Shown here one piece after another: positions 1 to 64,000 of a stretch of DNA of 64,000 bases (position 1 is the first letter of the stretch; every line of letters starts with the position of its first letter). This stretch comes from Chitinophagaceae bacterium. Its GTDB lineage: Bacteria; Bacteroidota; Bacteroidia; Chitinophagales; Chitinophagaceae. The position numbers and the translations under genes were made by a program. The stretch lies in the NCBI GenBank assembly GCA_023957125.1, contig JAMLHL010000011.1, positions 1 through 64,000 on the forward strand, written 5' to 3'. The notes beneath the pieces were generated by a model. That model worked only from the letters and a program-made list of their open reading frames with translations. It was not told the origin of the DNA and ran no database searches.

Positions 1-1785
1 ATTTATAATGTATCAAGTACAAAAGCATCCGTAAGTCTGAAAGGCCGTTCATTTTATTTGCAGTTGCTGATGGAAACTGTAAAGCAAATGATTTTGGACC
101 ATCCTGAAATCAAGGCTTTTACCGGTCAGGTTGTTTATAGCAGCGGCGGTAAGATGTTTATCTTACTTCCAAATACACAAAAGTGCAAAGATGCTTTAGA
201 GAACGTTCATCGGAAATTAGAAGAAATAATTTGGGAAGAACATAAAGAAAATCTTTATCTGAACAGTGGTTATGTTGAATTTCGTTGTGATTCGAGCAGA
301 AAAGGTGGCGTCGTTTGCAGGAGAAATTTCGGGGGAATTCAAAATGGTACCATCTCAGAATTATGGGAGATGGTGATCGAAGAAACAGCGTCAAATAAAT
401 TCAGAAGATATAAGCACCTGTTTGAGAAAGGAACTATCAATCTGGCCCCTTTTGGCAGGTGGGGAAATGAGTATGGACTCTGTGCTATTACCGGAGAAGA
501 AGGGATACATGGGGAGAATCTGGTAACACTCGATGACAAAACGGACCTTGTTGTAACCAAAGCCGTAAGAGAACAAAAGGAGTTAGGTGAGGTTTTAAAA
601 GATGTTGATTACATTATCACGTACTTAGAGCAGGATACAAGAGGAAATACCTATCTTTCAAACAGAGTTGGAAAAGTAAGAGCAAAGCATCTTGAAATAC
701 CCGGAACAGGGATCCATCACTATTTATTTGATCAAAAAGAACTAACCGACAATCATGCTGAATTCAGAAAAATCACTTCCGTTGATGTGTCAAGAGTCAG
801 GCGGATAAACAATACTGATTTTGAGCTTATCACTTCTTTAAAAGGGAACCGATGTACCTATGGATACCAGTTCTATGGCGGAAACCAACAAGCTCTTATT
901 GGAAACAACAACAGGACTTTTAAAGAACTGTGTTGGATTCACGGGGATAAAAAGGAGTCAACTTATCTCGGCGTTCTACGAATGGACGTTGATAATCTTG
1001 GAAAGATCTTTAAAGAAGGATTGCCGGAAGCTTTAAGAAGTTTTGCTGCATACAGTACCTTGTCAGCACAGTTAGATTGGTTCTTCTCGGGCTATTTGAA
1101 TACAATCCGTAATGGAAACGAATTCAAAGACAACGTCAATATTATATACTCTGGCGGCGATGACGTATTTGCCGTTGGGCGTTGGGATAAAATTATTCTA
1201 TTCGCAGAGAAAATTCGTTCAGAATTCAGAAAGTATTGCGGAGGAAGGGAAGACATCAGTATTTCAGGAGGTATTTCAGTCGTGGGTGAGAAGTTTCCGA
1301 TACGTATGGCAGCTCATCAAGCAAGTGAAGCTGAAGACCATAGTAAAGATTTCAAAAAGGTGGATAGTAAAACCGCTACTAAAAATGCTATTACCTTTCT
1401 CGGCGAATCCGTTTGTTGGGAAACTGAATTTAAGGAAGTAAAATACACGAAAGAAAAGCTTGTTGAGTATTGTGACAAAGTCAGAAAGAAACCTTTATCA
1501 AACGCCCTTTTACATCAATTAATACACTGGAAAATTCTGAAAGACGAGGCCGAGAACCACAAAGGTTCACTGTCCTATAAATGGCATACGGCTTATTATC
1601 TAAAAAGATATTTAGACCGGTATAAAGGCGAAGATGACAAGGAAACCAGAGCATTTATAAAAGATATACAGGCTGCTTTAATGAGCGGTCAAATGATAGA
1701 AAATAAAAAGCCGGTAGGGTCAAGAACTTATGATTTATTGGCCATAGCAGCCAGATGGGCTGAAATGGAAATGAAAGAAATATGA
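1..1785 (+). CDS. cas10: Cas10/Csm1, type III-A effector large subunit (5' end outside window)
   Basis: Large subunit of the Csm complex; in this family, target-RNA binding switches on synthesis of cyclic oligoadenylate second messengers by the palm domains. The frame is open from base 1 with no start codon, so the gene is cut by the window edge and the N-terminal HD nuclease region is not visible. The first visible residues contain LKGRSFYLQ, a Csm1 signature between HD domain and first palm. The second palm begins at LRMDVDNLG (976-1002) and carries the cyclase motif GGDD at 1153-1164, so cyclase activity looks intact. The zinc ribbon usually found between the palms is reduced to a single Cys (LCAITG, 478-495). 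The stop overlaps csm2 by ATGA. The subtype assignment rests on the csm2-csm5 genes that follow. Confidence 0.96.
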   Translation: MYNVSSTKASVSLKGRSFYLQLLMETVKQMILDHPEIKAFTGQVVYSSGGKMFILLPNTQKCKDALENVHRKLEEIIWEEHKENLYLNSGYVEFRCDSSRKGGVVCRRNFGGIQNGTISELWEMVIEETASNKFRRYKHLFEKGTINLAPFGRWGNEYGLCAITGEEGIHGENLVTLDDKTDLVVTKAVREQKELGEVLKDVDYIITYLEQDTRGNTYLSNRVGKVRAKHLEIPGTGIHHYLFDQKELTDNHAEFRKITSVDVSRVRRINNTDFELITSLKGNRCTYGYQFYGGNQQALIGNNNRTFKELCWIHGDKKESTYLGVLRMDVDNLGKIFKEGLPEALRSFAAYSTLSAQLDWFFSGYLNTIRNGNEFKDNVNIIYSGGDDVFAVGRWDKIILFAEKIRSEFRKYCGGREDISISGGISVVGEKFPIRMAAHQASEAEDHSKDFKKVDSKTATKNAITFLGESVCWETEFKEVKYTKEKLVEYCDKVRKKPLSNALLHQLIHWKILKDEAENHKGSLSYKWHTAYYLKRYLDRYKGEDDKETRAFIKDIQAALMSGQMIENKKPVGSRTYDLLAIAARWAEMEMKEI

Positions 1786-2198
1786 TAATAACTTTTAAAT
1801 TTAAAAATATGACATTTACTGAAAAAATTAAACCTGAATGGATAACGTCAGGAGTCAATCAGGATGCTGTGGATTGGGCACAAAGGTTTGCTAAACATTT
1901 AGCTCCACAACAAAAACTTGATCGAGACGCACTAACTACTTCTCAATTAAGAAAATTTTTTGGTCAGCTAAGAAGAATTGAGGCGGATTTTGACAAGTTA
2001 AAAGTCGAAATACCTTTACTGAAGCCTAAACTAGCATACGCCGTTGGCAGAGCCAACAAAAGCAATAGAATAAGGGATTTTTACGAAAGAATGGAAGATG
2101 CTTTTAAATCCTTGGACGGTGAAAAAGATTCTTTTTCACAATTAATTAATCTAACTGAATCAATTGTCGCGTTCCATAAGTATTATGGCGGTGAATAA
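1782..2198 (+). CDS. csm2: Csm2, small subunit of the type III-A complex
   Basis: 138-residue, mostly helical protein matching Csm2, the small subunit that forms the inner filament of the Csm effector along the crRNA-target duplex. Recognisable parts are the N-terminal WAQRFAKHLA helix, TTSQLRKFFGQLRRIE (Csm2 typically has a TSQLRKF-type motif) and the lysine-rich LKPKLAYAVGR segment. The first ATG overlaps the cas10 stop by 4 bases, which argues for translational coupling. A second in-frame ATG at 1809 (MTFTEKIKPEW) is an equally good start because the first nine residues are low-complexity. Position between cas10 and csm3 is the standard III-A order. Confidence 0.92.
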   Translation: MIITFKFKNMTFTEKIKPEWITSGVNQDAVDWAQRFAKHLAPQQKLDRDALTTSQLRKFFGQLRRIEADFDKLKVEIPLLKPKLAYAVGRANKSNRIRDFYERMEDAFKSLDGEKDSFSQLINLTESIVAFHKYYGGE

Positions 2199-2212
2199 AC
2201 AAAAAAAAAATC

Positions 2213-2887
2213 ATGGCACAATTAAAAAATAAAATTAGAATTAACACAAAACTTATTTTGGTAAGTGGTTTGCATATCGGCGAAAACCGTGACCGAGCAG
2301 ATATTGGAGGAATCGACAATCCGGTCATTAGACGAAAAGACAAAGACCAACAACCGTACATACCCGGATCATCGCTGAAAGGAAAAATAAGATCCTTATT
2401 GGAACAAATTAGCGGTATCGCAGAAATTGGTGGTGGCAGAAGCAAAGGATTTAGTGAGAAGTCTAATGATTGTCAGGATATTAATATAGCATTTGGCTTT
2501 GCAAATGATGATTTACCCTCCAGGTTAATTTTTCGAGATTCTTATTTAACTCTTGAAAGCGTTGAAAGGCTAAAGGCATCCGAATATACCGATATGCCCT
2601 TTACGGAATCTAAATCAGAAAACACAATTAACAGAGTGACGGGAAAAGCCGACAATCCAAGGAGCCAGGAAAGAGTTCCAGCCGGAACGGCATTTGATAT
2701 TGAAGTAGTCATAAACGATTTTGACGATGGAAAAACAGAAAAGATAAAAAAATTATTAATTAAAGGAATTAAGGCCCTTAACAACGATTATCTCGGAGGT
2801 AGCGGAACTCGCGGGTATGGTCAAGTGAAAATTGATTTACCAAATGAAGAAGGTTCCACCTGGGAAGAAGAAGTGATCATTTTTTAA
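2213..2887 (+). CDS. csm3: Csm3, backbone RAMP and target-RNA nuclease
   Basis: 224-residue Cas7-type RAMP protein that forms the helical backbone of the Csm complex and cuts bound target RNA at 6-nt intervals. Seen directly: N-terminal RAMP strand with SGLHIGE, the segment GGIDNPVI whose Asp (residue 35, codon at 2315) aligns with the catalytic Asp of Csm3 (D32 in Staphylococcus epidermidis), the glycine-rich loop IPGSSLKGKIRSLLE, and the C-terminal YLGGSGTRGYGQVK loop. All key positions are present, so slicing should be intact. It starts 14 bases after csm2 and ends 9 bases before csm4. Confidence 0.97.
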   Translation: MAQLKNKIRINTKLILVSGLHIGENRDRADIGGIDNPVIRRKDKDQQPYIPGSSLKGKIRSLLEQISGIAEIGGGRSKGFSEKSNDCQDINIAFGFANDDLPSRLIFRDSYLTLESVERLKASEYTDMPFTESKSENTINRVTGKADNPRSQERVPAGTAFDIEVVINDFDDGKTEKIKKLLIKGIKALNNDYLGGSGTRGYGQVKIDLPNEEGSTWEEEVIIF

Positions 2888-2896
2888 AACCACGTT

Positions 2897-3892
2897 ATGA
2901 TAATTACTGCATATCGAATTTATTTTAACGGACCCGTCCATATTTCCGATTCCCGAAGTGATTATGGAAGCAGTGCGAACAGAGTGGATAGCGACAGCTT
3001 TTATGCCGCATTAATTGCTTCTCTGACAAAGGTTAAGGAAAATGTGCAGGCAGATTTGGGTTGTACCATCTCTTCATTATTTCCCTTCACATCCTCAGGG
3101 GAAAAAATCATTTATTTCTTTCCAAAACCCTTTGTAGATTTAAAAATTTACACCGATTTTGACGATATCAAAATCCTGAAAAGAGTAGAATGGCTTGACA
3201 AAACGTATTTTCAGGAATTACTAAATGGTTCGATTAAAAACTCAATAGATGAAAATACCATAAAAGGTTCCTATTTATCATCTTATGATTTGGATGAAAA
3301 CTTTATCCAAAGGCAAGTTACCCCACGGGTAGCCGTTCCACGTTCAATCGAAGAAAATGACGGCGATACCAAGATATTTTATATAGAAAAGATTTATTTC
3401 AAAGACAAATCCGGATTATATTTTATTTGCCGGGGAGATCGTACTGAATTGGAAACAGCATTGAATATTCTTCAACACGAAGGAATAGGGACAGATAGAA
3501 ATGTAGGCTTTGGTCATTTTCGATATGAAATTGATAGACATTTCGAATTGGAAGTTCCCAATCAAACGGAACACTATGTATCCTTATCTTTATTCAATCC
3601 CGGAGATACGGCAACCTTAAATAAATTGATAGATGACCAGAATGCAGCTTGGGAAATAGTAAAACGAGGCGGTTGGATTACATCAGAAGGGAATACTGGA
3701 ATCAGAAAGAAATCTATATATATGATGAGCGAAGGTTCTATCTTTTACTCTCCGGATAACAATTTGGAAGTTTTTGGAAAAATTGATTTTGATTTGAATC
3801 CTGGTGCAGTCGAAGGTTTCACTCCTCCAAAATATCCCATTTGGCGAAGCGGCAGAAGCCTTTTCCTACCCATTAAAATGAGCAAATCATGA
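2897..3892 (+). CDS. csm4: Csm4, Cas5-type RAMP capping the crRNA 5' handle
   Basis: 331-residue RAMP that in Csm complexes binds Cas10 and the repeat-derived 5' handle of the crRNA. Assignment comes from position between csm3 and csm5, typical length, an N-terminal RAMP strand (ITAYRIYFNGPVHIS), the long insert QRQVTPRVAVPR, and the glycine-rich loop GIGTDRNVGFGHF (about 3480-3525), which is characteristic of Csm4. The second half (GGWITSEGNTGIRKKS) also fits. The stop overlaps the csm5 ATG by 4 bases. Base composition is AT-rich like the other csm genes. Confidence 0.93.
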   Translation: MIITAYRIYFNGPVHISDSRSDYGSSANRVDSDSFYAALIASLTKVKENVQADLGCTISSLFPFTSSGEKIIYFFPKPFVDLKIYTDFDDIKILKRVEWLDKTYFQELLNGSIKNSIDENTIKGSYLSSYDLDENFIQRQVTPRVAVPRSIEENDGDTKIFYIEKIYFKDKSGLYFICRGDRTELETALNILQHEGIGTDRNVGFGHFRYEIDRHFELEVPNQTEHYVSLSLFNPGDTATLNKLIDDQNAAWEIVKRGGWITSEGNTGIRKKSIYMMSEGSIFYSPDNNLEVFGKIDFDLNPGAVEGFTPPKYPIWRSGRSLFLPIKMSKS

Positions 3893-5391
3893 ACGAGATT
3901 AATACAAATTACACCATTTATCTAAAAGTCCTGACTCCAGTTCATATCGGTGGCGCTCAGGAAAAACATCTTCAGAACGGATTAGATTTTCTGCTAGTAA
4001 AAAATAAAACCTGGAAAATAAATTGGGAGAATGTATATCTAACTTTTGAACCCGATGAAGTAGCTGATGCAATTATCTCAAAAAGATTAGATAAATTATT
4101 GGAGAATGACATTGAAGATGTAGCGTATGAAACAGATGATATTTTAAGCAGCACTAGTGAAGTTAAGGCTTTTATTCGTGATGGCTTTGGCAAAGCATAT
4201 ATCCCCGGAAGCAGTATTAAAGGAGCTATGAAGAATTGGCTATATTCTGCCTATGATACCAACCCGAGAGGTACTCGAAACCTTTTTGGAAATTTTGATT
4301 CTGATTTGTTCCGCTTTATAAAATCAGGTGATTGTTATATGACTGAAGAAGTGGTGTTGTATCCCACCAAAACCTTTAATCTACATAAAAACAAAGGAAA
4401 ATGGGAAGGGGGATGGAAACATAAATCCCAATCATTCAATAACGAACCTGCTACAAACAGCTATTTTAAAGATATCGGATTCGTAACAGATTACGAGTGT
4501 TTCGAAGTAGGAGATTTGGGCTCATTTAAATTGATTATTCAGAACCTATCTAACTCCTTCAAAACTAAATTATATGATGATGAGATAAAAAAGTTAGAGC
4601 AAAAGAAATCAAAAATTATTAAGGATTTTGACAAGAAAAAATTGGATTTACAAATAGATGTTATAACAAATGGAAAAAATAGTTTAGAGAGATTTCAAAC
4701 AAACACATCAATAAAGGGATTATTTAAAGAAATTAATTCTCGAATTCAAAAACACATTGAAAGAGAGATCGTTTTTTTTCAGAATTATACAGAAGCTGAA
4801 TACACCCAAGAAATAATTGACTCTTTTAAAAATCTAAAAAAAGATGTTACAAATCTAAACGAAAATCAATGTATGCTTAGATTATCATCTGGTTCAGGTT
4901 TTCATGGCATAACCGGAGACTATCAATTTGAAGACCATGTCGAAACAGGTTTTTGGAATAATGGGAAAATAAAATACAAGTCACGAAAAATAGCATTCTC
5001 ATCTGACCAAATGTATCCAATGGGATTTGTTTTGCTTTCAACAATTCCGATAGAAAAAAGTGAAATAAGTATCTCTTTGGAGAAAAAAAATCAAATTCAA
5101 TTAAAAAAAACATCAGAAGAAAAACATCCTCTTCAATTAGAGACAGATGTAGAAATGGTTGATGCAACAGACCTAAAACAAGGGGACATAATCAATGCGG
5201 AAATCACCGATAAAGACAAGCCGTATTCCAAGGTGAAATTAATGCTAAGTAATTACCATTTTGATTTAATAACCGATTTGTCTGGTCTAAAAAACGTTTA
5301 TAATACAATTAGCATTGGCCAAATTGTAAAATGCCAAATTAATTCATTCACTAAAGAAGGGAAAATTGCCTTGGTTAAATACATTGAATAG
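3889..5391 (+). CDS. csm5: Csm5, enlarged RAMP with charged insert and C-terminal S1-like extension
   Basis: RAMP protein at the 3' end of the crRNA in Csm complexes, involved in crRNA trimming with host nucleases. Core motifs are TPVHIGG (residues 16-22), IPGSSIKGAMKNWL (105-118) and LRLSSGSGFHG (330-340), which is the Csm5 hallmark. At 500 residues it is clearly longer than usual Csm5 proteins (about 350-400). The extra length is a Lys/Glu-rich, probably coiled-coil stretch (about 225-325) and a C-terminal segment (about 430-500: GDIINAEI..., IGQIVKCQINSFTKEGKIALV) with the strand pattern of an S1/OB nucleic-acid-binding domain. The latter is an inference from pattern only. Very AT-rich; followed with no gap by a membrane-protein gene. 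Confidence 0.92.
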   Translation: MNEINTNYTIYLKVLTPVHIGGAQEKHLQNGLDFLLVKNKTWKINWENVYLTFEPDEVADAIISKRLDKLLENDIEDVAYETDDILSSTSEVKAFIRDGFGKAYIPGSSIKGAMKNWLYSAYDTNPRGTRNLFGNFDSDLFRFIKSGDCYMTEEVVLYPTKTFNLHKNKGKWEGGWKHKSQSFNNEPATNSYFKDIGFVTDYECFEVGDLGSFKLIIQNLSNSFKTKLYDDEIKKLEQKKSKIIKDFDKKKLDLQIDVITNGKNSLERFQTNTSIKGLFKEINSRIQKHIEREIVFFQNYTEAEYTQEIIDSFKNLKKDVTNLNENQCMLRLSSGSGFHGITGDYQFEDHVETGFWNNGKIKYKSRKIAFSSDQMYPMGFVLLSTIPIEKSEISISLEKKNQIQLKKTSEEKHPLQLETDVEMVDATDLKQGDIINAEITDKDKPYSKVKLMLSNYHFDLITDLSGLKNVYNTISIGQIVKCQINSFTKEGKIALVKYIE

Positions 5392-5751
5392 ATGTTAATT
5401 GCACTCCTCCTCACCACCACGCTCCTCATCCTCTCTAAATTCCTGGATTGCTATACCACATCCCGGTATATGAAAATCGTGAGTATGGAACGGAACCGGC
5501 TGGCGCGGAAGTGGATGTACAGATATGGAAAAAACATGGTGATATGGGTGGTGTTTGCCTTATTGGTTATTATCAGTTTATTCAGTTTTTGGTGGGTATG
5601 GAAAGTCCGAACGGCTTGGTATTGGCAATGGGGTTTTATCATTTCAGGGCTATTGTTGAGCTATGCCCAGTTTTCCGTAGCTCATAGTAACTACTCGGGA
5701 AAATTAAATTATTTCACCCGCTGGCTGATAAAAAGAAAATACTATCAATAA
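5392..5751 (+). CDS. Small 3-TM membrane protein directly after csm5
   Basis: 119 residues, starting on the base after the csm5 stop, so it is very likely translated from the csm mRNA. Three hydrophobic segments are clear: residues 1-18, 49-70 and 77-97, with basic loops (KIVSMERNRLARKWMYRYGKN) between the first two and a basic tail (RWLIKRKYYQ). The first TM ends LDCYTTSRYM, which recalls the LDxxTT start of DUF5658-like small membrane proteins, but the match is weak. No CARF, nuclease or pore motif is recognised. It could be a membrane partner or effector of the Csm system, or a passenger gene. It precedes a promoter-dyad region, so it ends the csm operon. Confidence 0.75.
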   Translation: MLIALLLTTTLLILSKFLDCYTTSRYMKIVSMERNRLARKWMYRYGKNMVIWVVFALLVIISLFSFWWVWKVRTAWYWQWGFIISGLLLSYAQFSVAHSNYSGKLNYFTRWLIKRKYYQ

Positions 5752-5753
5752 GA

Positions 5754-5848
5754 CTCCTTTTCATAAGGAGAATTAATGTTATTATTTCCTTTTTAAAAGG
5801 AAAAATTTAATAATAATTTCCTTATTACAAGGAAATTATTTAGTTTTG
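5754..5848 (+). promoter_or_regulatory. Promoter with three phased dyads upstream of the AAA/DUF4143 gene
   Basis: Three inverted repeats share the core CCTT-n5-AAGG: 5754-5770 (CTCCTT/AAGGAG), 5785-5803 (TTTCCTTTT/AAAAGGAAA) and 5812-5840 (AATAATTTCCTT/AAGGAAATTATT, a perfect 12-bp stem with 5-base loop). Their centres fall at 5762, 5794 and 5826, exactly 32 bp apart, about three helical turns. Directly after the third comes TAGTTTTG (5841-5848), a full match to the Bacteroidota -7 element TAnnTTTG. The ATG lies 4 bases further on, so the transcript would be nearly or fully leaderless. The layout suggests cooperative binding of a dimeric regulator over the -33 region; the regulator is unknown. 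Confidence 0.75.
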
Positions 5849-5852
5849 TTGC

Positions 5853-7169
5853 ATGAAGGGGCTAATAAAGGAAATATTGATATCCCATAACGAGCGTTTT
5901 AAAGCTCCGGAATATAAGAGATCGGTTCAACTCAATCCTGATCTTAATAAGGTGCAAACCATTACCGGTCCCAGAAGAGCGGGTAAATCTTCCTTATTAA
6001 AACTGGGCATACAGGAACTTTTAAATCTGGGAACGGGCTGGGATAAGATTTGCTATCTTACCTTAGAAGATGAGCGTTTAAGAGCTGATGTTTTTGAACC
6101 GGACGAAATTTTACAGGCCTTCGCAGAATTATATCCGGCAAATCCTTTGTTAAAAGGGGTGTATTTCTTCTTTGATGAAATTCAATATTTGAAGAACTGG
6201 GAACCGTTTATTAACCGGATACACGAGCAAATAACCCGAAAAGTGGTGATTACGGGTTCCAACAGTAAGTTACTGCATACAGAAGTAGCCTCCGTGTTAA
6301 GGGGACGGGGGCTACCGGTTGAACTGCTACCTTTATCTTTTAAAGAATATTTAAATTGGCAGGCGTTGCCCTTTTCAGAACAGGGAAGTGGTAAAATACA
6401 GATAATTGCAGCTTTTAATAAATATCTAACCGGGGGTGGCTACCCGGAGACGGTTTTTGAGGATGTTCCAATCCACCTGAAATTGCTGCAGGAATATTTT
6501 AATACTGTTTTATATCGTGATATCATCGAGTTGAATCAAGTCAGCAATTTTAGATATTTACGTTATCTTTTTCATAGAATAGCCGACAATACCGGTAAGC
6601 CTACCGGATTGCACAAGATTTACCTGGAGCTGAAAAGCCGGGGTTATGCAGTTAGTAAAGATAAGCTTTACCAAATGGCTGATCTGGCGGAGGCCGTTTA
6701 TCTGTATAAAAGAATCAGTCGTTTTGAACCTTCCTTCGTAAAACGGGAAAACACAGACAAGAAATGTTATTTTATTGATAATGGCTTGTTGCGGGCTTTA
6801 GGCAGTCAATTTTCTGAAAATAAGGGAATGTTATTAGAGAATCTGGTTTTTTGGCAACTCTACAGACAATACGGGAATATTTACACCACAGACATTTATT
6901 ATTATCAGGACAACTCTCACGAATGCGATTTCATTCTGTTTAAAGAAGGAACACAGGCGCTTCCCATACAGGTTTGCTGGGAAATGAGGAATGAAAGCAC
7001 CAAAACAAGAGAAATCAGGGGATTACTCAAAGCCTGCGAGGTATCTGAGAGCAAAAAGGGCTTAATAATAACTTACGATACGGAAGACAGCTTTGAAGAA
7101 AAAGGCATCCACATATCAGTTATTCCTGCCTGGAAATGGTGTGGCTTAGAAAAAGATTTAATGAATTAA
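5853..7169 (+). CDS. AAA ATPase with C-terminal DUF4143 domain
   Basis: 438-residue ATP-binding protein of the AAA_14/DUF4143 type, common in Bacteroidota and often autoregulated; its biochemical role is not settled. Walker A is GPRRAGKSS (residues 39-47), Walker B YFFFDEIQYL (about 104-113) with D108-E109, followed by sensor-like VVITGSNSKLL and the RGRGLPVELLPLSFKEY block typical of the family. The C-terminal half has the DUF4143 pattern including ECDFILF...LPIQVCWEM, resembling a PD-(D/E)XK fold. The gene has its own promoter with three dyads and is followed after 1 base by a small ORF that overlaps the CARF-HEPN gene, so it heads the second operon of the CRISPR locus. It may be a regulator or a passenger. 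Confidence 0.93.
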   Translation: MKGLIKEILISHNERFKAPEYKRSVQLNPDLNKVQTITGPRRAGKSSLLKLGIQELLNLGTGWDKICYLTLEDERLRADVFEPDEILQAFAELYPANPLLKGVYFFFDEIQYLKNWEPFINRIHEQITRKVVITGSNSKLLHTEVASVLRGRGLPVELLPLSFKEYLNWQALPFSEQGSGKIQIIAAFNKYLTGGGYPETVFEDVPIHLKLLQEYFNTVLYRDIIELNQVSNFRYLRYLFHRIADNTGKPTGLHKIYLELKSRGYAVSKDKLYQMADLAEAVYLYKRISRFEPSFVKRENTDKKCYFIDNGLLRALGSQFSENKGMLLENLVFWQLYRQYGNIYTTDIYYYQDNSHECDFILFKEGTQALPIQVCWEMRNESTKTREIRGLLKACEVSESKKGLIITYDTEDSFEEKGIHISVIPAWKWCGLEKDLMN

Positions 7170-7170
7170 A

Positions 7171-7323
7171 ATGAAACCCATCCCCTCCGGTCTGCTTTTT
7201 ATCAAAGCTAAAACCGCGTCTTATCTTTCAGAATTAACACAGGCAAAAAGAGTATTTTCGTTGAAAGATATGAGTGATAAAGAAGGGCTTATTCAAGAAA
7301 TAAAAAAAAATTGTCAATCATGA
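7171..7323 (+). CDS. 50-residue ORF coupled to the CARF-HEPN gene
   Basis: Short ORF (begins MKPIPSGLLFIKAKT, ends QEIKKNCQS) fitted exactly between its neighbours: its ATG comes 1 base after the ATPase stop and its TGA overlaps the ATG of the next gene (ATGA at 7320-7323). Such tight packing on both sides supports real translation, at least as a coupling device. No known family is recognised; it is basic, with no TM segment or Cys pair. It could also be a leftover of a larger decayed gene. Confidence 0.5.
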   Translation: MKPIPSGLLFIKAKTASYLSELTQAKRVFSLKDMSDKEGLIQEIKKNCQS

Positions 7324-8531
7324 GTAGAAAAGTTTTTTTGTCATTTTTGGGTACCAATGATTATAAACCATGTAAGTACGTCTCTGGTGAAAAAGGAGAA
7401 AGTCGAGTCGTGAAATATGTTCAAGATGCCATTTTGAATCTCTATTGTCAGAATTTCACTAAAGATGATTTCGCATATATTTTTCTAACTCAACCAGCTG
7501 AAAATAAAAACTGGGAAACCTTGCAAACAGCAATAGGAACAAAATCTTTTAATATTGTTCCTGTCACTAATATTCCTGAAGGATATTCAGAAACAGACAT
7601 TTGGAAGATTTTTGAAATTGTATTTAACTATTTGTCTGATAACGATGAAGTGATATTAGATGTAACACATGGTTTTCGATCTCTTCCAATGTTAGAGATC
7701 GTCTTACTCAACTATGCGAAATCTCTAAAGAATATAAAAGTAAAATACATCCTATATGGAGCATTCGAAGCTTTGGGGTCACCCCGTGATATTGATGAAA
7801 GAATTCCCAACCCGGAAAATAGAAAAGCTCCCTTATTAGATATAACCGCTTTTTCTGCTATACAAGCATGGACATTTGGAGCCGAAAGCTTCATTCAAAC
7901 GGGAAACACAAAGACTATTACAGAATTGTCCCTTGAAAATATAAAACCGATTCTTAAAGAAAGTAAAGGCTCTGACTTCACCGCTTCAAATATTCGGAGT
8001 TTAATGAAATCATTAGAACAAATCGAAACAACAATAAAAACCAATAGAGGTAAAACTATTAATCACGGAAATTGGATCCAAACAGCACATGAAGCTTTGA
8101 GTAATTTAACCATAGAAGAAAGGCAAGTATTTGCTCCTGTTAAACCTATTTTAAAGCAAGTAGAAGATAAACTTGCAAGCTTCAATCAGATGCCACATTG
8201 GGAAGCCTCGGTGGATTGGTGTATAGAGCACGGGTTGGCCCAACAGGGAATTACTCAATTACAGGAAGGGATTATAAGCTTTTTATGTGAACAACATGGT
8301 TTAAAATCCAATGACCTCACAGATAGAGAAATAGTTACTCAGGCTTTAAATATTTATGATAAAAGTAAAGATGAATCAGAATGGCATAAACCAGCATCAG
8401 AAAACAAAGAAAAAGTTATTGAAATTATCAAATCTAAGTTTGTCGAAAAACACAAGGGCAACTTCTCGAGACTTTCTTCTCTGAGAAATGATATAAAACC
8501 ATGGGGGGTACAGAGACGATGCGATAAATGA
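7320..8531 (+). CDS. CARF-HEPN effector of the TM1812/Csx1-Csm6 type, frameshifted in the HEPN motif
   Basis: 403 residues as read. The N-terminal CARF domain starts RKVFLSFLGTNDY and carries the conserved DVTHGFRSLPML loop, as in the TM1812 (TIGR02221-like) family that senses cyclic oligoadenylates made by Cas10. The C-terminal part is helical, as expected for an HEPN RNase. It should end with the catalytic motif RN-x3-H; here the frame reads RNDIKPWG and stops 30 bases on. Removing one A from the AAAA run at 8495-8498 gives RNDINHGGYRDD and an open frame to 8976. So the allele lacks the catalytic His and should be RNase-dead, unless frameshifting or slippage restores it. The ATG at 7320 is preferred because it overlaps the upstream stop. 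Confidence 0.88.
   Translation: MSRKVFLSFLGTNDYKPCKYVSGEKGESRVVKYVQDAILNLYCQNFTKDDFAYIFLTQPAENKNWETLQTAIGTKSFNIVPVTNIPEGYSETDIWKIFEIVFNYLSDNDEVILDVTHGFRSLPMLEIVLLNYAKSLKNIKVKYILYGAFEALGSPRDIDERIPNPENRKAPLLDITAFSAIQAWTFGAESFIQTGNTKTITELSLENIKPILKESKGSDFTASNIRSLMKSLEQIETTIKTNRGKTINHGNWIQTAHEALSNLTIEERQVFAPVKPILKQVEDKLASFNQMPHWEASVDWCIEHGLAQQGITQLQEGIISFLCEQHGLKSNDLTDREIVTQALNIYDKSKDESEWHKPASENKEKVIEIIKSKFVEKHKGNFSRLSSLRNDIKPWGVQRRCDK
8495..8508 (+). other. Frameshift site in the HEPN active-site codons
   Basis: AAAA (8495-8498) followed by CCAT and a run of six G (8503-8508). One extra A explains the break: with three A the codons read R-N-D-I-N-H-G-G-Y-R, the HEPN consensus. A change in the G run instead would leave K-P-W in place of N-H, so the A run is the likelier site. 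Both runs are short, so slippage is possible but not strongly expected. Confidence 0.75.
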
Positions 8532-8628
8532 TGGGTCGCAATTCAAAAAGAAATTGGCTGAAATTTTTGATGAGTTTAAAAATATTAGAGGAAGAAAGGA
8601 AGCAGAGGAAGAAAAATCAAAGTCTTTC

Positions 8629-8976
8629 ATGCTCCTCAACCTCTCCAACCACCCCTCCGCCAACTGGCCACCCGGCCAATGGAACACGGCAATAGAACAA
8701 TTCGGCTCCGTTCAGGATTTGTCTTTTCCGCAGATTCACCCTAACGCAAATGCTGATGAAATAGAACAATTAGCTGAAGAATACGAAACCAAAGTCCGGC
8801 TATTAAATCCATCTGCTATACACATCATGGGTGAAATGACCTTCACTTATAAATTAGTTAATAGATTAAAAGCCATCGGTATTTCCTGCATAGCCAGCAC
8901 CACAGAAAGAACCACCGAAGAAGAAAACGGCACAAAAACCTCCGTTTTCAAATTCGTAAGATTCCGATCTTACTGA
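8629..8976 (+). CDS. Small type III-associated domain beginning MLLNLSNHP, in the frame of the broken HEPN C-terminus
   Basis: 115 residues from the internal ATG. The same frame is open back through the lost HEPN tail (NHGGYRDD...), so in the unbroken gene this domain would be the C-terminus of a CARF-HEPN fusion of about 551 residues. In the present allele it could be expressed alone from this ATG or from TTG at 8554. The pattern is a first strand MLLNLS, a long helix, then a strand-turn-helix (IHIMGEMTFTYKLVNRL) and strand (ISCIASTTER), which looks Rossmann/CARF-like. I recognise this as a small protein type seen next to type III loci but cannot name the family. A ring-nuclease-like role is only a guess from fold pattern and context. 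Confidence 0.7.
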   Translation: MLLNLSNHPSANWPPGQWNTAIEQFGSVQDLSFPQIHPNANADEIEQLAEEYETKVRLLNPSAIHIMGEMTFTYKLVNRLKAIGISCIASTTERTTEEENGTKTSVFKFVRFRSY

Positions 8977-9033
8977 ACCAATCCTGCATTTTTATTATTT
9001 TAGTATAAAATTGCAGGGTTATCAATTCAGCGC

Positions 9034-9322
9034 CATGCCCTACCCCTTTAATACCAAACAACAACAAATCTTCGATCAGCTTAAGGCTTTCGTGAAAGAC
9101 AAAACCATTGATACCTATATTCTTAACAGCCTGCGGGCTTCATACGGATATGTAGTTACCTGTCACAAGGCTCAGGGTGGAGAATGGAACCACGTTTATC
9201 TTTTCTTAGATAAAAAGATGTACAGTTTTTTAAATACCGATCAACTCAGGCGATGGTGGTACACCGCCATCACCCGTACCAAAGAGCATCTTTATTTGCA
9301 CGACGACTGGTGGATTATTTAA
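9034..9322 (+). pseudogene. C-terminal remnant of a superfamily-1 (UvrD/RecD-like) helicase
   Basis: Only the end of a helicase is left: GYVVTCHKAQGGEWNHVYLFLD (a UvrD_C_2-type motif) and WWYTAITRTKEHL (motif VI). No Walker A or B motif exists upstream in any frame; the preceding bases belong to the MLLNLSNHP domain. The frame is open from about 9011 and the first ATG is at 9034. It lies between the effector and adaptation operons, where such debris marks an old junction or deletion. Confidence 0.7.
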
Positions 9323-9396
9323 CATGCCAGATATTAAAGTTTTTACCAGGCTCCGGACTAAGCAAAGCCCTTAGTATCTAAATAAATTCAGTGCTT

Positions 9397-10671
9397 ATGA
9401 CCAATATGCAACAGGCAATGGGGCTCCGCAAATCCCAAAACTACCAGCAGGCAGTTGATATTTACGCTCCTCTTTGGCAGGAAAGTCCGGCACAGTTTGA
9501 TGACTGGGCAGGCTGGAGCTATGCATTTTGCCTGGCTAAACTAAATCGGCACAAGGAGGCCCTTGAAGTTTGCAGGAAACTCTATCCCAGGTATCCCCAT
9601 TCAGAGATACTGAACTCTTTGTATGGCCAATGTATCTATCACACGGAGTTTGCCAGAAAGGATCCACCCTCTGTTGCCACTCTCAGAAAAGCGCTTACAG
9701 CCATGTTTCAGCTTTCGCCACCCTATCATCCGTATTCCTTCACACCAAAAGCAACGTTCAAACTGGTTAAAACGTTATTAAATCAGCAACCAATCCACTG
9801 GCAGGAAATAGAATCCTGGCTTTTAAAACTTGATCCGGATCTGTTAGACGACCGGACGTTTAAATGGACGGATCAAAAAGGCAGAACCATGGAACTGGCA
9901 AGTCCGAAGGAAGAATGGTACAGTCACATGATTAAAGTTAAGGGCGGATTGAATCAGCCACAGGAACTGCTGGATATTTTAGACACCGCCAGAAAACAAA
10001 ACCTCCGGTGGCATTACAACAACGATCTCTGGTTTGCCCGAAAGGAGGCCTTTGCTCTTCACGCATTAGGTCAAAAAGAAAAAGCCGAAAACATCTTACG
10101 CAAAATAATTACCCGCAAACCCGACTGGTTCCTGCTTTACGATCTTTCCCAGATGATACACAGCAAAGAAGAAATCCAGCAGCTCTTATACCGTGCCGCA
10201 CTTGCCCCGGGAAAAAATGAAATGAAATTAAAAGTATTTCAATCGCTCTATCAGGAATTAAAATTATCCGATCCCCGGGTTGCCGGACTCCATCTTTGCC
10301 TGATTGTCGCAATACGAAAAGAAAACGAATGGGCGATAGAGCAGGCTATGACAGAGAAAATCCTTGCGTTGGGCATAAACCCTCAGAACGAAAGTTCATC
10401 ACTGGTTATTACCCGGAAATTAATATCTTTTTGGAAGCAGCAGCTTGAAAAACATGCCGAAAGGCTAAGCGGAATTGTGGAAATGATATTTCCACATCAG
10501 AAATCCGGGTTTATCAGGAGCGGAGAAGATCAATATTATTTTATAAGTGGTAAATTAGAAGGCCGGTTACACAAGGGAACGAAAGTGTCTTTCGAAATCA
10601 AAGACCGTTTCGATAAAAAGAAAAACAAACCGGGGAAAATGGCGGTTCATATTCAACTCATATCCAAATAA
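9397..10671 (+). CDS. TPR-type helical-repeat protein with C-terminal cold-shock domain
   Basis: 424 residues. The N-terminal two thirds are helical repeats of TPR type (for example RKSQNYQQAVDIYAPLW, LNRHKEALEVCRKLYPRYP, ALGQKEKAENILRKII). The last about 65 residues (LSGIVEMIFPHQKSGFIRSGEDQYYF...GTKVSFEI) match a cold-shock/OB domain, with GFIRS and YYF at the positions of the two RNA-binding motifs. It ends 7 bases before cas1, so it is the first gene of the adaptation operon. A protein-interaction scaffold that binds RNA or single-stranded DNA is a reasonable inference; its exact job is unknown. ATG 9397 is chosen over GTG 9391; ATG 9406 is possible. Confidence 0.85.
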   Translation: MTNMQQAMGLRKSQNYQQAVDIYAPLWQESPAQFDDWAGWSYAFCLAKLNRHKEALEVCRKLYPRYPHSEILNSLYGQCIYHTEFARKDPPSVATLRKALTAMFQLSPPYHPYSFTPKATFKLVKTLLNQQPIHWQEIESWLLKLDPDLLDDRTFKWTDQKGRTMELASPKEEWYSHMIKVKGGLNQPQELLDILDTARKQNLRWHYNNDLWFARKEAFALHALGQKEKAENILRKIITRKPDWFLLYDLSQMIHSKEEIQQLLYRAALAPGKNEMKLKVFQSLYQELKLSDPRVAGLHLCLIVAIRKENEWAIEQAMTEKILALGINPQNESSSLVITRKLISFWKQQLEKHAERLSGIVEMIFPHQKSGFIRSGEDQYYFISGKLEGRLHKGTKVSFEIKDRFDKKKNKPGKMAVHIQLISK

Positions 10672-10678
10672 TTCAGGC

Positions 10679-11667
10679 ATGGATATCATCATCAACTCCT
10701 ACGGCGCCACGCTTCAAAAGGAAAACAATCTGTTTGTGATCACCACGACCGAAGGCAGGCAATCCTTTCCTCCCGATGTAGTGAAGACCATTAGCCTTAG
10801 CAAAAGTGCCCGGGTTACCAGCGACGCCATCATGCTGGCGATTCAAAATCAGGTAGACGTATTATTTGTAAATGATACCGGGCAACCGGAAGGGAGGATA
10901 TGGAGTATAAAATACGGTTCTATCAGTAATATCCGGAAGGCACAGGTAAATTTCCTGTATTCTCAGGCTGCGGTCAACTGGGTGAAAAATCTCATTATCA
11001 CTAAAATTGACCGGCAGGCGGCCCTGCTGCTGGGATTGCAGCCGGAAATGACCGACAACCTGAAACTGCATAATATTTTTAAATCGGCCATTAACAGCAT
11101 GGAGGATTACAAAAAAAAGATAGAAAAAACAGAAGGGGACTATATCAGCGATATCGACTCCTTCGTTACGGCTGGGAAGGCGCTGCCGGAAGAAAATATT
11201 TCCTCTGCTTAAGCAGCTTGTTACCCGAAAAGCTTCAATTTGAAAGTCGCGATCGTTTACCGGCAAAGGATCCCTTTAATGCCCTGCTCAACTATGCTTA
11301 TGGAATTCTTTACGGAAAAGTGGAGGGCGCGCTGATCAAAGCCGGTATTGATCCCTATGTGGGAATTTTTCACCGGGATGAATACAATCGCCCGGCCCTG
11401 GTTTATGATGTAATAGAAAATTACCGGGCGTGGACCGACTACGTAGTGTTTCAACTGTGTATTTCAGAAGCCATTCCGGATGAAGCATTTGAAACCACAG
11501 AAGACACCGGGGCTATCCGGTTGTTGCCCCTGGCCAAGCGGATTCTAATTCAATCGGTAAATGATTTCCTTAACGAAATTGTAACTATCGGTAAACCCCT
11601 GAGCAGGCTTTCACATATTGAATCCGATGCTCACCAGCTTGCCGCTTATTTTTTAAATAACGGATAA
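10679..11667 (+). pseudogene. cas1: Cas1 integrase, broken by a 1-base deletion near 11155
   Basis: Cas1 is the catalytic subunit of the Cas1-Cas2 spacer integrase. The N-terminal part reads from 10679 and stops at 11212; the C-terminal part is open in another frame. Adding one base near 11155 (ATC-CGA in place of ATCGA) joins them as ISDIRLLRYGWEGAAGRKYF, giving a normal length of about 329 residues. Expected catalytic residues are E in GWEG (11176-11178), H in VGIFHRDEY and D in VYDVIENYR. All three lie after the break, so the first fragment is inactive and a product started at TTG 11218 would lack the Glu. As written, adaptation should be lost. It is followed 4 bases later by the primase gene. 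Confidence 0.9.
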
Positions 11668-11671
11668 AGTC

Positions 11672-12703
11672 ATGTTGTGGTTAGGTAAGCATATAACCCG
11701 CGCCGGTGATGTACTTGAGCCGGTGGAAGTGGAAAAAATACACAGGGCCCTTCAGAATCCCTATGGAGAAGTAGCTGTTCTTCAAAAAAGATTACAGGCT
11801 ATTCGTATGATAGATTTGAATCAGTACCGCAAACTGAAAACGGCCCTGCCCTATCTGGTCTGCGCCCAATTTCAGCCCAGGGTGAGAAAGAAAGAGAATT
11901 TTGTATTTACGGAACGCTTTATAGTGGATATAGACCATCTTTCAGAATTCGATCGGGACCGGGAACAACTCCGGGAACAACTCAAAAGCGATCCCCGGGT
12001 GGAATTGCTGTTTAGTTCTCCCGGCGGAGATGGATTAAAACTGTTGTTTGTGCTGAAAGAAAGGATCAGCGACAGCGGCTATTATGCACTTTTTTACAAG
12101 TCCTTTTGTCTGAAATTTGCAGAAACCTATCATCTTGCCGGAGCGGTGGATACCAAAACCAACGATGTGTCCCGCTGTTGCTTTGTTAGCTACGATCCGG
12201 AAGCCTGGTATAACCCTGGTGCGGAAAAGACCGACGCTTCGGCTTATATGCCCGATGAAGGGGCGTCTGATTTTGACCGCTTCCATTTCGAAATAAAAGA
12301 AAAAGAGAAAAACCTGACCGGGGAGAAAAAAGAACTGGGGATTTCTCGCGATGAGGGCGCGGCTCCCCTAACCGATGATATATTGAACCAGATAAAGCAA
12401 AAAGTAGGCATGCGGGTTAAAAAGCCGGTAGAAAAAACTTATATACAGCCGGAAGAGCTTGACCACATCATACCACAGGTTTTAGAAGAACTAACCGCTA
12501 TTGGCGTACAAATGGTAAAAATGGTACCCATAAATTACGGGCGGCAGATAAAAGTTGCAGCGGGTGATTACTGGGCGGAGGTGAATGTATTTTATGGACA
12601 ACGGGGTGTAAAAATAGTAGGCACCACCAAAACCGGCAGTAATAAAAAATTGTGTGAGAGTGTGGTATTACTGCTTCAAAATTATTTTTCAAATAATCTT
12701 TAA
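11672..12703 (+). CDS. CRISPR-associated primase (CAPP-like, BT4734/VirE-N-type AEP domain)
   Basis: 343 residues between cas1 and cas2. The central region has the archaeo-eukaryotic primase pattern of the BT4734-type family: FIVDIDHL (D86, D88) as the hhDhD metal site, FSSPGGDGLKLLF (114-126) as the nucleotide-binding loop, and AVDTKTNDVSR (158-168) supplying the third Asp. CRISPR-associated primase-polymerases (CAPPs) are known from type III loci with Cas1-Cas2 and are implicated in adaptation. The last about 65 residues (INYGRQIKV..., AEVNVFYGQRGVKIVGTTK) form a beta-rich domain resembling the TBP-like N-terminal domain of RNase HIII; that is my inference. Its intact frame next to a broken cas1 is notable. 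Confidence 0.85.
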   Translation: MLWLGKHITRAGDVLEPVEVEKIHRALQNPYGEVAVLQKRLQAIRMIDLNQYRKLKTALPYLVCAQFQPRVRKKENFVFTERFIVDIDHLSEFDRDREQLREQLKSDPRVELLFSSPGGDGLKLLFVLKERISDSGYYALFYKSFCLKFAETYHLAGAVDTKTNDVSRCCFVSYDPEAWYNPGAEKTDASAYMPDEGASDFDRFHFEIKEKEKNLTGEKKELGISRDEGAAPLTDDILNQIKQKVGMRVKKPVEKTYIQPEELDHIIPQVLEELTAIGVQMVKMVPINYGRQIKVAAGDYWAEVNVFYGQRGVKIVGTTKTGSNKKLCESVVLLLQNYFSNNL

Positions 12704-12714
12704 TCCTGCAAAAT

Positions 12715-13209
12715 TTGGCGCGTCCTAAAAATATAACATTCAATTTAAAGGAGCGTATTTCCAGACTGAAGGCTGCCGGTTTTAATTTTTACGATAGCGA
12801 GGCTGGCAGGGAAGTTTCGGTAGAAGAACAAAACTTACTGTTAAAACCGTTATCTGACCGGATCAGCCTTATACTTCGCATTATTCAAAATCGGCCCATA
12901 AAAGCAACGGCTATGAATTATCTTATTTTATACGACATCGAAAAAGACAAAGTACGAAACCTGATCGCCAAATATCTGATTTCCAAAGGATGTATCAGAA
13001 TTCAAAAATCCGTATTTTTAGCGCATACGGAAAATAAAATGTTTGATGAGATTCGGCAAACACTTGCGGAGATTAATGAAATATATCATAATCACGATAG
13101 TATAATTTTGGTACCTTTGAATGTGAGTGATGCCAGAAGTATGAAACTGATTGGTCAGAATGTGAACATCAACCAGATCATTGATCCGCCCGGTACGGTG
13201 TTCATTTAA
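12715..13209 (+). CDS. cas2: Cas2 with about 66-residue N-terminal extension
   Basis: The Cas2 core starts at Met 67 (ATG 12913): MNYLILYDIEKDKVRNLIAKYL, with the ferredoxin-like fold pattern, the Asp of YDIE, and the KGCIRIQKSVFLA and SIILVPLN strands. Cas2 dimerises and bridges Cas1 dimers in the integrase. The frame is open upstream to a TTG at 12715, adding a protein-like segment (KERISRLKAAGFNFYDSEAG, EEQNLLLKPLSDRISLILRII) that is predicted helical. Starting at TTG leaves 11 bases after the primase; starting at 12913 would leave an odd 209-base gap, so the long form is preferred. The array leader begins right after the stop. Confidence 0.88.
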   Translation: MARPKNITFNLKERISRLKAAGFNFYDSEAGREVSVEEQNLLLKPLSDRISLILRIIQNRPIKATAMNYLILYDIEKDKVRNLIAKYLISKGCIRIQKSVFLAHTENKMFDEIRQTLAEINEIYHNHDSIILVPLNVSDARSMKLIGQNVNINQIIDPPGTVFI

Positions 13210-13301
13210 CTAAAAACAGGTTTTATTTTTATGAAAAAAAATGATTTCAACATAATTTTATCAATTAAGAAGCTGATCTTTAGATAATTATAAAAAGAGC
13301 T
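13210..13301 (+). promoter_or_regulatory. CRISPR leader
   Basis: About 92 bases between the cas2 stop and the first repeat, very AT-rich with runs of A and T, as usual for leaders. The leader is placed here because the adaptation genes lie upstream and the degenerate repeat is at the other end. No confident -7 element was found. Confidence 0.7.
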
Positions 13302-13699
13302 CGCCGAGAGGCACATCCAGTATAACAAGGATTAAGACTAATAGAACTTGCACCAATAAATGACGTCCTGACTTCGCCGAGAGGCACATCCAGTATAACA
13401 AGGATTAAGACAGGAAGTGGGGTTTTTTTTCGGAAATGAAGTTTTTTCGCCGAGAGGCACATCCAGTATAACAAGGATTAAGACGGGCTGGATAGATATC
13501 CTGCCCCGTTTTAAATCCACGCCGAGAGGCACATCCAGTATAACAAGGATTAAGACAAGCATTCAGGAAGTCCGCAGCCCGCTCCAATTTCGCCGAGAGG
13601 CACATCCAGTATAACAAGGATTAAGACTCTGGGATTTGAAATAATAGTGGATGGGTTTCAAGCGCCGAGAGGCACATCCAGTATAACAAGGATTAAGAC

Positions 13700-13735
13700 A
13701 AAAAAACCGGCACTTTTTATAATGCCGGTTTGAAG
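13700..13735 (+). other. Spacer 6 with terminator-like palindrome
   Basis: The spacer holds AAACCGGCA and its exact inverse TGCCGGTTT, separated by 10 bases, with extra A residues in front. On the opposite strand this reads as a 9-bp hairpin followed by a T tract, the layout of an intrinsic terminator. It may have been captured from the 3' end of a transcription unit. Confidence 0.75.
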
Positions 13736-13808
13736 CGCCGAGAGGCACATCCAGTATAACAAGGATTAAGACTATAACTCGTTTTTCGCAACAGGTTTTT
13801 ATGCGCTG

Positions 13809-13875
13809 CGCCGAGAGGTGTCCAGCCCTTGCGTTGCACGCGGGACATGCTATCCAGTATAACATGGATTATCAC
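13809..13875 (+). repeat. Degenerate terminal repeat split by a 33-bp insertion
   Basis: The left part CGCCGAGAGG (13809-13818) and right part ATCCAGTATAACA...(13852-13875, three mismatches) are separated by 33 bases that replace the repeat's CAC. The inserted piece is a small hairpin: TGTCC/GGACA at its ends and GCG/CGC inside. Confidence 0.8.
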
Positions 13876-14142
13876 ACATGAAAATAGCAAGAGAAAACCC
13901 AAGATCGGCAGAGCAGGAATGTAACAAATGATACCGATTTTAATTACTAAAGGATAGCGGGGTGAGCCCACGTCGAACCCCGGGGTGAGCCATCATAATT
14001 TATTTCAAAAACTGATAATTTTAAAAATCTTATTTCCATTCTGATGAAAAAAAAGCGTCAAATCTGGCGAGGTGCTTGCTGAAAATATCCGAAATCATCC
14101 GTGTTGCCGTACCCGCGTCATCCGCGTTCCGTTAAAACGAGC
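13876..14142. other. Intergenic region after the array, with a 10-bp direct repeat
   Basis: No gene seen. GGGGTGAGCC occurs at 13959-13968 and again at 13982-13991, with CCCC between them forming an inverted partner. This could be the end of a decayed mobile element, but no transposase trace is present. Confidence 0.4.
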
Positions 14143-15387
14143 TTAGTTTTCCGCAAGCGTCTTTGCCGCTATCCAGCCGCTGGTCCAGGCATGCTGAAAA
14201 TTAAAGCCGCCGGTGACACCATCTACATTCATAATTTCTCCCGCGAAAAATAAACCCGGATGCTTTTTGCTTTGCATGGTATTCGGGTCTATCTCCGATA
14301 CGTCAATTCCGCCGCAGGTTACAAATTCTTCTTTGAAAGTGGTTTTCCCCCTCACCTCGTAAGTTGACGCAGTAAGATGTTGCATCAGGCAGTTTTGCTG
14401 CACACCCAACAAATCGCCCCAACGCCGGGATTCATTGATATCGCATTGTTTCAGTAAATACTGCCACAATCGTAAGGGCAGTTCAAACGGATGGCGCTGG
14501 TAAATTTTATTAGCGGCATATTGCTGCCTCCACCCCATCCATTCTTCCCGCAAAGCCTGTTCATTATAAAGCGGCGTCCAGTTTACAATTACCGTAAAAC
14601 GATATTGTTCTTCAGCCAGCCACTCCGCGCCCCTGGCACTTAAGCGAAGAATAGCCGGACCACTCAACCCCCAATGGGTGATCAGCAAAGGACCGGTCTC
14701 CACCAGCCTGGTACCCGCCACCTTCACTTTTGTTGACCGCACGCTCAGCCCCATCAGCGAAGTGATCTCATTCCCCGGCATATTAAAAGTAAACAACGAA
14801 GGTACCGGATCCACTACCCGGTGTCCTAAAGCGCTTAGCCATTGGTATTGCCCGGGCTTTGGATAACCGCCACAGGCTATACACAAATAGTCGGCTTTTA
14901 TACAAACTGCATCCGGCCCGTAAACGGCAAACCTTTTTTCCCCGTCCCCAACATCGTTTCCCGGTTCCAGGCGTTTTACCTCCGTGTTCATCCTGATATC
15001 CACCTGGTAACGGTCGGCTTCACGAAGCAAACATTCAATAATGGTTTCGGAACGATCCGTTACCGGGAACATTCTGCCGTCTTTTTCGGCTTTCAACTTC
15101 ACTCCCCGTTCTTCAAACCATCGCATCGTATCCGTAGTAAAAAACTGATGAAAAGCTTTCTTCACAAAATTGGCGCCGCGGGGATAGTTCTTTATCATCT
15201 CACTTATTTCAAAACAATAATGGGTAACATTACACCTTCCACCACCGCTGATCCTTACCTTCGACAATAATTTGCCGCTTTTTTCCAGCACGGTTACCTT
15301 TAAGCCGGCATTCATTCTTGCCGCGTTCACGGCCGTAAAAATGCCTGCCGCTCCACCACCCACCACTACCAAATGTTTTTGCTTCAT
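14143..15387 (-). CDS. NAD(P)/FAD-dependent oxidoreductase, BaiN/HI0933 family
   Basis: 414-residue flavoprotein. The N-terminal FAD-binding Rossmann motif is VVVGGGAAGIFTAVNAAR, followed by the family signature KVRISGGGRCNVTH. The C-terminal GGIDVSEIDPNTMQSKKHPGLFFAGEIMNVDGVTGGFNFQHA is the second FAD contact typical of HI0933-like proteins. Substrates are unknown for most members; the name BaiN comes from a bile-acid enzyme and should not be taken as the function here. It is divergent from the acyltransferase, with about 50 bases between the starts. Confidence 0.95.
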   Translation of the reverse strand: MKQKHLVVVGGGAAGIFTAVNAARMNAGLKVTVLEKSGKLLSKVRISGGGRCNVTHYCFEISEMIKNYPRGANFVKKAFHQFFTTDTMRWFEERGVKLKAEKDGRMFPVTDRSETIIECLLREADRYQVDIRMNTEVKRLEPGNDVGDGEKRFAVYGPDAVCIKADYLCIACGGYPKPGQYQWLSALGHRVVDPVPSLFTFNMPGNEITSLMGLSVRSTKVKVAGTRLVETGPLLITHWGLSGPAILRLSARGAEWLAEEQYRFTVIVNWTPLYNEQALREEWMGWRQQYAANKIYQRHPFELPLRLWQYLLKQCDINESRRWGDLLGVQQNCLMQHLTASTYEVRGKTTFKEEFVTCGGIDVSEIDPNTMQSKKHPGLFFAGEIMNVDGVTGGFNFQHAWTSGWIAAKTLAEN

Positions 15388-15436
15388 TTTTTTGACTAAT
15401 TTTCCCTGCCGTTTAAAAATTAAAGCTAAGCTTACT

Positions 15437-16630
15437 TTGTTTTACCAGTTCATAAAATTACTCGCCCGGTTCAGTTTATTATTCTTTTTCAAAAGAAAGA
15501 TTGTTTGCGGCGCTTCGTTGCGCAACTTAAAAGGTCCGGCGATCATTGCGGCCAACCATCCCAATTCCATGATGGATGCAGCCCTGATTGCCTGTTTGTG
15601 CAAACAACAGGTACATTTCACCATTCGAAGCGACATGTTCAACAACCCGCTGTTCCGGTTTCTCCTGCAATTCTTAAACGGAATTCCTATATACCGGGTA
15701 ACCGAAGAAAAAGACAAAGTGAAGAAAAACTTCAATAGCATTGAGCAGTGCAAAAACCTGTTGCAACGGGGTGAGATCATCCTTGTTTTTTCAGAAGGTG
15801 TTACCGAGCACAACTGGAAATTGAAACCCATCAAAAGCGCTACGTCCAGAATCGTACAATATGCCCTTCTGGACGACCGGCTCACGAGCAGCCTGCAGGT
15901 AGTGCCCGTAGGATTGACCTACAGCAACTACGATCGGTTAGCCAAAACCGTTAGCATAAACGTGGGATCAGGGTTTTACCCGGGAAAGCTTTCCCATCCT
16001 GAATATACGGGCGCATGGAAACAGTCTTTCAATGCAAGGTTGTACCGGGAACTCCACCGGCTTATTCCTGAACTAAAGACCGGCGATCCTGTTGTTCAAA
16101 GTCTCTGGCGGGGAATTATTACCAATAGCCCTTTTTGTAATAATTGCCGGGAATGGGAGCAACACCTCGAAAACAAGGCAGCCCTGCTATCAGCGCCCGA
16201 TTATCCGCCGGGAACCATCATCAGACCGCGATACGATTCCTGGATACTCAACCGTCCTGCATTTCTAAAGAATGGTTTGGCTGTACTGCTGTTGATCCTG
16301 CCTGGACTCGCCGGTATAATGCTCAACGCTTTATTCTATTTTCCCATACAGGCATTTGCGAAAATCAAATCAAAAGGCACTATTTTTTACGATTCACTTT
16401 TTATCGGGCTGGTCACTATTCTATACCCGATATATATTGTAATTGTTGCAGGGTTACTGGCAAAATATGCCGGGCTGTTTTTTTTATTTTGGATGGCGGC
16501 TGTTCCACTCGGCTTTGCGTGTGCCATTCAACTTTGGAGCCGGGGAACAGGAATAATCAATTATTTCAGGCTATCGTCAGCCGGCAAAAAATATTTGAAG
16601 GGATTGATCTCTGTGAAAAAGGATCAGTAG
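15437..16630 (+). CDS. 1-acylglycerol-3-phosphate O-acyltransferase-like protein (PlsC superfamily)
   Basis: Membrane acyltransferase likely acting in phospholipid synthesis. The catalytic block is ANHPNSMMDA, and the substrate-binding block is FSEGVTEHNWKLKPIKSA; both are typical of the PlsC/GPAT-like family. C-terminal hydrophobic stretches (about 16270-16350 and 16390-16540) anchor it in the membrane. The open frame extends upstream over the divergent flavoprotein gene, but the conserved protein starts near FYQFIKLLARF, so TTG 15437 is chosen (397 residues). The 3' end overlaps map by 7 bases in convergent orientation. Confidence 0.85.
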   Translation: MFYQFIKLLARFSLLFFFKRKIVCGASLRNLKGPAIIAANHPNSMMDAALIACLCKQQVHFTIRSDMFNNPLFRFLLQFLNGIPIYRVTEEKDKVKKNFNSIEQCKNLLQRGEIILVFSEGVTEHNWKLKPIKSATSRIVQYALLDDRLTSSLQVVPVGLTYSNYDRLAKTVSINVGSGFYPGKLSHPEYTGAWKQSFNARLYRELHRLIPELKTGDPVVQSLWRGIITNSPFCNNCREWEQHLENKAALLSAPDYPPGTIIRPRYDSWILNRPAFLKNGLAVLLLILPGLAGIMLNALFYFPIQAFAKIKSKGTIFYDSLFIGLVTILYPIYIVIVAGLLAKYAGLFFLFWMAAVPLGFACAIQLWSRGTGIINYFRLSSAGKKYLKGLISVKKDQ

Positions 16631-17427
16631 TAAGAAGCGTTAAGATCCGGGTTGGCTTTTTCGCCGGCTTCAATTTCTGCAAAAGAAGACAGGATATCGG
16701 GCTTGCTTTTCTGTACACAAACCGTGTGTTCATAATGTGCAGCCGGCAATCCATCTTTGGTTTTAACCGTCCACCCATCATCGTCATAATATATTTCCTT
16801 CCTGCCCATATTGATCATCGGCTCTATGGCAATCACCAATCCTTCCTTCATCTTCAAACCGGTACCTCTTCTTCCATAGTTGGGCACCTGGGGCTCTTCA
16901 TGTAGATCTTTTCCCAACCCATGCCCTACCAGCTCCCGCACCACACCATAGTTAAATTTTTTTTCCGCATGTTCCTGCACCGCATGTGAAATATCCCCCA
17001 CCCGGTTTCCGGAGACGGCCTTTTCCACGCCCTTGTACAAGGATTCTTTGGTTACCCGGAGCAATTGCTTAATGTCGTCCGTCACCTCACCTAACGCAAA
17101 AGTATAGGCGCTATCGCCATGGTAGCCGTTCATAAAAGCGCCCAGATCTACCGATACCACATCGCCTTCTTTCAACACGTTATTGTTTGGAAAGCCATGC
17201 ACCACCGCGTCATTTACGGAAATACAACTGGTAAAAGGGAAGCCGTGATAATTTTTAAACGAAGGAATGGCGCCGTGATCACGGATAAATTTTTCAGCAA
17301 GCGTGTCAATCTGCAACGTGGTGATCCCGGGCTTTAGAAACCGTGCTACCTCCGCGAGGGTAGCGCTCACCAGCAAACAACTCTTCCGGATTAATTCAAT
17401 CTCGTCTTTCGTTTTATAATAAACCAT
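16624..17427 (-). CDS. map: Methionine aminopeptidase, type I
   Basis: Removes the initiator Met from new proteins. 267 residues. The metal ligands fit the family: D in VSVDLGAFMNGYHGD (two Asp), H in VGHGLGKDLHEEP, E in AIEPMINMG and E in HYEHTVCV. The gene starts 6 bases after the secY stop and is the last gene of the ribosomal cluster here. Confidence 0.98.
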   Translation of the reverse strand: MVYYKTKDEIELIRKSCLLVSATLAEVARFLKPGITTLQIDTLAEKFIRDHGAIPSFKNYHGFPFTSCISVNDAVVHGFPNNNVLKEGDVVSVDLGAFMNGYHGDSAYTFALGEVTDDIKQLLRVTKESLYKGVEKAVSGNRVGDISHAVQEHAEKKFNYGVVRELVGHGLGKDLHEEPQVPNYGRRGTGLKMKEGLVIAIEPMINMGRKEIYYDDDGWTVKTKDGLPAAHYEHTVCVQKSKPDILSSFAEIEAGEKANPDLNASYY

Positions 17428-17433
17428 TGTACG

Positions 17434-18774
17434 TTATATCGAAACAGGCGAAGTCGTTTGCCTTCCCTGCAAGCGGCCGCTTTTCATCAACCCATCGTAC
17501 TGGCGCATCAGTAAATGGGTTTCAATTTGCTGCAGCGTATCCAGGATTACAGCCACCATGATCAACAGAGAGGTACCTCCGTAAAATGAGGCAAACAAAG
17601 GGGTTACGCCTGCTCTCTGTACAAACCCGGGCAAAATACCGGCAATCGCAAGAAAAATAGCGCCGGGAAAAGTGATCCGGTCCATTATCATCCCTATGTA
17701 ATCGGCAGTGGGCTGCCCCGGCTTTACACCGGGAATAAAACCGTTGCTTTGTTTCAGGCTATCCGAAACCTGTTTTGGATTAAATATCAGCGCAGTATAT
17801 AAAAAGGTAAAAGCCACTACCATCACGCCGTAAATCAACATATACCAGGCATTGCTGGGATCAGAAAAAATACGGGCTATTCCCTGTCCGCTTTCCATGG
17901 AAGAAAACGACACCAACGTTGGGAGAAACATAATAGCCTGGGCGAAGATAATAGGCATCACACCGGCGGCATTCACTTTAAGCGGAAGAAACTGCCGCGC
18001 CCCGGTAAACTGCCGGTTGCCTACAATTTGTTTTGCGTAATTGATCGGTATTTTTCTTACTCCCTGTACGAGAACAACCAGTCCGAGAATAACGGTAATC
18101 AAAGCGGCGATCTCAATCAGGAAGAAGATCAATCCTCCCCCGCCTCTCACCTGTTTTGCGGCAAACTCCTGGAAGATGCCTTCGGGAAGACGGGCCAAAA
18201 TTCCTACCATTATGATAATAGAAGCTCCGTTGCCCAGCCCTTTATCCTGTATTTTTTCCCCCAACCACATTACAAACAAGCTTCCCGCAGTAAGGATCAC
18301 TACAGTAGATATCCAGAAATAAGGATGAAATGAAGGAATGAGCGCTTCCCGGTTTTGATTGGTAAGATAGGCTACATAGGTACCCGCCTGCAACATGGTT
18401 ACCGCAGCGGTAAGATAACGGGTCCACTGGTTGATCTTTTGCCTGCCGGTATCCCCCTCCTTCTGCATTTTCTGCATCTTGGGCACCAGGATGGTAGCCA
18501 ACTGCATAAAGATAGAAGCAGAGATATAAGGCATGATGCCCAGGGCCAAAATGGAAGCATTGGAAAACGCACCTCCGGCAAAAGTATCAAACAATCCCAG
18601 TAATCCCTGGCTGGCTTTGTGTGAGAACTCGGTGAGCTTGTTGGGATCAATACCCGGAAGAACAATGTGTGTACCAAAACGATATACCAATAACAATAAT
18701 AATGTTACCAATATTTTATCTCTCAACTCTTCAATGGTCCAGATATTCTTCAGTGTCTGAATGAGTTTCTTCAC
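17434..18774 (-). CDS. secY: Protein translocase subunit SecY
   Basis: Pore subunit of the SecYEG translocon in the inner membrane. 446 residues with about ten TM segments; the N-terminal FGTHIVLPGIDPNKL, MPYISASIFMQL (plug/TM2) and cytoplasmic-loop motifs fit SecY. Located between rplO and map, the usual spc-operon place. A short hairpin lies in the rplO-secY gap. Confidence 0.98.
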   Translation of the reverse strand: MKKLIQTLKNIWTIEELRDKILVTLLLLLVYRFGTHIVLPGIDPNKLTEFSHKASQGLLGLFDTFAGGAFSNASILALGIMPYISASIFMQLATILVPKMQKMQKEGDTGRQKINQWTRYLTAAVTMLQAGTYVAYLTNQNREALIPSFHPYFWISTVVILTAGSLFVMWLGEKIQDKGLGNGASIIIMVGILARLPEGIFQEFAAKQVRGGGGLIFFLIEIAALITVILGLVVLVQGVRKIPINYAKQIVGNRQFTGARQFLPLKVNAAGVMPIIFAQAIMFLPTLVSFSSMESGQGIARIFSDPSNAWYMLIYGVMVVAFTFLYTALIFNPKQVSDSLKQSNGFIPGVKPGQPTADYIGMIMDRITFPGAIFLAIAGILPGFVQRAGVTPLFASFYGGTSLLIMVAVILDTLQQIETHLLMRQYDGLMKSGRLQGRQTTSPVSI

Positions 18775-18800
18775 GAATGCTGCGTTTTAGTTTGAGCGCC

Positions 18801-18819
18801 AAATGGGAAAACCCCATTT
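18801..18819 (-). other. Hairpin between rplO and secY
   Basis: AAATGGG and CCCATTT form a 7-bp stem with a 5-base loop. There is no T tract, so it is more likely an mRNA processing or attenuation structure than a full terminator. Confidence 0.45.
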
Positions 18820-18846
18820 AATTGCGTTGTGCAAGGTAAGAAAAAA

Positions 18847-19296
18847 TTACTTTACTAATTCTATCGTCCCGCCGGCATTTTCTATAGCGGTTTTAGCCTT
18901 TTCACTCACCGCATCCACCTTGAACGTGAGGTTGGTCTTCAACTCCCCATTACCCAGTATCTTCACTTTTTCTCCTTTTTTAATCAGGCCGTTAATGTAA
19001 AGATTTTCCACGGAAACCTCTTTCAACCCGTATTTTTCGGACAGTTGTTCTATCTGCCCCAGGTTGAATACCGCATATTCCACACGATTCGGATTCTTAA
19101 AGCCACGTTTGGGCAACCTGCGCTGAATAGGCATCTGGCCCCCTTCGTGGGCTATTTTCCTTTTAAACCCGCTTCTCGACTGGTGACCTTTGTTTCCTTT
19201 GGTGGAGGTGCCCCCGTGTCCTGAAGCCTCGCCCCGTCCTAAACGTTTTTCTCTATGAGTGGCGCCTTCTGCCGGCTTTAACTGATGCAGTTTCAT
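18847..19296 (-). CDS. rplO: 50S ribosomal protein L15
   Basis: 149 residues; binds 23S rRNA late in assembly. The start MKLHQLKPAEGATHREKRLGRGEASGHGGTSTKGNKG region is the L15 signature (glycine/basic-rich N-terminus) and the C-terminal IKILGNGELK equivalent is KVKILGNGELKTNL. Separated from rpmD by a 397-base repeat-filled gap, unusual inside a ribosomal operon. Confidence 0.98.
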   Translation of the reverse strand: MKLHQLKPAEGATHREKRLGRGEASGHGGTSTKGNKGHQSRSGFKRKIAHEGGQMPIQRRLPKRGFKNPNRVEYAVFNLGQIEQLSEKYGLKEVSVENLYINGLIKKGEKVKILGNGELKTNLTFKVDAVSEKAKTAIENAGGTIELVK

Positions 19297-19404
19297 GTTG
19301 TTCTTTTTTTACTCAACGCCCGGAAAACTTTCGGGCTCGCTTTAAAATTATAGATTAAATATACTCTTTGTTCCCACCCGGCAATCTCCCCTTCCCTTCA
19401 ATAC

Positions 19405-19735
19405 CGGTCTGACCTTCGGTACCGACCGCGCCCTCTCACATTTTCAAATTTCCAAATTTTCAAATTCACTCCACACTCTTCCACTTTCACCAGGTCAGGT
19501 ACTTCGACAGCGGTCTGACCTTTGGTACCGACCGTGCCCTCCCACATTTTCACATTTTCACATTTTCATATTTTCAAATTCACTCCACACTCTTCCACTT
19601 TCACCAGGTCAGGCACTTCGACAGCGGTCTGACCTTCGGTACCGACCGCGTCCTCTCACATTTTCACATTTTCAAATCTTCAAATTTTCAAATTCACTTC
19701 ACCTCCTCCACTTTCACCAGGTGATTCACCTTTTC
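19405..19735. repeat. Tandem repeat of about 106-114 bp that includes copies of the rpmD 3' end
   Basis: Three copies begin CGGTCTGACC at 19405, 19511 and 19625. Each holds an imperfect dyad (CGGTC...GACCG around GGTACC), an AT-rich TTTTCAAA/TTTTCACA tract, then AATTCACT and CCACTTTCACCAGGT. In the third copy this last part is the coding end of rpmD, so the upstream copies are duplicated pieces of rpmD plus its trailer. The remaining bases of the 19297-19693 gap show nothing else. Confidence 0.85.
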
Positions 19736-19876
19736 CACCATGCCCAGTATCTGCGGGGTGCCCTCCAGCTCCACGGAGGCGTGTAGTTTTCTCAAACCCA
19801 GCGCAGCCATGGTTTTTTTCTGTCGTTCGGGTCTGTCTATCAGGCTTTTAACCTGTGTTATTTTGATCTTTGCCAT
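19694..19876 (-). CDS. rpmD: 50S ribosomal protein L30
   Basis: 60 residues, normal for bacterial L30: [28 protein letters not shown] is the family signature. It starts 6 bases after the rpsE stop. Its last about 12 codons are repeated twice downstream in the tandem-repeat tract. Confidence 0.97.
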
Positions 19877-19882
19877 GATGAA

Positions 19883-20401
19883 TTATCCGTTGAAAACTTT
19901 TTTAAGAGAGATTTTCCTTTCCTTAGCCACCGCAATCGGTTCCCGTAGCTGCGATAAGGCTTTGAAAGTGGCTTTTACCACGTTATGCGGATTAGCGGAT
20001 CCCAGCGATTTGGCCAATACGTCCGTCAGCCCGGCGCTTTCAAGCACCGCGCGCATGCTTCCCCCGGCAATTACGCCGGTACCGAGCGCAGCAGGTTTGA
20101 TCAGCACTTTGGCAGCACCTTCCTTAGACCACTGCTCGTGGGGTATGGTACCCTTCATTACAGGCACCTGGATCAGGTTCTTCTTAGCGTCGTCAATGCC
20201 TTTGGCAATTGCCTGCTGAACTTCTTTTGCTTTTCCCAATCCGTGGCCCACTACCCCGTTTTCATTACCTACCACCACCAGTGCGGAGAAACTGAAGGCG
20301 CGTCCGCCTTTGGTTGTTTTAACCACGCGGTTAATAGCCACCACTTTTTCCTTGAACTCTATGTCGCCGGCTTTTACCTTGTTTAAATTTACTTTTGACA
20401 T
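19883..20401 (-). CDS. rpsE: 30S ribosomal protein S5
   Basis: 172 residues; acts in decoding fidelity and mRNA unwinding. The dsRBD-like N-terminal part ([31 protein letters not shown]) and the C-terminal [29 protein letters not shown] block are standard S5. Sits between rplR and rpmD in conserved order. Confidence 0.98.
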
Positions 20402-20441
20402 TTATGAACTTGTTATTAGTAAAATAATTTCAATACCAGGA

Positions 20442-20795
20442 TCAGATTTTCAAACCTCCTTCCCGGGCTCCTTCCGCTACTGCTTTTACCCTCCCGTGGT
20501 AGAGATAACCGCCACGGTCAAAAACAGCCGATTGGATACCAAGCGCGTTGGCTTTTGTCGCAATAGCTTTTCCTACCAGGCTGCTCAACCCGGTTTTGGG
20601 GGCCTTTTGAGCTTTGATATCCTTATCTTTGGAAGATGCGGCGGCCAGCGTAACGCCATTTTCATCGTCAATCAACTGCACATAAATCTCCGCATTACTT
20701 CTGAAAACAGATAGCCTGGGTCTTTGCGCAGTACCGGATACCGTTTTACGAATATTGTATCTGATCTTTTGTCTTCTGAGAACTTTCGCGTCCAT
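20442..20795 (-). CDS. rplR: 50S ribosomal protein L18
   Basis: 117 residues; binds 5S rRNA. Signature parts are [38 protein letters not shown] and the C-terminal [25 protein letters not shown]. Conserved order between rplF and rpsE. Confidence 0.98.
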
Positions 20796-20852
20796 TTTTC
20801 TTTTATTTTTTGCCCGATGCTGCCGGACAGGATATTCAAATTAAGGCTCAAT

Positions 20853-21407
20853 TTATTTACCGGCTGTTTTACCGGCTTTACGGCGAAGTTGTTCGCCCGC
20901 ATATTTAACCCCTTTCCCCTTATATGGCTCTGGTTTCCGCAAACTGCGGATTTTAGCGGCCACCTGGCCAATTAACTGCTTGTCAATTCCTTCAAGCGAC
21001 ACTGTTGGATTTTTCCCTTTTTCCTGCGTGGTACTCACCTTTAGTTCCGTTGGTATCTCGAAAACGATATTATGGGAATAACCCAAAGACAGATCCAGCA
21101 AATTGCCCTGGTTAGAGGCTCTGAAACCCACCCCAACCAATTCCAGGTCTCTTTTGTAACCTTCCGTTACGCCCTTCACCAGGTTGGCCGCAATGGCGCG
21201 GTACAATCCATGCAGGGAGCGGTGATGGATCTGGTCGGTAGGACGGGAAAAAACAACCTCCCCATCTTTCACTTCCACTTTTATATCGCGGTCAACAGCT
21301 TGTTTCAGTTCCCCTTTCGGACCCTTAACCGCCAATACATTATCCTTACCAACGGTAACCGTTACCCCGGCTGGAACTACAATGGGCTTTTTACCTATAC
21401 GAGACAT
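20853..21407 (-). CDS. rplF: 50S ribosomal protein L6
   Basis: 184 residues; located near the factor-binding site. MSRIGKKPIVVPAGVTV and the C-terminal motif IRSLRKPEPYKGKGVKYAGE are diagnostic of L6. The gap to rpsH (108 bases) carries TTTGAAATTT-type simple repeats. Confidence 0.98.
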   Translation of the reverse strand: MSRIGKKPIVVPAGVTVTVGKDNVLAVKGPKGELKQAVDRDIKVEVKDGEVVFSRPTDQIHHRSLHGLYRAIAANLVKGVTEGYKRDLELVGVGFRASNQGNLLDLSLGYSHNIVFEIPTELKVSTTQEKGKNPTVSLEGIDKQLIGQVAAKIRSLRKPEPYKGKGVKYAGEQLRRKAGKTAGK

Positions 21408-21515
21408 AAATAATTTAAAATTTGAAGTTTGAAATTTAAGTTTCTCTGGTCAGGGTTGAACGTGTTCAGCTCCGTATAGAGAGCTTAGATTATCATTCGG
21501 CCCCGCCTAATATTT

Positions 21516-21914
21516 TTAGAATATATAACAAAGCACTTCGCCGCCCACATTCTGCGCCTTAGCCTGCTTGTCGGTCATCACTCCCTTTGAAGTGCTCACA
21601 ATAGCAATTCCCAGTCCGTTCATAACCCTCTTAAAATCAGTGGGTTTGGAATACTGCCTCAAACCGGGCCGGCTCACTCTTTCCAGTGACCTGATAGCTG
21701 GCTGTTTGGTTTGCGCATCATATTTCAAAGCAATCTTGATCACCCCCTGCTTGTTATCGTCCTCAAACTTATACTTCAAAATATATCCCTGCTCGTATAA
21801 TATTTCGGTCATACGTTTTTTGAGATTTGATGCCGGAATTTCCACAATACGATGACCGGCCATCTGTGCATTGCGCACCCTGGTCAGGAAATCTGCTATA
21901 GGATCTGTTACCAT
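21516..21914 (-). CDS. rpsH: 30S ribosomal protein S8
   Basis: 132 residues; binds the central 16S rRNA domain and is the usual spc-operon translational repressor in enterics. MVTDPIADFLTRVRNAQ and the C-terminal STSKGVMTDKQAKAQNVGGEVLCYIF are the S8 signatures. Confidence 0.98.
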   Translation of the reverse strand: MVTDPIADFLTRVRNAQMAGHRIVEIPASNLKKRMTEILYEQGYILKYKFEDDNKQGVIKIALKYDAQTKQPAIRSLERVSRPGLRQYSKPTDFKRVMNGLGIAIVSTSKGVMTDKQAKAQNVGGEVLCYIF

Positions 21915-22003
21915 TTTTATGAATTAATCAGTTCAAAATTATTTTATACTGCAAACGAATTCAAAATTTGAAATCATAAATATCGAATTTCAAATCTCAA
22001 ATC

Positions 22004-22273
22004 CTACCAGCTCGCTTTCTTAACACCCGGAATAGTGCCATTCAACGCCATATCACGGAAAGCAATTCTCGACAAGCCGAAATAACGGATATATCCCCTG
22101 GGACGACCCGACACCTGGCAACGGTTCTTCAACCTCACTTTGGATGAGTTCCTGGGTAATGCATCAAGGGCCGCCCAATCACCGGCTGCTTTCAGGGCAG
22201 CACGTTTTTCGGCGTACTGCGCCACAAGACGTTCTCTCTTTTTTTGTCTGGCTACAATTGACTTTTTTGCCAT
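22004..22273 (-). CDS. rpsN: 30S ribosomal protein S14 (zinc-independent form)
   Basis: 89 residues with [24 protein letters not shown]. The long form lacking the CXXC pairs of the zinc-binding paralogue. Conserved order between rplE and rpsH; flanked on the rpsH side by AAATTTGAAAT repeats. Confidence 0.98.
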
Positions 22274-22337
22274 AATTTATATTCTATTCTGATTTTTAAG
22301 ATTCAGCCCCTTCGGGGAATATCCATATATAGTTGAC

Positions 22338-22907
22338 TTAATTCTTTTTCGCGTTTTTGAACGGCATACCCAGCTCTTTCAGCAATTCATAGGCTTCCTC
22401 ATTGGTATTTGCCGAGGTTACAAAAGTGATGTCCATTCCTGTAATCTTATTCACTTTGTCTATATCAATTTCAGGAAAAATGATCTGTTCCGTAATGCCG
22501 AGGGTATAATTACCGCGCCCGTCAAAAGCCTTTTCATTGATGCCCCTGAAATCGCGCACCCTCGGTAAGGCTGCGGAAATCAACCGGTCTAAAAACTCGT
22601 ACATCTTTACCCCCCTTAGGGTTACTCTTGCACCGATGGGCACTCCTTTCCTAAGTTTAAAGTTGGAGATATCTTTCTTGGAAACGGTAGCCACCGCTTT
22701 CTGACCGGTAATAGCGCTCAGTTCGTCCACAGCGGTATCCACCAGCTTCTTGTCGTTCACCGCGCCATTCACTCCCCGGTTCAAACAGATCTTCTCCAGC
22801 TCAGGAACCTGCATAACGCTTGTGTAGGAAAAGCGCTTCATTAATGCCGGTACCACATCCTTCTTATATTTGTCGGCTAACCTGGGCGTATATTTTGTTG
22901 TACTCAT
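22338..22907 (-). CDS. rplE: 50S ribosomal protein L5
   Basis: 189 residues; binds 5S rRNA and contacts the P-site tRNA. Motifs include [45 protein letters not shown] and the end [25 protein letters not shown]. Confidence 0.98.
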
Positions 22908-22955
22908 ATTGCTATAAATTTACAATGCTGCTGTCCATTTTTAAATTACAGATAC

Positions 22956-23291
22956 CTAAATAACGTTACCCGACTTTTTAGATACACGAACCAATTTCCC
23001 GTCTTCTCTCGAACGTTTCACTTTAGTACCCTCACTGCTTTTTGCATCCCATAACATCACGTTGCTGATTTGTATGGGTGCTTCTTTTTTTACCAGTCCG
23101 CCTTTGGTATTCTGTGCAGAGGGCTTGGTATGCCGGGTGATGATGTTAGCTCCCTCCACCAGTACCCGTCCTTCATCAGGAAATACTTCCAGCACTTTCC
23201 GGGGCTTTTTCAGATCTTTATCGTCTCCGGTAATGATCACCACCGAGTCGCCTTTTTTGACGTTGAACTTAGGCTTAAATCTTTTGCTCAT
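22956..23291 (-). CDS. rplX: 50S ribosomal protein L24
   Basis: 111 residues; assembly initiator. The KOW motif KKGDSVVIITGDDKDLKKPRKVLEVFPDEGRVLVEGANIITRH is clear, and the C-terminus is standard. Lies between rplN and rplE. Confidence 0.97.
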   Translation of the reverse strand: MSKRFKPKFNVKKGDSVVIITGDDKDLKKPRKVLEVFPDEGRVLVEGANIITRHTKPSAQNTKGGLVKKEAPIQISNVMLWDAKSSEGTKVKRSREDGKLVRVSKKSGNVI

Positions 23292-23379
23292 TTTATTTTG
23301 CTTTAGGCTGCCCGTTGTCAGCCGATTAAGTTTATATAAATATTTTCTAAAAGCGTATGGCTAATAGTGTGCCCGGTTT

Positions 23380-23748
23380 TTACAATACTTCCGGCGCAAG
23401 GGAAATGATCTTCATATATCCTTTGTCCCGAAGTTCCCTGGCCACGGGTCCAAAAATACGCGTACCTCTCGGCTCATCCGACTGATTCAACAATACCACT
23501 GCATTATCGTCAAAACGAATATAAGATCCGTCTTTCCGCCGAAGCTTATTTTTAGTGCGAACAATCACCGCTTTGGTAACCGTACCTTTTTTTATACCGC
23601 CTGCAGGAATAGCGTCTTTAACAGTTACTACAATCTTATCCCCAATCTTCGCATAATCCTGTCCGCTATTGCCCAATACGCGGATACACAACACCTCTTT
23701 AGCGCCGCTGTTATCTGCTACATTTAACCTGCTTTCTTGCTGAATCAT
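23380..23748 (-). CDS. rplN: 50S ribosomal protein L14
   Basis: 122 residues; forms intersubunit bridges. [26 protein letters not shown] and the end [23 protein letters not shown] are diagnostic. The 115-base gap to rpsQ is filled with TTTGAAATTTGA-type repeats. Confidence 0.98.
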
Positions 23749-23863
23749 CGTTTTAGTTATTTGAAATTTGATATTTGAAATTTAATATTTGATGCGATGT
23801 TGAGATGATGATAAAATCAAAACATCTCTAATCTCAAACCAGAAATCTCAAATCAGAAATTTA

Positions 23864-24121
23864 TTATTTCGCTTTTTCCACTATCCCCACCAGGCGCCAG
23901 TGTTTGGTTTTACTCAGCGGGCGCACTTCCATGATCTTCACCAGGTCGCCGATGCCGCATTCATTCTTTTCATCGTGGGCATGGAACTTGGTGGTCTTTT
24001 TTACGAACTTTCCATAGATGGGGTGTTTTACCTTGGTTTCAATTGCAACCGTCACGGTTTTTTCCATCCTGTTGCTGGTTACTACCCCGATCTTTGTTTT
24101 ACGCAAATTTCTTTCAGCCAT
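23864..24121 (-). CDS. rpsQ: 30S ribosomal protein S17
   Basis: 85 residues; binds 16S rRNA 5' domain. [22 protein letters not shown] and [28 protein letters not shown] mark S17. It starts 1 base after the rpmC stop. Confidence 0.98.
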
Positions 24122-24122
24122 T

Positions 24123-24332
24123 TTATTTAGCTTTTAGCTTTTTCTTTAATTCGGTTTTTATCCTGGCAATGTCCCTTCTAACCGATTGGATGGTCATTGG
24201 GTTCTCCAACGGAGAAGTGGCATGAGCAAATTTTAATTTCTTCAGCCGCACCTCATCTTCCCTGAGCCGAGCCTCTAAATCCCCGTCACTCATCATTTTC
24301 AGGCTATTCAAAAATTCAACTTTCTTTGACAT
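24123..24332 (-). CDS. rpmC: 50S ribosomal protein L29
   Basis: 69 residues; surrounds the peptide exit tunnel. The two-helix pattern with [33 protein letters not shown]-type C-terminal half fits L29. Conserved order rplP-rpmC-rpsQ. Confidence 0.96.
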
Positions 24333-24376
24333 TATACTACTGGTTTTGACATGTTTTTAAACAAATCCTCACTGCA

Positions 24377-24796
24377 TTATCCCGCGTAATCCCGGCGAAC
24401 AATGAACCGGGTTTTAATCGGTAATTTAGCTGCTGCCAACAGCATTGCCTGTTTTGCTATCTCCAGCGACACGCCATCGGCTTCAAAAAGAATGCGTCCG
24501 GGTTCCACTACGGCTGCCCAAAATTCGGGATTACCTTTACCTTTACCCATCCTCACTTCAGCAGGCTTGCGGGTTATCGGCTTATCCGGGAAAACGCGGA
24601 TCCACACGTTTCCTTCCCGCTTCATGGCGCGTGTCATCGCCTGGCGGGCGGATTCAATCTGGCGGTTGTTGAGCCAGATAGGTTCCAGCGCTTTCAGTGC
24701 AAAAGAACCGAAAGCTACCGTGTCTCCACGTTTTGCCACCTGCCTGATCCGTCCCTTTTGCGCTTTCCTGTGTTTTGTTCTCTTCGGTTGTAACAT
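24377..24796 (-). CDS. rplP: 50S ribosomal protein L16
   Basis: 139 residues; organises the A-site tRNA region of the 50[47 protein letters not shown] and [16 protein letters not shown] are all present and standard. Confidence 0.98.
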
Positions 24797-24880
24797 TATA
24801 TTACAATTTGAAAATTTGAATATTTACTTTTCTTATTCCTGTCTCCGGCTCCTTCAGCAGGGTGTTGCTGAATACCCGGT

Positions 24881-25654
24881 CTATCTTCTGTCTCCCCTGC
24901 GATCTCCGCCTCTGCGGTCGCCTCCTCTTCTGTCGTCGCGTCCGCCTCTCCTGTCATCCCTTCTGCCATCGCCCATACCCCCTTCCAGCTTCCCGTCTAT
25001 AATATTAGGATTCAGGTCGCGCTTGGTCAGTACTTCGCCCTTACAGATCCATACCTTGATCCCGATTTTTCCATATACGGTGAGGGCGTGTACATTGGCA
25101 TAATCTATTTCCATACGAAAAGTATGCAAGGGTACGCGTCCCTGTTTAATCTCTTCCGTACGGGCAATTTCAGCTCCTCCCAAACGGCCGCTTACCTTTA
25201 CTTTAATGCCTTCAGCGCCCATCCGCAAAGCCGAGGCTATGGATAATTTAATCGCTCTTTTATAGTTAATACGGTTTTCAATCTGCCTTGCAATCGTATC
25301 TCCCACAATAGTGGCATCCAGTTCGGGACGACGAACCTGCAGAATATTGATCTGCACATCTTCCTTCCCGGTAAGTTTCTTCAATTCCTCTTTAATATGG
25401 TCCACTTCGCCGCCGCCTTTACCAATGATGATACCAGGCTTGGACGTGTGAATGGTTACGATCAGCTTGTTGAGCGTGCGTTCAATCACAATTTTAGAAA
25501 TACCGCCTTTATTGATACGGGCGTTGAGGTAGGTTCTGATCCGGTTGTCCTCAATCAGTTTTTGAGAAAAATCCTTCTTATTACCATACCAGTTACTTTC
25601 CCATCCGCGGATGATCCCTAACCTGTTGCCAATTGGATTTGCTTTTTGACCCAT
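24881..25654 (-). CDS. rpsC: 30S ribosomal protein S3 with Arg/Gly/Asp-rich tail
   Basis: 257 residues; part of the mRNA entry site with helicase function. [18 protein letters not shown], the KH domain loop [15 protein letters not shown], and [12 protein letters not shown] are standard. After the core it adds about 33 residues built only from D, R and G ([18 protein letters not shown]...), an RGG-like disordered tail that may bind RNA. Confidence 0.98.
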
Positions 25655-25678
25655 GTTTATTTTTTGAAAATTTTCATT

Positions 25679-26020
25679 TTATTTCTGGTCCACGATCACG
25701 GTTACATGATTACTGCGCTTGCGCACGCGGTAAGCCCTTCCCTGCGGTGCAGGCAACATTCTTTTCAATACCCTGCCGCCATCCACAAAAATAGTTTTCA
25801 CCGTCAGGCTACTGTCTGCCGCACTTACCCCTTCATTTTTCTGTTCCCAGTTGCTCACCGCACTTCTCAGGAGTTTATAGAGAGGAGTGGAGGAATGCTG
25901 GGGATGATGCTCTAATATTGCCAAAGCCTTCTCTACATCCATACCTCGGATTACATCTGCCAGCAAACGCATTTTGCGGGGTGATGTAGGATAATTTTTG
26001 AGTTTAGCTACTGCTTCCAT
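25679..26020 (-). CDS. rplV: 50S ribosomal protein L22
   Basis: 113 residues; its beta-hairpin lines the exit tunnel. The core [17 protein letters not shown] and the hairpin [34 protein letters not shown] fit L22. Order rpsS-rplV-rpsC is conserved. Confidence 0.98.
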
Positions 26021-26081
26021 TTTCGTTTATTTCTGGTTCAGATCCCATGCAACTTGTAACATGTAATCCGCAACTGTTTTA

Positions 26082-26354
26082 TTATGCAATTTTCTTGCTT
26101 GAATGTCCTTTAAAGTTCCGGGTGGGGGCAAATTCTCCCAATTTGTGGCCTACCATATACTCGGTTACATATACCGGTATGAATTTATTTCCATTATGTA
26201 CCGCAAACGTATTCCCTACAAAATCGGGGGTGATGGTAGAGCGACGGCTCCAGGTTTTGATCACCCCTTTTTTTGATTTCCCTTCATTCATCGCCAGCAC
26301 CTTGCTTTCGAGATGGGTGGCTACATAAGGACCTTTTTTTATTGAACGAGCCAT
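26082..26354 (-). CDS. rpsS: 30S ribosomal protein S19
   Basis: 90 residues; 30S head protein. [41 protein letters not shown] and [16 protein letters not shown] are diagnostic. Confidence 0.98.
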
Positions 26355-26377
26355 AATTAATTAGTTGATTTGAAAAT

Positions 26378-27214
26378 TTATTTAGCCAGTTTTTTACCGT
26401 TCTTACGCTGAATGATCAATTTATCCGAACCTTTCTGCTTGCGGGTTTTCAATCCTTTCGCGTACTTCCCGGTTCTTGACCGGGGATGTCCGCCGGAAGC
26501 CCTTCCTTCACCACCACCCATCGGGTGATCCACCGGGTTCATCGCCACCCCGCGAACCCGCGGACGGATTCCTTTCCAACGATTGACCCCTGCTTTACCG
26601 CTTCTCTCCAGCCCGTGGTCGCTGTTGCTTACCACTCCTACCGTTGCATAACAATTGATTAAAATTTTTCTCAATTCGCCGCTGGGCATCTTCAGTATCC
26701 CGTATTTCTCTTCCTTGTTGCTTAACTGCGCAGAGCCCCCGGCGCTGCGAACCAGTTTTCCACCCTGACCCGGCTGTAATTCTATATTATGAACATTGGT
26801 ACCGAGGGGCATGTTTTTCAGCTTCAGCGCATTCCCGATCTCCGGCGCCACGCTGTCGCCGCTTTCAATTACCATTCCCACCTGCAGTCCCTGAGGCGCT
26901 ATAATATATCTTTTTTCACCGTCGGCATAATGCAATAACGCAATAAAGGCGGTACGATTCGGATCATATTCAATAGAGGCTACCGTTGCACTTATGTTTT
27001 TCTTGTCCCTCTTAAAATCTATGATGCGGTACTTTTGTTTGTGACCGCCGCCTATATAACGCATTGAACGACGCCCCTGGAAATTGCGTCCGCCTGTTTT
27101 GGACTTGGCATGCACCAGGCTTTTTTCAGGCGTATCTGTCGTAATCTCAGCATACGCATTTCCTATTCTCCATCTGGATCCTGCCGTAACCGGTTTATAT
27201 TTCCTAACTGCCAT
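26378..27214 (-). CDS. rplB: 50S ribosomal protein L2
   Basis: 278 residues; needed for peptidyl-transferase centre assembly. [17 protein letters not shown], the RSAGGSAQL stretch and the C-terminal [22 protein letters not shown] loop that contacts the active site are intact. Confidence 0.98.
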
Positions 27215-27278
27215 AGTTATTTTTAATTTATAGCGAATTTTTCAGCTTCGCAGACTTTAATCAAATATGCTCTTTCAA

Positions 27279-27578
27279 TTATAATGAACTGTATATGTCA
27301 ATAGTATCTCCTTCCGCCACTGTTACGTACGCTTTTTTATAACCGGGCTTGCGTCCGGAAATAACACCCGCTTTGGTAAACCTCGATTTACTTTTGCTGG
27401 GCACCACCACGGTGTGTACATCTACTACATCCACGCCGTAAAAATCCTCCACCGCCTTTTTGATCTCTATCTTATTAGCTTTTTTGCCTACCCGGAAAGC
27501 ATAAATATTTTTCTTTTCCGAGAGGGCATTGCTCTTTTCGCTAATGACCGGCTTTATAAGTACATCTACAAGTTTCAT
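27279..27578 (-). CDS. rplW: 50S ribosomal protein L23
   Basis: 99 residues; docking site for trigger factor and SRP at the tunnel exit. VLIKPVISEKSNAL and the NKIEIKKAVEDFYGVDVVDVHTV segment are L23 signatures. Confidence 0.98.
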   Translation of the reverse strand: MKLVDVLIKPVISEKSNALSEKKNIYAFRVGKKANKIEIKKAVEDFYGVDVVDVHTVVVPSKSKSRFTKAGVISGRKPGYKKAYVTVAEGDTIDIYSSL

Positions 27579-27673
27579 TTATGGTAATTTGTTAATTTCA
27601 AAATTTATCCCGCTTCCGGCGGATGGAAAATTCATCTGTTCTATTGCTCTATCCCGGTTTTTAAAAATTGCTC

Positions 27674-28315
27674 TTAGGCCTCGGCCGTTGCTGCTTCCTC
27701 TTCAGAAAATATTTTAACGGCATTTTCTGTCAGCAACAATACATCGCTGTTCACAATATCGTATGTATTTATATCCGCCAATAACACACCCAATACGGTG
27801 GGCATATTACGGAAGCTCAACTGCACGTTCTCATTATAATCCGGCAACACAAACAAGGTTCTTTTCTTTTCCAGGCTAAGGCTCTTTATAAGACCTGCGG
27901 CTTCCCTGGTTTTGGGCGCCTCCAAAGAAAAGTCTTCCACCACCACAATCGCGTTTTCTTTTGCCTTATAAGACAATGCGGACATTTTAGCCAGGTCTTT
28001 CACCTTCCGGTTCAGCTTAATATCATAACTGTGGGGCTTGGGTCCGAAAATGGTACCTCCCCCTTTATATAAAGGGTTGCGGATATTACCTTTTCTTGAG
28101 CCCCCGGTACCTTTTTGACGGTGCAGCTTACGGCTGGCACCCTTCACTTCAGCGCGGGTTTTAACCTTATGCGTTCCCTGGCGCTGAGCTGCCAGGAATT
28201 GCTTTACAGCGAGATAGATGACGTGATCATTCGGTTCAATTCCAAATATTTCATCAGGCAATTCCGCTGTCCGTCCTGTTTTCTCACCTGCTTTATTTAA
28301 GATATCTACTTGCAT
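27674..28315 (-). CDS. rplD: 50S ribosomal protein L4
   Basis: 213 residues; its loop lines the exit tunnel and in enterics it represses the S10 operon. The loop RKLHRQKGTGGSRKGNIRNPLYKGGGTIFGPKPHSY is conserved. Order rplC-rplD-rplW is standard. Confidence 0.98.
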   Translation of the reverse strand: MQVDILNKAGEKTGRTAELPDEIFGIEPNDHVIYLAVKQFLAAQRQGTHKVKTRAEVKGASRKLHRQKGTGGSRKGNIRNPLYKGGGTIFGPKPHSYDIKLNRKVKDLAKMSALSYKAKENAIVVVEDFSLEAPKTREAAGLIKSLSLEKKRTLFVLPDYNENVQLSFRNMPTVLGVLLADINTYDIVNSDVLLLTENAVKIFSEEEAATAEA

Positions 28316-28366
28316 TGTATAAAATATTTTGCCGGTACACAGCTAAACCGCGTACCGGCAGTGACT

Positions 28367-28987
28367 TTACTTTTGAATGAGTACTATTGAACCGTTGTAT
28401 CCCGGGATGGCGCCGCCTACCAGCAGATAATTTTTATCGGGAAACATTTTCACCACTTTCAATCCTTTCACCTTTACCCGGTCTCCACCCATGCGGCCTG
28501 CCATGCGCATTCCTTTAAATACACGGGAGGCATCGGACGAATTACCAATGGAACCGGGCGCTCTCTGGCGGTCGTGCTGACCGTGCGATTGCTCTCCTAC
28601 CCCACGGAACCCGTGGCGCTTTACCACCCCCTGGAAACCTTTACCTTTGGAAGTACCGATCACATCTACTTTATCGCCCTCGGCAAAAATATCGAGGGTA
28701 ACGGCTTCTCCTATATTTTTTTCAACGGAAAAATCGCGGAATTCTTTCACAAATTGTTTGGCGGAAGTGTTGGCTTTGGCGTAATGACCAGCCTCAGCTT
28801 TGGTGGTGTGCTTGTCGGTTTTATCTTTAAAACCCAACTGAACGGAGTTATAGCCGTCGGTTTCCTTCGATTTGATCTGCGTTACCACGCAGGGACCCGC
28901 TTCAATGATAGTAACGGCAGTCTGTTTGCCGTCGGCCGGATTGAAGACACTGGTCATTCCAATTTTTTTACCAATAATACCTTTCAT
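28367..28987 (-). CDS. rplC: 50S ribosomal protein L3
   Basis: 206 residues; starts 50S assembly. [21 protein letters not shown] and the central [15 protein letters not shown]...[15 protein letters not shown] loop reaching the catalytic centre are present. The 317-base gap to rpsJ is unusually long. Confidence 0.98.
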
Positions 28988-29128
28988 CGTTTTGTTTTTT
29001 TACCCTTCAGGTTGAAGAGACAGACCGGGTATTTCTCCCTGTACTTCAATCTCCGTTTGCCGCTGACCTTTTCCCGTATTTTCCACTTGCGAAAGAGGAA
29101 GTACCAGCGGTAAACTAACCGCGAAGGG

Positions 29129-29272
29129 CTAGTTCATATTTAATTCTTCAGCGCCGGCAATCAAAGAATAATTTCCCCTGATCGTTTGCCCGGCATCCAG
29201 CGCTGCTTTCTCTCCCGGAGTTTCCGGAAGTCTGGCAGATGGAATATAGTAAGAACTAAGTCGTTTATTCAT
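29129..29272 (-). CDS. Possible 47-residue ORF between rpsJ and rplC
   Basis: ATG to TAG ORF (begins MNKRLSSYYIPSARLPETP, ends AEELNMN) in the same direction as the ribosomal cluster and starting 32 bases after the rpsJ stop. No family is recognised. Its stop is followed by a GCGGT/ACCGC hairpin (29109-29124). It may be a real small gene or chance; the rest of the 28988-29304 gap shows no clear gene. Confidence 0.3.
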   Translation of the reverse strand: MNKRLSSYYIPSARLPETPGEKAALDAGQTIRGNYSLIAGAEELNMN

Positions 29273-29304
29273 CGCCTGCCCCCTGGCAGGAAGCGATCAA
29301 AACC

Positions 29305-29610
29305 CTACGCTTTGATCTCAACATCCACACCACTGGGTAAATCCAGTTTACTCAGCGCATCTACGGTACGGGAAGAAGACGTGTAGATATCCAGCAAACG
29401 CTTGTGGGTCGAAAGCTGAAATTGCTCGCGGCTCTTCTTGTTTACATGAGGTGAACGCAACACCGTAAAGATCTTTTTGTGGGTAGGCAAAGGAATAGGC
29501 CCCGTTACCACCGCACCGGTACTGCGTACAGTTTTAACGATCTTTTCCGCCGATTTATCCACCAGGTTATGATCGTAACTCTGTAATTTAATTCTGATTC
29601 TTTGAGACAT
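29305..29610 (-). CDS. rpsJ: 30S ribosomal protein S10
   Basis: 101 residues; 30S head protein and NusE antitermination factor. [28 protein letters not shown] and [24 protein letters not shown] are diagnostic. The frame is open 11 codons further upstream, but Met at 29610 begins the conserved protein and suits the promoter position. First gene of the cluster here; fusA is not next to it. Confidence 0.98.
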
Positions 29611-29640
29611 ACCGTTTTTTCCCTTTTGATTTTGGGAGTG

Positions 29641-29673
29641 CAAAGGTATAGTCCTTATTGTTTATTGCCAAAT
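29641..29673 (-). promoter_or_regulatory. Promoter of the S10-spc ribosomal cluster
   Basis: On the - strand TACCTTTG (29648-29641) matches the Bacteroidota -7 element TAnnTTTG, with TTTGG about 20 bases upstream (29668-29672) as the -33 element. Transcription would start about 25-30 bases before the rpsJ ATG. Confidence 0.8.
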
Positions 29674-29689
29674 AGTTGAGAGAGAAATT

Positions 29690-29966
29690 TTGAAAAATGT
29701 TTCGTTTTCCGGCTTTCATCCGTCAGGCGATGGGTTTCAGGGTACAGCTGAGGTTTGGAGTGTGGGGTTTTTAGTTGGGAGGCAGGGTCCAGGGTGCATA
29801 TCTTTGGTTGCAGGTCGCAGGGTGCACGTCTCAGGTCTCAGGTTGCAAGATCGCAGGATACAGGTTCTTAGGTTATGGGAAAAACCCCCAATTAAAAACT
29901 TCAAACTCCTAACTGAAAACAGTCGTCAGCTTGCGGCTGATAGCCCATCGCTGACAGCCATCAAGT
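29690..29966. repeat. Intergenic CAGGTT/TCAGGG-type simple repeats
   Basis: No gene supported. The region carries irregular 7-base units such as GGTTGCA, GGTCGCA, GGTGCAC and GGTCTCA (about 29800-29870), the same family as at 32690-32822 and 34120-34203. Confidence 0.5.
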
Positions 29967-30500
29967 TCAATGGGGCAGCTTATTTCTGATCCTCCCATAT
30001 ACCCAGGTGCCGGCAACGGCACTCAATAGAGCTACAATAATTACCGTGGCGCCGTTCCCTATCAGGGCATACAAAGGGCCGGGGCAGGCGCCGGTCATGG
30101 CCCATCCCAGTCCAAAAATCAATCCGCCGTAGATCTGTCCTTTATGAAATCTTTTATTCTCCAGGTGAATCTTCTCTTTTTCGATGGATCTGGCATTGTA
30201 TCTTTTTATGAGCCACACGCTGATCATCCCCACCACTATGGCGGAACCGATGATACCGTACATGTGAAAACTCTGTAGCTTAAACATCTCCTGTATCCTG
30301 AACCAGGATACCACTTCGGCTTTCACCAGCACCATCCCGAAAAATATCCCCAGGAGCGCATATTTGATATTGGAAACGAGGGGTTTATCTAATGTACTTT
30401 CATTTACGCACATCGCGTTTTCTGAACGCACCTCGTAATCCGTATTAACGGGCTCTTTATTAACGGCAGTGGGTTTGACCGGATTTTCTTTGACTAACAT
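29967..30500 (-). CDS. YeeE/YedE-type sulfur transport protein, second half (DUF6691-like)
   Basis: 177 residues with about four TM segments after a 45-residue cytosolic N-terminus. The motif GWAMTGACPGPLYALIGNG carries the conserved Cys of YeeE/YedE thiosulfate/sulfur-compound transporters. Together with the gene just upstream it makes the split two-gene form common in Bacteroidota. The extra N-terminal residues hold one more Cys (NAMCVNE). Confidence 0.9.
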   Translation of the reverse strand: MLVKENPVKPTAVNKEPVNTDYEVRSENAMCVNESTLDKPLVSNIKYALLGIFFGMVLVKAEVVSWFRIQEMFKLQSFHMYGIIGSAIVVGMISVWLIKRYNARSIEKEKIHLENKRFHKGQIYGGLIFGLGWAMTGACPGPLYALIGNGATVIIVALLSAVAGTWVYGRIRNKLPH

Positions 30501-30558
30501 GGGACGATTTGAGATTTGAAATTTAAGATTTGAGATTTGAGATTCATGATCGGGGATT

Positions 30559-31122
30559 TTACAACCGTAATATATAAGGCAGGATAAGCCAGGTCATTAC
30601 AAAACCTCCGATCATAAAACAACAGGTGGCTATCAGGGATGGCAGTTGCAGGTTACTGATCCCCATAATGGCATGGCCGCTGGTACATCCGCCTGCGTAG
30701 CGGGTACCAAAGCCCACCAGGAAGCCGCCCACCACGATCAATAAAAAGCCTCGCAGCGTAAACAGGGAGGTCCAGGAAAAAAGATCGGCAGGCGCTATTT
30801 TGCTGTAATCGGTAACGCCGTAGGCGGCCAATTCCTTTGAAAGCTCCGGATTAACCTGTACAGGCGCAGGATTGGAAAACCACAGGGCCACTATGACCCC
30901 GCCTACCAAAATGCCCGCCACGAAAAAGAGGTTCCAGGCTTCTTTTTTCCAATCGTACCGGAAATAGGGAGTTTTACCCGGGATGGTGATAGCACATATA
31001 TGTCGCATGGAAGAGGAAACACCGAAAGTTTTGTTGCCCAACAGCAGCAAAGCCGGTACGGTCAATCCGATCAGGGGGCCGGCAATATACCAGGGCCAGG
31101 GTTGTTTGAACCATTCAAGCAT
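30559..31122 (-). CDS. YeeE/YedE-type sulfur transport protein, first half
   Basis: About 187 residues, five TM segments. GTRYAGGCTSGHAIMGISNLQLPSL is the Cys motif of YeeE/YedE proteins that move thiosulfate-type sulfur into the cell. Start at Met 31122 (MLEWFKQPWPWY) is preferred; the frame is open 8 codons further. Paired with the DUF6691-like gene, 58 bases downstream. Confidence 0.9.
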   Translation of the reverse strand: MLEWFKQPWPWYIAGPLIGLTVPALLLLGNKTFGVSSSMRHICAITIPGKTPYFRYDWKKEAWNLFFVAGILVGGVIVALWFSNPAPVQVNPELSKELAAYGVTDYSKIAPADLFSWTSLFTLRGFLLIVVGGFLVGFGTRYAGGCTSGHAIMGISNLQLPSLIATCCFMIGGFVMTWLILPYILRL

Positions 31123-31296
31123 GTCTGAAAGTTTTAGAACCTGCAAGTTACAGAATTACCTGATTGAGGGGCATCAGAGGCTGCAGTCCCGATAATATGA
31201 TTTAGTGGATACACAACTCAGGTTAGATGTTCTCCAATCCTGCAAATGTTTCGGTAGCGCTTTTGTTAATCTATATAAAATTGCCGATAACCTTCT

Positions 31297-31806
31297 TTAT
31301 GTTTTCGCCAGTTCGTCATAATCATAACCGGCACGGGCCAGCGCCCGTTTGGCGGCACCCAACACAAAAGGTAACGCGTTATGAGGATGCACCGGCACTT
31401 CGGTAACCCCGGCCAGTTGATCCAGCAGTTGTTGGGTTTGGTCGTGTGTGAGCGACTCACAAATATCGTACATCCCTCCCGGCTCCTCTTCGGCTATATC
31501 ATGCAATTCCATGATATAGCGCAATACTTTTACCAGTTCGGGAGTGGGCGGAACGGTCATCAGCGCGGTCAGCGCACCATGATCCAGCCGGAGTTTTGCA
31601 GCCAGCGGGACCGGCACATTTCCATTGGCTTTCTGAGCCGCCGGGAACAATATTTTTTCTTCCATTTTAATATGCGTCAGCAGCCCCGTGCGAAACCGCT
31701 GATAGATCTCCATTATGATTTCATCCTGGTTGACCGTAGCCTGATCAAGGAGGTCTTCTATCCGGCGGTGATCATTGGTAAAAAACTGATATAGTAATTT
31801 GTTCAT
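31297..31806 (-). CDS. Hemerythrin-like (HHE) domain protein
   Basis: 169 residues. Di-iron ligands of the HHE fold are seen in FFTNDHRRIEDLL, HIKMEEKILFPAA, LRLDHGAL and LHDIAEEEPGGMYDICE. Likely senses or handles O2, NO or iron. Starts 4 bases after the cvfB-like stop, so probably co-transcribed with it. Confidence 0.9.
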   Translation of the reverse strand: MNKLLYQFFTNDHRRIEDLLDQATVNQDEIIMEIYQRFRTGLLTHIKMEEKILFPAAQKANGNVPVPLAAKLRLDHGALTALMTVPPTPELVKVLRYIMELHDIAEEEPGGMYDICESLTHDQTQQLLDQLAGVTEVPVHPHNALPFVLGAAKRALARAGYDYDELAKT

Positions 31807-31810
31807 AAAA

Positions 31811-32650
31811 TCAGGCGTCTGCTTCTGTTAATTGTATCCCGGTTTTCGTAAACCGGATCTTCCGTTGCTTAAATAAATTCCCCGTGGTCATCTTAAAGGT
31901 TTTTTTACTGATCCCGAAGAACCGGTAGATCTCATCCGGGTCTGACTTGTCGTTATAAGGCAGGTAACCATTGTTGTCATGAAGCAGTCTCAAAATGTTT
32001 TCAGCTTCACCCGGCACCTTTTCATAACCCGGCTTCCCTAATACCACATCTATCTTATTCTCCCCGGTGATCTTTTTTATAAAACCCTTTACCGGTTCAC
32101 CGGGCTCCAATGCCTTAAAAACCTCATTATAATGAAGCACGCCCGTATGTTTATTATTGATGATCACAAAATAGCCGATATCCGTGCGGCGGTACACCAC
32201 CAGGTCCACCTGATCCATTTCCTTAACGGTAAGTTTATCATTACTCAGAAAAGCATCTATTTTTTCCGTAGCTGCCACCCGGCCGGTTTGTTCATCCAGG
32301 TAAATTTTTACAAAATAGCTTTCCCCCTTATACATACGGGAACGCTGCTTCGATCTTGGAATAAAAATGTCTTTCGGCAACCCCCAATCCATAAAAGCGC
32401 CATGATCGGTAACGTCAACCACAGTCAGCATTACAATATCGCCGGCTATTCCCTTCGGCTGTTCGGTAGTGGCGATCAAACGGCTTTCAGAGTCGTGATA
32501 GATAAAAACCTTTATTTCATCGCCGGCTTTTGTACCTTCCGGGACATATCTTTTGGGTAATAAAATTCCATCCCGTCCATCGTCAAGATAGGCACCTATT
32601 TTCACCAAACGAGCTACCCTCAACAGATTATATACTCCAACCTCTATCAT
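31811..32650 (-). CDS. S1-domain RNA-binding protein, CvfB family
   Basis: 279 residues matching CvfB: tandem S1-like domains (GAYLDDGRDGILLPKRYVPEG; VVDVTDHGAFMDWGLPKDIFIP; VVYRRTDIGYFVIINNKHTGVLHYNEVF) and a C-terminal winged-helix region (DPDEIYRFFGISKKTFKMTTGNLFKQRKI). CvfB-type proteins bind RNA; their precise role outside staphylococci is unclear. Confidence 0.93.
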   Translation of the reverse strand: MIEVGVYNLLRVARLVKIGAYLDDGRDGILLPKRYVPEGTKAGDEIKVFIYHDSESRLIATTEQPKGIAGDIVMLTVVDVTDHGAFMDWGLPKDIFIPRSKQRSRMYKGESYFVKIYLDEQTGRVAATEKIDAFLSNDKLTVKEMDQVDLVVYRRTDIGYFVIINNKHTGVLHYNEVFKALEPGEPVKGFIKKITGENKIDVVLGKPGYEKVPGEAENILRLLHDNNGYLPYNDKSDPDEIYRFFGISKKTFKMTTGNLFKQRKIRFTKTGIQLTEADA

Positions 32651-32657
32651 AAAGGTG

Positions 32658-32665
32658 CAAAGATA
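32658..32665 (-). promoter_or_regulatory. -7 element of the CvfB-family gene
   Basis: TATCTTTG on the - strand fits TAnnTTTG. The ATG is only 7 bases beyond, so the 5' leader would be very short. Confidence 0.6.
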
Positions 32666-32689
32666 TTGCTTTCCGGGGAGGGTTGGAAG

Positions 32690-32822
32690 GCGGGGGCGGG
32701 TCTCAGGTGTGAGGTTACAGGTTACAGGTTTCAGGTTACAGGTTGCAGGTTACAGGTTTCAGGTTTCAGGTTTCAGGTGTGAGGTTTCAGGTTTCAGGTT
32801 TCAGGTGTGAGGTGTGAGGTTG
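32690..32822. repeat. Heptad simple-repeat tract (CAGGTTT/CAGGTGTGAGG)
   Basis: About 17 units of seven bases such as CAGGTTA, CAGGTTT and CAGGTGT-GAGGTTT run in tandem, followed by a complementary CCTCATACCCCATAC-type tract (32835-32870) that could pair with it. Confidence 0.8.
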
Positions 32823-32861
32823 ACACCCATACCTCATACCCCATACCTCATACCCCATTCC

Positions 32862-33395
32862 TCATTCCCCTCTTCTCCACAACAGGTTATAATTCCATCC
32901 CATGCTGATCGCAACGGGCATCATGTCTTGTTTTATTTCACCATTTTGGCGGAGATTGTTGTAGTCATTGAAAAAAGCAGCATTGCGAAGAGGTATCAGC
33001 AGGTTTACATTGATCTTGCTTTTCTTACTCCTCCCGAGTTTTATATCTATTCCCGCGCCTGCCGTCAGCCCGTTATATACGCCATAATCCTTCCCATCCA
33101 GGTAGGTAACCTGGATAACCGCGTTGTACCCATACATGGCGGTAAGCACGGGCGTTACCCTTTTTCCGGGTAATATATTAAAGATGACGCCTCCGTTGGC
33201 GCCCGCACCCGCAAGATTGTATCCCAGCCCGCCAAATATGCCGACGTGCTTTTCCGGCTGAAATTCAAGTTTGGCTCCAAAACCCCCGTGGTCAAAACCA
33301 ATGCCCGGGCCAATAAATAAAGACTGATCGTTTTGTGCGGTTGCACCAATGGCTGTAACAAATAACAACCAAAAGCTGAAAGCGTGTTTTTTCAT
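32862..33395 (-). CDS. Secreted or outer-membrane beta-barrel-like protein of unknown function
   Basis: 177 residues with a signal peptide (MKKHAFSFWLLFVTAIGATAQ) and alternating strands such as GFGAKLEFQPEKHVGIFGGLGYNLAGAGANGG, typical of small Bacteroidota outer-membrane barrels. No specific family is recognised. Its 3' end touches the repeat tract. The neighbour upstream is a similar protein. Confidence 0.8.
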   Translation of the reverse strand: MKKHAFSFWLLFVTAIGATAQNDQSLFIGPGIGFDHGGFGAKLEFQPEKHVGIFGGLGYNLAGAGANGGVIFNILPGKRVTPVLTAMYGYNAVIQVTYLDGKDYGVYNGLTAGAGIDIKLGRSKKSKINVNLLIPLRNAAFFNDYNNLRQNGEIKQDMMPVAISMGWNYNLLWRRGE

Positions 33396-33452
33396 GATCT
33401 GTATTTTAGGGTTAAAACAAGTTTATTTTATACGGTATCCTGAGATACTTTT

Positions 33453-34052
33453 TTAGAAATTAAACAGGGCCACAACGCCCATTGCTGAAATATGATCTTC
33501 TTTAAGCGATCTCATATAAGAAAGCCTGGCTTCAATATTTTTCTGACGTTTTCCAACCGCGAAACGAAGTCCGAGATTGCCGGCAGGACCAACAGACGAC
33601 TCGTTTACTTTGATATGCTCGCCCGTGACTGCATCGTAATCATTGAGCGCATACCGGCCGTATTGATAAGCCAACCCGCCGCCAATGAAAAAACCAAACC
33701 GTTTTTCCGTACGTTTAGAAGAGCCTGCGCCAACGTTCAGATTAACCATAGCGGGTATATTGATAACATAAGTGAAGTAACTTTCTACATCAAAGTCGGA
33801 TGATGAACTATAATCGGTATAGCCACCCGATCCAAAACCGGCACTCAAAGGAACGCCTGCTGACAGGGATAAATTGTCATTTTCAAAAAAATTGATCCGC
33901 GGGGCGTATGTAAGTACGGTAGGTGCGTCCGTTTCGATAAATGGGCTGAAATTAATAAACACTCCCGTACCCACACCATGCATGAATTTCTGAGAAAAGG
34001 AAGATTGTATAAGCAGGAAGAAGAGGGCTGTAAGGATAAGTCTGTTAATCAT
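33453..34052 (-). CDS. Outer-membrane beta-barrel protein of unknown function
   Basis: 199 residues, signal peptide MINRLILTALFFLLIQSSFSQ, then amphipathic strands (LSLSAGVPLSAGFGSGGYTDYSS, YVINIPAMVNLNVGAGSS, RFGFFIGGGLAYQYGRY, GPAGNLGLRFAVGKRQKNIEARLSYMRS). Ends with a Phe (ALFNF), as outer-membrane barrels usually do. Confidence 0.82.
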   Translation of the reverse strand: MINRLILTALFFLLIQSSFSQKFMHGVGTGVFINFSPFIETDAPTVLTYAPRINFFENDNLSLSAGVPLSAGFGSGGYTDYSSSSDFDVESYFTYVINIPAMVNLNVGAGSSKRTEKRFGFFIGGGLAYQYGRYALNDYDAVTGEHIKVNESSVGPAGNLGLRFAVGKRQKNIEARLSYMRSLKEDHISAMGVVALFNF

Positions 34053-34119
34053 AATGGTTAAGTTTTGAGTTGCAGGGTACAGGGGGCAAGTTAGGAGTTT
34101 TTAGTTTTTAGTTTGGAGT

Positions 34120-34203
34120 CCTGAGACCTGCACCCTGAGACCTGCACCCTGAGACCTGCACCCTGAGACCTGCACCCTGAGACCTGCACCCTGAGACCTG
34201 CTC
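34120..34203. repeat. Six tandem copies of a 14-bp unit
   Basis: CCTGAGACCTGCAC repeated six times without a gap (last copy ends CTC). The unit is two related heptads, and matches the complement of the GCAGGTCTCAGG text at 29800-29850. Just after it, at about 34217, lies a CTTCGACGAGCTCAGGGCGG element. Confidence 0.9.
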
Positions 34204-34266
34204 CCCCATTTCCTTCGACGAGCTCAGGGCGGCACCTTCCACTTCCATTCGTGGGGGCAGGTATTC

Positions 34267-35079
34267 TTACAGGTTTTTCAGCATAATATTCCGGTACCTC
34301 ACCTCCATGGCCGGCCCCACATGCACCTGCATCCCCAACAATCCTTTCATTTTGCGATGAGTGGTATCGTCATCCGTTACATCACTCATCAGTACATCAT
34401 TAATATAATGCTGCAAATGATTGCCCCTGACGATCAGGTGACAACTATTCCAATCATCATTTTTGATCAACGCTTTCAACGAATCGGAACTGCCTAATGA
34501 ACCATCAACGATCACAGAAGTCCAGGCATTTTTCTGGGATTCTCCGGGCGTATCGGGTATCGTCACCTTCTGCCCCCGGTAAGCAAGTGTAGTCCGTCCT
34601 CTCTCTTCATAGTTTTGCCCGGTATAATTATTTTTCCCGTCAATATCGGCCTGGTAGCCCCTCAAAGCAAAAGGTATGCCTTCCACCAACTCACTCCGGT
34701 AATTGATACCACTATTGCCCGATTCGGTGATCTTAAACTCCAGCTTCAATTCAAAATCTGCCGGTTCTCCCCCCTGATAAATCACGAATGTATTGGTCTT
34801 TATCAGTTTGTCAGGGGTTATCTCTCCCACCAACTCGCCGTCTTCCGCTCTCCAGTAGGTAGTATCTCCTTCCCATCCATTCAGGGTTTTGCCGTCAAAT
34901 ATGGATTCAAAACCATCGGCAGCCGGGGAGGCAGCAGCCGTTGCTGCATCATCCTTTTGCGTGTGGGTTGAGGTGGAAGAATTGCAACCGGTCATAATGA
35001 GGCCTGCGATCATGATTGCCAGGCAACCGTTCAATTTTTGGATCATTTTCATTTCGTTTTTTAGAATAATTTTTTTCAC
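34267..35079 (-). CDS. DUF1080 (3-keto-disaccharide hydrolase-like) lipoprotein
   Basis: 270 residues as read. Signal peptide with lipobox IMTGC, then a Ser/Thr/Ala linker and a concanavalin-like DUF1080 domain: GFESIFDGKTLNGWEGD, ADFELKLEFKITESGNSGINYRS, YQADIDG..YTGQNYEERGRTTLAYRG. This family is linked to cleavage of keto-sugars in Bacteroidota. Met at 35052 or 35046 may be the real start, giving a more usual signal peptide. Divergent from the sugar operon that starts at 35521, which fits a shared sugar role. Confidence 0.92.
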   Translation of the reverse strand: MKKIILKNEMKMIQKLNGCLAIMIAGLIMTGCNSSTSTHTQKDDAATAAASPAADGFESIFDGKTLNGWEGDTTYWRAEDGELVGEITPDKLIKTNTFVIYQGGEPADFELKLEFKITESGNSGINYRSELVEGIPFALRGYQADIDGKNNYTGQNYEERGRTTLAYRGQKVTIPDTPGESQKNAWTSVIVDGSLGSSDSLKALIKNDDWNSCHLIVRGNHLQHYINDVLMSDVTDDDTTHRKMKGLLGMQVHVGPAMEVRYRNIMLKNL

Positions 35080-35520
35080 CGCAACAAACTAAGAAAAAAA
35101 TCTCCAGCCTCACAACAAATGTTTATTTACTTTTTCAGTTCCGGCAATTTGCAGTGTTTAATACGCTTTTACTGATACGCGGCACAGGACGGCACAGGAC
35201 AGGGCAGCTTAAACCTGTTGCGACAAAAACGGGAAAAACAGGTTTAGACGATTTTCAACCGACACTTCAAACCCACGTGGCGCCTGATTTACCCCAACCC
35301 GGAAAATAATAATCACGGTTTGAAAATCTGACCACCGGTTTCGGTGCAAAAGAAGAAGCGAACAATCTTAACATTATCCGTTCTCCTGCGGCTTTTTTAT
35401 CATTGAATTTCCCTACTTTAGAACCTCCATTGAACGCCATTGGCGGTACATCGGAGGGGTTGATTTATCCCGGATAAAAGGATGCATGATTCATTAACGG
35501 TTGCTTAATACAATAACGGT
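35080..35520. other. Divergent intergenic region of the sugar genes
   Basis: 441 bases with no credible ORF. It holds a short direct repeat (CGGCACAGGA twice at about 35179-35200), an AACCTGTT/AACAGGTT dyad (35213-35244) and a TACTTTAG -7-like box at about 35412. Probably contains the promoters for both directions. Confidence 0.4.
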
Positions 35521-36582
35521 TTGGCACAATACAAATGGACAAATAAAATTTCTTCAGCTTCACAATTAGGCGGCATTGAAACGGCCGTTGCCGATAACGG
35601 GCTTCAACGGGGCGTTCGGATCGCATGGATCAACACGGGAACCGGGCTTCGCTATAAAGTGGTAATAGACCGGTGTATGGACATTGCGGACGCATTTTTC
35701 AACCAGCACAGTCTGGCCTGGTTGAGTGATATAGGGATTACCGGTCCACAACCTTTTTCAAACAGAGGAACCGGATGGCTGAGTACTTTCGGCGGCGGGT
35801 TGGTTACCACCTGCGGCTTATCTCACGTTGGCGGACCGGAAACAGACAGCTTCGGCGAACGAGGCCTGCACGGTTCCATCAGCAATGCACCTGCACAAAT
35901 TGAGTCGGTTATCCAGCCCGATCCGGTTGCCGGCAAAATGGAAATGAGGATCACCGGAGTGATAAAAGAAAGCCAGCCATTGGGTAACCGCCTCGAACTC
36001 AGGCGTACCATTTCCGGAAAACTGGGAGAGGCTTACCTTCACATTCACGATGAAGTAACCAATAAGGGCAATACGTCCGCCCCTCACATGTTGCTGTATC
36101 ACTGCAACCTGGGATGGCCGCTGGCAGATGAGGGCGCAAGATTAATATGGAACGGTAACTGGCAGCCAAGGGAAAGTGCACCTCAAATCTTTATTGCGGA
36201 AAACGATTTTCGAAGATGTCCCGCCCCGCTTCCGGAACACAGCGGCGGCGGCGAAGAGGCGGCCTTTATAGATATCGCGGAAGACCGGAACGGGGCGTGC
36301 GGCTGCGGATTATACAACGAAGGGCTGGGTCTGCTACTCAGTATCCGCTTTTCCAAACGACAATTGCCCTGGCTTACCAACTGGCAGCATTGGGGGAAAG
36401 GCGAGTATGTAACCGGACTGGAGCCGGGTACGCATCCGCCGGTAGGACAGGCTAAAGCAAGAGCGGATGGCACGTTGATAGAGCTGATGCCGGGAGAAAC
36501 ACGTCAATATGACCTCCGTATAGAAGCGCTTCAGCAGCAGGAACCAATCAATACATTTTTAAAAACCTATAACAACAGTTGA
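35521..36582 (+). CDS. DUF4432 aldose-epimerase-like protein
   Basis: 353 residues, beta-rich galactose-mutarotase-like fold family. Conserved parts are VVIDRCMDIADAFFNQHSLAWLSDIG, GWLSTFGGGLVTTCGLSHVGGPE and MLLYHCNLGWPLADEGARL. First gene of a four-gene sugar operon (cupin, TIM-barrel isomerase, oxidoreductase). TTG 35521 is taken as start because the conserved protein begins AQYKWTN. Substrate unknown. Confidence 0.9.
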   Translation: MAQYKWTNKISSASQLGGIETAVADNGLQRGVRIAWINTGTGLRYKVVIDRCMDIADAFFNQHSLAWLSDIGITGPQPFSNRGTGWLSTFGGGLVTTCGLSHVGGPETDSFGERGLHGSISNAPAQIESVIQPDPVAGKMEMRITGVIKESQPLGNRLELRRTISGKLGEAYLHIHDEVTNKGNTSAPHMLLYHCNLGWPLADEGARLIWNGNWQPRESAPQIFIAENDFRRCPAPLPEHSGGGEEAAFIDIAEDRNGACGCGLYNEGLGLLLSIRFSKRQLPWLTNWQHWGKGEYVTGLEPGTHPPVGQAKARADGTLIELMPGETRQYDLRIEALQQQEPINTFLKTYNNS

Positions 36583-36600
36583 TTTAAACAATTTCATATT

Positions 36601-37815
36601 ATGGAAAAATTAAGTGTAGCAAAGAAGGCGCTCGATCAGGGAAAAGGTATTCTGCGACTGGCACCTACCTGGGTGCCCAGGTCTTTTTGTGTACCGGGAA
36701 GAAGAATTAAACTGCACCCGGATGATTATTATGTGCTGGGTGGACAACGGGGAGGCATAGACGAACGTTGGTTCTCTTCCACCACCCCGGCAAAAAACGG
36801 ACCCCTTACCGGGGAAAATGAAGGGCTGAGCCCGGTAGTTTTCGAGGATGGAACGCAAACCGTGCAGATATTACTGAGAGACGCCGTTAGTGAACTCAAA
36901 GAGGAACTGATTGGAGAAAGAATATGGAAGGAACACGAATCGTGGCCAATGTATTCCAAATTCTTCGACAATATGGGACCACTTCCCCATCACGTGCATC
37001 ACAACGATGAAAAAGCCGCGTTGATCGGGCAAAAGGGAAAACCGGAAGCCTATTACTTCCCACCCCAGTTAAATAACCACGGGGGTGATTTCCCTTACAC
37101 TTTTATAGGACTGGCGCCGGGTACCACCAAAGACGAGATCAGGGAATGCCTCCGCAACTTCACCAAAGGCGACAATAAAATCACCAACTATTCCCAGGCC
37201 TACCGGCTGGAACCGGGCACCGGATGGGATGTACCGCCGGGCTTGTTGCATGCCCCCGGAAGTTTATGCACCTACGAACCACAGAAAGCTTCCGATGTTT
37301 TTGCGATGTACCAGTCTTTGGTAAACGAAGATATTATCCCGGAAGAATTATTGTGGAACGGAACGCCTAAGGAAAGTATCGGTGATATTGAAGCGCTGAT
37401 AGATGTGCTGGATTGGGATCTGAATCTTGATCCCAACACCATGGCCAATCGTTTTATGGCTCCCCGGCCGGTGAAACCACCGGAGCAAATGAAAGCGGAA
37501 GGTTATGTGGAAAACTGGATCTGCTATAAGTCGGATGCCTTCAGCGCCAAAGAATTGACAGTGATGCCAGGGAAAACGGTAACCATCAAAGACAATTGTC
37601 CCTATGGTTTGATTGTGATGCAGGGGCACGGAACATTAGGCGTATGGAACATTGAAACCCCGGCCCTGATCCGCTACGGACAACTGACCAACGATGAGTT
37701 TTTCGTGAGTGAAAAAGCAGCAAAGGAGGGGGTTACTATTGTAAACCCATCGGCAAATGATCCTATTGTTATTTTAAAACACTTCGGGCCGGGAAATCCC
37801 GATCTGGATTTATAA
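36601..37815 (+). CDS. Cupin-type sugar isomerase-like protein
   Basis: 404 residues. Phosphomannose-isomerase-like cupin features: PLPHHVHHNDEKA (metal-binding His), a Glu, and GTGWDVPPGLLHAPGSL with the third His. The C-terminal half has a second barrel (VMPGKTVTIKDNCPYGLIVMQGHGTLGVW). Likely isomerises a sugar or sugar phosphate. 18 bases after the DUF4432 gene. Confidence 0.85.
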   Translation: MEKLSVAKKALDQGKGILRLAPTWVPRSFCVPGRRIKLHPDDYYVLGGQRGGIDERWFSSTTPAKNGPLTGENEGLSPVVFEDGTQTVQILLRDAVSELKEELIGERIWKEHESWPMYSKFFDNMGPLPHHVHHNDEKAALIGQKGKPEAYYFPPQLNNHGGDFPYTFIGLAPGTTKDEIRECLRNFTKGDNKITNYSQAYRLEPGTGWDVPPGLLHAPGSLCTYEPQKASDVFAMYQSLVNEDIIPEELLWNGTPKESIGDIEALIDVLDWDLNLDPNTMANRFMAPRPVKPPEQMKAEGYVENWICYKSDAFSAKELTVMPGKTVTIKDNCPYGLIVMQGHGTLGVWNIETPALIRYGQLTNDEFFVSEKAAKEGVTIVNPSANDPIVILKHFGPGNPDLDL

Positions 37816-37881
37816 GCATAAAAAAAGCAAACAATAAACGTTATACACCGCCACAATTCACAATTCATAAAATCAGAAGTT

Positions 37882-38910
37882 ATGTCAAAAAACAATTATC
37901 CTAAACTGCACAACGCTACCTGGCCGGGTATCGTAGGGAAAGGCCCCGATTCTGAGCCGATCATCCCGATAGATACCATGTTGAAGTTAACAGCGGATGC
38001 CGAAGTAAACGGCGTTAAATTTGACGGGGTAGATGTGGGTTTGTTCGACCCTTCTATTGACCTGGATGACCCGGATGCCGCCCAAAAATTAGCCGACAAA
38101 GTAAGCGCCCACGGGCTCAAAATAGGCAGCCTGGTGGCTCCCATATGGGGAGGACCTACCCTGGGCAGCGATGCAGACCGGGCGCATTTTGTGGACCAGG
38201 TACGCAAGAGCTGTGAACTGGCCAAAAAACTGAACGATATCGGTATCCGCTCTTATGGGGTTATCAGAATTGATTCCGCCAGCAGTCCCGAACAATTTGC
38301 CGCCGATCCCGTAAATAATGAGAAGCTGATCATAGATACTTTTCGCAAGGCCTGCGATGTAGCGGCAGATTATGGAGAAAAGCTGGCCGCCGAGGGCGAA
38401 ATATGCTGGGCAGGGATGCATAGCTGGAAGTACATGTTGCAGACGCTGGAAGCAGTTGACCGGCCCAATCTTGGTTTCCAGGCCGATATGTCGCACACCT
38501 TTTTATACCTGTTGGGGTACAACGCCCCCGAGCACCGCATCCTCCCCGAAGATTTCCAGTGGAGCGACAGGGAAGCATTGACAGAAGGTTTGAAAAAACT
38601 CACCTCTGCACTCCGTCCGTGGACCATTGATTTCCATGTGGCACAAAACGACGGCACGGTGCACGGCACGGGATCGCACGACAAAACCGGGCGTCATTGC
38701 CTGGCAACCGATCCCAACGGCAAGTTAGACATCGTTCATGATGCGGGGTACTGGCTGCGCGACGATAAAGGAAACCTTACCAGGGCCTTTAAACATATCT
38801 GCTGGGACGGCTGTATGTTTCCCAATGAAGTGATGATGAAACAACAAACATGGAATGATATTCTTGCTATCATGATCAAAGTGCGCGATCAGCACGGATG
38901 GGAGGAATAA
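37882..38910 (+). CDS. Sugar phosphate isomerase/epimerase (xylose-isomerase-like TIM barrel)
   Basis: 342 residues. TIM-barrel metal-site strands: [32 protein letters not shown] and [11 protein letters not shown]. The family works on sugars or inositols with a divalent metal. Sits between the cupin and the oxidoreductase in one operon. Confidence 0.88.
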
Positions 38911-39020
38911 GATAAAAGAGTAAGAGAGGGTGAAAGGACTCCATCTTACGTTCTGGTTGCAATCTTTTATAATAACCAGGGAGAAATCAATTTTACATCA
39001 CCTTTTTAATACAAGAAAAA

Positions 39021-40184
39021 ATGAGTAAGAAAAAAGAATTGCGGATCGGCCTGGTGGGCACGGGTTTTATGGGACGTACCCACTCCAACGGGTACAACCG
39101 GGCGGACAATTTCTTCCCCGAACTGCAGTACAGTCCGGTGTTGAAAGCCGTATGTTCCAGGAATAAAGAAAAGGTGCAGGCCTTTGCCGATCAATGGGGC
39201 TACCAGTCTGTTGAAACCGACTGGAGAACGCTGATTGCCCGGGAAGATATTGACGCCGTTGATATTTGTACCCCTAATGATATGCACGCGGACATAGCCA
39301 TTGCCGCCGCGGAAGCCGGGAAAATGGTGTTGTGTGAAAAGCCGCTTGCCAGAACACTGGCAGAAGCAAAGCGCATGGTGGACGCCATAGAAAAAGCCGG
39401 GGTGAAAAATACGGTTTGGTACAATTATCGCCGTTTGCCCGCGGTAACGCTCGCCAAACAAATTATTGATTCCGGTAAATTGGGCAAGATATTCCATTAC
39501 CGGGCCAATTTTCTGCAGGATTGGACCATCAGCGCAGATGTGCCGCAGGGCGGCACTGCAGCCTGGCGACTGGACGTAAACGCTGCCGGATCGGGTGTAA
39601 CCGGCGATTTATTGGCCCATTGTATTGATACGGCCATGTGGTTGAACGGAGGAATCAACGATGTATCAGCCGTTACCGAAACTTTTATCAAAGAAAGATT
39701 TCACCAGTTAACGGGGAAGGTCGAAAAAGTAGGGATTGACGACGCCTGCATCTTCCATTGTCATTTTGCAAACGGCTCGTTGGGTTTGTTTGAATCCACC
39801 CGGTACGCCCGCGGTCATAAAGCCTTATATACTTTTGAGATCAATGGCGAGCACGCGTCCATCCGCTGGGACCTTCACGATTTGAACCGCCTGGAATATT
39901 TTGATCACAGGGACGAATCTATTCTGCGTGGCTGGCGTTCCATCCACGTTACGGACGGAGATCAGCCCTATATGGATAAATGGTGGGTACCCGGCTTAGG
40001 CATCGGCTATGAGCACAGCTTTATTCACCAGGTAGCGGATTTCTTAAAGTCGCTTGAAACCGGTGAAGCCTGTCATCCGACTTTCGCGGACGCGTACGAA
40101 ACCCAAAAAGTATGTGAAGCCGTTATTGAGTCGGCAAACTCAAAAAGCTGGAAAGATACCGGAGTGGAATGGAAGGAAAAGTAA
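39021..40184 (+). CDS. Gfo/Idh/MocA family oxidoreductase
   Basis: 387 residues. N-terminal NAD(P)-binding motif [17 protein letters not shown], then [39 protein letters not shown] with the EKP signature. C-terminal substrate domain has [27 protein letters not shown] with the catalytic-type Asp and His. Probably oxidises a sugar at C3 or an inositol. Last gene of the operon, followed by a terminator. Confidence 0.95.
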
Positions 40185-40215
40185 AACAAATTGAAACCTA
40201 TAGCGGGAAACCGGG

Positions 40216-40245
40216 AAACTGTCGGATAATATCCGGCAGTTTTTC
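40216..40245 (+). terminator. Intrinsic terminator of the sugar operon
   Basis: CTGTCGGAT (40219-40227) pairs with ATCCGGCAG (40231-40239) with one G-T pair and a 3-base loop, followed by TTTTTC. Confidence 0.85.
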
Positions 40246-40255
40246 TTTATCCACC

Positions 40256-40747
40256 CCGCGGTCTGACCCTCGCCCTCGTACCTCGGGTACCGACCGCAAC
40301 ACATTCTCCATTCTCCATTCTCCATTTTCACATTTCCAAATTTCCAAATTTTCAAATTTCTTCAATGATATCCCGGGCGCCGGGCGTTGTGCTTTATCCA
40401 CACAACGCCTCTGCCCGAAATGCCAAACGGCTGTAAAGACATCATCGGGAAAAATTTTCATTAGGACAAATTCAATTTTTCCATTTGGTTAGCAACGGCT
40501 CAATGATTATCTCATTTTTACAGCACTCATTTGGCTGGCACATTATTTCTCCCTGATTTCAGATTGAATAAAAATTCAAAGCGGAACAGAAAGAATGAAA
40601 TTTCTGCGACTAAAATAGGGATATGCATATTGTTTTCACCCCACATTTGGAGGTATTTATAGCAGGGTGCAACATTTAATCTCCGGGATACGACATATTT
40701 ACGTACGACTTTGTTAGATTTATAAAAAACACATAAAAAGAATAATC
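40256..40747. repeat. Non-coding region with dispersed dyad and AT repeats
   Basis: GCGGTCTGACC...GGTACCGACCGC (about 40259-40299) is the same dyad as in the rpmD tandem repeat, followed by CATTCTC and TTTCCAAA short repeats. GGGCGTTGTG/CACAACGCC (about 40382-40408) is a hairpin. The rest up to 40747 shows no gene; the regulator's promoter should lie at its end. Confidence 0.6.
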
Positions 40748-41401
40748 TTGCCAAACCCTAATGCACCTATCACCATTGGCATTGCCGAAGACCATACCCT
40801 CGTCCGGAATGCAGTGAGCAATCTTATCAATAGTTCTTCACTGTACCGGGTGTCCATCGAAGCTAACAACGGAAAAGAGTTGCTGGATTTCATCCATGAA
40901 TCACAGATTCCCGAAATCATTCTGCTCGATATTAATATGCCGGTGATGAACGGGTTTGAAACGCTGGCAGCCCTACGAAAACTTTCGTCACCTGTGAAGG
41001 TTCTGGCGCTCACCGCCGTCAACAATGAGGAAGCGGTTTTTCATCTGTATCACTCGGGGATCAACGGTTATCTTCTGAAAACTGCGGAACCGGAAGAGTT
41101 TTTTCGCGCACTGAATTGTGTTGCCTCCGGTGAAAATTACTTTCCTGAGCTGATATTCGCCAGTGCTGCCGACAGTTTTCTTGAGAAAAGAAATAAAATC
41201 ATCAGGTCGCTGAATGAGAGAGAACTTATGTTTTTGAAATATGCTGCCATGGACATCTCATATAACGAAATTGCAGCCAGGATGCACCTGAGCAGATATA
41301 CTATCAACGATTATCGGAACAGTCTTTTTGCGAAGTTTAACGTGCATACCCGCATCGGACTGGTATTGATCGCTGCCAAATATAAAATAATAGAATTGTA
41401 A
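40748..41401 (+). CDS. NarL/LuxR-type response regulator
   Basis: 217 residues. Receiver domain with phospho-acceptor Asp in PEIILLDINMPVMNGFETL and Lys in GYLLKTAEPEEF; C-terminal LuxR-type helix-turn-helix SLNERELMFLKYAAMDISYNEIAARMHLSRYTINDYRNSLFAKF. No partner kinase gene is adjacent, so it is an orphan. TTG start. Confidence 0.93.
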   Translation: MPNPNAPITIGIAEDHTLVRNAVSNLINSSSLYRVSIEANNGKELLDFIHESQIPEIILLDINMPVMNGFETLAALRKLSSPVKVLALTAVNNEEAVFHLYHSGINGYLLKTAEPEEFFRALNCVASGENYFPELIFASAADSFLEKRNKIIRSLNERELMFLKYAAMDISYNEIAARMHLSRYTINDYRNSLFAKFNVHTRIGLVLIAAKYKIIEL

Positions 41402-41528
41402 AACAGGTTCTCTTTATTGTTGGAAAATCAACGTTGGTGAACGAAGAGCATAAAAAACACCACGAATGCCCAAATCGTAAAGGATTATTCGCGCATTCGT
41501 GGCTCCGTCTGCCGTTCAACGAAACAGT

Positions 41529-42893
41529 CTAAATTTTTGGTGTATCCAGTTCGGAAAGAGAATGCGTGATCTCTTCCTGGGTTACTTCGTAATCCACCAG
41601 TTTGCCGGCCAGGTATTGTTCGTAGGCGCTCAAATCAAAATGTCCGTGACCGCACAGGTTGAACAAAATGGTTTTGGAAACGCCCTCCTTATCCGCCTGC
41701 TTAGCCTGCCGTATCACTTCCGCTATTCCGTGGGTAGCTTCGGGTGCGGGAATGATACCTTCCGTTCCGGCGAATAAAAGCCCTGCGTCAAAACATTCAT
41801 TTTGATTAATAGCGCTGGCCTCAATGATCCCGTCTTTTAACAACTGGCTTACGATAGCACCCGCGCCATGATAGCGCAAACCGCCTGCATGAATAGGGGA
41901 AGGAATAAAATTATGCCCAAGCGTGTACATCGGAATCAGGGGGGTCATACCGGCTGTGTCGCCAAAATCATAACGAAAAACGCCGCGCGTTAATTTAGGA
42001 CAAGATGAAGGTTCCACCGCTATGGCTCTCACCTTCTTTCCCCCGCTGAGATTATGCTGCAAAAAAGGGAATGATATGCCTGCAAAATTTGAGCCGCCGC
42101 CAAACGGCGCAACCACTATATCCGGGTAATCCCCGGCTTTTTCTAACTGTTTCAACGCTTCCAATCCTATCACCGTCTGGTGCATCAGCACATGGTTCAA
42201 TACGCTGCCCAGCGAATACTTTGTATCATCATGGGTGGCTGCCACCTCCACCGCTTCAGAAATAGCGATGCCCAGGCTGCCCGGAGAATTGGGGTCTTCC
42301 GCTAAAATTTTCCTACCCGCGTTCGTCAGGTTACTGGGCGAAGCATGTACCGTAGCGCCCCAGGTATTCATCATCACTTTCCGGTAGGGTTTACCTTCAT
42401 AACTCACTTTAACCATAAAAACCTCACAACTAATGCCAAACAGCTTACAGGCAAAACTCAAAGCGCTGCCCCACTGCCCGGCGCCCGTTTCCGTTGATAT
42501 CTTCTTCACCCCTTCTTTCATATTGTAATAAGCCTGGGGAACAGCCGTATTGGGCTTATGCGAGCCGGCAGGACTCACACCTTCATATTTATAATAAATT
42601 TTGGATTTTGTACCCAATGCCTTTTCCAGGCTATGGGCCCGGTACATGGGGGTAGGCCGCCACAAAGTATAGATATCCCTTATTTCATCAGGAATTTCTA
42701 TCCACCTGTCGGTGCTCACTTCCTGTTTGATCAGTTCCATCGGAAAGAGTGGCGCCAGGTCTTCGGGACCTATCGGCTGCTTGGTTCCCGGATGTAGCGG
42801 GGGCAATGGTTTATTGGGCATGTCCGCCATTATGTTATACCAATGCGTAGGTATCTCTGACTCCTGTAGCGTGATCTTTCTCTGTTGTGACAT
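41529..42893 (-). CDS. trpB: TrpB-like pyridoxal-phosphate enzyme (TrpB2 type tryptophan synthase beta)
   Basis: 454 residues. PLP Lys in [18 protein letters not shown], Gly loop [12 protein letters not shown]-terminal [21 protein letters not shown]. The length and the SPAGSHK context are those of the TrpB2 group, which makes Trp from indole and Ser without needing TrpA. It stands alone, not in a trp operon. Confidence 0.92.
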
Positions 42894-43137
42894 ATCTTTT
42901 TATTTTTTGGCGGTTAAGATACTAAAAAAGCCAGTTTAAGGATCCTTTTTTTAGTCAAACCAACAAAAAAAGGGGCAGCATAGAAATGCACCCCGTTTCA
43001 AATCCAATATCCTATGAAAAACCAGTGCAAATATAGGGTTACCTGCAGATGTTCCCCTGTTTTAAACGTGGTATTCGGCGAACCGCCTCGTTTCTTCGAT
43101 AAAACGATTATGGGCGATCTTCAGCCTCCCTCTGCTG

Positions 43138-43159
43138 TGCGAAGTCTCCGGACTTCGCA
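43138..43159. other. Perfect 9-bp hairpin
   Basis: TGCGAAGTC and GACTTCGCA with a 4-base loop TCCG (a UUCG-like stable tetraloop setting in RNA). No T tract. The remaining bases of the 42894-43322 gap show no gene. Confidence 0.7.
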
Positions 43160-43322
43160 CTCGCTATGTTCTCCCTGGACTTTGTCCCGCAATAAGCAGG
43201 ATTTAAAGTGGCATTTCAATTGTAAAAAACAATCCCCATTTTTATTCAAAGGGTAACAAACAACCATCTGATCTGATATTCTTAAGTGATCATGCTTTTT
43301 GTAACCTCTTAATAAACAGTAT

Positions 43323-43709
43323 ATGGAAATCAAGTCGTATTATGTAGGCTCTCACAGGCAGCGCGCTGCCTCCAATTATCAAAGAAGGTGGATCTCACTG
43401 GTACCTAAAACACCATCGGCTACCGTGCAAAACATCGTCATTTATTTTTTTGCCGGGGAAACCATCATCAATGATACGGATATCGGTTATGTAACGCCAA
43501 CCACCACCAAATTCGTGGTTGCCTATGCGCCTATTTCCGACTTTGCAGACATGTATCACATCCTGCAAAGTGAAAAGCCCCTGCATTTTTACTGGTATGC
43601 CGATAACGCCAATAAAGTGCAATGGTTCCAGATAACTACCAATGAAGAACCTATCGGCGAAGGCCCGAGAGATTTAACCGGATCTTTCACTCCTGTGTTT
43701 GGAGTATAG
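43323..43709 (+). CDS. Unknown 128-residue protein
   Basis: No family recognised. Sequence is beta-rich and aromatic (SLVPKTPSATVQNIVIYFFAG, LHFYWYADNANKVQWFQIT) without signal peptide or TM segment. It ends with a conserved-looking SFTPVFGV. Isolated between two non-coding regions, with ATG start and good codon quality, so likely real. Confidence 0.65.
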   Translation: MEIKSYYVGSHRQRAASNYQRRWISLVPKTPSATVQNIVIYFFAGETIINDTDIGYVTPTTTKFVVAYAPISDFADMYHILQSEKPLHFYWYADNANKVQWFQITTNEEPIGEGPRDLTGSFTPVFGV

Positions 43710-43740
43710 GCTAAGCGGGAGAAAATGCAGCATCATTATG

Positions 43741-43850
43741 AGCCGTCACGGTGGAGCCACCCCACCATGACGGCTCCTTCCCTTCGACAAGCTCAGGGCG
43801 GTGCCCTCCCTCCTTTCGGAAGGCTCAGGGCAGGCCATCTGCGGTCTTCC
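43741..43850. repeat. Large hairpin followed by a CTTCGACAAGCTCAGGG element
   Basis: AGCCGTCAcGGTGG pairs with CCACCaTGACGGCT (43741-43775), a likely transcript end. Behind it CCTTCGACAAGCTCAGGGCGG (about 43780-43801) and a related GGAAGGCTCAGGGC copy. This element is a dispersed repeat in the window (also near 34217). Confidence 0.65.
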
Positions 43851-43953
43851 TTCGTGAGGTACCGGCTGCAACCCCATTTTCAGATGATCCACATTTCCAC
43901 ACGCCCTCATTCTATCCGGCATTTCATACCTTCGTTGTTACAAAATTCAACGA

Positions 43954-44562
43954 ATGAAAGCCCTGATCCTGGTTGACATACAAAATGATTTCCTTCCCGG
44001 GGGCACCTTGGCCGTGCCCGACGGCGATGCCATCATCCCGGTTGTAAACCAACTGCAAGACCGGTTTGAACTGGTGCTGTCCACGCAGGACTGGCACCCC
44101 TCAGGGCACAAAAGCTTCGCTTCCGCACACCCGGATAAAAAACCATTTGAGCAGATCAGCCTGCACGGATTGTCTCAAACGCTTTGGCCCGACCATTGCG
44201 TGCAGGGTACAGCCGGCGCCGCTTTCCCGGATACCCTTAATATGAATAAAACGGAGACCATCTTCCGGAAAGGAACCGATCCGGAAATTGACAGCTACAG
44301 CGGCTTTTACGATAACGGACGGAGAAAGGCAACCGGTCTCGCCGGCTATCTGCGTGAAAAAGGAATAAAAGAACTATATCTCACCGGGCTGGCAGGCGAT
44401 ATCTGCGTGTACTATACCGCAATGGACAGTCTTGCCGAACATTTCAGCACCTGCATCATTGAAGACGCCGTTCGCCCCTTGAGCGCCGCCGACTTTGAAA
44501 CAAACAACCGCCATTTTATGGCAAAAGGCGGCAGGATGATCCTTAGTGATGAAATTCAATAA
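43954..44562 (+). CDS. pncA: Nicotinamidase/pyrazinamidase
   Basis: 202 residues; deamidates nicotinamide to nicotinate in NAD salvage. Catalytic Asp in LVDIQNDFLPGGTLAVP, metal ligands in STQDWHPSGHKSFASAH, Lys in IFRKGTDPE and the nucleophilic Cys in LAGDICVYYTA. A TACCTTCG box at about 43927 is a near match to the -7 consensus. Confidence 0.96.
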   Translation: MKALILVDIQNDFLPGGTLAVPDGDAIIPVVNQLQDRFELVLSTQDWHPSGHKSFASAHPDKKPFEQISLHGLSQTLWPDHCVQGTAGAAFPDTLNMNKTETIFRKGTDPEIDSYSGFYDNGRRKATGLAGYLREKGIKELYLTGLAGDICVYYTAMDSLAEHFSTCIIEDAVRPLSAADFETNNRHFMAKGGRMILSDEIQ

Positions 44563-44657
44563 CCGCTGCGTTCCCAACTTCCGAAAGTACAGGACGCCCA
44601 CTTCAAAGTTTTAAGTATTTTTAGGGCTTTTACAACACTTTATTTTCTAAGCGGAAT

Positions 44658-47093
44658 ATGCATTCACTTATCAAAACCATCCTGCGGTGTTTTATAGTTA
44701 TCGGCCTACTCATTCTGACCGGTCTGCCAGCCTATTCGCAAACAAATACAAGCTATACCATCAAAGGGAAAGTATCGGAAGCGGCCGGTAATACACCACT
44801 GGGTTTTGCTACCGTTAGTGTAATAAAACAAGACAACCATACAACCATCGCCACCCTGAACACCTCAGAAAACGGGGAGTTTTCCGTCTCTGCCGATGCG
44901 GGCAATTACAAAATCACCATTGATTTCATTGGTTATGAAAGCTATACCTCGCCGGTCATCCGGCTTACGGCCCAGCATCCTGTTCACCATCTGGGCAACA
45001 TCCAATTGACCTCCTCTTCCAAAACCCTCGATGAAATAATGGTAAGAGCGGAGAAAAGTACGATGACGTTATCGCTCGACAAAAGGATATTCAATGTAGG
45101 CAAGGATCTGGCCAATGCAGGCGGCACCGCTGCCGATATTTTGAGCAATATCCCTTCGGTAGCCGTGGACGTGGATGGCAATGTGAGCCTTCGTGGCAGC
45201 AGCAGCGTCCGGATTTTGATTGATGGCAAACCGTCCGGACTGGTCAGTATAAAAGGAGGAAGCGGCCTGCAGCAATTACAAGGCAACATGATTGACCGCG
45301 TGGAGATCATCACTAATCCTTCGGCGCGATACGAAGCGGAAGGAATGGGCGGCATCATTAATATCATTTTAAAAAAAGAACGGAAAGAAGGCTTCAACGG
45401 CTCTTTTGACGTGATAGCCGGCTATCCCGAAAACTTTGGCGTAGCCGCCAATGTGAATTACAGGCGCAAAGACTTTAATTTTTTCGTTAATTATTCCACC
45501 TCCTACCGGAATCCCAAGGGTACCAATGAGCAATACCAGGAACTGTACCGCAATGACAGCACGTTTATTTCCACCAAACAGATGGAACACCGCCTGAAGG
45601 GGATGTACAACAATGCCCGGGCCGGGATGGACTATTTCTTTGACGAGAAAAATATCCTCACGGCGGCTTATACGTACCGCATCAGCAAAGGAAAACGGCT
45701 CTCCGATATTTACTTTCACGATTATCTGAACAACCTGCAAAACCCCACCGGACACACCTACCGCACCCAGGATGAAACGGAAACCGAACCCAATTCGGAA
45801 TATGCACTCAACTATAAAAAAACTTTCGCACGGGAGGGACGGGAGTTTACGGCAGACCTGCGGTACCTTGATAACTGGGAAGATTCTGATCAGTTTTTTG
45901 GCGAGCAGGGTTTTAAACCTGATGGCAGCACCGCTGGCATCCCTTATATTTTGCAACGTTCGCTGAATTTTGAAACAGAAAAACAGTACCTGGCCCAGAT
46001 AGATTATGTGCACCCGTTTGCCGAAAAAGGAAAATTTGAATCGGGGCTCCGGACCAGCTTCCGGAATATGACCAACGATTATAGTGTAACCCAACAGGAT
46101 GAAAACGATGACTGGTTTGAATTACCGGGGCTCACCAACGATTTTTTATACAAAGAAAATATCAGCGCGGTATATGCCATTTTGGGTAATAAGATCAAAA
46201 AAATATCCTATCAGGCGGGCCTGCGCGGGGAGCTCACCCATGTAACTACCACGCTGAAACAAACCCATGAAGTAAATCCCCGGAAATACATAGATTTTTT
46301 TCCCAGCGCCCATCTTACCTATGATCTGCCGCAGGGACACGCCATTCAAATCAGCTACAGCAGAAGGATCCGCCGGCCGCAGTACAACGACCTCAGCCCC
46401 TTTATGACCTACAGCGATAATCGCAATTATTACAGCGGAAATCCCGACCTTAATCCTGAATACACCCACGCCTTTGAAATGGGTCATATCAAATACCTGG
46501 ATAAAGCCTCCATCAGCTCATCCGTGTATTACAGAAACACGAGGAACAAAATACTGTATATAAAAAAAGTGGATGAAAAAGGAAATACGGTAACCCTTCC
46601 TGAAAATCTTGCAACAGAAAATTCATTCGGCGCCGAATTTACCGGTTCTTATTCCGCTTTTACCTGGTGGAAAACCGATCTCAGCTTTAATATCTTCCGC
46701 GCCATTACCGATGGCAGCAATCTTAGTGATGAATTTAAAAGCGACACCTATAGCTGGATGGCCCGCCTGCTTTCCAGGGCTACCGTTTGGAAAAACACCG
46801 ATATACAGATAAGAGGCAATTACGAAGCACCACAACAAACACCGCAGGGCAGACGCAGGTCCATCGCTACGATGGATCTGGCAATAAGCAAAGACATACT
46901 CAAAGACAAAGCTACCCTCACCCTGAACGTGATAGATGTTTTTAATTCCCGCCGTTTCCGTTCCATCACCGAAGGGGATAATTTTTACATCGAAAACACC
47001 TCACAGGGCAGGTTACGGCAAACCAATCTCACCTTCAATTATCGTCTGCGGCAGGCAAAGAAAAAAACTAAGGACTCACTGGAACAGGATTAG
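44658..47093 (+). CDS. TonB-dependent receptor-like outer-membrane protein
   Basis: 811 residues. Signal peptide ending PAYSQ, then a carboxypeptidase-regulatory-like domain (YTIKGKVSEAAGNTPLGFATVSV), plug domain (ILIDGKPSG...VEIITNPSARYEAEGMGGIINIILKK) and a long barrel of the OMP_b-brl_3 type (YSGNPDLNPEYTHAFEMGH is characteristic). Substrate unknown; no SusD partner follows, so probably not a glycan system. Confidence 0.93.
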   Translation: MHSLIKTILRCFIVIGLLILTGLPAYSQTNTSYTIKGKVSEAAGNTPLGFATVSVIKQDNHTTIATLNTSENGEFSVSADAGNYKITIDFIGYESYTSPVIRLTAQHPVHHLGNIQLTSSSKTLDEIMVRAEKSTMTLSLDKRIFNVGKDLANAGGTAADILSNIPSVAVDVDGNVSLRGSSSVRILIDGKPSGLVSIKGGSGLQQLQGNMIDRVEIITNPSARYEAEGMGGIINIILKKERKEGFNGSFDVIAGYPENFGVAANVNYRRKDFNFFVNYSTSYRNPKGTNEQYQELYRNDSTFISTKQMEHRLKGMYNNARAGMDYFFDEKNILTAAYTYRISKGKRLSDIYFHDYLNNLQNPTGHTYRTQDETETEPNSEYALNYKKTFAREGREFTADLRYLDNWEDSDQFFGEQGFKPDGSTAGIPYILQRSLNFETEKQYLAQIDYVHPFAEKGKFESGLRTSFRNMTNDYSVTQQDENDDWFELPGLTNDFLYKENISAVYAILGNKIKKISYQAGLRGELTHVTTTLKQTHEVNPRKYIDFFPSAHLTYDLPQGHAIQISYSRRIRRPQYNDLSPFMTYSDNRNYYSGNPDLNPEYTHAFEMGHIKYLDKASISSSVYYRNTRNKILYIKKVDEKGNTVTLPENLATENSFGAEFTGSYSAFTWWKTDLSFNIFRAITDGSNLSDEFKSDTYSWMARLLSRATVWKNTDIQIRGNYEAPQQTPQGRRRSIATMDLAISKDILKDKATLTLNVIDVFNSRRFRSITEGDNFYIENTSQGRLRQTNLTFNYRLRQAKKKTKDSLEQD

Positions 47094-47233
47094 GCCGCGG
47101 GATCACCCTTCCTCCCTGTTAAGGATCAGGAAGATATATGATCAATATCAGGCAACCCCCTGAATACGAACCTTACTTTTACAGTTGCCGGAAAAATAAA
47201 AAATCAGCGTTCATCAAAGCGGGCTAAAGATAT

Positions 47234-47989
47234 ATGCTTGAAGGAATCATACGAATTGAGGGAAGTGCCAGCATTAGTGAAATTGTAAGGAATCACTATC
47301 GTACAGCCGATATTCTTAAAAAATATGATATTGATTTTTGCAGCAGTGGAAAATACAGCATAGATACCATTTGCGCCCACAAGGGACTTGATAAAGAAAC
47401 GATCATGCGGGAGTTGGAAGATTCGGCGCATACCATCGCTCCGCCTTCCCTTGCCGAATACCAAACCTGGAAACCCGATTTCCTGGTGGATTATATTACC
47501 CATGTACACCATCAGTACCTGAAAAAAACAATAGCAGAGGCCAACGAATGCCTGCTGCTGCTGTGTCAACAACATGCATTTTTAGATTCTCATCTTCAAG
47601 AATTCCGGCAGATATTTAACGATTTCTCGGGCATTATTTTACCGTTGCAGATCCAGGAGGAAGAGACCATCTTTCCCTATATACGGCAATTGACAAGAGC
47701 CTATCACAACAAAGAATCTTATGCCGCCCTGCTGGTACGCACCCTGCGGAAACCGGTTCACCACGCAGCTTTGCAGGAGCAAAAGCGGGCCGAAGCGCTG
47801 ATCCGGAGCATGCGGAACTTAACAGGAAACTATACTCCTCCGAAAAATGCCTGTATAACCCAACTGATAACCCTCCGGAAATTCCTGGACCTGGACAACA
47901 ACCTGGTTCATCATCTCTATCTGGAGAATGATGTATTATACCCACAGGTTCTTATTATGGAAGCCGAATTAATGAATCAGGAAGATTAA
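47234..47989 (+). CDS. ScdA/RIC-type iron-sulfur repair di-iron protein
   Basis: 251 residues. N-terminal ScdA domain (ISEIVRNHYRTADILKKYDIDFCSSGKYSID) followed by a hemerythrin-like di-iron domain (YITHVHHQYLKK, QIQEEETIFPYIRQL, NNLVHHLYLENDVLYPQV). These proteins repair Fe-S clusters after NO or oxidative damage. The usual FCCGG reads FCSSG here, so one Cys is lost. Upstream of a sensor kinase and receiver-Crp gene, which may control the same stress. Confidence 0.9.
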   Translation: MLEGIIRIEGSASISEIVRNHYRTADILKKYDIDFCSSGKYSIDTICAHKGLDKETIMRELEDSAHTIAPPSLAEYQTWKPDFLVDYITHVHHQYLKKTIAEANECLLLLCQQHAFLDSHLQEFRQIFNDFSGIILPLQIQEEETIFPYIRQLTRAYHNKESYAALLVRTLRKPVHHAALQEQKRAEALIRSMRNLTGNYTPPKNACITQLITLRKFLDLDNNLVHHLYLENDVLYPQVLIMEAELMNQED

Positions 47990-48116
47990 ATATAAATTTG
48001 CCTGCCGTTTATGGTATATTTTTTATTTTGATTGCGATTTATTTCTGAAAAAGCGCCCCGGTTTTGCAGATATAAGAAATGGATAAATTTCAGGAAGTAA
48101 ACGAAGAAAGAAAAAC

Positions 48117-49352
48117 ATGATGAATTTAGATACGGCACATCTGGCTTCTTTATTTGAACACGCCACCGAAGGGATCATTCTCAGCAACAGCAGGGGGGAA
48201 ATTACCATTATTAATCCTGCTGCCGAACGCATGTTTCAATACGAAGCGGCAGAAGTGATCGGCAAGCCCATCGAAATATTGATCCCCCAACGCTTTCTTT
48301 CCGTCCATTCCAAACAAAGAGAAGCCTTTTATGAACTTCCACAAAACAGGGTTATGGGATCGGGAAGAGACTTGTTTGGCAAAAGAAGCGACGGCTCTGA
48401 AATTCCGGTTGAGGTAAGTCTCAGCTTTTACAAAAGAGGAACGGAAATGTTCGTCACCGCATTTATCGTTGACATCACCCATAGAAAAAGTATTGAGCAA
48501 AACATGCTGCAGCAGCGGGCAGAACTTGAAAAGATGACCAACGATATGCGAAAGCTCAATGCCCAGCTTGAAGTAAAAGTGGAGGAAAGAACCCTGATAT
48601 TGAAAGAAGCCCTGCAGAAGTTAGAGCAATCGCAAAAGGAACTGCACGAGGCGCTCAATAAAGAAAAACAGCTCAGCGAAATTAAAAGCCAGTTTGTTTC
48701 GATAGCTTCCCACGAATTTCGCACACCTTTGAGCACCGTGTTGTCTTCAGCCTCCCTCCTTTCAAAATACAGAACCACCGAAGAACAACCTAAACGCGAC
48801 CGGCACATAGCAAAAATAAAGGATGCCGTAAAAAATTTAAATGATATCCTTGACGATTTCCTGTCTCTTGGAAAGTTGGAGGAGAACAAGGTAGAAGTAC
48901 ATGCCGACCAATTCAGCCTGGAAGAATTCCTGGAGGAAATATTGGAAGAAATGAAACCCCTGGAGAAAACCGGCCAACATATCAGTGTGTTACACGAAGG
49001 GAGCGCCTGCGTGCATTCGGATAAAAGGTTGCTGAAGAACATCATCATCAACCTGCTGGCCAATGCTATTAAATTTTCCGCAGAAAATACCCCGATTGAT
49101 ATATGGACCAAAACCCATTCTTCGTATTTTGAGATCACGATCAAAGACAGGGGGATCGGGATTTCAAAAGAGGATCAGCAACAATTATTTTCGAGCTTTT
49201 TCAGAGGCAGAAATGCGGTCAATATTCAGGGAACAGGCTTGGGCCTGCATATAATAAAAAGATATGCCGACCTTTTGAAAGGAACTATTCAAATCAACAG
49301 CATCCTGGGAGAAGGTACCACGGTTACGGTTACCATCCCCGTTACGCATTAA
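48117..49352 (+). CDS. Soluble PAS-domain sensor histidine kinase
   Basis: 411 residues, no TM segment, so cytosolic. PAS domain (LASLFEHATEGIILSNSRGEITIINPAAERMF, to about residue 125), a coiled coil (about 130-185), HisKA with IASHEFRTPLSTVLSSASLL, and HATPase with NLLANAIKFS, IKDRGIGISKEDQ and GTGLGLHIIKRYADLL. Sits 13 bases before the receiver-Crp gene, its likely partner. Confidence 0.95.
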   Translation: MMNLDTAHLASLFEHATEGIILSNSRGEITIINPAAERMFQYEAAEVIGKPIEILIPQRFLSVHSKQREAFYELPQNRVMGSGRDLFGKRSDGSEIPVEVSLSFYKRGTEMFVTAFIVDITHRKSIEQNMLQQRAELEKMTNDMRKLNAQLEVKVEERTLILKEALQKLEQSQKELHEALNKEKQLSEIKSQFVSIASHEFRTPLSTVLSSASLLSKYRTTEEQPKRDRHIAKIKDAVKNLNDILDDFLSLGKLEENKVEVHADQFSLEEFLEEILEEMKPLEKTGQHISVLHEGSACVHSDKRLLKNIIINLLANAIKFSAENTPIDIWTKTHSSYFEITIKDRGIGISKEDQQQLFSSFFRGRNAVNIQGTGLGLHIIKRYADLLKGTIQINSILGEGTTVTVTIPVTH

Positions 49353-49365
49353 AATTTGTATCATT

Positions 49366-50421
49366 ATGGCGTCCGTTTTAGTAATTGATGACAATGCAGA
49401 CATCCGCGATAACACAGCGGAAATCCTGGAACTCGCAGGATATACCAGCCTCACGGCAGAAAACGGGAAAAAAGGCATTGAAACTGCCGTCAGGGAAAAG
49501 CCCGATATCATTATCTGTGATATTATGATGCCCGAACTGGATGGCTATGGCGTGCTGCACCTGCTCCAGAAAAACCCGGATACACGGGATATCCCTTTTA
49601 TTTTTCTAACTGCCAAAACGGAACGGTCGGACCTTCGGAAAGGCATGGAAATGGGCGCCGATGATTATGTTACCAAACCTTTTGAAGAAATTGAACTGCT
49701 GAGCGCCGTAGAAGTACGGCTCAAAAAAAGAGAGATCCTTTCACAGAAATACGCCACCGGCGCTTCGGGGATCACCCAGTTCATGAAAGATGTAAATGAT
49801 TCGGGGCTTATTCAAAAACTCACCAATCAATACGATGTTATTCCTTATAACAAGAAACAGTTTCTTTACCAGGAAGGGAAACGCCCCCGGTGTTTGTTTT
49901 ACGTGGTAAGTGGAAAAGTAAAGGGATTCAGAACACATGAAGACGGGAAAGAATACATCACCGACCTGTTCAGCCAGGGCGATTTTATCGGCTATTCTCC
50001 CATCATCGAAGACAGGAACTATGAAGACAGCGCCGTGATCCTCGAAGATGCCGAAATACTGCAACTGCCAAGGGAGGATTTTCAAAGAATGATTTACAAC
50101 GACATCTCTGTGGCTGCCAAATTTATCCGTCTGATCACTCAAAACGTAAAAGAAAAGGAGGAAAGGCTGCTCAACCTGGCCTATAGCTCCTTACGTAAAC
50201 GCATAGCGAAAGCCCTGGTAGATATCCACAACAAATTCAACGCGGGAGGACCTTCCAAGCGAATTGAGATCTCGCGGGAAGACATTGCACAATACGTGGG
50301 TACCGCCACCGAGTCGCTCATCAGAACGCTCAGCGATTTTAAATCGGAAAAACTTATTGAGATCAAAGAAGGGAAGATTATTGTATCACATCCCGACCGG
50401 CTCAGCAACCTGCTCTACTGA
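49366..50421 (+). CDS. Response regulator with receiver and Crp/Fnr-type output
   Basis: 351 residues. Receiver domain first (VIDDNADIRDNTAEIL; phospho-acceptor in IIICDIMMPELDGYG; Lys in YVTKPFEEIE), then a cyclic-nucleotide-binding-type domain (FLYQEGKRPRCLFYVVSGKVKGFRTHEDGKEYITDLFSQGDFIGY) and a Crp winged helix (ISREDIAQYVGTATESLIRTLSDFKSEKLIEIKEGKI). The fusion lets the kinase act directly on Fnr-like promoters. Confidence 0.95.
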   Translation: MASVLVIDDNADIRDNTAEILELAGYTSLTAENGKKGIETAVREKPDIIICDIMMPELDGYGVLHLLQKNPDTRDIPFIFLTAKTERSDLRKGMEMGADDYVTKPFEEIELLSAVEVRLKKREILSQKYATGASGITQFMKDVNDSGLIQKLTNQYDVIPYNKKQFLYQEGKRPRCLFYVVSGKVKGFRTHEDGKEYITDLFSQGDFIGYSPIIEDRNYEDSAVILEDAEILQLPREDFQRMIYNDISVAAKFIRLITQNVKEKEERLLNLAYSSLRKRIAKALVDIHNKFNAGGPSKRIEISREDIAQYVGTATESLIRTLSDFKSEKLIEIKEGKIIVSHPDRLSNLLY

Positions 50422-50792
50422 TCCTTTATTTCCGTAGGATCACAGCGATTTGCAGCGCGCCCTCCCCGGCTGACGCTGAGGGAAATTTCCCTGCCATGTT
50501 CATTCTGGCGCTCCAGCGTCCAATCATTGGTCATAGTGGTTTCCAGCCATATTTTTCCCGAACGTCTGAAAATCCGGGCGTCAAAAGGATACCATTTATC
50601 AAGTGCCTGCTCCAATTGCCATACTTTCATTTCACCCGTAATTTCCAGATTTTCGTCCGCCGGCGTCGAACCGGCATCCGGATATGAACCTGCAGACCTG
50701 TTTAAAAATTCAATTTTCAGAAAGGGAAATGCACTGCTGAACGCCTTTTGTACATCACCGACCGTAAGCTTCCTCGTTATTTGCAAATACAT
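50415..50792 (-). CDS. Unknown 125-residue protein
   Basis: No family named. Pattern KLTVGDVQKAFSSAFPFLKIEFL...ITGEMKVWQLEQALDKWYPFDARIFRRSGKIWLETTMTNDWTLERQNEHG suggests a compact alpha/beta fold. Convergent with the receiver-Crp gene, overlapping by 7 bases. Confidence 0.75.
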   Translation of the reverse strand: MYLQITRKLTVGDVQKAFSSAFPFLKIEFLNRSAGSYPDAGSTPADENLEITGEMKVWQLEQALDKWYPFDARIFRRSGKIWLETTMTNDWTLERQNEHGREISLSVSRGGRAANRCDPTEIKDQ

Positions 50793-50954
50793 AACCAGAT
50801 TTTGCTGTCAAATTTAGAACCGGCCGGGGAAAAATAACGGAATCCGTATCATCAGCATTCATGAGTTTACTCAACTTCTGTGAAAATGACCAGTGTCAGT
50901 TGTGTTTCGGTAGTTATCTGACAGAGATCATTTATTTTGCCGGAGATAATTATT

Positions 50955-50962
50955 TACCTTTG
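50955..50962 (+). promoter_or_regulatory. -7 element of the pyridoxamine-oxidase-like gene
   Basis: TACCTTTG, full match to TAnnTTTG, 10 bases before the ATG, predicting a very short leader. Confidence 0.65.
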
Positions 50963-50972
50963 ATAAAAACCC

Positions 50973-51452
50973 ATGTCTATGTTTGGAAAATTAAGCGATG
51001 AGGACCTGGAAACTCTTCTCCATCTGCAATTAGTGGGAAGGTTAGGTTGTTATTACAAAGGCACAACTTATATCGTACCCATCAGCTATGCCTATGACGG
51101 AGCATATCTTTATGCCCGCTCATTTGAAGGGATGAAGGTGGATATGATGCGCAAAAATCCAAAAGTCTGCTTCCAGGTGGACGACACCAAAGACCTTTCC
51201 AACTGGCAAAGCGCTGTACTATGGGGAGAGTTTGAAGAGTTGACCGGGGAAGCGGAAAGAGCCCTGGCGCTTAAAACGCTTACAGAAAGAAAACTACCCA
51301 TTATCAGCAGTGAAACGATGCACCTTACTTCTCAGTGGCCTTTTCAGGACGATGATATCAGCAAAATACCCGGCATCGTATTCCGGATAAAGATTACTGA
51401 AAAATCGGGACGGTTTGAAAAACTTACCGAGAAAAACTTTTTTGCATCGTAA
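50973..51452 (+). CDS. Pyridoxamine 5'-phosphate oxidase-like flavin-binding protein
   Basis: 159 residues, split-barrel fold family. FGKLSDEDLETLLHLQLVGRLGCYYKGTTYIVPISYAYDGAYLYARSFEG is the typical N-terminal half. Likely binds FMN or F420-like cofactor; reaction unknown. Has its own promoter and lies near the redox regulators. Confidence 0.88.
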   Translation: MSMFGKLSDEDLETLLHLQLVGRLGCYYKGTTYIVPISYAYDGAYLYARSFEGMKVDMMRKNPKVCFQVDDTKDLSNWQSAVLWGEFEELTGEAERALALKTLTERKLPIISSETMHLTSQWPFQDDDISKIPGIVFRIKITEKSGRFEKLTEKNFFAS

Positions 51453-51640
51453 TCGCTGAAATGCGTCTCTTACAATAAAAACTCCCCGGGGCAGATCTGA
51501 CGCTGCAGGATGATTTTCAATCATATTCATCGTGAATGAGATGCTTCCGAAACAACAATATCCTGCAAGGAGGCGCTGGTTTGTAAAAGACGCTCTGTTG
51601 TCGGCCGGTCTCGTCTATCCCATAAAATGCTCTCCACGGA

Positions 51641-52285
51641 TCAGCAGTCATAGATTTTTTTCATAACATTTTCCACGATCGCATCGCAATAGATCAAATT
51701 AAATTCAAACAGCTCGGTAGCAGCATACTCCTTTTCAATCCGGGCCCTCAACAAGGCTTTAGCCCTGTTGAGCCTCACCTTCACATTGGATTCGGTGATG
51801 TGCAGCAATTCTGAGGTTTCATTTACACTCAATCCGTTAATTTCCCTCAACGAAAAAACCATCCTGTAGTCAAACGGAATCTTCATAAGAGCCTCTTCAA
51901 TAATATGAGTTAATTCCCGGTTGTGCACAATCTTATTACCATCGTTATCGGGATTACTGAACATAGGAATCGAGTTTTCTCTTAAGTCTTGTGAAAATTC
52001 ATTCTTGAAACCAAATTTGTTTTTCTTGTGATAGCAATTATTCATCATGATCCTGATAATCCAGGTCTTAAAACCTGAACGTCTCTCAAATTTGTCAAGG
52101 TTTTTATAGGCATCAATAAACGTGTCCTGCATCAGGTCCTGCGTATCCTCATGGTTGTAATGGTATGACCTGCCTATTTTATATAAACAGGGATTAAACC
52201 GCCTCACAAGAAGCTCATAAAGAAACTTTTCCCCATCGAGTATCCGGTCAATAATCTGTGTTTCAGTGAGATCCGCCAATTGCAT
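51641..52285 (-). CDS. RNA polymerase sigma factor, ECF type
   Basis: 214 residues. Region 2 DLMQDTFIDAYKNLDKFERRSGFKTWIIRIMMNNCYHK and region 4 LREINGLSVNETSELLHITESNVKVRLNRAKALLRARIE are clear. A C-terminal extension (ELFEFNLIYCDAIVENVMKKIYDC) with two Cys could be a sensor. No anti-sigma gene adjacent. Confidence 0.93.
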   Translation of the reverse strand: MQLADLTETQIIDRILDGEKFLYELLVRRFNPCLYKIGRSYHYNHEDTQDLMQDTFIDAYKNLDKFERRSGFKTWIIRIMMNNCYHKKNKFGFKNEFSQDLRENSIPMFSNPDNDGNKIVHNRELTHIIEEALMKIPFDYRMVFSLREINGLSVNETSELLHITESNVKVRLNRAKALLRARIEKEYAATELFEFNLIYCDAIVENVMKKIYDC

Positions 52286-52455
52286 TATCTGTTATTTATG
52301 CTCATTTTAAACCTTTTCCCGTTTATAAGAGTGAATGAAACGCAAAAACGTTACAATTTTTATTCAAATGGTGTGTAACATAAGTACCAGTTAAACAGCG
52401 CTGATAATCCGATATTTGGAGCTCAGTTTAATTCAGGATTAAAATAAAGACAGCC

Positions 52456-52842
52456 ATGAGTTACTATTTCTCAAAAATTACAGATGCCGGCTTCGACAGC
52501 GCTATTGCAAAAGTTACGGAAGAATTAAAAAAAGAAGGATTTGGGATCCTTACCGAAATTGATGTGAGAGAAACGCTCAGAAAAAAGCTGGATGTAGATT
52601 TCAAAAAATACCGGATTCTGGGCGCCTGCAATCCCCATTTCGCCTACGAGGCGCTGCAGGCGGAAAATAAAATCGGCACCATGCTTCCCTGTAATATAAT
52701 TGTACAGGAACATGAAAACGGGGATGTGGAAGTCAGCGCAATTGACCCTGTTGCTTCCATGATGGCTGTGAAAAACGATACATTGGGCAATACAGCTGCC
52801 GGAGTAAGAGATAAGTTGCGCCGGGTAATAGAAAGTTTATAG
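52456..52842 (+). CDS. DUF302 family protein
   Basis: 128 residues; typical DUF302 pattern KVTEELKKEGFGILTEIDVRETLRKKLDVDFKKYRILGACNPHFAYEAL and LPCNIIVQEHENGDVEVSAIDP. Function of the family unknown, often near metal or redox genes. It lies between the sigma factor and the RND efflux genes. The 291 bases after it (52843-53133) show no gene. Confidence 0.93.
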   Translation: MSYYFSKITDAGFDSAIAKVTEELKKEGFGILTEIDVRETLRKKLDVDFKKYRILGACNPHFAYEALQAENKIGTMLPCNIIVQEHENGDVEVSAIDPVASMMAVKNDTLGNTAAGVRDKLRRVIESL

Positions 52843-53133
52843 TTATCGGTTTTTTACAGCCCGAAAATACGGAGGACGCATCAACCGTTTTTCAGATCGT
52901 GCAGAAATGTCCGGTCTTTTTTTATCCCCAGGTACCCATGCGGGCATGTATGGCTCCCAGCCGTCAGAAAGTTTTACGCTTTTTGATTTAGTTGCTATGA
53001 TCATTCGTATCCTTCCTCAAACAGCGCTACAGTTTTTGTGTAACCAAAGTAACCATCCATAGAAAAGCATTAGACGAATTTTGTATCCGGAATCAGGAAT
53101 AGTTCATAAACAAAAGGCATAGTAACAAAAAGT

Positions 53134-54543
53134 ATGGTAAAATCAGCGTCTTCCCAATTTAGAAAATTCTATTATCCCCATTTTTCCTTTTTTGCCTCAA
53201 TACAAACGATCACTCAAAGAGCAGGTAATACTGCGTTGAAAGGAGGATTATGGATGGCGATATTGCTGAGTGCAGCATTTGTCGTTCCGGCACAACCCAA
53301 CGAAAAAGCGCTGCAACTGGAAGAGGCGATTCTTTTGGCTACTGCTCAAAACAAAGACATTGCCCTTGCTGAGCTGGATGAAAAAGTTGCCAGGTTCCGG
53401 TACAGGCAAACCTCCGCGGCATTTCTTCCCCAGGCAAACCTTTCATATACCGCAATGATCAGCAACAATCCGCTGCATGCTTTCGGCATGAAGCTGCAAC
53501 AGCGAAATATCAGCCCATCCGATTTTGACCCGCAATTGCTCAACCATCCATCAGCAACGTCCGATTTCACGGCCACACTAAGCGTACAGCAGCCCATCAT
53601 TAATATAGACCATCTCTACCAGCGGAAAGGCGCGTTTCAACAAACCATTTCATATCAGTTCAAAACCCGGCGCAGCAAAGAATATATCACTTTTCTGGTG
53701 CAGCAGGCCTACCTGCAGTTGCAATTGGCTTATGAAACCGAAGTGGTAATGGAAGAAGCCCGGCAAATGGTGAAATCTATTCATCAGTTCACCAGAAACC
53801 GTTTCCAGGAGGGGCTTTTGCAGAAATCGGATGTATTGAATGCGGAGGTACAGTTGAAACAGGCAGAGACGGGTGTGTCGGAGGCCAAAGACAATATCCA
53901 TAACGCATCAGATCTCTTAAGTGTCTTGATGAACCGGCCCACAGGTACAATATATACCATCAGCCCGTTTCCTACAGCGCCCTTTATCGAAAATATACCG
54001 GATCGGGTATCCGGGGAAAGATCGGATTTTAAAGCCATGGAAGCGGCCATCCTATCCTATAATCTGATGATTAAAAGTAGTAAAATGAGCTTCATACCCC
54101 GGCTGAACGCTTTCGGCAGCTATCAGTACAATGACCATTCCTTAGCCGGATTCAGCGCCAATGCTTATCTGGCAGGACTACAGTTATCGTGGGATCTGTT
54201 TAAGGGCAATCAAACGAAAAACAAAATTTTATCTCAAACGGCATCACGCGACAAGCTCAACGAGGAGCTAGCTAAATTAAAAGAAGAAGCCGCTTTGGAA
54301 TTTAACAAAATTCAACGCCGGTTTTCCCAGTCCCGATATAGGATCGGCCAGCAGGAAACTGCGGTAGATCTGGCAACGGAAGCATTGCGTATCCTTCAAA
54401 ACCGGTACGACCAGGGTTTGGTTAACACCACCGATGTACTGATGGCGCAAACTCAATTATCCCGGCAGAAGCTCATGTACCGGCAGGCGATTTTCGAGAA
54501 CCGGGTTACATCAGCATATTTGCAATTCCTGGCCATTCAATAG
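53134..54543 (+). CDS. TolC-family outer-membrane efflux protein
   Basis: 469 residues as read. The export signal is WMAILLSAAFVVPAQ (residues 40-54), so the start may be later (ATG 53254). Two TolC repeats: long helices with QQAYLQLQLAYETEVVMEEARQMV and QNRYDQGLVNTTDVLMAQTQLSRQ. First gene of the RND efflux operon. Confidence 0.93.
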   Translation: MVKSASSQFRKFYYPHFSFFASIQTITQRAGNTALKGGLWMAILLSAAFVVPAQPNEKALQLEEAILLATAQNKDIALAELDEKVARFRYRQTSAAFLPQANLSYTAMISNNPLHAFGMKLQQRNISPSDFDPQLLNHPSATSDFTATLSVQQPIINIDHLYQRKGAFQQTISYQFKTRRSKEYITFLVQQAYLQLQLAYETEVVMEEARQMVKSIHQFTRNRFQEGLLQKSDVLNAEVQLKQAETGVSEAKDNIHNASDLLSVLMNRPTGTIYTISPFPTAPFIENIPDRVSGERSDFKAMEAAILSYNLMIKSSKMSFIPRLNAFGSYQYNDHSLAGFSANAYLAGLQLSWDLFKGNQTKNKILSQTASRDKLNEELAKLKEEAALEFNKIQRRFSQSRYRIGQQETAVDLATEALRILQNRYDQGLVNTTDVLMAQTQLSRQKLMYRQAIFENRVTSAYLQFLAIQ

Positions 54544-54561
54544 TTTTCAAAATATACCATT

Positions 54562-55677
54562 ATGAAGTTGTTTATCTTTTCCAATACCCTGCTATTATTA
54601 TCCGCAGTATCCCTAACCGTTAGCTCCTGTGCTTCTAAAAGCAAAGCCAATCAGAAAACGAAGGCGCCCCGGTCTCCGGTGGCGGTTACCGTGGGCAATG
54701 CGCAAACAAAAATGATCCGTGGCGTAAACGCAAGCGGCCGCCTGGAAGCTACCATAACAGCTCCTATCAGCACAAGAGTAATGGGCAACCTGGTAAACCT
54801 GAATGTAAAGGTGGGCGACCGCGTAAAAGCAGGACAGGTATTGGCTACCATCAATCATCAGGATATGAGCGCCAAACGCGCACAAACCGAAGCCATGATT
54901 GCAGAGGCAGAAGCCAATCTACAAAATGCTCGGAAAGACTATCAGCGTTTTACCGCTTTGTATAACCGGCAAAGTGCATCCGAGAAGGAAATGGACAATA
55001 TCACCCTTCAATACCAGGCTTCCAAAGCGCGCGTGGAAGCCGCTTATCAGATGCGCAATGAAATAAATGCGATGATGAGCTATACCACCCTGATCGCTCC
55101 GTTTTCGGGTATCATAACCCAAAGATCCGCCGAACCCGGCACCATGGCCTCTCCGGGGATACCTCTGTTGATCATTGAAAAAGAAAACAGTTACCGGGTA
55201 AGCGCGGCCATTCCGGAAACGGAGATCAGCAAAATAAAATTGAACGACAAGGCACAACTGCATATCAAATCAGCCGGCAAGTCCATTACCGGCAAGATAA
55301 CCGAGATCAATCCCTCTTCTCAATATACCGGTGGGCAATACCTGATAAAAATATCCGTACCCGAAACGGAAAACAAAGGGTTGTACTCCGGGATGTACGT
55401 AAATGTTTTCATCGAAGCTGAACTACCTGCCGTGGATGGAAAAGAAGGTAATGCCATATTGGTGCCCCAATCAGCGATTGTAGAAAAAGACCAGTTGCAG
55501 GGCCTGTACACTGTTAGCCACTCGGGCACTGCTTTGCTACGGTGGGTAAGACTGGGCAAAAACTATGGCGATCAGGTGGAGGTGCTTTCAGGCTTAAATC
55601 CATCCGAGTCATTTATCCTGAAAGCGGAAGAAAAATTGTACAATGGCGTTCCGGTAGAAGTGATAGACACCCTTTAA
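54562..55677 (+). CDS. RND efflux periplasmic adaptor (membrane fusion protein), lipoprotein
   Basis: 371 residues. Lipobox SLTVSSCA; biotinyl-lipoyl half-motifs around NLNVKVGDRVKAGQVLATINHQD and TLIAPFSGIITQRSAEPGTMASPGIPLLIIE; coiled-coil hairpin between (about residues 105-165). Bridges the TolC protein and the pump. 18 bases after the TolC gene. Confidence 0.95.
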   Translation: MKLFIFSNTLLLLSAVSLTVSSCASKSKANQKTKAPRSPVAVTVGNAQTKMIRGVNASGRLEATITAPISTRVMGNLVNLNVKVGDRVKAGQVLATINHQDMSAKRAQTEAMIAEAEANLQNARKDYQRFTALYNRQSASEKEMDNITLQYQASKARVEAAYQMRNEINAMMSYTTLIAPFSGIITQRSAEPGTMASPGIPLLIIEKENSYRVSAAIPETEISKIKLNDKAQLHIKSAGKSITGKITEINPSSQYTGGQYLIKISVPETENKGLYSGMYVNVFIEAELPAVDGKEGNAILVPQSAIVEKDQLQGLYTVSHSGTALLRWVRLGKNYGDQVEVLSGLNPSESFILKAEEKLYNGVPVEVIDTL

Positions 55678-55771
55678 CTATCATCCGGCAAAATAAAAAA
55701 CCGGCAGCTTAGATGAAGCCGCTTTGTGCGAGCAATTTACTTTAGATTATTAGCATTCAGAAATCAACTAT

Positions 55772-58700
55772 ATGGAAAAAGGATTATCCGGAAATATAGC
55801 CAGGGCATTCATTACATCAAAGCTAACCATTTTGCTCATGATCGCCTTTTTACTGATCGGCGGTTATGCTACTATGTTAATACCCAGGGAAGAAGAACCC
55901 CAGATAGAGGCGCCGGTAGTGGATATTATGTTCGCCTACCCCGGTGCAGGAGTTAAAGAGGTAGAAACCAAACTGGTAGCACCTCTTGAGAAAACGATAT
56001 CTAATATAAAGGGCGTAGAATATGTGTATTCCACTGTAATGCAGGAACAGGCGGTGCTTACGATCCAATACTATGTGGGTGAAGATATCGAACGATCCCT
56101 GGTCAAACTATACAACGAGCTGCTCAAAAATATGGATCAGATGCCCCAGGGAATATCCCTGCCGGTAATTAAATCAAGAGCCATTGATGATGTGCCTGTT
56201 CTGGGCGTAACAATATGGAGTGAGCAATACGATGACCATGCATTGCGCCGGATCGGCGAAGTGCTGACCAATGAAATCAAGAAAATACCGGATGTAGGTA
56301 ATATTCATATTGCCGGAGGCCGGAGCACGGAAATTAAAGTGATCCTGGATAAAGATAAGATGGCGGAAAATAAAGTGGATTTTTTGTCCGTCAGTAGCCA
56401 GATACAAGGAAGTAATGCACAGATGGGTTCGGGAAATTTATTAAAAGGCAACCAGGTGATAGCCGTGAAAGCCGGCAACTTCCTCAGCACTGCCGAAGAT
56501 GTCGCCAATTTGATTGTTGGCGTTCACCAACAGCAACCCGTTTATCTGAAACAAATAGCGCAAATAGAAGAGGCGCCCGAAACAGCCCGGCAATATGTAT
56601 TTTTCGGATACGGTGCTGCTGATACTGCTCAATCTGTGGTTGCGGGTTCTGATTTTCCTGCCATCACCCTTTCCGTCTCTAAAAGAAAAGGCGCCGATGC
56701 TATGCATTTATCTGAGCGGATACTGAAAAAAATAGATCATGTAAAAAAGGATATAATACCTGATGAAGTACACGTCACTACCACGCGCAATTATGGCGCA
56801 ACAGCTTCGGAAAAAGTAAGCGAATTGCTGCTCCACCTGTTCATTGCGATTGTAGTGGTTACCTTATTCGTGATGATGGCCATGGGATGGAGAGGGGGAA
56901 TGGTGGTATTTTTATCGGTACCGGTCACTTTTGCGCTCACGCTGTTTACCTACTATTTAATGGATTACACCCTGAACAGGATCACATTATTTGCCCTGGT
57001 ATTCATCACCGGCATTGTGGTAGACGACTCGATTATTATCGCGGAAAACATGCACCGGCATTTCAAAATGAAGCGCCTGCCGCCGCATCAGGCCGCTATT
57101 TATGCCATTAATGAAGTGGGCAATCCCACCATCCTGGCTACTTTTACGGTGATTGCTGCGGTATTACCCATGGCTTTCGTTTCAGGGATGATGGGTCCTT
57201 ATATGAGTCCCATGCCCATTGGTGCATCCATAGCCATGATGTTATCGCTGATAGTGGCGCTCACGTTAACTCCTTACCTGGGTTATATCTTTCTCCGTGA
57301 AAAAGAAAAAAAAGGAAAAGAAAAAAAACCGGTTACGCTTGAACAAAGCAGTATTTACAAATTATATCACCGCATATTAGGACCCCTGCTCCAGACCCGG
57401 TGGAAACGCTGGAGCTTCATGCTGGGGGTAGCCGTATTGCTGCTGGGTTCTATCACGCTGTTCTACACTAAAACAGTTGCCGTTAAGATGCTGCCTTTCG
57501 ACAACAAAAACGAATTTCAGGTAATTATTGATATGCCCGAAGGTACCACGCTGGAAAACACTACTGTGGTAACGAAAGAGATTGCCGCCTATATCGCCAA
57601 ACAAGATATGGTTACCCACTACCAGGGCTATGCAGGCACATCGGGACCCATCAGCTTTAACGGCCTGGTGAGGCATTATGATCTTCGACAAGGAAACAAT
57701 ATGGCAGATATACAGGTAAACCTGCTGGGTAAAAGCCAACGGAAGATCCAGAGTCACGAGATTGCTAAAAATATGCGGCCGGGAATTCAGGAAATTGCTG
57801 CGAAATTCAACGCCAATGTCAAGATAGTAGAAGTGCCTCCCGGACCTCCGGTACTCTCCACCATTGTGGCAGAAATATATGGACCCGATTATGAACAGCA
57901 GATAAGTTTGGCCAACCAGATAAAAAATATCATTTCCGCTACCGATGATGTAGTGGATACAGACTGGATGGTAGAAGATGATCAGCAGGAATATCATTTT
58001 GAAGTAGATAAGGAAAAAGCGCAGCGCTATGGAATTACTCCTGCTCAGGTAGTGGCAACTATGAACGCCGCCTTGTCCGGACAATCAACAGGGCTCCTTC
58101 ATACGCCCACTTCCTATCACCAACAAAATATAGTGTTGCAACTGCCAGACACCGATAAGCAGGACACCGGGGATATATTGAATCTCAAAATCATGGGGCA
58201 ATACGGTAACGCCGTGGCAATAGGCGACCTGGTGCAGATAAAGAAGGGTATTAAATCCAAAAGCATTTATCGTAAGAACCAGAAAAGAGTGGTATATGTT
58301 TTAGCGGACATGGCAGGCAAACTGGAGAGTCCGGTGTATGCCATGGGTAAAGTATCAGATCAATTGAAAAATATCATACTTCCTGCAGGGTACAGCTTAA
58401 CAGAATCTTACAATGAACAACCCGAAACAGAAGATCAGTTTAGTTTAAAATGGGATGGAGAATGGCAGATCACTTATGAGGTGTTCAGGGATCTGGGCGC
58501 TGCTTTTTTGGCCGCCATTCTGATTATCTATATGCTGATCGTTGCCTGGTTCCAGAATTTCACCGTTCCCGTCGTGATGCTGGTAGCCGTTCCTTTATCA
58601 TTGATAGGCATTGTGGGAGGCCACTGGGCGATGGGAGCTTACTTCAGCGCCACTTCCATGATCGGCTTTATTGCTCTTGCCGGGGTCATGGTAAGGAATT

Positions 58701-58975
58701 CGCTGTTGCTGATTGACTTTACGGATATCCGGTTAAAAGACGGGGTACCACTGAAGCAGGCAATTATTGAAGCCGGAGCCGTAAGAACGATGCCGATTTT
58801 GTTAACAGCCGGGGCGGTTGTGTTGGGCGCCGTAATCATTTTATTTGACCCTATTTTTCAGGGGCTGGCTATTTCTCTGATAGGAGGAACCATTACCTCT
58901 ACTTTTTTGACCTTGCTGGTAGTCCCTCTGTTGTATTTCAAGATGAAACGAAAGAAGCGTAAACAAGAAGCGTAA
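55772..58975 (+). CDS. RND efflux permease (AcrB/CusA superfamily)
   Basis: 1067 residues, inner-membrane proton-driven pump with 12 TM segments and two large periplasmic loops. TM4 motif GIVVDDSIIIAENMHRHF carries the paired Asp for proton transfer, and the second half repeats with GVMVRNSLLLIDFTDIRLKDG. Whether it moves drugs or metals cannot be told; the PII-like gene behind it hints at metal export. Confidence 0.96.
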   Translation: MEKGLSGNIARAFITSKLTILLMIAFLLIGGYATMLIPREEEPQIEAPVVDIMFAYPGAGVKEVETKLVAPLEKTISNIKGVEYVYSTVMQEQAVLTIQYYVGEDIERSLVKLYNELLKNMDQMPQGISLPVIKSRAIDDVPVLGVTIWSEQYDDHALRRIGEVLTNEIKKIPDVGNIHIAGGRSTEIKVILDKDKMAENKVDFLSVSSQIQGSNAQMGSGNLLKGNQVIAVKAGNFLSTAEDVANLIVGVHQQQPVYLKQIAQIEEAPETARQYVFFGYGAADTAQSVVAGSDFPAITLSVSKRKGADAMHLSERILKKIDHVKKDIIPDEVHVTTTRNYGATASEKVSELLLHLFIAIVVVTLFVMMAMGWRGGMVVFLSVPVTFALTLFTYYLMDYTLNRITLFALVFITGIVVDDSIIIAENMHRHFKMKRLPPHQAAIYAINEVGNPTILATFTVIAAVLPMAFVSGMMGPYMSPMPIGASIAMMLSLIVALTLTPYLGYIFLREKEKKGKEKKPVTLEQSSIYKLYHRILGPLLQTRWKRWSFMLGVAVLLLGSITLFYTKTVAVKMLPFDNKNEFQVIIDMPEGTTLENTTVVTKEIAAYIAKQDMVTHYQGYAGTSGPISFNGLVRHYDLRQGNNMADIQVNLLGKSQRKIQSHEIAKNMRPGIQEIAAKFNANVKIVEVPPGPPVLSTIVAEIYGPDYEQQISLANQIKNIISATDDVVDTDWMVEDDQQEYHFEVDKEKAQRYGITPAQVVATMNAALSGQSTGLLHTPTSYHQQNIVLQLPDTDKQDTGDILNLKIMGQYGNAVAIGDLVQIKKGIKSKSIYRKNQKRVVYVLADMAGKLESPVYAMGKVSDQLKNIILPAGYSLTESYNEQPETEDQFSLKWDGEWQITYEVFRDLGAAFLAAILIIYMLIVAWFQNFTVPVVMLVAVPLSLIGIVGGHWAMGAYFSATSMIGFIALAGVMVRNSLLLIDFTDIRLKDGVPLKQAIIEAGAVRTMPILLTAGAVVLGAVIILFDPIFQGLAISLIGGTITSTFLTLLVVPLLYFKMKRKKRKQEA

Positions 58976-58998
58976 CTGCATCAACTAAAAATAAACGT

Positions 58999-59304
58999 AT
59001 GAAATTATTAATGGTAATGAGCCTCAAAGAATTTCAGCAACAGGTTGCAAAAATATTTAAGCAGGCAAACATAAAGGTGTTCAGTGCCTCTGAAACCACC
59101 GGTTTTAAGGAGAACGGTTTTGAAGGAATGATGGAAGGATGGTACGCCGGCGGTATCGGTAATTATGAATCTGTGTTTCTGTTCAGCTTCACTGCAGACG
59201 AAAATGCAGAACGCGCCATGGAACTGATAAAAGAATACAATAACAGCAAAGAGTGCCAATTTCCCATAAGGGCATTTATCATACCTGTTGAACAATCGAG
59301 TTAG
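58999..59304 (+). CDS. Small PII-like/DUF3240-type protein
   Basis: 101 residues with a ferredoxin-like pattern: MKLLMVMSLKEFQQQVAKIFKQANIKVFSASETTG, a glycine-rich loop (GWYAGGIGNYESVFLFSF) and ENAERAMELIKEYNNSK...PIRAFIIPVEQ. This resembles PII-like and CutA-like trimeric proteins associated with metal efflux operons. 23 bases after the pump gene, so probably in the operon; possible allosteric partner. Confidence 0.75.
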   Translation: MKLLMVMSLKEFQQQVAKIFKQANIKVFSASETTGFKENGFEGMMEGWYAGGIGNYESVFLFSFTADENAERAMELIKEYNNSKECQFPIRAFIIPVEQSS

Positions 59305-59461
59305 TAACTATTACCTCCAACGCAACTTAGGCAGGAACGAGTAGTATGTATGGTTGCGGGCGCTATGATTTTAATTTGTATGATATTGACTTTCAATGTA
59401 CCCATCTGACATGCTCACGGACGGATAAAAATCTCAAATTTAATCCGGTTATATATAGCTC

Positions 59462-60553
59462 TTACAAGGAGTGTCTGCCATCAGCCGTGGCGGCCAGTTC
59501 CCGGCAGATTTTTTTTACGATCCCCGGACCTTCATAAATAAAACCGGTCCATACCTGCACAAGTGTTGCTCCTGCACCCAGTTTTTCTGTAGCATCCCTG
59601 CCATCGAATATTCCGCCACTGGCTATCAGCGGTATCTTACCGCTGGTCCGTTGCATTATCTGCTGTACTATTTGTGTTGATCTTTGTTGCAGGGGTTTTC
59701 CGCTAAGCCCCCCCTCCCCTGCCGCCCGTATCACCGCCGGCGGCGTTTGAAGCCCTGCCCGGCTGATGGTAGTATTCGCCGCTACAATCCCGTCGAGCCT
59801 GGTTTCTTTTGCCAGATCAACAACATCGTTAATCTGCTCTCCACTGAGGTCGGGCGCTATTTTTAACAGGATAGGCCTGGGTTGGGGTTTTTGCAGATTA
59901 ATGGACTGCAAATGGGTAAGAATTTTTTTGAGCGGCTCCTTTTCCTGCAATGCTCTTAGTCCGGGCGTGTTGGGCGAGCTCACGTTGACCACGAAATAAT
60001 CCACATGGTCAAACAAAGCATTAAAGCAGATTTCGTAGTCCTTCCAGGCTTCCTCATTAGGCGTGCTTTTGTTTTTGCCAATATTGCCGCCTATGACCAA
60101 AGGAAGCCTGTTGGCGACAACTACTTGTTTTTTCCTCCATTGATGCAGTCTTCCGGCAATTATGGCTGCACCATCGTTGTTGAACCCCATCCGGTTGATC
60201 AGCGCTTTATCTTTAGGTAAGCGAAATAATCGGGGACGGTCATTCCCGGGCTGTGGTTTGGGTGTTACGGTCCCAATCTCTACGAAGCCAAACCCAAGAC
60301 ATTCCAACTCGCGCAAATATTTCGCGTTTTTGTCGAAGCCCGCACCCAGTCCTACCGGATTGGAAAAACTAAGAGAAGCGGTTGGGGTTTGCAGCACCGT
60401 GATCAGCCTGCTGTCTGCCGGGGGACAGAAATATCTTTGCAAACAATTCCGCACCCACTTTAAGCTGCACAGCGTTTTCAATACATGCATAGTAAAATGA
60501 TGCACAGGCTCCGGCGGAAACAGAAACAGGAGATTTCGCAATAGGGGATACAT
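59462..60553 (-). CDS. pyrD: Dihydroorotate dehydrogenase (quinone), class 2
   Basis: 363 residues; oxidises dihydroorotate to orotate in pyrimidine synthesis using membrane quinone. N-terminal membrane helix MYPLLRNLLFLFPPEPVHHFTM, then NPVGLGAGFDKNAKYL, NVSSPNTPGLR with the catalytic Ser, VAANTTISR and IASGGIFDG for FMN. The frame is open 70 codons further upstream, but Met at 60553 is the conserved start. Confidence 0.96.
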   Translation of the reverse strand: MYPLLRNLLFLFPPEPVHHFTMHVLKTLCSLKWVRNCLQRYFCPPADSRLITVLQTPTASLSFSNPVGLGAGFDKNAKYLRELECLGFGFVEIGTVTPKPQPGNDRPRLFRLPKDKALINRMGFNNDGAAIIAGRLHQWRKKQVVVANRLPLVIGGNIGKNKSTPNEEAWKDYEICFNALFDHVDYFVVNVSSPNTPGLRALQEKEPLKKILTHLQSINLQKPQPRPILLKIAPDLSGEQINDVVDLAKETRLDGIVAANTTISRAGLQTPPAVIRAAGEGGLSGKPLQQRSTQIVQQIMQRTSGKIPLIASGGIFDGRDATEKLGAGATLVQVWTGFIYEGPGIVKKICRELAATADGRHSL

Positions 60554-60630
60554 ATTCGGCGCGAAGATAATCAATGGAAAGGAGTAAATATCAAAGGGGG
60601 CGGTGGGGTACCGGCCGGCGGTAGGCTCCA

Positions 60631-60653
60631 CAGGCGGGCGCGACACCCGCCTG
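60631..60653. other. Hairpin between pyrD and the bifunctional nuclease gene
   Basis: CAGGCGGG and CCCGCCTG form a perfect 8-bp stem with a 7-base loop. It lies between divergent starts; possibly an operator or mRNA structure. Confidence 0.5.
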
Positions 60654-60716
60654 CTAAAATTTGGGAGGCACCCCACTTTACCCGTTTTATAAAATTCTGT
60701 ACATTCGCAACAGATT

Positions 60717-61313
60717 ATGAAGAAAATAGAATTGGAAATAGTAGCCTTGTCGCACAGTATCACGCAAACCCACTCCTATGCGGTGGTACTGGGCGAAACC
60801 AATGGATTGAGGCGCTTACCTATAGTAATCGGGGGGTTTGAAGCACAGGCCATAGCCGTGGCTTTGGAAAGGATGCAACCCAGCCGCCCGCTCACCCACG
60901 ACCTCATGAAAAATTTCATGATGGCATTTGATGTGGAACTGCTTGAAATCATCATCAACGACCTGCAGGAGGGTATTTTTTATTCCAAACTGATTTGCAG
61001 CAGCGCACACGATACCGTTGAAATAGATTCCCGCACTTCCGATGCGCTGGCGCTCGCGGTTCGTTTCGGATGTCCTATTTATACTTATGAACACATCCTG
61101 GAAAGCGCAGGAATTTTAATGGAAGATTCCGGTAAAAAGAAAAAGTCAAAAGAAGAACAACAACTGGTTCAGGAAACCGGTTCCAAAGAAGACCTCAAAT
61201 CCATGACCCTCGAAGAGCTCAATCAACTGCTCGGCGAAGTGCTGGAACAGGAAGACTACCTCAGGGCAATTACCATCCGCGATGAGATCAATCACCGGAA
61301 AAAGAAATATTAG
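60717..61313 (+). CDS. Bifunctional nuclease family protein (DUF151) with UVR motif
   Basis: 198 residues. DUF151/BFN domain LRRLPIVIGGFEAQAIAVALERMQPSRPLTHDLMKNFM and IDSRTSDALALAVRFGCPIYT, then a linker and a UvrB/UvrC-type helical motif (MTLEELNQLLGEVLEQEDYLRAITIRDEINHRKKK). Usual architecture in Bacteroidota. A TACATTCG box lies 13 bases before the start region. Confidence 0.94.
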   Translation: MKKIELEIVALSHSITQTHSYAVVLGETNGLRRLPIVIGGFEAQAIAVALERMQPSRPLTHDLMKNFMMAFDVELLEIIINDLQEGIFYSKLICSSAHDTVEIDSRTSDALALAVRFGCPIYTYEHILESAGILMEDSGKKKKSKEEQQLVQETGSKEDLKSMTLEELNQLLGEVLEQEDYLRAITIRDEINHRKKKY

Positions 61314-61344
61314 GTATCTTTCCCATTCAAAAACGTTCCGTTAA

Positions 61345-62184
61345 GTGGTTCTTTTTCCCAATTGTAAAATCAATTTAGGACTTTATATCCTTTCAAAAAG
61401 ACCGGATGGCTATCATAATATTGAAACCGTATTTTATCCGTTAGGATGGCACGATGCCATAGAAGTGATTATGCAACCCAACGGCGCCACCCCTGTTTCG
61501 GAAGTGTCTCCCATAAAATTCACCCACACCGGATTACCGGTTCCGGGTAGGCCCGATGAAAATATCTGCCTGAAAGCTTATCACCTGCTGAAAAAAGACT
61601 TTCCCAAACTTCCGCCGGTTTTCTTTCATCTTCACAAGACCATTCCAACCGGGGCAGGGCTGGGAGGCGGCTCATCTGACGGGGCTGCCACGCTGCTCTT
61701 ATTAAATAATAAATTCAAACTTCAGCTTAGTACCCAAAAGCTGATGGAATATGCATTGGAATTGGGAAGCGATTGCCCTTTTTTTATCAACAATGTTCCT
61801 GTTTATGCTACAGGACGTGGGGAAAAAACAGAACCCGTATCGCTTGATCTTTCCGGCTATTCCCTTCTCATCATATATCCGGGCATTCATATTCAAACCG
61901 CCTGGGCCTTTTCCCGGGTCGTACCCGGGGAAAATCGTCCGGCTTTAAAAAAACGGATACAACAACCGGTAGAAACCTGGGCAAATACGCTCCGGAACGA
62001 TTTTGAGCTTCCCGTTTTCCAAAAATATCCGCAAATAGAAAACCTGAAAGAAACCCTGTACAAAAATGGAGCCCTGTACGCTTCCCTCAGCGGCAGTGGT
62101 TCGGCCGTTTATGGGATATTCCCCAAAAACCAGGCTCCCCGTTTGAAATGGGATAACGGTCATGTATGCAAGATCATTCCTTAA
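61345..62184 (+). CDS. ispE: 4-diphosphocytidyl-2-C-methyl-D-erythritol kinase
   Basis: 279 residues; phosphorylates CDP-methylerythritol in the MEP isoprenoid pathway. GHMP-kinase motifs: PNCKINLGLYILSKRPDGYHNIETVFYP, PTGAGLGGGSSDGAATLLLLN and ASLSGSGSAVYGIF. GTG start; 31 bases after the BFN gene. Confidence 0.97.
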   Translation: MVLFPNCKINLGLYILSKRPDGYHNIETVFYPLGWHDAIEVIMQPNGATPVSEVSPIKFTHTGLPVPGRPDENICLKAYHLLKKDFPKLPPVFFHLHKTIPTGAGLGGGSSDGAATLLLLNNKFKLQLSTQKLMEYALELGSDCPFFINNVPVYATGRGEKTEPVSLDLSGYSLLIIYPGIHIQTAWAFSRVVPGENRPALKKRIQQPVETWANTLRNDFELPVFQKYPQIENLKETLYKNGALYASLSGSGSAVYGIFPKNQAPRLKWDNGHVCKIIP

Positions 62185-62232
62185 ATTCCGGCTATCATCG
62201 TTTCTCTCGCAACAGGCAACAATCCATGCAGT

Positions 62233-63843
62233 TTACCAGAACGCGGTGTATAAAGCAACCAATATCCCGATAATAAGCGTAGCGCCTACGATAAATGAAC
62301 GGCTGAGACTGAAAGGAGGCATTTCGAGCTCTCTTTTCTCCGCGTGTTGCTTATCCTTTGTAACCAAACTGATACCGATCATCAAAGCTGCGGATATCAG
62401 GAATACAATGCCCATCCGGTTCAGGAAAGGTATTTCGGGAAATATAAATTTAAGCGCCGTAGAAAGGGGAATGGTAAGCAGGGCTGTGACCAGGGCCGCG
62501 ATGGAGGAAGCCCTTTTCCAAAAAAGTCCGAAAAAGAAAATGGCAAAAACGCCCGGGGCAACAAAACTGGAATATTCCTGGATAAACTGGTAGGCCTGCT
62601 CCAATACTTTTAGCTGAGGAGCAATTATAACCGCAATGAACATGGATACCCAAACCGCGATGCGTCCCACCCGGATAAGATGTTTTTCGGAGGCATTGGG
62701 TTTGATATAAAGTTTGTATATGTCCAAAGTGAAGATGGTGGAGATACTGTTGGCCTTACCGGCCAGGGAAGCCACAATAGCTGCGGTGAGCGCCGCAAAA
62801 GCAACTCCTTTTAAACCCATTGGCAACAGGTTCAGCAATACCGGGTAGGCGTGGTCGGGTTTCACAACTCCTGCAGCATCCACCATTTCCTGCTGGAACA
62901 TGCCATTTTGATGAAGCACAAAGGCGGCGATCCCCGGAATGACCACGATCACGGGCACGAGCAGTTTTAAGAATGCCGCAAACAGTATCCCCTTGCGCGC
63001 AGTGTTTAAATCAGCGCCCAGCGCCCTTTGTATGATGTATTGATTACAGCCCCAGTAGTTCAGATTATTGATCCACATAGCGCCAATGATCACCGTCAGC
63101 CCCGGAAGGTCTTTGTAATAAGGATTGTCTTTTTTAAGGATCATGTGAAAATGAGAATCCGCCTGTGTTTTCAAAGCGCTGAACGCGCCGAAGATATCCG
63201 GCTTGCCCAATTGCTTAGCTACCAGATCCAAAGCAAGATAGGTAGTGATCAGTCCTCCTATAACGAGCACCAGTACCTGAATTACATCGGTATATCCGAT
63301 CACCTTCATCCCGCCGATGGTAATCAAAATGGCGAAGAGGGCCAGCGCCACCACCGCTACGGTAAAATTTACGCCTGCCGTTACTTCCAGGGCCAACGCA
63401 CCGAGGTAAATAATAGAAGTAAGGTTGACGAAAATATACAGGAGCAGCCAGAAGATAGCCATGGTGGTGGCCACTACCGGGTTGTAACGCTGCCGTAAAA
63501 ACTGCGGCATCGTGTATATTTTATTCTTCAGGTAAACCGGCAGGAAAAAGATAGCCACTACAATTAAAGCGGCTGCCGCCATCCATTCGTAGGAAGAGAT
63601 GGCCAGACCGATAGCAAAACCGGAGCCGGACATCCCAATGAAATGTTCTGCGGAAATATTAGAGGCGATCAGGGAAGCGCCGATTGCCCAGAAGGTCAAA
63701 GATCCTTCGGCCAGGAAAAAACCCGAAGCGGTATCGGAAGTATTGGATTTTTTCCGGAAAACCCAATAACCATACCCGGCGACCACCACCAGGTACATAA
63801 AAAACACCAGATAATCCAAAGTGTGCAAGCCGGTCAGATCCAT
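62233..63843 (-). CDS. Sodium/solute symporter (SSS family)
   Basis: 536 residues with about 13-14 TM segments. SGTASGFFLAEGSLTFWAIGASLIASNISAEHFIGMSGSGF-type start (here DTASGFFLAEG...) and LTAAIVASLAGKANSISTIFTLDIYKLYIKP are the SGLT/SSS signatures. Likely imports a sugar with Na+. Convergent with ispE; an oxidoreductase gene ends upstream of its start. Confidence 0.95.
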   Translation of the reverse strand: MDLTGLHTLDYLVFFMYLVVVAGYGYWVFRKKSNTSDTASGFFLAEGSLTFWAIGASLIASNISAEHFIGMSGSGFAIGLAISSYEWMAAAALIVVAIFFLPVYLKNKIYTMPQFLRQRYNPVVATTMAIFWLLLYIFVNLTSIIYLGALALEVTAGVNFTVAVVALALFAILITIGGMKVIGYTDVIQVLVLVIGGLITTYLALDLVAKQLGKPDIFGAFSALKTQADSHFHMILKKDNPYYKDLPGLTVIIGAMWINNLNYWGCNQYIIQRALGADLNTARKGILFAAFLKLLVPVIVVIPGIAAFVLHQNGMFQQEMVDAAGVVKPDHAYPVLLNLLPMGLKGVAFAALTAAIVASLAGKANSISTIFTLDIYKLYIKPNASEKHLIRVGRIAVWVSMFIAVIIAPQLKVLEQAYQFIQEYSSFVAPGVFAIFFFGLFWKRASSIAALVTALLTIPLSTALKFIFPEIPFLNRMGIVFLISAALMIGISLVTKDKQHAEKRELEMPPFSLSRSFIVGATLIIGILVALYTAFW

Positions 63844-63912
63844 CGTTAGATATTTAGCTGTTGCGTAAAACGGGTATTGAAATCGCGCTTTTTTCTTTTT
63901 TTATTCCGTTGT

Positions 63913-64000
63913 TTACAATTTTACGATCTCTTCCATCTTCACCGGGCGATTCTCTTTTAAGGAAATACCCGCAGCGATCCCCATCGCCGTTGCCATCAGA
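63913..64000 (-). CDS. C-terminal end of a probable Gfo/Idh/MocA oxidoreductase (cut by window edge)
   Basis: Only the last 28 residues are visible: LMATAMGIAAGISLKENRPVKMEEIVKL. The ending (A-x-GIAA..SL....RPVKMEEI) is typical of the final helix and strand of Gfo/Idh/MocA oxidoreductases. It would share direction with the SSS transporter. Confidence 0.55.
   Translation of the reverse strand, partial: LMATAMGIAAGISLKENRPVKMEEIVKL

What the first reader, a model, noticed from the sequence alone, without database searches (positions are those of the whole stretch)
5754..5848. Three CCTT-n5-AAGG dyads with exact 32-bp spacing over a leaderless promoter
Centres at 5762, 5794 and 5826 put all operators on the same DNA face. 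The third is a 12-bp perfect palindrome that touches the -7 box TAGTTTTG, and the ATG follows after 4 bases. Such regularity points to cooperative autoregulation of the ATPase-effector operon.
Basis: seen in the sequence. Interest (0 to 1): 0.68.

Follow-up and report, generated by a model that had tools for sequence, protein, structure and literature searches.

The report
Self-addressed operators of PDC-S01 ATPase genes
Three evenly spaced palindromes over the start of an ATPase gene are real, and they belong to a widespread pattern in which genes of this very common but untested phage-defence candidate family carry private DNA tags, most often 32-33 bases apart, that each ATPase probably reads to control its own gene.

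Summary
In detail: three CCTT-N5-AAGG dyads (centres 5762, 5794, 5826) fill the gap before an AAA_14-DUF4143 gene; the third abuts TAGTTTTG, 4 bp from the ATG. TTTCCTTN5AAGGAAA occurs twice in the 4.67-Mb genome, both here. The larger result is a family rule. In 295 non-redundant promoters of this family only lags 32 and 33 stand out (z 12.9, 12.3); 593 control promoters show nothing. Repeat sequence is private to each gene; the period follows the protein tree (32 v 23 bp: 3 changes, shuffled minimum 15). TTTCC-N9-GGAAA occurs in 14 of 350 family promoters and 0 of 604 controls; all 14 proteins share one recognition-helix signature in a predicted winged helix, across several phyla. In one chlamydial clade the dyad is centred on the -35 box. 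Best reading: each ATPase binds its own operators through its winged helix and represses itself; binding and repression are inferred, not shown. The family is PADLOC's PDC-S01, a very common, unvalidated defence candidate with a PD-(D/E)XK-like tail, here without the catalytic lysine. The papers searched did not describe its regulation.

The parts
5754..5770 (.). Dyad 1, CTCCTT-N5-AAGGAG (TCC-N9-GGA), centre 5762; a weaker version of the half-site
5785..5803 (.). Dyad 2, TTTCCTTTTTAAAAGGAAA, centre 5794
   Evidence: one of only two exact TTTCCTTN5AAGGAAA sites in the genome
5812..5840 (.). Dyad 3, AATAATTTCCTT-ATTAC-AAGGAAATTATT, perfect 12-bp arms, centre 5826
5841..5848 (+). TAGTTTTG, match to the Bacteroidota -7 box TAnnTTTG; 4 bp before ATG
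   Evidence: an equivalent box lies next to the last dyad in relatives
5853..7169 (+). AAA_14 + DUF4143 ATPase, 438 aa (COG1373-type; PADLOC PDC-S01)
   Evidence: searches (PF13173 E 3e-31, PF13635 E 1.7e-23; PDC-S01 E 3.2e-97), model pLDDT 88
6558..6728 (+). Winged helix of the ATPase, residues about 236-292
   Evidence: secondary structure; fold matches
6657..6695 (+). Predicted recognition helix, residues 269-281 (signature SKDKLY, residues 268-273)
6738..7166 (+). C-terminal PD-(D/E)XK-like domain; ExK replaced by Q373-V374-C375
7171..7323 (+). 50-aa ORF, 1 bp after the ATPase stop, overlapping the next start by ATGA; context only
7320..8531 (+). Csx1/TIGR02221 CARF-HEPN gene; possible downstream member of the transcription unit
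8554..8976 (+). Csx20; context

Best explanation
The three dyads are DNA operators for the ATPase encoded by the adjoining gene. A dimer or higher oligomer of the ATPase binds each TTTCC-N9-GGAAA dyad through its central winged helix. Neighbouring units contact each other because the dyads sit about three helical turns apart (32 bp). The bound array covers the promoter and keeps the ATPase, and possibly the downstream csx1-csx20, at a low level. Nucleotide state or an unknown trigger would release the array. Shown: the array, its uniqueness in the genome, the family-wide 32-33 bp register, the link between period and protein clade, and the link between helix signature and half-site. Inferred: direct binding by the ATPase, cooperativity, repression, the trigger, and any control of csx1.
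For: (1): in promoters of this family, lags 32-33 alone stand out (pooled z 12.9 and 12.3; shuffles never above -0.07 at lag 32; controls none). The signal appears separately in Bacteroidota, in a mixed non-Bacteroidota set with duplicates removed, and in Chlamydiae. Strong direct repeats at lag 32-33: 52/295 v 3/593, p 5e-23. (2): the period class (32 v 23 bp) tracks the protein tree, 3 changes against a shuffled minimum of 15, although half-sites differ completely. (3): TTTCC-N9-GGAAA in 14/350 family promoters and 0/604 controls; all 14 carriers have the [STG]K[DNT]xLY helix. After removing relatives above 70% ATPase-domain identity: median p 6e-9, worst of 100 orderings 2e-7. (4): Bacteroidales relatives (34% protein identity) keep the half-site, the 32-33 bp spacing and the 5-bp gap to the -7 box. 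(5): in one chlamydial clade the dyad is centred on -35 TTGACA with -10 at 16-17 bp (9 of 10 recognisable promoters; arms vary together), a position that would block RNA polymerase. (6): the site is unique to this promoter. (7): flanking genes differ on plasmids of many phyla, so the ATPase is the only constant partner.
Against: No binding or expression data. 118 of 209 promoters showed no clear 32- or 23-bp array; many of those, in the EIK clade, have a single inverted repeat instead, and the set from the Aminicenantes phylum is weak (24% v 6%). Partial Mantel tests of winged-helix identity against operator similarity are mixed (p 0.014 in one homogeneous clade of 30, 0.25 in the 49-gene non-redundant set). 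Two further helix-half-site codes seen by eye failed a formal test. With relatives cut at 50% identity too few helix-class genes remain (median table 2 of 3 carriers). Shared descent of helix and operator, rather than repeated co-change, could explain part of the helix-operator link. In STAND proteins the winged helix can serve nucleotide switching rather than DNA binding (general knowledge).
Confidence: 0.72

Rival explanations
1. The ATPase binds the array, but the main purpose is not transcription control: the array is an assembly platform, a self-recognition tag, or a partition- or iteron-like site.
For: Closest folds include DNA-bound Orc1/Cdc6 initiators, which bind arrays of repeats; the family is common on plasmids (352 records) and carries a nuclease-like domain.
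Against: Arrays sit on the core promoter next to the start codon and in one clade centre on the -35 box. The gene is often chromosomal and embedded in defence loci.
Confidence: 0.12
2. Another DNA-binding protein, not the ATPase, reads the array.
For: Binding by the ATPase has not been measured; no tool result points to a specific other protein (searches show varying neighbours).
Against: Flanking genes vary, half-sites are private to each gene, the period follows the ATPase tree and the half-site follows the ATPase recognition helix.
Confidence: 0.09
3. The repeats act as RNA hairpins (attenuator or processing sites) in read-through mRNA from the csm operon.
For: The region folds better than shuffles (z -3.94); the 119-aa ORF ends at 5751, just upstream.
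Against: Direct-repeat arrays with few dyads occur too (L012, L014), a fixed 32-33 bp pitch has no meaning for hairpins, the chlamydial dyads lie over the -35 box and so would not be in the gene's own mRNA, and no T-run follows the hairpins.
Confidence: 0.05
4. Chance regularity in AT-rich intergenic DNA.
For: Single CCTTN5AAGG sites are common (85 per genome).
Against: Triple spacing expected about 3e-8 times per genome; family-wide lag test.
Confidence: 0.01

Closest known systems
PDC-S01, single-gene phage-defence candidate (PADLOC; described in PMC12988326 as identified by guilt-by-embedding)
   Same: The protein matches the profile at E 3e-97; AAA ATPase fused to a PD-(D/E)XK-like domain; embedded here in a type III-A csm locus.
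   Different: The two papers read here that count PDC-S01 treat it as a candidate defence gene; the passages seen do not discuss regulation. The private operators and their register are new. The clade of this protein lacks the ExK lysine.
Archaeal AAA+ ATPases SSO1545 (2fna) and PABY2304 (2qen)
   Same: Best structural matches over residues 15-318 (Z 17.2 and 16.9): AAA domain plus winged helix.
   Different: I found no report of operator arrays for them; the C-terminal domain here was searched separately.
Autoregulated defence modules: AbiE (AbiEi antitoxin, PMC3985639, located but not read here), controller proteins of type II restriction systems (mentioned in PMC12255303)
   Same: A defence module whose own DNA-binding protein controls its promoter (comparison partly from general knowledge).
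   Different: Those use a separate small antitoxin or controller. Here regulator, ATPase and nuclease-like domain would be one polypeptide, with a register shared over many phyla.
Archaeal Orc1/Cdc6 and origin recognition boxes
   Same: AAA+ plus winged helix (2qby, 2v1u); the gene-linked repeats are from general knowledge.
   Different: No sign of origin function here; the sites lie on the promoter with private sequences and a fixed 32-33 bp pitch.
IniR of mycobacteria (PMC5760070)
   Same: A regulatory ATPase whose AAA domain is predicted to resemble SSO1545.
   Different: 818 aa, with MalT-like and separate C-terminal DNA-binding domains, and it regulates iniBAC; no PD-(D/E)XK-like tail described.

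Membership tests
PDC-S01 / COG1373 (AAA_14-DUF4143) | AAA_14 P-loop domain | tested here: met
   PF13173 E 3e-31, residues 32-167
PDC-S01 / COG1373 (AAA_14-DUF4143) | DUF4143 region | tested here: met
   PF13635 E 1.7e-23
PDC-S01 / COG1373 (AAA_14-DUF4143) | Match to the PADLOC PDC-S01 profiles | tested here: met
   PDLC04787 E 3.2e-97
PDC-S01 / COG1373 (AAA_14-DUF4143) | Embedded in a defence locus | tested here: met
   Between csm5 and csx1/csx20
PDC-S01 / COG1373 (AAA_14-DUF4143) | Protects against phage | not testable with these tools
PD-(D/E)XK nuclease | Fold of the C-terminal domain | tested here: met
   Domain model matches Can2 (E 5.8e-4) and McrC (9.7e-4); modest scores
PD-(D/E)XK nuclease | Catalytic ExK lysine | tested here: not met
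   Q373-V374 invariant in A2 and C375 at the lysine position here; other clades read EIK/EVK
Autoregulatory operator array | Repeated dyads on the gene's own promoter, rare elsewhere | tested here: met
Autoregulatory operator array | Conserved in relatives with the same geometry | tested here: met
Autoregulatory operator array | The encoded protein binds the sites | not testable with these tools
   needs a binding assay
Autoregulatory operator array | Binding changes transcription of the gene | not testable with these tools
   needs a reporter assay
Bacteroidota housekeeping promoter | -7 box TAnnTTTG | tested here: met
   TAGTTTTG 5841-5848
Bacteroidota housekeeping promoter | -33 TTG about 19-21 bp upstream | tested here: not met
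   no TTG in 5812-5823, which is the left arm of dyad 3

The most novel reading that the evidence does not exclude
PDC-S01, one of the most common candidate immune genes, is a very large family of self-addressed ATPase switches. Each member carries a private operator and a matching recognition helix, and assembles on its own promoter in a clade-fixed pitch (32-33 or 23 bp). That assembly both silences the gene and serves as the sensor whose disruption during infection switches on the ATPase and, when embedded, the host defence operon around it.
Probability: 0.25. Interest if true: 0.88.

Novelty: new variant of a known kind. Interest (0 to 1): 0.72.

Why it matters
PDC-S01 is reported as the fourth most common defence system in prokaryotes (PMC12988326), with function and control unproven. 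A register shared over many phyla, private half-sites and a helix-linked motif give a direct, cheap test of what the protein touches. They would let operators be predicted for many of these genes and would explain how they can be embedded in defence operons without being expressed all the time. The many independent protein-operator pairs would also be a natural data set for winged-helix DNA recognition.

Tried and rejected
Genome-wide regulon: rejected; CCTTN5AAGG is not enriched and the longer dyad occurs only here. A common sequence motif for the family: rejected; half-sites differ, only the pitch is shared. RNA attenuator: disfavoured (see rivals). Mantel test for a recognition region: mixed. 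Codes for NSL(Y/F)-TTGTC and PKxxVSxY-TGGTAA seen by eye: not supported formally, because the non-redundant set keeps 4 and 1 genes. Leaderless start as a family feature: only 33 of 156 Bacteroidota family promoters have TAnnTTTG in the last 60 bp (controls 35 of 351), and 9 of the 33 have the box ending within 7 bp of the ATG. ATPase_2 (PF01637) as a sister-family control: only 6 loci found, 4 scored, no 32-bp lag, too few to use. Plasmid examples: 14 fetched, of which only a few show a clear array; archaeal Methanomethylovorans has lag 32 with z 4.1. The SSO1545 structure paper is not held. A first -35 script had a slicing error and was redone. The first redundancy filter favoured motif carriers and was replaced by random orderings.

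Full report
Observation. They fill the 101 bp between a 119-aa ORF that ends at 5751 and the ATG at 5853. The third has perfect 12-bp arms and ends at the base before TAGTTTTG. Single sites are ordinary: 85 in the genome, against 207 for the reversed pattern. The triple is not ordinary, and the 19-bp form TTTCCTTN5AAGGAAA occurs twice in 4.67 Mb, both times here. Against shuffles the region scores z 7.4 for direct repeats, at lag 32, and z 4.7 for inverted repeats. A -33 TTG is missing, and the transcription start has not been measured.

Setting. Upstream is a type III-A csm set (cas10, csm2-csm5). The gene itself is AAA_14-DUF4143 and matches PADLOC's PDC-S01. Downstream are a 50-aa ORF 1 bp after the stop, then Csx1 (CARF-HEPN), whose start overlaps it by ATGA, then Csx20. 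An ATPase-csx1-csx20 transcript is therefore likely but was not tested.

The family rule. The nearest homologues (48-49% identity) and more distant ones do not share this motif, but many have their own repeats in the same place. In 107 family genes against 262 neighbouring control genes, 71% v 12% had a direct or inverted repeat with z above 3. The best lag is 32 in most of the strong direct-repeat cases. A test that ignores sequence, the match rate at each lag from 10 to 89, gave one main peak at 32 (z 10.4; controls negative). The result held in sets collected afterwards: a mixed non-Bacteroidota set with duplicates removed (lag 32 z 7.5, lag 33 z 6.5) and Chlamydiae (lag 33 z 11.1). It was weaker for the phyla of L047 and L054. 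Pooled over 295 promoters: lag 32 z 12.9, lag 33 z 12.3, next best 2.3. Two hundred dinucleotide shuffles of all sequences never exceeded -0.07 at lag 32. Controls (593 promoters) show nothing. A dyad-pair score run at every lag from 20 to 48 peaks at 32, 33 and 23.

Period follows protein. On a tree of 198 proteins the 32- and 23-bp classes need 3 changes among 90 labelled genes; shuffled labels need at least 15. Since the half-sites are unrelated, this says that something inherited with the protein sets the pitch. Common descent of the upstream DNA could add to this, but the pitch is kept where the sequence is not.

Half-site follows recognition helix. TTTCC-N9-GGAAA was found in 14 of 350 family promoters and in none of 604 controls. 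All 14 proteins have [STG]K[DNT]xLY at the start of the predicted recognition helix; about half of the genes with that signature have the exact motif. The carriers come from the genome of this window, Bacteroidales, Lentisphaerae (L047), Aminicenantes (L054), Chlamydiae (L271, L277, L278, L281) and the phylum sampled around L047 (L335). With relatives over 70% identity removed in random order, the median table is 6/12 v 0/210 (p 6e-9, worst of 100 orderings 2e-7); at 50% too few remain. In Bacteroidales the spacing and the 5-bp gap to the -7 box are also the same. In L047 the ATG follows the second dyad by 4 bp. A general Mantel analysis was mixed, and two other codes I saw by eye failed a formal test. 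I therefore rely on this one code.

Position on the promoter. In a chlamydial clade with the helix SPHTVxNYC, 9 of 10 recognisable sigma-70 promoters have the dyad centred on TTGACA, with the -10 box 16-17 bp away. The arms differ among species and mostly stay complementary (CCGTG/CACGG, CCATG/CATGG, GTGTG/CACAC). Controls show none (0 of 2 recognisable promoters). Binding there would block RNA polymerase, so repression is the likely sign. For the present gene, dyad 3 lies between where the -33 would be and the -7 box.

Protein. The model (pLDDT 88) has an AAA domain, a winged helix (helices 236-245, 253-262, 269-281) and a C-terminal domain. Residues 15-318 match SSO1545 and PABY2304 best (Z about 17), then CED-4 and plant NLRs; Foldseek also lists Orc1/Cdc6 on DNA. 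The C-terminal domain alone matches Can2, McrC and, more weakly, Card1, a PD-(D/E)XK fold, with Q-V-C where nucleases have E-x-K. Both lysine-bearing and lysine-less clades show the 32-33 bp lag, so the operator rule does not depend on nuclease activity.

Known and new. PDC-S01 has been listed by PADLOC and counted in surveys; PMC12988326 reports it as the fourth most common defence in prokaryotes, found by guilt-by-embedding. The library searches for DUF4143, COG1373, SSO1545, PDC-S01 and related terms returned no account of its regulation in titles, abstracts or the passages I read; most hits were not read in full, the preprint that defined it is not held, and a subscription paper could exist. 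Autoregulation by operator arrays is an old idea. What is new is that one large ATPase family appears to carry it as private, pitch-locked operators across phyla.

Limits. Starts are the first ATG of each frame. Many genomes are draft MAGs. Sets share ancestry. Under half of the non-redundant promoters tested (91 of 209) have a clear 32- or 23-bp array by the thresholds used; others have one long inverted repeat or nothing seen. No experiment supports binding, cooperativity or repression.

Noticed in passing
window 5853-7169; L393 (Arcobacter cloacae pACLO); L394 (Treponema saccharophilum pTS1): The ATPase gene is embedded in defence loci: between csm5 and csx1 here, between cas3 and cas4, and between hsdR and a class I methyltransferase gene.
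   Followed up: partly
L012 (1501-2697, - strand), L014, L169 and relatives: A separate clade has head-to-tail 23-bp direct repeats with little dyad symmetry instead of 32-bp dyads.
   Followed up: partly
L058, L061, L063, L074, L087, L088 and relatives (EIK clade): Many members of the clade with an intact ExK motif have one long inverted repeat upstream and no tandem array.
   Followed up: no
L389 (Listeria seeligeri plasmid p60), upstream of 1204: A long palindrome, TACCATTATTTGAAGTTAACTTCAAATAATGGTA, over the promoter of a plasmid-borne member.
   Followed up: no
window 10679-11667: Cas1 is split between two ORFs (10679-11212 and 11218-11667) and may be interrupted or frameshifted.
   Followed up: no
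window 7171-7323: 50-aa ORF MKPIPSGLLFIKAKTASYL... between the ATPase and csx1; no family search was run on it.
   Followed up: no
window 5392-5751: 119-aa ORF of unknown function directly before the array; no Pfam, PADLOC or PHROG match and one weak sub-threshold NCBIfam hit to MurJ.
   Followed up: partly
genome G205 (locus L049, Gracilibacteria): DUF4143 genes there read with several in-frame TGA codons, as expected from a recoded TGA in that lineage (general knowledge).
   Followed up: no
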